Positions 1 to 29,699 of a stretch of 29,699 nucleotides of DNA are shown here, piece after piece. Position numbers and translations under genes: made by a program. The first letter of the stretch is position 1. Every line of letters starts with the position of its first letter. Source of the DNA: a virus; the IMG/VR virus record IMGVR_UViG_3300050025_000047, positions 1 through 29,699 of that record; one strand, given 5' to 3'. The notes beneath the pieces were generated by a model. That model was not told the DNA's origin. It did not search any database and saw only the letters and a list, made by a program, of their open reading frames with translations.

Positions 1-30
1 AGCCAGAGCCATAGCTATAGCCAGAGCCAT
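1..30 (-). CDS. Partial Met-Ala-Leu repeat protein (N-terminus only)
   Basis: Only ten codons are visible before the left edge: MALAIAMALA. The 12-mer ATGGCTCTGGCT occurs twice around ATAGCT, so the gene appears to begin with a repeated, very hydrophobic Ala/Leu/Met/Ile pattern. A GGAGAG ribosome site lies 8 nt before the ATG, inside the last codons of the preceding DUF6948-like gene, so it fits the tail of that leftward operon. Function is unknown and the repeat could be coincidental in so short a stretch. Confidence 0.35.
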   Translation of the reverse strand, partial: MALAIAMALA

Positions 31-33
31 TTT

Positions 34-354
34 TTAAACTCTCCATACTTTTACTCCTTCAATAGAAGTTTGAGCAGCTATAGAACAATTGATAATCTCA
101 ATTGCTTCTGTAAGAAGCTGCTCATCAACGATAGGAGGAAACTTACAATTTTCAGGTTTTGAAGTGCCTTCCATAGCAAGTTGTGAGAGTGAGGCTGCAC
201 CATCCCAATACCAAAGACGGCGAGCTTGCGTGAGAGTTACCTCTTTGCCTTCACGGTGCTTGAGATAACCTGCGAATACGCCAGCGGAGTAAGTACGCAC
301 GATCACATACTGTAGCTTAGGCGTTGTTTTCTTTGCTGTTTTGCTGATTTCCAT
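34..354 (-). CDS. Small phage protein, DUF6948-like
   Basis: 106 aa. Residues 16-31 (YVIVRTYSAGVFAGYL), 44-60 (ARRLWYWDGAASLSQLA) and 83-90 (EAIEIINC) follow the pattern I recognise from small phage proteins of the DUF6948 type, which share a conserved RTYSAGV, an ARR[IL]W.W.GA and an EAIEII element. That family has no assigned biochemical role that I know of. AGGAG sits 7 nt before the ATG. The start overlaps the end of the upstream Cys-rich gene by 38 nt, so the two are co-transcribed leftward. Family assignment is from memory of the motif and not from a search; that the ORF is a real gene is well supported. Confidence 0.75.
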   Translation of the reverse strand: MEISKTAKKTTPKLQYVIVRTYSAGVFAGYLKHREGKEVTLTQARRLWYWDGAASLSQLAMEGTSKPENCKFPPIVDEQLLTEAIEIINCSIAAQTSIEGVKVWRV

Positions 355-520
355 GTTGATTCTCCTGCTCCTTTAGAGACTGTATTGACTGTCGAAAACG
401 AGGACACGCACAAGATGCTCCTGTAAACACATCCTGTGCATCACATACGCCGATGAGTTTATAGTGTTTGTCTTGTACATGTCCACATATACACGTCGGT
501 TGTCGTTTGATTTGTGGCAT
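317..520 (-). CDS. Cys/His-rich mini-protein, probable zinc-binding
   Basis: 67 aa. Cysteines and histidines fall at C10, C12, H14, H19, C26, C37 and C39, giving a CxCGHxxxxH...C...CxC pattern that suits one structural zinc site. The remaining C-terminal 25 residues are Gln/Asn/Glu-rich and probably disordered. An AGCAGGTGA ribosome site precedes the ATG. Small zinc-knuckle proteins of this kind are common among phage accessory genes, where they may bind nucleic acid or protein, but nothing here identifies the partner. It lies in the leftward operon, overlapping the DUF6948-like gene by 38 nt in another frame. Confidence 0.6.
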   Translation of the reverse strand: MPQIKRQPTCICGHVQDKHYKLIGVCDAQDVFTGASCACPRFRQSIQSLKEQENQHGNQQNSKENNA

Positions 521-563
521 AAAGCTATCACCTGCTATCTTCTCGGCGGCGGCGGAGTTGTGG

Positions 564-803
564 TTATGCTACCCATACACTTACACTGCCAAGTAGCGGT
601 CTACGACACTCTTCTATGATAGAGAGTGCCTCATACTGAGCTGGAGTTAACGCGCCGCGTTCTTTAACGCTGGCTTGTGATGCAAACTCGCTCAGTAAAT
701 GTGACTGTGCATGAGCCAGTATGAGATATGGATCACGCACACGATCAGCGTAGAAACCGCCGATACGCCAACAGAGATTAATCCACCAACGAGGTGTGCT
801 CAC
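564..803 (-). CDS. Hypothetical small protein
   Basis: 79 aa with a GTG start. The GTG overlaps the TAG stop of the upstream gene (TAGTG), and GAGGTGAG lies at ribosome-site distance inside that gene, so translational coupling is likely. The N-terminal half is rich in Trp and Arg (MSTPRWWINLCWRIGGFYADR); the middle (LTPAQYEALSIIEECRR) looks helical. No domain recognised. Reading frame, spacing and coupling support a real gene; function unknown. Confidence 0.55.
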   Translation of the reverse strand: MSTPRWWINLCWRIGGFYADRVRDPYLILAHAQSHLLSEFASQASVKERGALTPAQYEALSIIEECRRPLLGSVSVWVA

Positions 804-991
804 TATCTCACCTCTGTTAATTCGAGCTGGAATTCTTGTCCAAGGCTTACAGCATTAAACACGTCTTCTGTTACATGCTCGCAACCAAGATTTCTGAAAG
901 TGACAAGATACTGTACCTCAGTATCGTCACCTTGAGGATTGGTTTTGAAACATTGGCGTTTATCTACTACTTTGACTGTTTTCAAGATCAT
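803..991 (-). CDS. Hypothetical small beta-rich protein
   Basis: 62 aa preceded by a clear AAGGAG site. The sequence alternates hydrophobic and polar residues (ILKTVKVVDKRQCF, VQYLVTFRNLG, FQLELTEV), suggesting a small beta sheet. It is followed by the GTG-started gene with a TAGTG overlap, which places it in the leftward operon. No family recognised. Confidence 0.6.
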   Translation of the reverse strand: MILKTVKVVDKRQCFKTNPQGDDTEVQYLVTFRNLGCEHVTEDVFNAVSLGQEFQLELTEVR

Positions 992-1086
992 CTAAATTCT
1001 CCTTGTGCGAAACGCTTTAGATGCGATGCGCTCCCATAGCAGCAGGGCCAGTATCTAAGACTTGTGCTAGTCAGTGCCGGTATCAT
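988..1086 (-). CDS. Possible 32-aa ORF
   Basis: Open frame MIPALTSTSLRYWPCC... of 32 aa ending in a TGA that overlaps the next ATG by the ATGA arrangement. There is no ribosome site before its ATG, and the frame runs through the inverted-repeat element at 1034-1142. It may be a chance ORF; the stop/start overlap is the only positive sign. Confidence 0.2.
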   Translation of the reverse strand: MIPALTSTSLRYWPCCYGSASHLKRFAQGEFR

Positions 1087-1142
1087 ATGAATACCGAAGA
1101 AAGCTAGGTTAAACAAATCCGCAACTCTTCCTGCTGCTATGG
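1034..1142. repeat. 13-bp perfect inverted repeat around a hairpin
   Basis: CCATAGCAGCAGG (1034-1046) and its exact reverse complement CCTGCTGCTATGG (1130-1142) are 83 nt apart. Between them is a second hairpin, CGGTAT (1078-1083) with ATACCG (1091-1096) around a 7-nt loop. The whole 109-nt stretch could fold as a long stem closed at its base. It has no tRNA cloverleaf that I can draw: the outer stem is too long and there is no T-arm. A structured leader, processing site or small RNA inside the leftward operon is possible. Confidence 0.5.
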
Positions 1143-1213
1143 CAGAGCAAGCACCGAGTCGTGACTTGTCTGCCTTGTGTGTTACGTGTGTAAACCCATT
1201 AGTTACGGTTCAT
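1109..1213 (-). pseudogene. Four-codon ORF behind a strong RBS; possible ochre-interrupted gene
   Basis: AAGGAGGATATTGAT-ATG is one of the strongest ribosome sites in the window, yet the frame reads MNRN and then TAA. If that one stop is ignored, the same frame continues for 29 codons (WVYTRNTQGRQ...CLLCHSSRKSCGFV) to a TAA at 1109-1111, giving a 34-aa Cys-containing peptide with a CxxC. Either a small zinc-knuckle gene was broken by one substitution (for example CAA to TAA), or the four-codon ORF is a regulatory leader. The stop TAA also overlaps a further ATG (TAATG) that opens only five codons. Confidence 0.3.
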
Positions 1214-1270
1214 ATCAATATCCTCCTTAGTGTTACCTTTCACTTTTGTTCCGGTCCAGGGAACATTGTG

Positions 1271-1873
1271 TTAAAGCTTATCAAACTCCGGGTCAAACTC
1301 TATGCTAGTATCAGCGTCCACAGGCTCAGCTATCGCAGGCGCAAGCGCCGGCTCTGGAAGATCCTCAAAATCATTCAACGTAGGATCTTCCTTTAACACA
1401 GAATGACCAGAGTTCTTGTCTGCAAGAAAACTATCCTTGAGACTGCCTCTGTTTCTCCTGATCTTCTGAGCCTCTTCCAACATATCCCATTGCTCCTGTG
1501 TCACAGACGCTAAGACACGTTCTTTCTTCTCAGCTTCTATAATCTGTGCCATAGACAACGGAATCGTGATATTCATAATCTTGGCTATCTCTACCAAAGA
1601 GAGATCAACTCCCTTGGCTTTGATCTCTGCCATAGCTGCAGCAGTTTCATAGTTCTTTCGTGCATTGTGAAAATTCTTACACGCTTGAGAGAACTTTGCT
1701 CTCTCATCATAAAACTGTGCTCTCTCAAGCACGTTCGTTGAGTCTTTAAGATGCTTCAGCTTACGCATAAACATCTGATGCGCGCTACAATTCTTCTTAT
1801 ACACAAGCATCGCCGCACAGTATTCCGTATACTCAGGTATCTGTGTTCTTTTTACCGCTTTACCAAAACTCAT
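1271..1873 (-). CDS. Hypothetical 200-aa helical protein, first gene of leftward operon
   Basis: 200 aa. Residues about 40-130 are charged and helical (MRKLKHLKDSTNVLERAQFYDERAKFSQACKNFHNARKNYE..., then AEKKERVLASVTQEQWDMLEEAQKI), consistent with a helical bundle or coiled coil. The C-terminal 50 residues are acidic and Pro/Ala-rich (LNDFEDLPEPALAPAIAEP...) and probably disordered. This acidic tail after a basic helical body could suit a DNA- or protein-binding role, but I recognise no family. It is the first gene behind the promoter at 1897-1926. A GAGGG-type ribosome site precedes the ATG. Confidence 0.7.
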   Translation of the reverse strand: MSFGKAVKRTQIPEYTEYCAAMLVYKKNCSAHQMFMRKLKHLKDSTNVLERAQFYDERAKFSQACKNFHNARKNYETAAAMAEIKAKGVDLSLVEIAKIMNITIPLSMAQIIEAEKKERVLASVTQEQWDMLEEAQKIRRNRGSLKDSFLADKNSGHSVLKEDPTLNDFEDLPEPALAPAIAEPVDADTSIEFDPEFDKL

Positions 1874-1896
1874 TTGTGTCTGCCCTCACTCTTACA

Positions 1897-1926
1897 AGTA
1901 TACGCGCCTCTGGCGCGGCTTGTCAA
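1897..1926 (-). promoter_or_regulatory. Strong sigma70-type leftward promoter with palindromic spacer
   Basis: Read on the minus strand: TTGACA (1921-1926), an 18-nt spacer, then TATACT (1897-1902). The -35 is a perfect consensus and the -10 matches 5 of 6. The spacer contains a perfect palindrome, CGCGCC-AGA-GGCGCG (1903-1917), in the position where a repressor or spacer-twisting activator would bind. Transcription would begin about 15-20 nt before the ATG of the 200-aa gene. Confidence 0.75.
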
Positions 1927-1961
1927 GGCGGCTGGTGACAGGTCAAGAATCAAACTCCTTG

Positions 1962-1990
1962 GCTAAGCCCTTTGGATTCATCGGCTTAGC
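1962..1990. repeat. 8-bp inverted repeat upstream of the leftward promoter
   Basis: GCTAAGCC (1962-1969) and GGCTTAGC (1983-1990) form a perfect stem with a 13-nt loop. No T-run follows on either strand, so it does not look like a terminator. It lies about 35 bp upstream of the -35 box, where an upstream regulator site would be expected. Confidence 0.4.
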
Positions 1991-2003
1991 TTGCCCCTGC
2001 CCT

Positions 2004-2250
2004 TACGGGTAGAAAAAACACCCCGCCGGTGAGGTCGTTTCGCCTCCGGCGAGGTCGCCGTGTAAAACCATAGAACCAACTCCCAAAGAGAGAAATCCTT
2101 TTTGTTCTTTATATATACTACTATATATAATATTATTTTTTAGATGACATTTGTTGACGTTGACAGAAACAAGAATACTGTTTACCATATGTCTGCGGCG
2201 GGCCTTTTTCGGGTAGGCACCTCACCACGGCGACTTCATTTCTACCCGTA
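2004..2250. repeat. Nested inverted repeats flanking an AT-rich dyad
   Basis: TACGGGTAGAAA (2004-2015) and TTTCTACCCGTA (2239-2250) are exact reverse complements. Inside them GTCGCCGTG (2054-2062) pairs with CACGGCGAC (2226-2234) in correctly nested order. Between lies an AT-rich tract with TATATATA (2110-2117) and TATATATA (2122-2129) around CTAC, and tandem TTGACGTTGACA near 2153-2164. The near-repeat CCGGYGAGGTCG occurs at 2026-2037 and 2046-2057. No convincing gene occupies 1874-2342. The layout could belong to a replication or regulatory site; that is inference. Confidence 0.45.
2013..2055 (-). terminator. Rho-independent terminator, leftward
   Basis: On the minus strand ACCTCGCCGG (2046-2055) pairs with CCGGCGGGGT (2020-2029) in a 10-bp GC-rich stem with one G-U pair and a 16-nt loop, followed almost at once by TTTTTT (2013-2018). 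This would end transcripts coming from 2343-3154 and insulate the promoter at 1897-1926. Confidence 0.75.
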
Positions 2251-2342
2251 GTAGGGAGCCTAGCCCAAACTCCTGAAAACAAACGCCTTACCCAAGTTTT
2301 CGCATCCTTGAACTGTCACCAGCGCGCTAAATTACTGTTCGG

Positions 2343-2537
2343 CTACGCCTTATCAGTAGAGAACGGTTTCGTTATATCATACGCCACCGCATCTGTAGGA
2401 TGTTTTGGCTCGTGAGAGAGAGGATTCTCATCTGGCGTGTTCAATCTCACGCTATGCTCATGCTCAGAGAGAGTGTGAGAAGTTAGAGTCCTACACCAAT
2501 AGCAGAGAGAGTGTGGCTTAAAAGAGAGAGAGTCCAT
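2343..2537 (-). CDS. Hypothetical 64-aa His-rich protein with CxxC
   Basis: 64 aa with an AGGAG site 5-6 nt before the ATG. Contains CYWC at residues 12-15 and several histidines (HTLSEHEHS, SHEPKHP), so weak metal binding is possible. The C-terminal half is Pro-rich and polar. It is the second gene of the leftward unit that begins at 3154 and ends at the terminator 2013-2055. No family recognised. The strong ribosome site is the main evidence that it is expressed. Confidence 0.5.
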   Translation of the reverse strand: MDSLSFKPHSLCYWCRTLTSHTLSEHEHSVRLNTPDENPLSHEPKHPTDAVAYDITKPFSTDKA

Positions 2538-2550
2538 AGTATTCTCCTAA

Positions 2551-2612
2551 AGTGTGCAAGCACACTGACAGGCCACTCTGTAGCATCCTTCCATGCTACT
2601 GTAGCCTGTCAG
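2551..2612 (-). promoter_or_regulatory. Structured leader between two leftward genes
   Basis: CTGACAGGC (2565-2573) pairs exactly with GCCTGTCAG (2604-2612). Inside, GTAGCAT (2580-2586) pairs with ATGCTAC (2593-2599) around a 6-nt loop, leaving an asymmetric internal loop (6 and 4 nt). An adjacent hairpin AGTGTGC/GCACACT (2551-2566) shares two bases with the big stem, so the two are mutually exclusive at their edge. The element ends just before the AGGAG site of the 64-aa gene. It has no U-tract; translation control or RNase III processing is plausible. Confidence 0.5.
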
Positions 2613-2635
2613 TAAGCTGGCCGTGGTTGCAGCTG

Positions 2636-3154
2636 TTACTTAATCATGTTAACGTCAAAGCCGTAGAAACGGCACAGAGCACGAAAGGCCTTTTCTTGAA
2701 TCTCTGGTAGAAACGTACGCTTGTCGAGAAGCTTTGCTTTGAGTGCGGAAAGCAGCGTGCTCTGTTGCGTACCGCTGGTAATATCTCGAAGCTTGCCTAG
2801 TTCGTTCTCAGCGAAATCCTTGATCGCTTTCTCGCCGCTGATAAGGCTCAGATACCATTGAGCCAACGTCCCCAGATATACCGCGCGGCTCTCGCTGAAG
2901 ATCTTCGAATCAGCTTCTGCCTTGATCGCGTGAATCGTATACAGCGTAGCGCTATCGGTGACGCCCATTTGCGCATACTCTGTATACTGATCCCGCTCGC
3001 TGTCTTTCAGCGCGGCCCAACGTGAAGCGAGGGCGATTTTCTGTCTCTCGCTCAACACATCCATAGGGTTAAAGCTTGCTACGTTGGCCAGTGTGGATGC
3101 TGCTACCGCTGGCGCGGTCACATCAGTAAGCTGTTCCTTCATTGTGTTAGTCAT
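2636..3154 (-). CDS. Hypothetical 172-aa alpha-helical protein
   Basis: 172 aa from the ATG at 3154; another in-frame ATG two codons upstream (3160) is only 1-2 nt from the GGAG site, whereas 3154 has normal spacing. The sequence is helical throughout, with FNPMDVLSERQKIALASRWAALKDSERDQYTEY near residues 28-60 and a basic C-terminus (KRTFLPEIQEKAFRALCRFYGFDVN). No motif recognised. It is the first gene of the leftward unit, whose leader contains the 15-bp hairpin at 3177-3221, suggesting regulated expression. Confidence 0.65.
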   Translation of the reverse strand: MTNTMKEQLTDVTAPAVAASTLANVASFNPMDVLSERQKIALASRWAALKDSERDQYTEYAQMGVTDSATLYTIHAIKAEADSKIFSESRAVYLGTLAQWYLSLISGEKAIKDFAENELGKLRDITSGTQQSTLLSALKAKLLDKRTFLPEIQEKAFRALCRFYGFDVNMIK

Positions 3155-3176
3155 CGTCATTCTCCGTTTCAGAGTC

Positions 3177-3221
3177 TAGCTCTGAGCTAACAGCATGGAT
3201 GATACCGTTAGCTCAGAGCTA
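3177..3221. promoter_or_regulatory. 15-bp perfect hairpin in the leader of the 172-aa gene
   Basis: TAGCTCTGAGCTAAC (3177-3191) and GTTAGCTCAGAGCTA (3207-3221) are perfect complements around a 15-nt loop. Each arm also contains the smaller palindrome GCTCWGAGC, which recurs in the promoter spacer at 3334-3342. It may therefore be DNA operators, an RNA hairpin covering the leader, or both. It ends about 20 nt before the start codon. Confidence 0.6.
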
Positions 3222-3322
3222 TTCATCTGAGCACATAGTCTCTGAGAGCCTGAGTGTCGCCACACATACGCGTTACACGTATTCGCCTCTACTATGCTTG
3301 CCTTTCGATTGTCATAGATCTA

Positions 3323-3351
3323 ATATTACCGTGGCTCTGAGCCGTTATGAA
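3323..3351 (-). promoter_or_regulatory. Candidate leftward promoter with operator-like spacer
   Basis: Minus-strand TTCATA (3346-3351), 17-nt spacer, TAATAT (3323-3328), each 4 of 6 to consensus. The spacer carries the palindrome GGCTCTGAGCC (3333-3343), whose GCTCWGAGC core matches both arms of the hairpin at 3177-3221. It would transcribe the 172-aa gene with a leader of about 160 nt. Weak boxes alone would not persuade me; the shared palindrome does. Confidence 0.45.
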
Positions 3352-3498
3352 CTGTGTAACTGTCCACTCTTAGATAGTACACCCGTTGACTCTCTGTGAA
3401 ACAAAACCTTAGTAACAATCTTCATACTCTCTAGTAACCATCTCTCTCATTACCATTGATACTATTGACAAGTCTATGCTCTCTGTGATACTCACTCT

Positions 3499-3552
3499 CA
3501 TGTTACATCTCTGCTATCTCTTACATCTCTGCTGCATGTTACATCAAACATG
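3499..3552. repeat. Three tandem 18-bp iteron-like repeats
   Basis: Consecutive 18-mers begin at 3499 (CATGTTACATCTCTGCTA), 3517 (TCTCTTACATCTCTGCTG) and 3535 (CATGTTACATCAAACATG). The TTACATC core falls at 3503, 3521 and 3539, an exact 18-bp period. Copies 1 and 3 share CATGTTACATC; copies 1 and 2 share TTACATCTCTGCT. Iterons of this size bind replication initiators or regulators in many replicons; here that is inference. Confidence 0.5.
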
Positions 3553-3758
3553 TATTATGCGTCCTCCGCCTAAAAAATCTCAAACGCTCACAGAATTCGA
3601 GGGGGGCATCCCTACTAATTTTTTCAAAAAATCTGAAGCTTGTATTATTATATAAGATATTACCTAGCATAAGAATGTGTATATTATAAGGCCACAGGCC
3701 AACGTGTATGCAGCCAGCGGTAGGAGTAATTTTTGCGTTGAAAATAGCATCAAAGCCC

Positions 3759-3788
3759 TTGACACCGCCGCCGGTAGTGTGGTAGCCT
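3759..3788 (+). promoter_or_regulatory. Candidate rightward promoter for the late operon
   Basis: TTGACA (3759-3764), an 18-nt spacer ending in TGG, and TAGCCT (3783-3788): a perfect -35 with an extended, weak -10. The expected start of transcription is about 3795, the A of the first ATG of the operon, so the message would be leaderless. There is no proper ribosome site in front of that ATG, which agrees. Confidence 0.4.
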
Positions 3789-3794
3789 TAAGGT

Positions 3795-3971
3795 ATGGAC
3801 AGCCATACGAGCGCGCGACCTAGCACAAAAGATGTCGCAGAGACAGCGCCAGTACTAGATCAGCAACGTCACGCTGATACCTCGCCGCTGCGCCGTGTGC
3901 TACGCGATTATTTCAATGCGTATCCCTCTATTACCGCCGCTCGCGTCGGTCCACAAGGAGATGATCTGTAA
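3795..3971 (+). CDS. Hypothetical 58-aa protein, first gene of rightward operon
   Basis: 58 aa (MDSHTSARPST...GPQGDDL). An in-frame TAA lies directly upstream (3789-3791), so the ATG at 3795 is the earliest start. Its stop overlaps the next start as TAATG. The N-terminal half is polar and disordered; residues 31-50 (PLRRVLRDYFNAYPSITAAR) could form a basic helix. Position at the head of a long coupled operon supports it being a gene. No family recognised. Confidence 0.5.
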   Translation: MDSHTSARPSTKDVAETAPVLDQQRHADTSPLRRVLRDYFNAYPSITAARVGPQGDDL

Positions 3972-4219
3972 TGGAAGATACTGCTTCTGATCTCATCAAC
4001 GCAGGGAAGGATCTAATTCGTAAACCTGTGAACGCTGTGGCAAAGGTAGGGGAGACGCTGCATAATCTCGTCAGTCCTCCAAAGCCAGCATCAGGTACAC
4101 CGATTCACTGGGACACGCCGGCGGAGAAGAGAGCACAGGAAGCTGCTACAATCGAATCTCATAAAGCGGCACGACAGGCAAAAACAGCAAAAGAATACAA
4201 AGGAATAGCAGGCCACTAA
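3971..4219 (+). CDS. Hypothetical 82-aa protein
   Basis: 82 aa, overlapping its neighbours by TAATG at both ends, and with CAAGGAGATGATCTGTA as ribosome site inside the preceding gene. The N-terminus (DLINAGKDLIRKPVNAVAKVGETLHNLV) is amphipathic; the C-terminus (EKRAQEAATIESHKAARQAKTAKEYKG) is a Lys/Ala-rich helix. No domain recognised. It could be a minor virion or packaging accessory protein because of its position. Confidence 0.6.
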   Translation: MEDTASDLINAGKDLIRKPVNAVAKVGETLHNLVSPPKPASGTPIHWDTPAEKRAQEAATIESHKAARQAKTAKEYKGIAGH

Positions 4220-5001
4220 TGTCATCTAATCCTATACATTTTGGTGGTAGCATGGGAAAGCCTGGGAGCTGGCTTTCTGCGAGTGGTCGTCTTAGTCCTC
4301 GTCCTGCGCCGGGAAAGACCTTTAAAGAGCAACAACGTTACACTCTAATGGCGCAGATGGAAAACGCCATGATTCCTGAAGCAGCTCAAGCTGCGATGCT
4401 ATGCATCAGCAAACACCGTCTTCAACATCTAAAACAAAAACCCGACTACCAAATCGTACGTCTTGCTATCACTCACGGTATCATCATAGATCATGCTTCA
4501 AAGTCCGATATTATTCGTGAGCAGCGTAAAGAGATGTTGACTATGCTTCTACCTGAAGCATGGCAGAGTTTGGCGAATGAAATCCGAACGAAAGCAACTA
4601 CACTTGCCGAGCGAAAGCACAAAGCTGCTATCGTTCAAGATTTGCTGGACCGCGAGGGAACGTTCGCCAAAGTTTCTAGGACAGAGATCAAACCTGTGGA
4701 TGCGTTTGATTTTGAGAGAGCTGACGAAGCGTCACGGAGTATTATTTCTGCTATTCGTGGCGTTGCTCCAGCTCCTCGTGCCGCCGGACCCATGAATCCG
4801 CGAGATGCTGTAACAGCGTTCTTAGGAGAGCACACGGCGGCTGCCATAGAAGCAAACAGAGAGTTCTCGAATAGTCATACTCTAAGCGCCGTGGATCAGC
4901 AACAGGCGCTTAAAGCGTTGGAGCGGGCTGTGTTAGAAGACGCTGACACCGGCGCGGCGTTGCTTGAGGCTATGCCGCCGACGACAGAGAGTGTGCAATG
5001 A
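4219..5001 (+). CDS. Hypothetical 260-aa protein; possible small terminase
   Basis: 260 aa, mostly helical, with a Gly/Pro/Ser-rich N-terminus (residues 1-33), a central helical core with basic stretches (KHRLQHLKQKPDYQIVRLAITHG; LAERKHKAAIVQDLLDREG) and an acidic C-terminus. Small terminase subunits are helical DNA-binding proteins encoded shortly before TerL, and this is the only gene of fitting size upstream of TerL. I see no clear helix-turn-helix, so the assignment rests on position and composition. Coupled to both neighbours (TAATG upstream, ATGA downstream). It may instead be an early morphogenesis protein. Confidence 0.4.
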   Translation: MSSNPIHFGGSMGKPGSWLSASGRLSPRPAPGKTFKEQQRYTLMAQMENAMIPEAAQAAMLCISKHRLQHLKQKPDYQIVRLAITHGIIIDHASKSDIIREQRKEMLTMLLPEAWQSLANEIRTKATTLAERKHKAAIVQDLLDREGTFAKVSRTEIKPVDAFDFERADEASRSIISAIRGVAPAPRAAGPMNPRDAVTAFLGEHTAAAIEANREFSNSHTLSAVDQQQALKALERAVLEDADTGAALLEAMPPTTESVQ

Positions 5002-5441
5002 TGAAGATTCAAAAAGAAGTCTTGACAGACGTCTTGTTTGCTCATTTTGATGATGTTAATTTTGATGAGCATCATAAGATGGATGAAGAAGAGTGGCGAC
5101 AGATGCTTTCAAATGGCTACGTCGCTATCTACACAGCACGAGATGAACAGAACGATCTCGCCGCTGTGCTTGTACTAAAGTCTTCCTCTGTTAACACAGG
5201 AATGTGGTACTTTTATTCTGTGGCAGTAAACGAACAGTATCGCAAGATGGGGCTTGGGACTAGACTCTTTAAGATTGCTACAGAGAGCGAGATTTCTACT
5301 GGCATAATTAACTCTCACTGTCATGTAGACAACGTCGCCTCGATCAACTTTCATCAGTCTCTCGGTTTCAAAGTCGTGCAATACGTACCTGATTTCTATG
5401 GCGATTTTCAAGACGCTATCATGTGGGAGCGCCGGCGATGA
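4998..5441 (+). CDS. GNAT-family N-acetyltransferase
   Basis: 147 aa. GNAT enzymes move an acetyl group from acetyl-CoA to an amine. The acetyl-CoA pyrophosphate loop is at residues 80-87, QYRKMGLG (Q/RxxGxG/A), preceded by the beta-4 strand YFYSVAVNE. Motif B follows as HVDNVASINFHQSLGFKVV (109-127), the RimI-type VxxDNxxxIxxYxxxGF with His in place of the usual Tyr. Length is typical of a single-domain GNAT. Its ATG overlaps the previous TGA; an alternative ATG is the next codon. Being inside the packaging/structural operon it is expressed with late genes, so a virion protein, host protein or small amine may be the substrate; none can be named. Confidence 0.85.
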   Translation: MMKIQKEVLTDVLFAHFDDVNFDEHHKMDEEEWRQMLSNGYVAIYTARDEQNDLAAVLVLKSSSVNTGMWYFYSVAVNEQYRKMGLGTRLFKIATESEISTGIINSHCHVDNVASINFHQSLGFKVVQYVPDFYGDFQDAIMWERRR

Positions 5442-5512
5442 AACTCAATCCCTGTAATCTCTGCTTCGAGTGGATGTACTGGGCAGAGATTATGCTAACA
5501 GACATACCATAA
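5438..5512 (+). CDS. Possible 24-aa CxxC micropeptide
   Basis: MKLNPCNLCFEWMYWAEIMLTDIP: 24 aa, starting in an ATGA overlap with the acetyltransferase stop, with a NPCNLC (CxxC) motif followed by an aromatic hydrophobic stretch. It may be a real coupled micropeptide or a chance ORF. No ribosome site of its own is evident. Confidence 0.3.
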   Translation: MKLNPCNLCFEWMYWAEIMLTDIP

Positions 5513-5536
5513 CCGTAACACAAGGAGCAAAAGAAA

Positions 5537-5767
5537 ATGGCATTCAGCTTTAAAAATCTCGATGAGATCCTCGAAGATACGTTGCTAATGGGTTCTATGG
5601 CGGCGTCGATTTTTGTGAAGAATCCTAACTCTCAAGCCACCGCAGGGAAGCTCATTAACTCTGTAGCACAGATGCTTCAGGTTATCGAAGCACAGCTTGG
5701 TCTAGCACCGACAGTTCCTGCTGCTACCGCCGCAACTCCAGCGACTGCTGTCACAGCAACGAAGTAA
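5537..5767 (+). CDS. Hypothetical 76-aa protein
   Basis: 76 aa with an AAGGAG site before the ATG. Residues 1-58 look helical (FKNLDEILEDTLLMGSMAASIFV...GKLINSVAQMLQVIEAQLGL) and the C-terminus is an Ala/Thr/Pro-rich linker. The linker next to a virion Ig-like gene suggests a small structural protein, but no family is recognised. Confidence 0.6.
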   Translation: MAFSFKNLDEILEDTLLMGSMAASIFVKNPNSQATAGKLINSVAQMLQVIEAQLGLAPTVPAATAATPATAVTATK

Positions 5768-5775
5768 AGGATTCT

Positions 5776-6285
5776 ATGCCTTTTATTGAAATTCGTAATG
5801 AAGAAACTCGTTACGAAAAAGAGTTTGAGAAGTTTGTTATTGAGCAGTTGTATGAGCTTCGTATGCTTGTGCATGAAATTCTCAAGTTTGTCAGTCCTTT
5901 CCCTCCTAGCACCGTGACTGGCGGTATAATCAGTCAAACAGGAGATACCATGCTTTCTATCACACCCGGCAACAGTCCTCAGTTTGCAATCACTCCCACC
6001 TTCAGCGGCGCCGCGTTTACCACGCTCGCTTCTGCTGCTTCGGTCGTGTCTAGCGATCCGGTTAACTTCCCGATCACGCTTGATCCTACAGATCCGACTG
6101 GTCTTAACATGACCGCCGTGATTCCTACCACAGCGACGCCGACTGGCGGCAGTGAAGCTATCACAGTCGCTTGGACTTATGTTAACGTCGATGGCTCTGT
6201 CGCCACTGTCGTTGGCACTGTCACTGAGACTGGTATCGTGCCTGCCTCTAACGTCACCGGCGGCTCGTTCGCACAAACTGTCTAA
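5776..6285 (+). CDS. Ig-like phage surface/decoration protein
   Basis: 169 aa. Residues 1-40 form a charged helix (FIEIRNEETRYEKEFEKFVIEQLYELRMLVHEILKFV), then a Pro-rich hinge leads to a Thr/Ser/Val/Gly-rich beta domain (about 60-169) ending in VTVAWTYVNVDG-type strands of an Ig-like fold. Such domains decorate many tailed-phage virions and bind carbohydrates weakly. AAAGGA lies before the ATG and the gap from the previous stop is 8 nt. Oligomerising helix plus Ig-like domain is a plausible head or tail decoration; exact location unknown. Confidence 0.6.
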   Translation: MPFIEIRNEETRYEKEFEKFVIEQLYELRMLVHEILKFVSPFPPSTVTGGIISQTGDTMLSITPGNSPQFAITPTFSGAAFTTLASAASVVSSDPVNFPITLDPTDPTGLNMTAVIPTTATPTGGSEAITVAWTYVNVDGSVATVVGTVTETGIVPASNVTGGSFAQTV

Positions 6286-6303
6286 CCTAGAAAGTAGCTA
6301 ACG

Positions 6304-8172
6304 TTGAGTCAGCGCGAAGTAGATCAGAAGGTACGAGAGATTCTCCGCTCCCTAGAGATAGGAGAGACTGGAGACACTTTCGTACCTAGGTCTACGATCT
6401 TAGGTTACAATCTGATACCCACAGACATAGCCAAGACCTCAGACGAGAAAAAGCAAATCTTTCGCGCTAATGCTCTGATGGATCTATACTACTTCGCCAC
6501 CGTGGTCATGGGTAAGAACCGCTTCTCTAAAAACCCTGACAAATCCAAGAACCTCCACTATCAAATGTGTCTCACGGTGATGAAAGATGGCCTTAAAGAA
6601 GGAATCGAAATACCTAGAGATCACTTTAAATCTACTGTCTACAGCGAGTGTTTTCCAATCTGGCGTGCTTTACCATTCGGTAAACGGGAAGAAGATTTCT
6701 TCACCAGTATCGGATATTCAGACTTGTATATTGAATGGATGCGACGAACGCATTCTCAAGACATTCGTATCCTCTTGGTCTCTGAGACAATTAAGAACGC
6801 TATCAAACTAGGTATTCGTATCTCAAATCACTACGAGAACAACGGATTCTTTAGACACCTCTTCCCAGAGATAATGCCTACCGAGAAAGAGACATGGACG
6901 AATGAGAGTTTGCATCAACGTAGAACTCCAGCCGGGCGTGGACAGGGCGAAGGAACGTTTGATTTTATCGGTGTTGGAGCGGCTTTGCAGTCCAGACACT
7001 ATAACGTTGTGGTCCAGGATGATCTTGTCGGAAGAGAAGCAAGAAAATCCTCAGTCATCATGGCAGACACAATCGACTACCACCAGATTCTTGTCGGCGC
7101 CACAGATAGTGATCCCGATAATCCCGGACGAGACTTTGATGAAATCGTAGTAGGAAATCGCTGGAGTCACGATGATCTTAATAGCCACATCCGCAAGGAA
7201 GAACCTTATTTCTCTTGGACTACACACTCTGCTCTTGGTGGATGCTGTGCTCTTCATCCTTTCGGCGAGCCTATATTTCCTGAAGCTTTCACACGTGAGA
7301 AGCTTCTACGCTGGAAGCGCCGTCTTGGTAGCTATCATTTTTCTTGTCAATTTCTCAACTATCCTATTGATCCGTCTAAAGCCAGGTTTAATATGGCTGA
7401 TTTTCGGTACTTCAACTTCGAGAAAGTCACCGGAGCGTTGGCGATTCCTAAAGAGTCTTCGGCGTCACGTCTCTTTGAGCTTTCACAGCCACAGCAGTAC
7501 AGAATAACCATCCGCCATCATGTAGCAGAAGGGGATGTAGAAAAAGACGTGTTCCCACGCAACCTTGATCGTTATATGGTTGTCGATCCTAATCACGGCG
7601 GCTCGCACCTTGGACAAGAGGCAGGCAAAGAAGGACGATGCCGCCATGCTATCGCGGTGACTGGTGTGAGTCGCGATCCTCGTAGAATCTATCTGCTCGA
7701 TCAGTGGGCTAAGGCTGTAGATATTAAAGAGTTTGTCAAAGCTGTGTTTTTCTTTGCTGTAAAATGGAAGCTTACAAAAGTTTACGTCGAGGCTGTAGCA
7801 GCGCAGAAGTACTTGCTCTATCATCTCAACGAGTTCGTCGTAGACCACAAAGGTTCACGACCTGAGATAGCAGCGATTGTTTTTCTTCCTCTCAAGACTC
7901 CACAGAAAGCTGGCGCCAAGGCTGAGAGAATCGAGAACTTTATCCCTACGGTCGAGGCGCACGAACTCTGGCTGGATGCTAACAACTGCACCGAGTTCAA
8001 AGAAGAAGCTGAAACCTATGGTCAGCGAAAAGGTTTAATCGACTTGCTTGATGTTATAAGCTACGGTCCTCAAGTGTGGAAATTTGACACACGCTCTCAA
8101 GAACATATCGAAGACTTCATGTCCAAGCAACGTGCTAAGTTCGTACGTCGTATGGCTGCATCAGCAGCATAG
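6304..8172 (+). CDS. terL: Terminase large subunit (TerL), DNA-packaging ATPase/nuclease
   Basis: 622 aa. TerL drives DNA into the procapsid with ATP and cuts the concatemer. ATPase: variant Walker A IPRDHFKST at 103-111 and Walker B NVVVQDD at 234-240. RNase H-like nuclease: first Asp in MVVDPNHGG (D428), an acid in KVYVEAVAA (E496), and a C-terminal Asp in LIDLLDVISYG (D580 or D583). Length is usual for the family. The start is TTG: an in-frame TAG lies just upstream and no ATG, GTG or TTG occurs again before residue 59. The ribosome site is weak, which suits low TerL expression. Confidence 0.95.
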   Translation: MSQREVDQKVREILRSLEIGETGDTFVPRSTILGYNLIPTDIAKTSDEKKQIFRANALMDLYYFATVVMGKNRFSKNPDKSKNLHYQMCLTVMKDGLKEGIEIPRDHFKSTVYSECFPIWRALPFGKREEDFFTSIGYSDLYIEWMRRTHSQDIRILLVSETIKNAIKLGIRISNHYENNGFFRHLFPEIMPTEKETWTNESLHQRRTPAGRGQGEGTFDFIGVGAALQSRHYNVVVQDDLVGREARKSSVIMADTIDYHQILVGATDSDPDNPGRDFDEIVVGNRWSHDDLNSHIRKEEPYFSWTTHSALGGCCALHPFGEPIFPEAFTREKLLRWKRRLGSYHFSCQFLNYPIDPSKARFNMADFRYFNFEKVTGALAIPKESSASRLFELSQPQQYRITIRHHVAEGDVEKDVFPRNLDRYMVVDPNHGGSHLGQEAGKEGRCRHAIAVTGVSRDPRRIYLLDQWAKAVDIKEFVKAVFFFAVKWKLTKVYVEAVAAQKYLLYHLNEFVVDHKGSRPEIAAIVFLPLKTPQKAGAKAERIENFIPTVEAHELWLDANNCTEFKEEAETYGQRKGLIDLLDVISYGPQVWKFDTRSQEHIEDFMSKQRAKFVRRMAASAA

Positions 8173-8180
8173 GAGAAAAA

Positions 8181-8465
8181 GTGGAGATTAACTGGGCTGC
8201 TATATCAGCGATTGTCTCTGTCATCACTCTTGTTGGTGTAGTGGGAGTCGGTGGTGTGATGTGGGGAACATTGTCTGAGAAAGTTGCAACTACTGTAGAA
8301 GGTTTAAAGACAAATGCCACAGATCATGCACATTTTGATACGCGACTAACAGCACACGAGGTGCAACTTGGGCGTCTTGAAGAGTGGAAGAATGGTTATA
8401 ACGCAGCAGTACGCACTGGCTCCAGCGCCGGAACTAGAAAAAACGACGAACAAGTAACAGTGTAA
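8181..8465 (+). CDS. Small single-pass membrane protein (holin- or spanin-like?)
   Basis: 94 aa with a GTG start and AGGAG 5-6 nt upstream. One hydrophobic helix at about residues 6-29 (AAISAIVSVITLVGVVGVGGVMWG) is followed by a polar, probably coiled-coil region (LSEKVATTVEGLKTNATDHAHFDTRLTAHEVQLGRLEEW). N-terminal anchor plus soluble helix resembles inner-membrane spanins and some small phage holins, but neither can be proved. No endolysin is visible near it. Confidence 0.5.
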   Translation: MEINWAAISAIVSVITLVGVVGVGGVMWGTLSEKVATTVEGLKTNATDHAHFDTRLTAHEVQLGRLEEWKNGYNAAVRTGSSAGTRKNDEQVTV

Positions 8466-8475
8466 GAGGCTGACT

Positions 8476-8736
8476 ATGAACACGACTCAGATCGAACAAT
8501 GGCTTCTTATCTTCTACGTTGCTAATCAAATCATGTCTGCTTTGGTGCAGGCTTTACCTGCACCAAATGGTAATCCGTGGTATACGTTTTTCTATAAGTT
8601 TATGAACTTGCTTGTGGCTGACTTCAAAAGCTACGCGGCGCAGTTTCCGACTCCGAAGCTTCCTGCTATGAAGTCGATCACAACAGGTGAAATCACCACA
8701 ACTTCTGTACCCGCGCAGACCGAGGAAGTGAAGTAA
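8476..8736 (+). CDS. Small hydrophobic phage protein
   Basis: 86 aa. A hydrophobic N-terminal half (IEQWLLIFYVANQIMSALVQALPAPNGNPWYTFFYKFMNLLVADF) with a PAPNGNPWY turn, then a Pro/Thr-rich polar tail. Similar short proteins with an ALPAP..N.WY motif occur in phage late regions in my recollection, with no firm function. The stop abuts the portal ATG directly. A membrane role together with the preceding gene is possible. Confidence 0.5.
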   Translation: MNTTQIEQWLLIFYVANQIMSALVQALPAPNGNPWYTFFYKFMNLLVADFKSYAAQFPTPKLPAMKSITTGEITTTSVPAQTEEVK

Positions 8737-10689
8737 ATGCCCTATCAACCGCCTACGTTAGTTACTGAGAAGCTTTTTGGTCCGGATAACTACGCTGACC
8801 TGTGTATGTTTATCAAAGATAAATGCGCTCATCTTGATAGACGCTTGCAGACTTTCAGGACTGAGAAGCTGCCTGAGTATGTGCGGTTATACAAGGCTAA
8901 GCCTAAGAATGAGACGAAGGACTTTCCTTGGCCTGGCGCTGCGAATCTGGTAATTCCTGTTATCGGCACTGCCTGTGATGAGTTGCTTGCTCGTGTTATG
9001 GGCGGCATCTATATGTACGATCCTTTGTGGTCTGCGGTAATGTCTGGGGATTTGCCGACGAAAGATACGGAAGAGCTGAAGCTCATTATTCAGAACTTTC
9101 TCATGGATCAAGCGTATGATCCTGACGAGCTTGACCTGTACAGAGTCGAACAGAGTTCATGGCACAGTGCGATTAAGTATGGCACAGGAGTTATCTACAC
9201 ACCATACGAGTATGAGGAACAGGTTGAGCGTCTCTATGGTAGCGGTGGGTTAGGAGAAGAGCCGGTTACATCTACAGATCATGTTTTCACAAAACGTGAT
9301 GGTCCTCATCCTGAACTGCTGCCGCTGAACAGATTCATCTTTGATCCTTCAGTTCCAAAGCTTGAAAACATGAAGTTCATGGGTCATATCGAGTCTCTTG
9401 ATATGTGGGCTGTCAAGGATCTTAAATCTAAGAGTCCTTATTACAAACAGTCCGACATAGACGACTTGCTCAATCGTCCTGACGCCGTGCAAGAAACAGA
9501 AATGGAACGTGAGATAAATGCGCAATTTTCTATTGATTCTAGTGGAGTCGATACTGGCGCTGCTCGCTGGTATTTGTATAATGTCCACTTTACTTTCATT
9601 CTGAACGGCTTGACGTATGCGTTTCAGGCGAAATATCACAAGGCGACTGAGAAGATCTTGTGGATAGTGTTTAACAACTATCCTAAGAATATGCTTCCGT
9701 ATCAGGATTCAAAGCTTGCATACGATGACGAGTCTTATCTCGGCACAGGGTTTGCTGAGATGATTCACATGGTGCAAAAGGAACTTTCACAAAACAACAA
9801 CTGGCGTACCGACAATCGTAACTATGCTATGCTTGGAGCATGGCGCGTAGATCCTGAGTCGAAGCTCTCTTCTATGCTTGACATATTCCCCGGCGTTGCT
9901 ATTCCTGCCCGAAAAGATGAGATTGAATTATTCAAGACTGGAATAGACGTCGGCTATAACGATGGTCCTGATCAATTTCACATGGCGATTGCTAAAGAAC
10001 GTACTGGCGTAGATCCTGCGATGGGTGGTACTGGTGGCGGCATTGTGAACCAAAAGCGCGGTATTTACAGCGCCGCTGGTACTAGCATGGTGATGATGCA
10101 ACAGAACAACAGGAACAGCCTTCGGACTGGTGATATACGTTCATCGCATGTGAAGCTTGGTTGTAAGTTTTTGACGATGTACTCATACTTTGGAATTGGA
10201 GAAAAGCTCAAAAAATATAACAATGCCGCTGATAAGCTCAAGAAAGCTTTAGAGCTTTACAAAGATGGCACGCTCGGACTGAGGCTTCGTCCATCCAGTG
10301 CCTCTATGAACAAAGAGCTTGAACGTCAAAATGGTATCTTGCTTTCTGATCGCCTGGATCGCTACTACGCTTCACAGTCTCAAATGATCCAAGCAATCGC
10401 TACTCCGAACATTCCACCTGACCTTAAAATGTACTACTGCGAATCTCTCCTTGCAACAAGGGCTACTATGCAAGCTTTGCTGCGTTCTTTTAACTCAGAC
10501 AATACTGAAACACAGCTTCCTGCTGTGGAGCAGATTGTCGAAGCTGCCATGAAAATGGCTCAGGCACAGCCTGGAGCAGGAGCAGATAATGGAAATCAGC
10601 AAAGTAGGGGATCTTCTCCCATATCGCAAGTCCCTTCAGGAGTTGTGGGAGCGGGAGGAGTTCCAGCCGGTACTGGCTTACCTCAGTAG
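8737..10689 (+). CDS. Portal protein (head-tail connector)
   Basis: 650 aa. Portal dodecamers form the capsid vertex through which TerL pumps DNA and to which the tail attaches. Residues 63-100 (FPWPGAANLVIPVIGTACDELLARVMGGIYMYDPLW) match the WPGA.N...P.....D...AR.M block of large podovirus-type portals; position after TerL and before scaffold/capsid genes agrees. The middle has AMGGTGGGIVNQKRGIYSAAGTSM followed by helical MMQQNNRNSLRTGD..., typical of the portal stem/wing region. The C-terminal 40 residues are Gly/Gln/Pro-rich and are also encoded over by the next gene in another frame (101 nt overlap). Confidence 0.85.
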   Translation: MPYQPPTLVTEKLFGPDNYADLCMFIKDKCAHLDRRLQTFRTEKLPEYVRLYKAKPKNETKDFPWPGAANLVIPVIGTACDELLARVMGGIYMYDPLWSAVMSGDLPTKDTEELKLIIQNFLMDQAYDPDELDLYRVEQSSWHSAIKYGTGVIYTPYEYEEQVERLYGSGGLGEEPVTSTDHVFTKRDGPHPELLPLNRFIFDPSVPKLENMKFMGHIESLDMWAVKDLKSKSPYYKQSDIDDLLNRPDAVQETEMEREINAQFSIDSSGVDTGAARWYLYNVHFTFILNGLTYAFQAKYHKATEKILWIVFNNYPKNMLPYQDSKLAYDDESYLGTGFAEMIHMVQKELSQNNNWRTDNRNYAMLGAWRVDPESKLSSMLDIFPGVAIPARKDEIELFKTGIDVGYNDGPDQFHMAIAKERTGVDPAMGGTGGGIVNQKRGIYSAAGTSMVMMQQNNRNSLRTGDIRSSHVKLGCKFLTMYSYFGIGEKLKKYNNAADKLKKALELYKDGTLGLRLRPSSASMNKELERQNGILLSDRLDRYYASQSQMIQAIATPNIPPDLKMYYCESLLATRATMQALLRSFNSDNTETQLPAVEQIVEAAMKMAQAQPGAGADNGNQQSRGSSPISQVPSGVVGAGGVPAGTGLPQ

Positions 10690-10906
10690 AGTGAAACAAG
10701 AAGCGTATGAAGCTATATGCGCTATTAACTTGTATGATTCTTCTGAGGAGATTGCAGCCAAGATAAGAGTTTATTTGACTCAACTTAAAGCGTTCAATTC
10801 AGCTCTTCAACTTCCGCAAGTGTTAAAAGAGATCGAAGATCGAAACGAACGAGTAGCAAGTAAGATGGAGCAATACCAAGCTTCGCAAGAAAGGGGTGAA
10901 CTCTAA
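10589..10906 (+). CDS. Hypothetical 105-aa helical protein overlapping the portal gene
   Basis: 105 aa, starting 101 nt inside the portal gene. AGGAG at 10578-10582 with 6-nt spacing supports the ATG at 10589. The protein is almost all helix (SLQELWEREEFQPVLAYLSRVKQEAYEAICAIN; AAKIRVYLTQLKAFNSALQLPQVLKEIEDRNERVASKMEQYQASQERG), suggesting a coiled coil. It is joined to the scaffold-like gene by a TAATG overlap. Small helical genes at this place often encode connector or scaffold helpers; this is inference. Confidence 0.65.
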   Translation: MEISKVGDLLPYRKSLQELWEREEFQPVLAYLSRVKQEAYEAICAINLYDSSEEIAAKIRVYLTQLKAFNSALQLPQVLKEIEDRNERVASKMEQYQASQERGEL

Positions 10907-11637
10907 TGGCACTATTTTCATGGCAGAAAAAACCAAAGGAAGATGGAACAGAGGAGTTTACTCTTCCTGATGAGCTTCAGAATCAGATTAAAGCTGGTGC
11001 TGATGCAGCGGCGCAAATGCCGAAGCTGATGGAGACTCTTAATGGACTTAAGAGTATCATGGAAACACAGTCAAAAGCGCAGAAAGATAAGGAAGACGCT
11101 GAAGCAGCAGCGGCGTTGAGGCTCAAGAATTCTAAGAATCAGGAAGAGACTGATGCTGAGATCGAGGAATTGTTTCTGACTGATCCAAAGGCTGCTATAG
11201 CCAAGGCTACTCAGGGACACACATCGGCTATCCTGACGCTGAATGCTTCTAATATTCGTCGTGAAGTGTTTGAGGATGAGAAAGAGTTTAAGTACTATCA
11301 CGGCGATATCAAGAAAGAAGTTGACACTCTTATCGCCGGCCAGACGCTTCAGGCTCGGAATGATCCCTCTGTTATCAAGAACTGTTATCTCACAGTTCTT
11401 GGTCGTCATAACGACGAGATTGTAGAAGGCAAGATCAAGAGTCGTTTCGCTGGATCTACAGGAACCGGTGGCACATCTAACGGTTCCGCTGGCTCAAGCG
11501 GTGCTGCTGACGACAAAGCTTCTATTCTCCGCGGTCTTGAAAATGATCCTATGGTTCTTAAAGCAGCTCGTACTCTTGGTATGAAGCCTGCTGATTACGC
11601 TAAGATGTTGGATGAAGAAGGGATTGGGTACGCTTAA
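10906..11637 (+). CDS. Probable scaffolding protein
   Basis: 243 aa, acidic and Ala/Lys/Glu-rich with long predicted helices (LPDELQNQIKAGADAAAQMPKLMETLNGLKSIMETQSKAQKDKEDAEAAAALRLKN) and a Gly/Ser linker near 180-200, then a short C-terminal helix (LKAARTLGMKPADYAKMLDEEG). Helical, low-complexity proteins between portal and capsid genes are typically internal scaffolds that guide procapsid assembly. No protease motif is seen. Joined by TAATG to both neighbours. Assignment is from position and composition. Confidence 0.55.
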   Translation: MALFSWQKKPKEDGTEEFTLPDELQNQIKAGADAAAQMPKLMETLNGLKSIMETQSKAQKDKEDAEAAAALRLKNSKNQEETDAEIEELFLTDPKAAIAKATQGHTSAILTLNASNIRREVFEDEKEFKYYHGDIKKEVDTLIAGQTLQARNDPSVIKNCYLTVLGRHNDEIVEGKIKSRFAGSTGTGGTSNGSAGSSGAADDKASILRGLENDPMVLKAARTLGMKPADYAKMLDEEGIGYA

Positions 11638-12248
11638 TGCCTGAGATTAACCATAAAACTCCTGCTGTATCGGAGCCTACGCAGGCAAAAGAACTTGCTG
11701 CTGCGATGCTCGATCCTACGAAGAGTGCTTCTGAGCTTGAGAAAGTGATTGAGGGAATTCTTAAAAAGAAGCACGCTGCCGCTGTAGCTGCGGCGCAACC
11801 ACAAGAGCCGGACTGGTCTAAGATCACCGAAGCCGACTCTTACAACATGCAAATGTACATTCCTGTAATTGATCATGATCTTCCTGATTACATGAATATG
11901 AAGTTGAAAGATCCTGAGTTTGAATGTGTGTGGGCTTCAACAGATAATCGTCGCATTGGTCAACTCTTAGCTGAAGGTTATGAGTATTTGAAGCCAGAAC
12001 ACATCCATCCTGGGTTCAAGATCCCTTTGCCCTTCGACTCTGAGGGCCACTATATGTACGTTGACGTAGTGTGCATGAGAGTCCACAAGCGTATTCTTTA
12101 TGGCAAACGTCGTAGAGGCTTGGAGCTATCTCAGCGTCAACTAGGCAACAACAGTCGTCCTCCTTCAGCTCGTGTAAAAGGCACGTTTGAGCTTGGAGAA
12201 ACTCCCACTCTCGGTGGTGGATTGGATTTTTACGATCCGATTATGTAA
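11637..12248 (+). CDS. Hypothetical 203-aa head-region protein
   Basis: 203 aa. A helical, Ala/Lys-rich N-terminus (residues 1-55) is followed by a globular part (YIPVIDHDLPDYMNMKLKDPEFECVWASTDNRRIGQLLAEGYEYLKPEHIHPGFK) and a basic segment (RVHKRILYGKRRRGLELSQRQLG) near 150-172. It lies between the scaffold-like and decoration-like genes, so it probably takes part in head assembly. I do not recognise the family. Confidence 0.6.
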   Translation: MPEINHKTPAVSEPTQAKELAAAMLDPTKSASELEKVIEGILKKKHAAAVAAAQPQEPDWSKITEADSYNMQMYIPVIDHDLPDYMNMKLKDPEFECVWASTDNRRIGQLLAEGYEYLKPEHIHPGFKIPLPFDSEGHYMYVDVVCMRVHKRILYGKRRRGLELSQRQLGNNSRPPSARVKGTFELGETPTLGGGLDFYDPIM

Positions 12249-12305
12249 CTAAACCTTAACGCGGCATAGCAGGATGCCCCAAAGCAGAAAACAGAGGAGA
12301 GTACT

Positions 12306-12929
12306 ATGGCGGCAAACCTCACTACTCATCTGCCGATTATTCAAGTGTTGGAGAAGGCGGGAACCACGCCATATACTGTCTCCAATAACGAAGCGGCGGG
12401 GCAGACTTTTCTATCTGGAACTCCGGTACAGTTGAACGCTTCAGGCTTTGTACAAGCTTGGGACGGTACAACTGTGTCGCTTGGGATCCTAGGTATCTCA
12501 GAATCCTTTGGACTTAATCTCGGTAGCGCCGGTGCTGGAGCGCCTGTGCCTCCGTTTGGTGGAATCACAGGTAACATCGCTATCGCAACTTACGGCAACG
12601 TTCCTGGACAACCGGGCGGTGTCAATATTGCTATCGGTACTCCTGTATCCGATGGTCGTACACTCTACATGACGCCGAATCAAGACAACATTTTCTCGGC
12701 ATTGTTTGACAATCTCACCGGCACTGTCGCCGCTGATTGGACTCCAGTTCAATCTGACATTGGTAAAAGCTATGGCTTGACCAAAAGCACAGGTGATGGA
12801 ACTTGGTATGTAGACAAGTCCAAAACAGGTGGCTCTGCGGTTGTACAGATCGTGGCTCTTCCTAATGGTTCGGGCCTTAACTATCCTGTCTACTTCCAGT
12901 TCCTCACAACCGCAATCCAGATCAACTAA
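12306..12929 (+). CDS. Probable head decoration protein
   Basis: 207 aa, rich in Gly, Thr, Val, Asn and short beta strands (TPYTVSNNEAAGQTFLSGTPVQLNASGFVQAWDGTTVSLGILGI...), with the AGQTFLSGTPVQL..G.V pattern often seen in lambda gpD/DUF2190-type decoration proteins. It is encoded directly before the major capsid gene, the usual place for such proteins, with a good GAGGAG site. Decoration proteins stabilise the expanded capsid. A capsid-associated beta protein is well supported; the family is less sure. Confidence 0.6.
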   Translation: MAANLTTHLPIIQVLEKAGTTPYTVSNNEAAGQTFLSGTPVQLNASGFVQAWDGTTVSLGILGISESFGLNLGSAGAGAPVPPFGGITGNIAIATYGNVPGQPGGVNIAIGTPVSDGRTLYMTPNQDNIFSALFDNLTGTVAADWTPVQSDIGKSYGLTKSTGDGTWYVDKSKTGGSAVVQIVALPNGSGLNYPVYFQFLTTAIQIN

Positions 12930-12946
12930 CTCAAAGGAGATTTTAC

Positions 12947-13906
12947 ATGCCTCAAGTACGAGCGAAGTTTCCACAACTAATGCAGCCGGGGCTGAGGAAG
13001 ATCTACTTTGACAGTCTCGATAACCAGCTTAAAGCTTCAGATTATCCGAAGGTCTTTCACGAGGTTGATTCGGATTCTGAGTACGAGCAAGAGCTTGAAA
13101 TGGCCGGAATTTCGATTCTTCAGGAAAAGCCTGAGAACGCTTCGACTGCTTATACAGAGATGAAGCAAGGCGCTTCTAAGAGGGTCGAGCCGCTCACGTA
13201 TTCCTTGGGTATCAGAACTTCCAAGGAATTGTACGATGATGACAAGTATGGGTTGGTTGGCAAGAAAGGACCGACGTTGCTTGCTCGCAGCGCAGCGTTC
13301 ACTAAAGAAATGATCGCGTGGAATGTGTTCAACCAAGGCTTCACGTCACAGGTTACGACCTTTGACGGTAATCCTTTGTTCTACAACACCCATGCTCTTC
13401 TCGGCGGTGCGCAGGCTACGCAGATCGCTCCTGGAGCAGCAGGTGTTATCTCAGCGCCGGGCACATATCCTAACCGTCCCTCGGTGGATGTAGATTTCTC
13501 GGTTGCAGGGTTACAGCTTGCTACTAATCACGCAGCGCGTATGATTGACAACATGGGTTTTCCGATCAGACTGCGCTGGGTCAATCTCATCACGCCGCCA
13601 GAGCTTCGGTTCTTGGTTCGTGAGATCCTTGGTTCTTCTGGTAAGCCTTACACAGCAGATAACACCATCAACTCTCTGCTGCCTGAGGATTACAAGAACA
13701 TCGAGGTTCCGTGGCTTAACTCTCCTAGCGCATGGTATCTTGTCGCAGACAAGGCGGATCATGCTTTGGAAGTTATCAATCGTGAAAAGCCTACTACAGA
13801 CTTTGATGATGACTTTGACACCGATGCTATCAAGCAGAAGACTCGTATGAGAGTTGCTGCTTGGTGTCCACGGTGGCAGGGAGTGTGGGGAACGCAGGGA
13901 CCGTAA
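12947..13906 (+). CDS. Major capsid protein, Mu gpT-like
   Basis: 319 aa. The sequence resembles Mu gpT-type HK97-fold capsid proteins: an N-terminal helix and E-loop region (residues 1-80), conserved WNVFNQGFT....TFDGNPLFYNTHALLGG near 125-155, AGLQLATNHAARMIDNMGFPIRLRWVNLITPPELRFLVREIL in the core, and C-terminal RVAAWCPRWQGVWG. No large pro-domain is evident, which agrees with a separate scaffold. AAAGGAG precedes the ATG with good spacing for high expression. Decoration-like gene upstream and hairpins directly downstream support its identity. Confidence 0.85.
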   Translation: MPQVRAKFPQLMQPGLRKIYFDSLDNQLKASDYPKVFHEVDSDSEYEQELEMAGISILQEKPENASTAYTEMKQGASKRVEPLTYSLGIRTSKELYDDDKYGLVGKKGPTLLARSAAFTKEMIAWNVFNQGFTSQVTTFDGNPLFYNTHALLGGAQATQIAPGAAGVISAPGTYPNRPSVDVDFSVAGLQLATNHAARMIDNMGFPIRLRWVNLITPPELRFLVREILGSSGKPYTADNTINSLLPEDYKNIEVPWLNSPSAWYLVADKADHALEVINREKPTTDFDDDFDTDAIKQKTRMRVAAWCPRWQGVWGTQGP

Positions 13907-13910
13907 ACAG

Positions 13911-13968
13911 TTTCGTAATAGAGCATCATTACGAAAAGTGGAAAGGGGTCGAGCCTGCTCCCGACCCC
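13911..13968 (+). promoter_or_regulatory. Two hairpins after the capsid gene
   Basis: TTTCGTAAT/ATTACGAAA (13911-13919, 13928-13936) forms a 9-bp stem with an 8-nt loop; GGGGTCG/CGACCCC (13945-13951, 13962-13968) forms a 7-bp stem with a 10-nt loop. Neither is followed by a T-run, so they are not classical terminators. They could stabilise the capsid message against 3' decay or lower transcription into later genes. Confidence 0.5.
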
Positions 13969-13991
13969 GATCTGCTAAAAGGATCTGAAAA

Positions 13992-14273
13992 ATGAGCTTC
14001 TTCGCACAAACCGGATTAAGGCACACCTTCTGGACAGGACCGTGGCACTATTGCGATCGGTGTGACAAGAAGTCGAAGATCAAAGAAATGAAATGGGAAC
14101 GAGGCTTGTTGCTTGGGCCAGAGTGTCAAGACTCTAACGGTAAACCAGGACTTATCGGTGAACGAGACGTTAGAATAGCACAAGTCTTGACTGACGGCAA
14201 AGAAGAACTCGTTCCTGTAGACAAGCTTCGTCATCCAGATTTTGCAGAAGAAGTAGAAGATTTTCTAGTCTAG
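13992..14273 (+). CDS. Small Cys-containing structural protein
   Basis: 93 aa. CDRC at residues 21-24 and a further Cys in GPECQD (about 45) may bind zinc. The pattern WTGPWHYCDRCDKKSKIKEMKWERGLLLGPEC resembles short phage head proteins with CDRCG...L.WQ.G.L...C that sit after capsid genes; no function is assigned to them that I know of. AAGGA is 8-9 nt before the ATG. The acidic C-terminus is probably flexible. Confidence 0.6.
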   Translation: MSFFAQTGLRHTFWTGPWHYCDRCDKKSKIKEMKWERGLLLGPECQDSNGKPGLIGERDVRIAQVLTDGKEELVPVDKLRHPDFAEEVEDFLV

Positions 14274-14297
14274 CGGCGTGCCGCGAGGAGTGACAAA

Positions 14298-15002
14298 ATG
14301 AGTTTTACTGATGGTAAATGGGAACAAGGAACTCCACAGCCTGACGCACATCTTTGGATTGGCGCAGACGAGTTTGTGGACTTTGCTGCTGTGGCAACCA
14401 GACCTGCGGCTCCCGCACAAGGATTGCTTTACTTAACAGTTCCTTCTACTGCGGCAGCTAAGTTTTTCAAATCTCCAGAAGCAACAACTTTGCGCTCTGG
14501 TGTTTACGCATCATCAGCGATTGATCAAGAACAGTCTGGAACTGCTGCTTCTGTTCCTGGTCCTTCTACTGTAGCAAATACTGGTGGGCCTCTAGGACTT
14601 TCTGCTGGTTTTCCGCCTCTCACAGCAGCACAGCTTGCAACTCTTGGTAATGTTCAGCGTGGGCCGCTTGCTAAAGGTTGGCAAGTCAACTCGATAGATG
14701 TAGTCTATCAAGTGCTGGCTGTAACAGCAGGCGCAGCTACAGCTGCACTTACAAAGACACAGTTTCAGAATCTTGTAGCACCGGTTGTGACTAATATAAT
14801 CGCGCTTGGTGCAAACGGTCTGCCTACTGCTATTGGCGCACAGCCTCAGGTTACAAACATTCCTGTAACCTCGCCTGCAATGATTGTACCAGCGCAAGCA
14901 GGAGACACAGGACTTCTTGTTAATATCAATCTCACCGCCGGCTCTGGCGGTACGATCAATTTTTATGGAGTGATGTTGAATTGCTCCTATAACCTTAACT
15001 AA
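14298..15002 (+). CDS. Virion structural protein
   Basis: 234 aa, Thr/Ala/Gly/Pro-rich. Residues about 115-234 contain a probable beta domain (WQVNSIDVVYQVLAVTAGAATAALTKTQF... TGLLVNINLTAGSGGTINFYGVMLNCSYNLN) like capsid or tail decoration proteins. GAGGAG precedes the ATG. It falls between the capsid gene and the tail nozzle region, so it may be a head fibre or decoration protein. A minor structural role is likely; specific identity is not. Confidence 0.55.
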   Translation: MSFTDGKWEQGTPQPDAHLWIGADEFVDFAAVATRPAAPAQGLLYLTVPSTAAAKFFKSPEATTLRSGVYASSAIDQEQSGTAASVPGPSTVANTGGPLGLSAGFPPLTAAQLATLGNVQRGPLAKGWQVNSIDVVYQVLAVTAGAATAALTKTQFQNLVAPVVTNIIALGANGLPTAIGAQPQVTNIPVTSPAMIVPAQAGDTGLLVNINLTAGSGGTINFYGVMLNCSYNLN

Positions 15003-15017
15003 GAAAGGAGGTAGCTT

Positions 15018-15293
15018 GTGGCAAATGATTTCACAGGCCGTATCTGGAAGGTAACACAAGCTGGATCAGCTCCTTTCGGTACGTTAAACGTCAAAGTCAA
15101 AGGTGGCTCGTGGACAGGTGGTACGTCCACAAACACCTTCACAATCACAGACGAAGCTGGCAGACTCTACACTTGGACTTGGACTGCTAGCACACAACAA
15201 ATAACGTTTGGTGAGCTTGGTTGGCTCTCTGGACCTGTAACCTTCGGCGGAACATTTACTGGTGAAGTTGACTTGTATCTTGGTACTAAGTAA
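15018..15293 (+). CDS. Small beta-rich structural protein
   Basis: 91 aa, GTG start preceded by AAAGGAGG (15004-15011) at 6-nt spacing. It is composed of short strands rich in Thr, Trp and Gly (GRIWKVTQAGSAPFGTLNVKVKGGSWTGGTSTNTFTITDEAGRLYTWTW), consistent with a small beta sandwich. It probably decorates the head-tail region. No family recognised. Confidence 0.55.
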   Translation: MANDFTGRIWKVTQAGSAPFGTLNVKVKGGSWTGGTSTNTFTITDEAGRLYTWTWTASTQQITFGELGWLSGPVTFGGTFTGEVDLYLGTK

Positions 15294-15305
15294 GCGAGGC
15301 TTCTA

Positions 15306-18242
15306 GTGGGGCATGTCAAAACAGAGGAACTCTCAAACGGTAACTATAGTCTTGAGATTACCTATGGTGGAAAAGAAGCTCCCTTCGGCGGCGTGGATTC
15401 GTCTGCGCCGCCAGCTTACATTGATCCACGGTGTTTTACACAGTGCGATGGATTTATAGTCGTAGACAACAAGTTGGTTGCGGCGTCTCTTGTTCCAGTA
15501 CAGATTCCAGTTCTCTGGAACAGCGTTGCTGGCGTGACGCTGATTGGGTTTGGAAATTTTTATAGCTCTAGGTATGGTACGCTAAACTACGCTCTTGGGT
15601 ATATCGCAATCGCCGTAGCGGGTTCTCCTACCGGCGTGCAGTATACGTTTTACATGACTTCTTGGATTCCTGGAAATACGATAACGTCCTATAATGATAC
15701 GCTTCAGTATACGCCGTTCAACAGTGCCACACCTGCTATAGCAGCGTCAATCACACTTCAACTTCAGACTACTAGTACTGCAACGCCAGGCACAGGAGCG
15801 GTGGTAAATATTACTGCCTTGTCTAGTCTTGGTAGTAATTCTGTAGGAACACCGCCTAGTCCTTACGGTTGGTATCTTACAGGTATTCTACAAACTGTAA
15901 CTATTTCTGGTGGAGTTGGTTATGCTGCCGGTTCTACTTATTGGGTTGTGCAGGGAACCAATGTCACTGGACAGATAGTCGTGACCTCTATTGGTGGTGG
16001 CGGTTCGATCACAGGTTTTACTATTGTTCCAGACTCGTTTCAGACAACTGGAGTGCTTAGTAACTCTGGTCAAGTTGTTACCTGCGCCGGTTGGGGTTAT
16101 TCTCTTGGTTCTGCTACGCTGACATATACCACACTCAGTAACGTAGTGTTGCAAGTGAGTGGTCCGAGTGGTACGAATACTTACACCGTGCCTTCTAATG
16201 GTGTCATTGGTGTCACACCAACGCTTGCAAGTTCAGGAGCGGCTTTTGCTATAGGTTTAATTGCTTCTGGAGGAGTTATTTATGGAAAGCCAAATTTTGT
16301 AAACACAGGTGCACTTTATCAGCTTCCTCAGATTCTAGCAGGAGGTACTGGTTATAATGTCGGAGAGTTGTATAACGTACAAGAAGTCTATGCAAGTGGT
16401 AGTGGCTCTGTTGTTAATGTTGGTGACGGTTCAGCACAAGTTTTGATTACTTCTGTTGGTGTGGGTGGCTCGGTTACTGGAATAGAATTGGTTGCCTCTG
16501 GGACAGATGCTTCTGGCTATCTAGTTGGCGGTTCGCATATTCCAATTCAGTATTACTGTACATTAGTTCCTGCTGCTATACCTACACTTATCACAGGAGC
16601 AGCAATTGCGAATTATATTCTTAATACAATGGCTTCTGCGATAAACAGTGGTGGTACAGATTCTGCCAACGGCGCTGCTGATGCAAATGTTACTGCCGCG
16701 GTTAACATTGGTTCTAGTTCTCTAATTCTTACAGCCATTGTTCCTGGTGTTATAGGAAACAGTATCTCTGTGCAAGATTTTTCTACTATTACAGGTGGGA
16801 ATCTTTATTACTACTATTTCCCTTGTCGTACACTTACCTATCTTACAGGTGGCTCAGACGGTGCTGGAAGTGGCACTGTACTTTCTACCCTGCTTCCAGC
16901 GCAAGCTTCGATCACAGCGGTAGGTGGAACACTCTACATAGGTAATATTGGACCTGCGATTATCAAATATGGCGGTCCTGGTGCTTTCGCAGTTTCCACT
17001 ACGTATCAAGGTGTGCGTATACTTAGAAAGTTCGCCGGCTCTCTGATTGGGCTTGGTCTTATTCCTGCGCCGGGGACGATTGTAGCTTCTACAGATATGA
17101 TCTTTGCTTGGACTACGGCAGGAAAGCTTGATAACTGGAATCCTCTGGATCTTTCTGGTAACATCACCGGCGCTGGTTTTACACAACTTGCTGACATAGC
17201 TGACTATCTCACAAGTTTGATTGTCACAAGTGGTACAGCGTTTATCATTCGTTCAGAAGGAATCAGTTACGCTACTGCGACAGGCAATGCGACATTACCT
17301 TTTTCTTTTGCTCACATCGGCCTCGGCGATGAAGGAGAAGGAGCGCAGGTTTCAAGTCTTGTATGTCAATATGATCAGACTGGAGCTTACGTCGGTAATT
17401 CAGATGTTTATCAAATCTCCTCTTCTATCTCTGCAATCGGTGCGAAAATAAAAGCCTTGCTTTTTCAAGCGCTTGCTTTAGGTAACTCTTTATTACTTAG
17501 TGCAAGCACTTGCTCAGTATACATAGGCGGTGATACCTTTGTTCTTGTGAATTTCCTGACTCCGGCTGTCGTACCCTCGCAAGGTCTAGGACTTCAAAGA
17601 ATAACTAAGGTAAACATCTTTGCCTATAATACAAATAACGCTTCCTGGGTTACGTTTACTTATCCGGTAATCATCCCAAATACTCTTACACGACCTGTAC
17701 TTACGACAGAGTTTCTTGGAGTTTTTGCTTCTAGTAATACTTCAGCAGGAGCTAATAACTATAATCAAAGTCTTTCTGTTGTAGGCATACAACTTGAAGC
17801 CAGTTCGTTGCATGGTTCAACTATTGCTCCGCCACAGTTTTTTGCTTTGCAAGAAGGTTTGACGAATATAAATGCTATCTCTCAAGCAAGTAGTGTGACG
17901 TTTGCACAAGAGGAACTTGCTTTTGGGAGAGATATAACAATCGATGCGTTGTATGTTTCACTGATAGGAAACTTTTCTGAGAATGTACAAGTAACTTTTA
18001 GTTTCAGCGGTGTGGTATTTGCTGTAGTGATTCTTTCAGCAGCTCAGTTTAACACATTGAACAGTAATCCTATCGAACTTCAGATTTTTCCAACAACCGT
18101 AAATTCTTCTGGAGCTTTTACCGTGCATGCTCCACAACTTCAGATTGTTGTCTCAGGACTTCCTGATAACGGGACTGCACAACTTCGGATTATTAAAGTA
18201 GCATGGTTCGGTTCATTTGATCCAGCACAGAGGCCAGTATAA
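15306..18242 (+). CDS. Large tail nozzle/tube-like protein with beta-rich insertions
   Basis: 978 aa with a GTG start. The N-terminus (PPAYIDPRCFTQCDGFIVVDNKLVAAS, 36-61) and the second half (MIFAWTTAGKLDNWNPLDLSG; LIVTSGTAFIIRSEGISYATATGNATLPFSFAHIGLGDEG) resemble nozzle proteins of podoviruses, where a surface reading Y..S..G....W.P is followed by a propeller-like domain. Between them are GxGYxxG modules (about 203-240 and 347-395) and an Ile/Ala-rich module (433-488) ending in PGVIGNSISV; these look like inserted carbohydrate- or protein-binding units. Its stop overlaps the next start (TAATG). Role at the tail tip is inferred. Confidence 0.5.
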   Translation: MGHVKTEELSNGNYSLEITYGGKEAPFGGVDSSAPPAYIDPRCFTQCDGFIVVDNKLVAASLVPVQIPVLWNSVAGVTLIGFGNFYSSRYGTLNYALGYIAIAVAGSPTGVQYTFYMTSWIPGNTITSYNDTLQYTPFNSATPAIAASITLQLQTTSTATPGTGAVVNITALSSLGSNSVGTPPSPYGWYLTGILQTVTISGGVGYAAGSTYWVVQGTNVTGQIVVTSIGGGGSITGFTIVPDSFQTTGVLSNSGQVVTCAGWGYSLGSATLTYTTLSNVVLQVSGPSGTNTYTVPSNGVIGVTPTLASSGAAFAIGLIASGGVIYGKPNFVNTGALYQLPQILAGGTGYNVGELYNVQEVYASGSGSVVNVGDGSAQVLITSVGVGGSVTGIELVASGTDASGYLVGGSHIPIQYYCTLVPAAIPTLITGAAIANYILNTMASAINSGGTDSANGAADANVTAAVNIGSSSLILTAIVPGVIGNSISVQDFSTITGGNLYYYYFPCRTLTYLTGGSDGAGSGTVLSTLLPAQASITAVGGTLYIGNIGPAIIKYGGPGAFAVSTTYQGVRILRKFAGSLIGLGLIPAPGTIVASTDMIFAWTTAGKLDNWNPLDLSGNITGAGFTQLADIADYLTSLIVTSGTAFIIRSEGISYATATGNATLPFSFAHIGLGDEGEGAQVSSLVCQYDQTGAYVGNSDVYQISSSISAIGAKIKALLFQALALGNSLLLSASTCSVYIGGDTFVLVNFLTPAVVPSQGLGLQRITKVNIFAYNTNNASWVTFTYPVIIPNTLTRPVLTTEFLGVFASSNTSAGANNYNQSLSVVGIQLEASSLHGSTIAPPQFFALQEGLTNINAISQASSVTFAQEELAFGRDITIDALYVSLIGNFSENVQVTFSFSGVVFAVVILSAAQFNTLNSNPIELQIFPTTVNSSGAFTVHAPQLQIVVSGLPDNGTAQLRIIKVAWFGSFDPAQRPV

Positions 18243-18634
18243 TGCTTCCTTATGATCCAAACACTTTCGCACATAAGCTTGACGACTCTCACAGACAATG
18301 GGTTCAGTCAGCACAGCAGGTTCTCACAGGTAATATCGACATGGGAACTCCGAATAGTAAGGATGCGACAGGACAATACAATAAGTTTGACAAAGGAAAC
18401 GGTTCAGGGAATCTTATTCGCATTGGCGCCACAGGAACGACAGATAATGATTATACATGGCCGGCGTCAGGATCATTAGTGATTAACCACAAGCTTCTTC
18501 GTCAACCAATCGGAGCACACGTCGTGAGTTCAGACAAAGATTTACGCATCTGGCAACCGTCAGCGCCGGACGAGAATTTGATCACAATCACACCATCTGA
18601 TAACACAGTAAACGCTACAGTGTACGTATTCTAA
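18242..18634 (+). CDS. Hypothetical tail-region protein
   Basis: 130 aa. A polar N-terminus (YDPNTFAHKLDDSHRQWVQSAQQVLTGNIDMG) followed by a beta-rich C-terminal domain (SGSLVINHKLLRQPIGAHVVSSDKDLRIWQPSAPDENLITITPSDNTVNATVYVF). The latter resembles small domains seen in tail-associated proteins of podoviruses next to nozzle genes. Coupled to the nozzle-like gene by TAATG. Tail role inferred from position. Confidence 0.55.
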   Translation: MLPYDPNTFAHKLDDSHRQWVQSAQQVLTGNIDMGTPNSKDATGQYNKFDKGNGSGNLIRIGATGTTDNDYTWPASGSLVINHKLLRQPIGAHVVSSDKDLRIWQPSAPDENLITITPSDNTVNATVYVF

Positions 18635-18644
18635 GGAGTCTACT

Positions 18645-19406
18645 ATGAGTTTTGTTGCTCAGGATTGTACGACAGGAATTAGTGGACTTTTGATGAATCG
18701 TACCGTGGCGCCTATCGTTATGATGGAAGCTATCAGGAAAGCAGTGCTTGAGCTGACTACGGATTACAAGCATCCGTTGCTTGAGGATACGGGACCGATT
18801 ACTAAGCTGGTGGCGTATCAGAATAACTACACACCGAGCTTCTTCTTGCAGACTCTTGAAGCGCCGTTGGATCTTAGCAAGGTTAATTCTTTCTTCATCT
18901 ACAACAGCGGTTATGCCGCTCCAGGGCCAGGAAATCTTGTGACAAATGCTGGTTATGATTTGAAGTATCGTAGTGTAGATTCGATTGAGGTCTTGCTTAA
19001 CATTCCCGGCTTGCCGATGTATTGGACACGGAACAACAATCAGATCTACATTGCGTCTATGCCAGACAGCGCGTATCCTGTGTTCATGCGTTATCAGACA
19101 CAGCATCCACTGACGCAAACTGTTATCGACGATGCTCCAAGCACAGCGGCATTCTCGGCACAACAAATCATGATGGCTGACGAGTGGATGGAGATTGTAG
19201 AGTACGCTGCGGCTATCAGAATTGCACCTCAGGTAAACCTGGCAAACAAAAAGAACGAGCTTCATGCCTCGCTCTATGGCGATCAAAAGTTTCAAACCAG
19301 CAGCGGTATCGAAGGAGCGCCTGGACTTATCTTCCAGCGTACTTCACAACGTAATCGGGATCAATCCACCACAACTCGCAGGTTTCGCCTGAGAATGGGG
19401 AATTAG
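18645..19406 (+). CDS. Probable head-tail adaptor / tail tubular protein A-like
   Basis: 253 aa. An N-terminal helical part (residues 20-45, NRTVAPIVMMEAIRKAVLELTTDY), beta-rich middle (VEVLLNIPGLPMYWTRNNNQIYIASMPDSAYPVFMRYQTQHPL) and C-terminal helix (MMADEWMEIVEYAAAIRIAPQVNLANKKNELHASLYGD) match the general plan of podovirus adaptors (T7 gp11/P22 gp4 type), where a YP...RY and a DEW.E.. ..A...A element are common. These form the ring joining portal and nozzle. AAGGAG precedes the ATG. Assignment moderate. Confidence 0.55.
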   Translation: MSFVAQDCTTGISGLLMNRTVAPIVMMEAIRKAVLELTTDYKHPLLEDTGPITKLVAYQNNYTPSFFLQTLEAPLDLSKVNSFFIYNSGYAAPGPGNLVTNAGYDLKYRSVDSIEVLLNIPGLPMYWTRNNNQIYIASMPDSAYPVFMRYQTQHPLTQTVIDDAPSTAAFSAQQIMMADEWMEIVEYAAAIRIAPQVNLANKKNELHASLYGDQKFQTSSGIEGAPGLIFQRTSQRNRDQSTTTRRFRLRMGN

Positions 19407-19407
19407 C

Positions 19408-20157
19408 ATGGCGACGAATAACATGGTGCCGTACTCAAACAAGGTTGGAAATAACCAGACTACTCCTGGCGCTGGAGCACAGCCTCAGCTTCCTGCTATA
19501 GCCACTCCTAATTCAACAGCAGGCACAGGAACAGTACAAGCCTCTACGACGAATCCTTTGATTCCTGCTACAGCATCCACAGGAGCAGCGCCGACTTCTG
19601 TTGTTCCTTCTGTTAATGGGGGTGGTGCACTAGGAAATCAGCTTGATGATATTTACGGCGCTGGCGTAGGAGGATCGTTAGATTCTCTTATATCTTCTAT
19701 GAGCGGTACAGACTCTGTCGTGCTACAAAATTATATCAAGAGTCTTCAGCCTCAAGAAGCTAAGGCACAGTCTAATCTCGATATGTCTCTTGGCGCTGGA
19801 GGAGTAGGTTCTAATTCTTCTGTCGCAGCAATTGGGAATGCGAACCTTCAGGCTCAGGAAACAGGTATGATCGCAGGAGAAAGTAATTCGCTGATACAAA
19901 ACCAAGAGCAAACGACTGAGCAAATGCTTATGGGCATTGCTCCTACAGCAGCGAAGCAGGTGTCAGACTCTAGCCCGCTTAATATGATCGGACAGGTTCT
20001 TGGTGACGTTGGTTCTGTAGCAGGAGATGCTATGGGGCTTGATGAGGTCACAGGAGGCATGGGTGTAGCATCAAAGATGGGTTCTTTCGGCGGCGCAGTG
20101 CCTTCTGCTCCTACGTCGATGTTTAACGAAATGTCTCCGTTACCTACTTTGAGCTAG
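19408..20157 (+). CDS. Ejection/virion-associated protein, low complexity
   Basis: 249 aa. The first 75 residues are Pro/Thr/Ala/Asn-rich and disordered; residues about 110-165 form a possible amphipathic helix (LQNYIKSLQPQEAKAQSNLDMSLGAG...); the C-terminus is Gly/Met/Ser-rich. In podoviruses the genes after the adaptor commonly encode ejection proteins that leave the head with the DNA; flexible, Ala/Gln-rich proteins like this one fit. Start is 1 nt after the preceding stop with a weak GGGG site. Confidence 0.5.
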   Translation: MATNNMVPYSNKVGNNQTTPGAGAQPQLPAIATPNSTAGTGTVQASTTNPLIPATASTGAAPTSVVPSVNGGGALGNQLDDIYGAGVGGSLDSLISSMSGTDSVVLQNYIKSLQPQEAKAQSNLDMSLGAGGVGSNSSVAAIGNANLQAQETGMIAGESNSLIQNQEQTTEQMLMGIAPTAAKQVSDSSPLNMIGQVLGDVGSVAGDAMGLDEVTGGMGVASKMGSFGGAVPSAPTSMFNEMSPLPTLS

Positions 20158-20166
20158 GAGTCAAAA

Positions 20167-21660
20167 ATGCCTTTTCCAAGCGCAGCAGAAGTACAAGGTG
20201 TACCAGCAACACCCTCGGCACAAGCTAACGGCGGACTTGATATTGCAAGGCTGATTCAGAATATCTCTACGCCAATTCCGCAGGGCTTAATGCAGGCAGC
20301 AACGACACCTGTGCAGGGTGGACATGCTATGCAAGTACCTTCGTCATTACAGCAGCCGATTGGTCCTCATCAAGACAGACCGATGGATCAACGTCAAGTT
20401 GTTGGCAGAAAGGCTGCGAAGCTACAAGGCATTGGCAATGCTATCACAGGCGCTACCAATGCTATCGGCGCTGTCGTCACGAAGGAAGCGCAGATTAAAC
20501 AGAATCAGATTAAGGACAGCGCCACTAAGCTTATTCAGACACAGCAAATGATCGACGAGGCAAAGCAGCAGTTAGAGTCTGCTCAGTCTTTGATGCAGAA
20601 TTCTAAACCAGACGATCCTGCTCAAGCTCAGTACAAAACTATGGCGACAAAGGCTCAGGAGATGATTGACCAGAATACTAAAACAAAAGAAGGTATCTTT
20701 GCTGATCCTAAGATGCGGAAAGCTTTAGCTAAGGGATTTGATATAAGCTATACTGATCCTGCATCAAATAAGACAGAGGAACACGCTGCTGTAATGGCAG
20801 CGATGAAGGATGCCCGTGGTTGGCAAGAGAAGCGTCAAGCCGCCGAAAAAGCTAAGGCTGACTTCCAGGCAAAGAATAATCCTATAAGTGCGCAGAATGC
20901 AGGAGCGGCATTTGCACAAAGTCAGCCACAGGGGATGGCGCCAAACACTATTGCTCAGTCGCAAGTCTCTATGATTCAGGTACAGCAGAAAATCCAGCAG
21001 CAGACAATGAAAGATGTCATGACTTACCAAGCTGCTATGGCTGGGCATCGAGCTACTGTCACAGCGGCACAGTTAAGAACTCAAGCTCAGTCTATTCAAC
21101 AACAGAACATGTTCAATCATCAACAGGATATGCTTAATCAACGTTTTGCACAGGCTCAGCATCTTCTGAAAGAACGCCTAAATAATGACTTTGCGCTTAT
21201 CGGCGCCAGAGAAAAAGCTGCTCGTGAGCTTGCTGATGACGTGTACTCGGATAAAGAGACCGACCCACTTACAATGTACACAAAGTCCAATACTGCAATG
21301 TTGAAGTATCAGGATAATCTGAGTAAGAATCAGAATTTGCTGACTACGCTTATGGAAGAGCGTCAAAAACTCTTTCCCAAAGGAGCCGGTGCTGGAACTG
21401 CTGCTAAAGATCCAGAAGGCTATCAAGCTCTCAATGTTCAAATAGCATTGACGCAGCAACAAATCAAACAAAATCAGCAAATGGTTCAAAATCTTCAACA
21501 GCAATCACAGCAGATCAAAACCGCAACTGGCCTTAAGGCAGTAGGAGTTAGTGATGGCGGAGCAGCCTCAAACAGTACCGACGGGAACAGCCTCGGCAGC
21601 GAGCCAGACTTTACCGATCCTTCAATCTACGCCAACCAAGACGACGAAACTTCCGAGTAG
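20167..21660 (+). CDS. Internal virion (ejection) protein, Gln-rich coiled coil
   Basis: 497 aa. A Pro/Gln-rich N-terminus leads to long Ala/Gln/Lys helices (about 90-250, 280-450), e.g. KAQEMIDQNTKTKEGIF, QSIQQQNMFNHQQDMLNQRFAQAQHLLKERLN and IALTQQQIKQNQQMVQNLQQ, a heptad-rich pattern of internal virion proteins that line the ejection conduit. The acidic Ser/Asp C-terminus overlaps the next gene by 107 nt in another frame. AGGAG precedes the ATG. Function inferred from composition and position. Confidence 0.6.
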   Translation: MPFPSAAEVQGVPATPSAQANGGLDIARLIQNISTPIPQGLMQAATTPVQGGHAMQVPSSLQQPIGPHQDRPMDQRQVVGRKAAKLQGIGNAITGATNAIGAVVTKEAQIKQNQIKDSATKLIQTQQMIDEAKQQLESAQSLMQNSKPDDPAQAQYKTMATKAQEMIDQNTKTKEGIFADPKMRKALAKGFDISYTDPASNKTEEHAAVMAAMKDARGWQEKRQAAEKAKADFQAKNNPISAQNAGAAFAQSQPQGMAPNTIAQSQVSMIQVQQKIQQQTMKDVMTYQAAMAGHRATVTAAQLRTQAQSIQQQNMFNHQQDMLNQRFAQAQHLLKERLNNDFALIGAREKAARELADDVYSDKETDPLTMYTKSNTAMLKYQDNLSKNQNLLTTLMEERQKLFPKGAGAGTAAKDPEGYQALNVQIALTQQQIKQNQQMVQNLQQQSQQIKTATGLKAVGVSDGGAASNSTDGNSLGSEPDFTDPSIYANQDDETSE

Positions 21661-24295
21661 TAAAGCAGCGTCGCCCTCTTCTTCTGTTCATCATGTCCCC
21701 TCAGATGCTCAAAAAGCATACATGATGCATCTTGGCTTTGTGGATGTTCCTAAGGTTCCTCTGTATCCGCAGGAGGATAAGTATGCTTCTATCAATAAAC
21801 TCGACAAGTCGAAAAAAGTAGAAACTTTGAAAGATCCGCATCTTGTACCTTCTAAGATCGCGGATGGGTATGATTCTGTTGCTCACGCTATGTGGCTGTG
21901 GACACAGGTTGGAGCTAAGGCACGGAATGATATTCACATCTCGAATGAACAAGTGGCGGATAACTTCTATAAGCATGTTCTTGGTCCTGCTATGCAAAAA
22001 GCTGGCGTACAACCGATGAGTCCTGAGCTTTGGAGAAAGAAAGCTTATGACAACGACACTCTAGGTTACAAAATTGAAGATGCTTATGGAAATGATTGGC
22101 TTAACTCTGTAAAACATGGTTGGAATGCTGCTTTGACTACGGCTGCTGCCGATACTAGTCACATGGTTTCTATGGTAGGCGGAGCGTTTGATAGTGTGGT
22201 AGCACAGTACAGAAAAGAAGCAGCATGGAGAGCACAGAGTGATACTGCTAGGGACGTAGAACTCAGGCATCCTGACGCTGATCCTGTAGCGGCGGCAAAA
22301 ATCCGTGGCGACAGCGGAGCAAGTGTTCTTAACTGGATGCAGCGTACTAAAGAGATTGATTCTCAACTTGCAACAAAGAAGATTGACAGAGAGAACGGCC
22401 TGATTCAACGTGGCGCTGTGTATCAAGAACAGCAGCATCAATTCTGGGCAGATGCGCTTCCTACGCATAGTGGTTTTTTAAATCAGGCTACTTCGTTTGT
22501 GGTCGAGCAGGCTGGCTCAGCACCAGCGTTTGCTGCTGTAGATCTCGGCGGAACTCCGTTTGAAGCTATTGGTAAAACCACAGGTTTCACAGAAGCGTTA
22601 TCTAAAACTCCTGCTGGACGTAGGATGATTTCTTATCTTACCGCCGGTGCTGAAGGAACAGCTTACGGAGTCTTAACTAAGCCTCAAGATAATCCAGCTC
22701 AGCATCTTAGAGATGGACTTGATTTTATGGTCTTTCACGGACTTTTTGATGTTACCGGTGTCGGTACTCGAAAGCTTATTGATATGTTTCCTTCTGGTTC
22801 TAAAGAACTAGAACGTCTAAAGCGTCAACAAGATAGAGTGATGCTTTCTTGGGAGAAGAATCAAAAACTCGCGACGCCAGCAGAGAAGTACGATGCTCAT
22901 GTAGGAAGAGCCGCTAATGCGCTCGTAGCCGTAGGCATGAACGGACTTAGAAGTATGGACGTAGATGGTTTACAGCATCTCGCCGAGACTGAGAGAATGT
23001 CTTCTGAAGAACGAATTGCCTATGAGCATAGACTTCTAACCGAACACAAAGATGGTGCTGCTCGTTGGACTGGGCCAATCGCTACAGCTAATTTTGTTCG
23101 TGACCTCTTGGGAGATAAGAAACTATCTGAGGTAAAACCAGGCAGTTCAGAAGAGAAGCTTATTAACGAAAGGCTGCAAAAACTCTCTCTTGACGCCGCT
23201 GGAAAAGCAAATACTAAGACTGATCTAAAAGGATCGTTTGAGGCAAAGGCCGAGAAGAATCTTCAGCAACCCTCGGCAAAACATACGCTTGATTATTATG
23301 TCAAACAGGTACAAGCTGATCTTGCGAAAGATCCTGGCGCTGCAGCACTTGTCAGTCAAGAGAAAATAATGAAGGCGGCACAGAAAAAGTATGCCGCTGA
23401 TCTGGAGAAAGCTGCTAAAGAAGCTGAGGCTCAGACTGGAACTCCGAAGATTGTAAAAGCTCAAGACGCAGGAAAACGGCTAACGAAAAACAAAGCCGCT
23501 ATGACTCTAAAGACTCGTACACAAGATACTGTCTCTGGTCGAAGCGTCTCAGTTTCTCCGGACTGGAACGTGTATCTAAAGAATGCTAAGCAAGTAGCCA
23601 AGACAAAAGGACAGTCTTTGACTGAGTTCTTTAAAGGCATGGATGAGCGTGATTTTATGGAAGATGCGGCGCAGCACTTTTATCCCGACACACTCAGAGA
23701 CGCAGGCGTATGGTTTGAAGGAATCGGAAAGTATGGAAAGGATCGTAAGCTTATCGAGAAAGCTTCTGAGCAGCCTTTCAGTGGCGCTTCAAATCCTAAC
23801 TTCCTAGCTTTCATGCACAATTACTCTAATCAAATGCCTAAAGAGTTTCGTGAAGCTCTAAAAGAACATTTGATTAACACGACCAAAGTCCAGAAGAACA
23901 TGCATGGTCGTCGTTTGACTGATCCACAGATTACATATTTTGCAAAGAGTATGTACAATCACGTGGATAACTTTCTCGGCTCTGGCCGCTGGCCGAAGGA
24001 GTCTCATATCTTTCGCAGCTCTCAGGATAACATGTGGGATTCTACCGAATGGCAGCGTGATCTTTTGATGGAGAAAGTTATCCAAGAGCAGAAGAATCTT
24101 ATGAGTGCTTTCTCAGGTGATAAGAAGGCTCAGTCTTTAGCTCTTGCTACTCATGCTAAGCTTTCTGACTTTAGGCTTGAAGCTTTCGATCTCGGCGCCA
24201 GCGATCTTAGCAGTCCTGATGCTGTGAGACATTTCGATGATAAGATCGCCGATCTCCAAACTAAGACAGGCAAATTTGAAAGGTGGAACTTCTAA
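21554..24295 (+). CDS. Large internal virion (ejection) protein
   Basis: 913 aa from the ATG at 21554 (AGGAG at 21543-21547, 6-nt spacing; an in-frame GTG one codon upstream is too close to the site). The disordered N-terminus (TPTKTTKLPSSKAASPSSS) is followed by mixed helical regions, a Gly/Ala-rich hydrophobic segment near 310-380 (GFLNQATSFVVEQAGSAPAFAAVDLGG...GRRMISYLTAGAEGTAYG) and a Lys/Glu-rich coiled coil near 590-650. Size and order match large podovirus ejection proteins that cross the envelope. I see no lysozyme or transglycosylase motif. Overlaps the next start as TAATG. Confidence 0.6.
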   Translation: MAEQPQTVPTGTASAASQTLPILQSTPTKTTKLPSSKAASPSSSVHHVPSDAQKAYMMHLGFVDVPKVPLYPQEDKYASINKLDKSKKVETLKDPHLVPSKIADGYDSVAHAMWLWTQVGAKARNDIHISNEQVADNFYKHVLGPAMQKAGVQPMSPELWRKKAYDNDTLGYKIEDAYGNDWLNSVKHGWNAALTTAAADTSHMVSMVGGAFDSVVAQYRKEAAWRAQSDTARDVELRHPDADPVAAAKIRGDSGASVLNWMQRTKEIDSQLATKKIDRENGLIQRGAVYQEQQHQFWADALPTHSGFLNQATSFVVEQAGSAPAFAAVDLGGTPFEAIGKTTGFTEALSKTPAGRRMISYLTAGAEGTAYGVLTKPQDNPAQHLRDGLDFMVFHGLFDVTGVGTRKLIDMFPSGSKELERLKRQQDRVMLSWEKNQKLATPAEKYDAHVGRAANALVAVGMNGLRSMDVDGLQHLAETERMSSEERIAYEHRLLTEHKDGAARWTGPIATANFVRDLLGDKKLSEVKPGSSEEKLINERLQKLSLDAAGKANTKTDLKGSFEAKAEKNLQQPSAKHTLDYYVKQVQADLAKDPGAAALVSQEKIMKAAQKKYAADLEKAAKEAEAQTGTPKIVKAQDAGKRLTKNKAAMTLKTRTQDTVSGRSVSVSPDWNVYLKNAKQVAKTKGQSLTEFFKGMDERDFMEDAAQHFYPDTLRDAGVWFEGIGKYGKDRKLIEKASEQPFSGASNPNFLAFMHNYSNQMPKEFREALKEHLINTTKVQKNMHGRRLTDPQITYFAKSMYNHVDNFLGSGRWPKESHIFRSSQDNMWDSTEWQRDLLMEKVIQEQKNLMSAFSGDKKAQSLALATHAKLSDFRLEAFDLGASDLSSPDAVRHFDDKIADLQTKTGKFERWNF

Positions 24296-26202
24296 TGGGA
24301 GCTTTTGTTGCTGACTTTCTTTCAAAAGGTGCCGAGAAACTCGGCGACAAGTTTGACAGCATTGTAGGCAGAGCTGCATCTTCTACAATGGGTAAGGGTG
24401 TACTTAACATCTGGGGAAACCAAAAATGGGAGCTTAGTCTTACTGATGGTGGCAAAGCTGTCGAGCAGATGCATAATGACTACATCAGGATTCACGATCA
24501 GACGCTCGATGCAGAAACATCGAAGCTTATAGCTATTAGAGAATGGCATTCTAATGATGCCGCAGCACGAAAAGCTGTTCCTGTAGATGCCTCTATTAAT
24601 CAATATCACGCCCATGCTGTAGCAACTAATCATCCTGTGCAGAACATCACTAGTGCTATTGTCGATGCTGGCGATGGAAAACTGACGCAGCAAGAGCTTA
24701 TGCTTAAGAATCAGCAAATTGCTCGTCTGACTGGTATAAACGGTTCTTATGGCGAGCATTATGAAAATGCTACGCCGATCATAGCTTCGATGTTAAAAGA
24801 TAAGAATCCAGATGTGGTTAACAACGCGCATCGAGTAGCAGATATAATAAGTAACCAAACTCGTGATACGTGCATGTTCAAAGATCACACTGGAACAAAT
24901 ACTCCGCAATCGTCAGCAAAGAAGTTCATGAACCAAGCTTTCAACAAAGCTAACAGGTACGCTGACGAAGGTGACAAGAAGATTCCTCTGCTAAGCACAG
25001 AACCAACCTATACGCCGCAAACATCCGCCGAGAGAACCGCTCATCGTGTAATGGATACGATGCTGATACCTTTTGTGGCGCTTCCACATATAGGACAGCT
25101 TTTCAATGTTCCAGCATCTTCTCCTCTCAGGGCAATGGGAGCATCGTTATTGCGTCTAAATGAAGATGAAATGCACAAAACTGTCGAAGCTGCTAGCATC
25201 ACAGCCTCTACAACATGGAGTGCTCTATATAGAGATATTCTTGGTGAGACTGGTAAGGTTGCAGAATGGACACACAGTCCGACAGTGGGAAAGATTCTAG
25301 CACGTACTATTCACCAACCTGGTTTTTCGTTTGTACGACGCGCACAACTTAATCTTGCTGGTTCTGTAGGTTTTCACTCGGCTATCTACTGGGCACATAA
25401 TTTTGCTGAAGACGGCAGCAAAATAGCCAAGGCCAGACTTGAAGAAATTGGAATCGATCCTGCTGAAGTTCTTGCTCAAAAAGGTGAGCTTACCGAGGCA
25501 CAACTTCAGAAAGGTGTGTATCATTACACAAATAATAGAATGTTCTTCAACAAAGGTATTGATAATTCTTTGTGGCAGAATCGCAACGTCTTCACACGTG
25601 CTGGTTTTATGTATCACTCGTTCGTAAATTCACAAGCATCGTTTATGAAACGTGAACTCATGCTGATGGCACGGTCTGGAGATATTAAAGGAATAGCTCA
25701 GTATGCTGGTACATTAGGTATACTTTTTCCTATGGTAGCGCCGTTGATCGGTGGAGCCGAAGTTATGCTTCGTACAGGTTCTCCAGTTCAAGGGATAGCA
25801 CATGCACAACAAAACTACAGTCAACTCTTTGACCCTGACTCTCCTGGCGCTTGGCTTAGTAACTACTTTGACTTGCTTTCTCATCTTGGAGCCGCCGGCG
25901 TCTACTTTAACTACATCAACGCAATTAAAGCGAATCGTCTTATGAGTGCTGTGGCTGGTCCTTTGGCTGGAGCAGCTACTACAGATATAACAGATGCTTA
26001 TCATGCAGCGTTTCAACCCACAAAAGCTGGGGAACATGCTATTGATCCTTTGATGCGAGATGTACTGAAGCAGACTATTCCTGTTGCTGGAAGTGCGCTC
26101 GCACATACGTTTTTTCCAACCACCGCAGAGTCTAAGCAGTTTGGCGGTGCAACCACAACCAACAGATCTCGCCGTCACATAGGCAGAAGGAGGGCTTACT
26201 AA
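24295..26202 (+). CDS. Large ejection-type protein with membrane-interacting C-terminal region
   Basis: 635 aa from the ATG at 24295, which overlaps the upstream TAA; a GTG 12 nt upstream is in frame but less likely. Residues about 245-300 and 460-500 are hydrophobic (IPFVALPHIGQLFNVPASSPLRAMGASLLRL; IAQYAGTLGILFPMVAPLIGGAEVML), and MYHSFVNSQASFMKRELMLMARSGDIKG resembles the large polyvalent-protein (LPD38-type) tail of phage ejection proteins. The C-terminus is basic (NRSRRHIGRRRAY). It may form the inner-membrane part of the DNA conduit; this is inference. Confidence 0.55.
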   Translation: MGAFVADFLSKGAEKLGDKFDSIVGRAASSTMGKGVLNIWGNQKWELSLTDGGKAVEQMHNDYIRIHDQTLDAETSKLIAIREWHSNDAAARKAVPVDASINQYHAHAVATNHPVQNITSAIVDAGDGKLTQQELMLKNQQIARLTGINGSYGEHYENATPIIASMLKDKNPDVVNNAHRVADIISNQTRDTCMFKDHTGTNTPQSSAKKFMNQAFNKANRYADEGDKKIPLLSTEPTYTPQTSAERTAHRVMDTMLIPFVALPHIGQLFNVPASSPLRAMGASLLRLNEDEMHKTVEAASITASTTWSALYRDILGETGKVAEWTHSPTVGKILARTIHQPGFSFVRRAQLNLAGSVGFHSAIYWAHNFAEDGSKIAKARLEEIGIDPAEVLAQKGELTEAQLQKGVYHYTNNRMFFNKGIDNSLWQNRNVFTRAGFMYHSFVNSQASFMKRELMLMARSGDIKGIAQYAGTLGILFPMVAPLIGGAEVMLRTGSPVQGIAHAQQNYSQLFDPDSPGAWLSNYFDLLSHLGAAGVYFNYINAIKANRLMSAVAGPLAGAATTDITDAYHAAFQPTKAGEHAIDPLMRDVLKQTIPVAGSALAHTFFPTTAESKQFGGATTTNRSRRHIGRRRAY

Positions 26203-26375
26203 TGTCAGGACAATCCGCAGGACTTTCACTCAAAGAAGCAAAAGCAATGCAGGAGCGTGTACAGCAAGCAGGAAACCACGCACAGCATCACGGCGCCAAC
26301 AGTGGTGACAGTGTTCACAAGAAAAAGACCGGCCACACTGATCAATACGCTATGCCAGAGAACTGTCACCAGTAA
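26202..26375 (+). CDS. 57-aa His-rich small protein
   Basis: 57 aa: MSGQSAGLSLKEAKAMQERV then a Gln/His/Asn/Lys-rich tail (QAGNHAQHHGANSGDSVHKKKTGHTDQY..., ending PENCHQ). Its ATG overlaps the preceding TAA (TAATG), and AGAAGGAGGG lies before it. Not related to any family I know. It directly precedes the two genes before the fibre, one of them an ATP-grasp ligase, so it could be a substrate or small virion protein. Confidence 0.5.
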   Translation: MSGQSAGLSLKEAKAMQERVQQAGNHAQHHGANSGDSVHKKKTGHTDQYAMPENCHQ

Positions 26376-26407
26376 CAATAACCGATGCAATGAAAAGGAG
26401 CAGGAAA

Positions 26408-26776
26408 ATGCCTATTACACGTACTAACTTTGATCTAGGGGATCAGGAAATTCCCCTAGATGCTTTCCAAGAAATCAAAGAGCGACAAGAATGTGATCCT
26501 ATTCCACAGGGTATATCTATTATCCGAGGATGGGGTTCTGGTTTTCCAAAACACGTTCTTATTGTCAGAGTAGGAGATAGGAAACTCTACATCAAAATTC
26601 CTCTCGATGGAGAGAATATTTCCGTAGAGTATGCTGATTTTGGTTTTTGGAGAGGTCAGTATAAAAGAGTAAAACTTCCTAAACCTTCTCTGGTCTATCT
26701 GATCCGTGAATTAATCCATGTTAAGTGGGTATTTTTCTGGAAGAAAATGTATTACAAAGTAGCTTTTGGAGGTTAG
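26408..26776 (+). CDS. Hypothetical 122-aa basic protein
   Basis: 122 aa from the ATG at 26408, which has AAAAGGAGCAGG at proper distance; an upstream in-frame ATG (26390) lies before this site and is less likely. The middle is beta-like (HVLIVRVGDRKLYIKIPLDGENISVEYADFGF) and the C-terminus is basic, aromatic and hydrophobic (LVYLIRELIHVKWVFFWKKMYYKVAFGG), possibly membrane-associated. The stop is 1 nt before the ATP-grasp ATG, so the pair is probably coupled and may work together. Confidence 0.55.
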   Translation: MPITRTNFDLGDQEIPLDAFQEIKERQECDPIPQGISIIRGWGSGFPKHVLIVRVGDRKLYIKIPLDGENISVEYADFGFWRGQYKRVKLPKPSLVYLIRELIHVKWVFFWKKMYYKVAFGG

Positions 26777-26777
26777 C

Positions 26778-28085
26778 ATGAAGATAGCGATGTCCTCGTA
26801 CACCGGCATGGGAGCATGGTTCGTCCTGCGTCTTATGGCAGAAGGCCATGATGTAGATTACTACTTGTCCAAATCTGACTACGAGGATGTTCTTGGGGGA
26901 CTTATTCCGTCCCCCAAGAAGCTATCGCTAGATCATCGCAGAACGGTGGCTGGATATGGGTATCCGTCGTATAAGGGTTATGATCTTTCGTTATTCGATC
27001 TCACTGGCAAAGCTAAACAAGCAGATGCTTCGAGAGCAGAAACGCCGACGTTAGGAGATGGAACGTTTGAACACATACTTGAGGATGACAGAGAAGCTGG
27101 ACTTAAGGCTATGAAAGACTGTGGTATCAACGTACCGCCGTATACCAGATTTAACACACCCACTGAGGCTAAGGCTTTTTTACGTAAGAATGACCGACCG
27201 TATGTATTTAAACCTTTTACAGAAGGAGGCCAAACTCAGGACACCGCCACAACCTACGTTGCTAAAAGCGCGGCTGATCTGGTTGAGTTTATCGACACTT
27301 TGTGGGATGCTGCTAAGCATGCTCCTTTTATCTTACAGGAGTTTGTTAAGGGACAGGAGATTGGGATAGAAGGATTTTTTAATGGGACGGACTTTTTTCT
27401 TCTGACAGGGACATTAGAGGAGAAAAAGTTTATGAACGACAACAAAGGACCGAATACAGGGTGTTCAGGGAATTTGATTTTTGCGTTGTCCGAGGAGTCG
27501 AGGATTTATAAGGAGGGATTAAAGAAAGCGATTCCGTTTTTACAGGCGATGAACTTTAGAGGTATCATTGATCTTAACTCTATTGTTACAGAGGATAAGA
27601 TCTATGCCTTGGAGTGGACGCCGAGGTTTGGTTATCTGTGCTGTCCTACGATAGCTACGCTGTATGGTCACGGTTATGGTGACTTGCTCCAGAAAATCGC
27701 TTCTGGTCGTACTCCTGAAGTTAAATGGACGGCGCCGTTTGGAACCTCGGTCACACTATCTATTCCGCCGTATCCGACAGAGCTTCGACTACCTAAAGCC
27801 AAGGACGTACCAATCGAAGGACTTGATCCAGAGGATCTTGAGCAACTTGCAAGTACATACATGTTTGATGTAATGCTTGCAAAGAACAAGAAGAAACTTA
27901 TCACAAGCGGCAACTACGGCTACATCTGTGCCCCGATCGGTATTGGCTCCTCTATTGAAGAAGCTTCTATGCGCTGCGACAATGCTGTGAAAAAGATTCA
28001 CATCCCAAACATGCAGTATCGTACTGACATTAACAAATCAACTCTCAAGCGGTATCAGTTTCTTGAGACTAACTGCTGGCTCTAG
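26778..28085 (+). CDS. ATP-grasp ligase, PurD-like (phosphoribosylamine-glycine ligase fold)
   Basis: 435 aa from the ATG at 26778 (GGAGG 5 nt upstream; in-frame TTG four codons earlier is unlikely). ATP-grasp enzymes join a carboxylate to an amine via an acyl phosphate. Seen: a nucleotide-like N-terminal fold (MKIAMSSYTGMGAW), ATP-binding Lys in YVFKPFTEGG (K145), the second ATP segment ILQEFVKGQEIGIEGFF (185-201), TGCSG near 227-231 and the metal/ATP motif ALEWTPRFG (277-285). PurD normally reads EFNxRFG, so the usual metal-binding Asn is Thr here (T281). No other purine gene is near; the substrate may be a protein or cell-wall amine. Confidence 0.75.
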   Translation: MKIAMSSYTGMGAWFVLRLMAEGHDVDYYLSKSDYEDVLGGLIPSPKKLSLDHRRTVAGYGYPSYKGYDLSLFDLTGKAKQADASRAETPTLGDGTFEHILEDDREAGLKAMKDCGINVPPYTRFNTPTEAKAFLRKNDRPYVFKPFTEGGQTQDTATTYVAKSAADLVEFIDTLWDAAKHAPFILQEFVKGQEIGIEGFFNGTDFFLLTGTLEEKKFMNDNKGPNTGCSGNLIFALSEESRIYKEGLKKAIPFLQAMNFRGIIDLNSIVTEDKIYALEWTPRFGYLCCPTIATLYGHGYGDLLQKIASGRTPEVKWTAPFGTSVTLSIPPYPTELRLPKAKDVPIEGLDPEDLEQLASTYMFDVMLAKNKKKLITSGNYGYICAPIGIGSSIEEASMRCDNAVKKIHIPNMQYRTDINKSTLKRYQFLETNCWL

Positions 28086-28094
28086 GAGGGCCGT

Positions 28095-29699
28095 ATGAAA
28101 AAACTACTTGCTTTGCTAGGAACGCTGCTCTGTATGGGCAGCGTTTCTTTTGCTCAAACTACCACAGTCTCAGGAACTGTAATTGATAGCGATGGTACAA
28201 CGTGGACGAACGGCACGATCTCAGCACAGTTTGTACCTAATCCTTCGCAGCAGAACATCAGCATCTACAACATTAACGGAGTTCCTCTTTCGCAAGCTGT
28301 AACGACTCAAGGACCGATCTCTCTTGGTGGCGCTGGAACGTTTTCGTTTAGTGTGTATCAAAATGCCGCTATCACACCTAGTGGAAGCACATGGCAGTAT
28401 ACAATCTGTCCTAATGCTTCTACGAAATGTGGTGTTTTTACTATAGCGGCTGTCGGTAGCACTCAGAGTCTTACTTCTATGATACCTGCGATTATCCCAG
28501 CGCCAAGGTTTTTAGCTGTAGCTGGAGCTTATGGATATGCTGATATAGAGACAATCAATCAGCAGCCTGTGGGTGGGACATATTGGAATACGAGTGCTTC
28601 GTGTCAGAAGTATTATAACAGCTTAAGCTGGAACTGTATAGGTACAGTTGGAGGCGCTGTGATTGCTGTTACTGCCTCGGCACCTATCGTTTCTAGCGGT
28701 GGCACAACACCTAACATCACTTGTACGACCGCAGGCACTTCAACTACCGGATGTATCAGTTCAACTGACTGGAACACGTTTAACAACAAACAAGTCGCCC
28801 TTGGTTTTACGCCATACAATGCTACAAATCCTGCTGGCTATATTACCAATTCTGTGACTACGCTTCCAAGTCTTACAATCTCTAATACTCAAGTCTCTGG
28901 ACTTGGAACAGCTTCTACACATCCATACACAGATTTCGAGGCGGCGCTTGGAAACCCTGCATCTACAGGTTACGTGCTTTCTTCTACTACTCTCGGTGTT
29001 AGAAGTTGGGTGCCGCAGAATGTAGGTATTTCTTCAATTAACGGCGGTACCGGAGCTTATACGTTTAACGGTCCTGTGGTAAGTTGTGTTGGTACAACTT
29101 GTACGTTCACTGATGTTAATCCTGGCACAGTTACAACCGTTGGGCTTGTTATGCCGTCGATCTTCACTGTCATAAACAGTCCTGTGACAACAACAGGCGC
29201 TTTGACAGCTTCTTTGAATAGTCAACAACAGAATCTTTTTCTTGCTTCTCCAAATGGTTCAAGCGGTGTTCCTACGTTTCGTGCTATTGTAGCAGCAGAT
29301 GTACCAATTTTGAATCAGAATACTACAGGCACAGCAGCTAATGTGACTGGCACAGTTCTTGTAGCAAACGGCGGCACCGGCGCATCGACAGCGGCAGGCG
29401 CGTGGAACAACATCACGGGGGGAACGGACAATGGAGCGTCCGGCGGAGCCAATGTTAAAATCGTCCCTGGCTCGTTTACCGCGCCTTCCGGGGTGTACGC
29501 TGGCACTAGTGTTACCAACGGAATTCCGGGTATTATCGGGGGTGGATTCGCCGCCGGGGGGACTAGCGGCAGTGTGATCCAGAATAAGAATGCGGCGGGC
29601 TGCGCAAGCACGGAATATGCAGCATTGAACGATCTGACAACCGGAGCGCACGATCACTATTCAAGCTTCGGAATCAACAGTTCTATCTTTAGTTGCCCA
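28095..29699 (+). CDS. Tail fibre with Sec signal peptide (3' end cut by window)
   Basis: 535 codons visible, no stop before the edge. Residues 1-20 are a clear signal peptide (MKKLLALLGTLLCMGSVSFA, cleavage after SFA). C13 is not in a lipobox. The mature N-terminus (TVSGTVIDSDG...) is beta-rich, then ISSTDWNTFNNKQ (221-233), an ADVPILNQNTTGTAANVTGTVLVANGGTGAS-type collar (401-431) and NKN.A..ASTEYAALND.....HYSSFGINSS (498-530), all familiar from phage tail fibres. Cysteines pair by spacing: 105/112, 170/181, 210/220, 331/336, with 503 and 534 further on. AGGAGGG precedes the ATG 9 nt after the ligase stop. Confidence 0.75.
   Translation, partial: MKKLLALLGTLLCMGSVSFAQTTTVSGTVIDSDGTTWTNGTISAQFVPNPSQQNISIYNINGVPLSQAVTTQGPISLGGAGTFSFSVYQNAAITPSGSTWQYTICPNASTKCGVFTIAAVGSTQSLTSMIPAIIPAPRFLAVAGAYGYADIETINQQPVGGTYWNTSASCQKYYNSLSWNCIGTVGGAVIAVTASAPIVSSGGTTPNITCTTAGTSTTGCISSTDWNTFNNKQVALGFTPYNATNPAGYITNSVTTLPSLTISNTQVSGLGTASTHPYTDFEAALGNPASTGYVLSSTTLGVRSWVPQNVGISSINGGTGAYTFNGPVVSCVGTTCTFTDVNPGTVTTVGLVMPSIFTVINSPVTTTGALTASLNSQQQNLFLASPNGSSGVPTFRAIVAADVPILNQNTTGTAANVTGTVLVANGGTGASTAAGAWNNITGGTDNGASGGANVKIVPGSFTAPSGVYAGTSVTNGIPGIIGGGFAAGGTSGSVIQNKNAAGCASTEYAALNDLTTGAHDHYSSFGINSSIFSCP

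Follow-up and report, generated by a model that had tools for sequence, protein, structure and literature searches.

The spikes of tailed phages are assumed to be folded and assembled within the reducing cytoplasm of their host, and we know of no tailed phage in which a spike has been shown to be added after export. Their attachment may nevertheless come late, as with the tailspike of P22, which joins otherwise complete particles as the last component and does so also in a test tube. Adsorption-type proteins with a signal peptide and disulphides are found in the filamentous phages, whose pIII protein belongs to virions that assemble in the inner membrane; other exported products of phages are superinfection-exclusion proteins such as Llp of T5, which are small and leave the cytoplasm during infection. 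Phages of Porphyromonas gingivalis, moreover, contain five genes of unknown function with host-style Sec signals and Gln at position +1 (PMC10367356). Our search of the literature, with most subscription papers outside its coverage, found no paper on a tailed-phage spike having a functional signal.

The gene considered here lies at the right-hand end of a stretch of 29,699 nucleotides, hereafter called the window, which constitutes the entire IMG/VR virus record IMGVR_UViG_3300050025_000047. The features that the analysis rests upon are the following.

15306-18242: gene of a 978-aa protein, probably a tail hub with inserted domains; ends conserved, middle highly variable (about 549-978 aa in relatives)
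26766..28085, + strand: ATP-grasp (GARS-like) gene directly 5' of the spike gene (Pfam GARS_A, 1.3e-12; synteny)
28084..28090, + strand: Shine-Dalgarno sequence AGGAGGG, 4 nt 5' of the ATG and overlapping the stop of the preceding gene
28095..29699, + strand: 5' part of the signal-bearing tail fibre/spike gene, from an ATG through 535 codons (residues 1-535 of 1397), open at the contig end and continuing in L007:2-2716
28095..28154, + strand: predicted Sec/SPase-I signal peptide, residues 1-20, with cleavage predicted between SFA and QTT, leaving Gln at +1; retained in homologues with an intact N-terminus
28155..28649, + strand: N-terminal β-sandwich domain, residues 21-185, predicted from alignments, an AF2 model (pLDDT 72) and weak Foldseek matches
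28407..28430, + strand: Cys pair C105/C112, flanking a predicted β-hairpin; both lost in L087, present in all others
28602..28637, + strand: Cys pair C170/C181, flanking a predicted β-hairpin; both lost in L086
28650..29384, + strand: fibre repeat region (motif TASAPIVSSGGTTPNI...STDWNTFNNKQ), common to many phage fibres
28722..28754, + strand: Cys pair C210/C220, from the Cys positions in the sequence
29085..29102, + strand: Cys pair C331/C336, from the Cys positions in the sequence
29385..29699, + strand: start of the variable C-terminal module, containing C503/C534; different in sequence in the near-identical L082

The sequence-only reading of this DNA had delimited a tail fibre gene at 28095-29699, which is correct even if the gene is cut by the end of the contig. 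The last 127 bases of the window coincide exactly with the first 127 bases of another contig, L007 (IMGVR_UViG_3300050025_000045), an overlap of the type that is produced by an assembly-graph junction, and the frame of the spike runs on across it to a stop at L007:2716. The complete protein thus has 1397 residues and 30 mature cysteines, equivalent to 15 pairs. The join is supported by the minus-strand genes lying 3' of the spike in L007, which are identical in kind to those of the complete relative L083. The spike would belong to a tailed phage of roughly 49 kb.

Searches with the N-terminal domain retrieved related contigs (L082, L083, L084, L085, L086, L087, L088 and the pair L116/L117), and three of the genomes, which measure about 48.4-49.0 kb and carry direct terminal repeats of 123-127 bp, are probably complete. 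Along these genomes the genes run terminase, portal-position protein, capsid, putative tail hub, putative internal proteins, ATP-grasp and fibre. Both in the window and in five relatives, the spike gene closes the structural operon and comes later than the putative internal proteins; an equivalent Shine-Dalgarno sequence lies 5' of the fibre in L082, L083, L084, L085 and L088. Fibre length in the family ranges from 476 to 1922 aa. In G002, G003 and G004 a second fibre with the same N-terminal domain adjoins the first, and G005 has a further signal-bearing protein beside its fibre. Apart from the spike, the only large fibre-like protein in the complete genomes is the hub-like protein, that is, the 978-aa product in the window. 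We considered the latter as an alternative fibre and rejected it, since its variation is confined to the middle, with conservation at either end, as would suit a tail hub better.

Other genes in these phages deserve mention in their own right. The ATP-grasp gene is the fixed upstream neighbour of the spike in every relative reaching that far, and a distant homologue is present in phage MW202796. A claim based on this distant phage, namely that conventional fibres were replaced by the spike, was abandoned, as no more than the capsid and ATP-grasp can be recognised as common to it and the family. Near the terminase, the window encodes a GNAT-type acetyltransferase (4998-5441) that has no homologue among the called ORFs of the relatives, while a protein of 93 aa encoded in G003 has a Sec signal exposing Gln at +1 (L106:11339-11620).

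The N-terminus of the spike, MKKLLALLGTLLCMGSVSFA followed by Q, has Lys at positions 2 and 3, an uncharged hydrophobic core and S-F-A/Q at residues 18-21, by the rules applied for Sec signals. Among the ORFs of the window with at least 100 aa, it was the sole one flagged in a rule-based scan, and a separate scan requiring a Shine-Dalgarno sequence returned it together with one weak antisense ORF. The signal peptide had been claimed from the window alone, with the comparison of related phages proposed as a check, and this comparison bears it out: all N-domain relatives having an intact start keep a signal with Gln at +1, for example MKKVLVFLACLFFAVSCYA, MRKILLVCSFLFLVSVAAA, MKKILLLSFISLLSSIGVA, MNLRKLATYLSVVLATLILFCSPVQG, MKKELLKIFLLLIGFTILCSIGNC, MKKFLLLFFLFSAGSIAA and MLKKFACFFFLFATITAA, each then followed by Gln. 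A basic n-region, a hydrophobic core and a small residue at -1 were found in the 15 signals submitted to the rule-based test, with position -3 less canonical in a few. Besides all the signals of the family, those of two further groups of spikes have Gln at +1. A comparison of the window with L083 shows only 42% identity in the signal, against 81% for the next 120 residues. The core of the signal thus drifts faster than the mature domain and yet the signal is kept, which is the pattern of evolution of functional signal peptides.

Up to residue 535, the mature protein contains the cysteines C105/112, C170/181, C210/220, C331/336 and C503/534, with spacings of 7, 11, 10, 5 and 31, exactly the five or so pairs, 5-31 residues apart, that had been pointed out in the window; one additional Cys lies inside the signal peptide. 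Cysteines make up 2.2% of the spike versus 0-0.4% in the majority of the phage's virion proteins, and their median content is 0.16% in the signal-less fibres that have the repeat motif in common (n=61). Their local pairing in the spike is significant in a permutation test (p = 1e-4), as in most fibres tested versus 0/17 controls. Gain and loss of cysteines in the family go by whole pairs, as in the losses in L086 and L087 and in the extra pair, C53/C58, acquired by one paralogue in G003. For the window and G001-G005 with neighbouring copies the mature Cys counts are 30, 16, 12, 8, 32, 40, 18, 12, 12 and 10; for G009 they are 16 and 12 in two fibres, which were reconstructed across their common repeat before counting, and 22 in a spike; for the group of L128 they are 15, 16 and 4. 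The number is even in 15 of the 16 complete signal-bearing fibres (binomial P about 3e-4, uncorrected for relatedness), the exception being one homologous spike with 15, compared with 17 of the 49 comparison ORFs of these phages having at least 4 Cys. Two other viral fibre ORFs (L046 and L068), lying on contigs not recognised as belonging to the family of the spike, have clear Sec signals with Gln at +1 and almost no Cys; hence disulphides are no necessary consequence of export.

Export accompanied by disulphide formation, as predicted in the sequence-only reading, is very probable for the spike, and it is the best reading because both the signal and the pairing of cysteines are conserved across the family. 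Could the hydrophobic N-terminus be instead a cytoplasmic segment, docking the protein to the tail or tethering it to a membrane, in the course of ordinary assembly? Fibres normally attach via their N-terminus, and some cysteines are possible in cytoplasmic fibres. We consider this improbable, given that the signals retain their basic residues, their core and a small residue at -1, and invariably have Gln at +1; the sequence of the core drifts freely. Even numbers of locally paired cysteines, furthermore, would be unexpected under the reducing conditions of the cytoplasm, and the remaining proteins of these phages do not show them.

Searches of the fibre against Pfam, PHROG and PDB sequences found no family. 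In particular, the N-terminal domain reaches gathering level with no family in Pfam or PHROG and has no solved homologue found by PDB sequence search, and the collar domain named in the sequence-only reading was not recovered in the fibre, with no Pfam match up to E 0.1 and no PHROG match. In Foldseek, the AF2 model of the N-terminal domain (pLDDT 72) matched prealbumin-like folds, the DEV collar protein and podovirus tail-fibre proteins, all of them weakly. Structure prediction had been suggested as a way to see whether paired cysteines are adjacent, and in this model C105/C112 and C170/C181 each flank a β-hairpin. The repeat region is a widespread one, with 467 matching stretches in viral contigs at tblastn E<=1e-3; its middle repeats match many viral fibre-like ORFs as well as annotated tail fibres of cultured phages. 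Fibres that have only the middle repeat in common (n=61) resemble ordinary fibres at their N-termini, without signal or richness in cysteines. The claim of a signal-bearing, cysteine-paired fibre was to fall if homologues lacked both features while keeping the collar domain. The outcome of this comparison is mixed and does not refute it: the repeat-only fibres do lack both, but every N-domain homologue with an intact N-terminus retains its signal, and the pairs persist in nearly all. The C-terminal continuation in L007 has no database match and, by eye, reads as repetitive and β-helix-like; a single-sequence AF2 model of the C-terminal module (pLDDT 37) was too poor for use. Elsewhere in the family, profile searches found a CHB_HEX_C_1 domain in the L087 fibre and a sub-threshold GDSL esterase match in one paralogue.

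The tip of the spike has been exchanged. In L082, a genome 89-91% identical to the window outside the fibre, the fibre DNA is 99-100% identical up to about residue 330 and 97-98% up to about residue 400, until a break at about residue 430 leads into a different tip. A near-identical fibre start followed by a different tip is, in comparisons of sequences, the usual signature of receptor-binding proteins. A further case is the 99.6-kb contig G009 (L116, loci L120-L124), which combines a phage of the family, with a capsid 96% identical to that of the window, and what appears to be a second, tRNA-rich and low-GC phage that is apparently unrelated to the family. The junction is a 1.1-kb stretch, 99.6% identical, lying inside the fibre genes of both phages, and a module of 361 aa is common to the two. 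Signals and paired cysteines are present in both joined fibres, as well as in another spike encoded by the second phage. G009 is either a hybrid created by assembly or a cointegrate; in the former case, too, both phages should carry the module. Relatives of the spike of the second phage are found on further contigs, including L128, beside other signal-bearing fibres and putative tail genes. The tRNA-rich part of G009 also encodes a nuclease-like protein (L116:10930-11751) that resembles, by eye, DNA/RNA non-specific endonucleases and has a Sec signal with Gln at +1.

These observations bear upon the fate of the exported protein, for which three possibilities had been named: a fibre assembled outside the cytoplasm, an adhesin left on the host surface or a blocker of superinfection. 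The position of the gene, the swapping of modules and the lack of a second clear fibre gene speak for the first, and the genomic context supports the original assignment as a fibre or spike. The spike follows internal virion proteins, swaps its C-terminal modules and is the sole fibre-like protein besides the probable hub, and hence is read as a receptor-binding protein; that it is exported, disulphide-bonded and joined to tails at lysis we regard as the likeliest course, at about even odds. It is also conceivable, though on the whole unlikely, that the exported spike never joins virions and, whether it stays on or near the surface of the host or is set free, occupies or degrades the receptor so as to block superinfection, protect progeny from debris or act as a free depolymerase. 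Signal and disulphides would then be just as real, adjacent signal-bearing paralogues in G002, G003 and G004 would suit enzymes with different modules, and the weak GDSL match mentioned above would fit. However, the family would be left without a recognisable receptor-binding protein except the hub-like one, long repeat shafts with swapped tips are typical of virion fibres, and the gene is situated in the structural operon, with similar genes on L128 lying beside putative tail genes.

Which bacteria are the hosts? Patterns of the N-terminal domain gave zero matches, and no prophage, in 84,980 species genomes of bacteria and archaea, and the nearest phages and plasmids of terminase, capsid and ATP-grasp were uninformative on the host. 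Gln at +1 after cleavage is the Q-rule of Bacteroidetes (PMC5837995), from which a host in Bacteroidota was initially deduced. This reading was withdrawn on the evidence of a control, plasmid pACIX901 of Granulicella tundricola (L112-L115), in which about 21 of 28 hand-called signals have Gln at +1, and of the usage of Shine-Dalgarno-like sites, locatable for 64-96% of long ORFs in these phages, which is unsuited to Bacteroidetes. Acidobacteriota would fit best as the host group on these sequence features. As a side observation, the signals of pACIX901 suggest that a Q-rule like that of Bacteroidetes may exist in Acidobacteriota.

The style of the signal, being that of acidobacterial exported proteins, could also suggest an adhesin of lysogenic conversion or a surface gene captured from the host, in either case playing no part in the lytic cycle. 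The N-domain of one member has a marginal, non-significant match to CarboxypepD_reg (E 0.27), which is frequent in the TonB receptors of hosts. We hold this origin to be very improbable: the bacterial and archaeal genomes just mentioned contain no match, the gene belongs to the core set of the phage family and lies within the virion operon, and no integrase was noted in a non-exhaustive look at the genes.

Returning to the receptor-binding spike, the mechanism that we infer for its export, oxidation and incorporation into virions would run as follows. The protein would be made as a Sec precursor, from which signal peptidase I would remove 20 residues to expose Gln at +1. The mature chain would fold in the periplasm, where disulphides, about 15 in all and short in range, could link neighbouring cysteines along the shaft. 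The constant part, presumably attaching to the tail, would be the N-terminal β-sandwich, and the repeats with the exchangeable C-terminal module, which appears β-helix-like here and weakly esterase-like or lectin-like in relatives, would recognise or digest the host surface. Since tails would be built in the cytoplasm, the exported spike would meet and join the finished tails when membranes open at lysis, and the late attachment of the P22 tailspike makes such a step plausible. More generally, phages of one bacterial group might finish their virions outside the cytoplasm, with spikes that leave by Sec, are hardened by disulphides in the periplasm and do not join the tails until lysis, while unrelated phages of the same hosts share and exchange such spikes; for this broader proposal we judge the chances to be slightly short of even.

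The fibre itself is of a known kind; the conserved Sec signal with paired cysteines, a combination that, from the sequences, apparently occurs on tailed-phage spikes in several lineages, is the new part within the literature searched. A conserved signal together with about 15 Cys pairs implies either an extracytoplasmic last step of virion assembly or fibre-like proteins secreted for another purpose, and either outcome would be new to our knowledge and is directly testable. In practical terms, signal-bearing fibres should not be discarded as host genes by annotation pipelines, nor should such spikes be made in the cytoplasm in expression work.

How does the spike compare with known systems? 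It resembles the tailspikes of podoviruses, such as P22 gp9 and the esterase spikes of G7C/Moo19 type (PMC11654681), in its late position in the structural operon, its constant N-terminus and its exchangeable, probably carbohydrate-active C-terminal module, which is weakly esterase-like in one paralogue, but differs from them by its Sec signal and paired cysteines, having no sequence match to known spikes and an N-terminal domain unrelated to theirs by sequence. As in T7-like phages, its gene occupies the tail-fibre position after the internal virion proteins. With the P. gingivalis phage genes (PMC10367356) it shares host-style Sec signals exposing Gln at +1, whereas the carriers here are fibre or spike genes of the structural operon with many paired cysteines. 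In contrast to the T5 Llp type of exclusion proteins, it has 1397 residues with fibre repeats and swapped tips. Finally, it is like pIII of filamentous phages in being a putative adsorption protein with a signal and predicted disulphides, even if it belongs to a phage whose terminase and capsid genes mark it as tailed and whose heads and tails should form in the cytoplasm.
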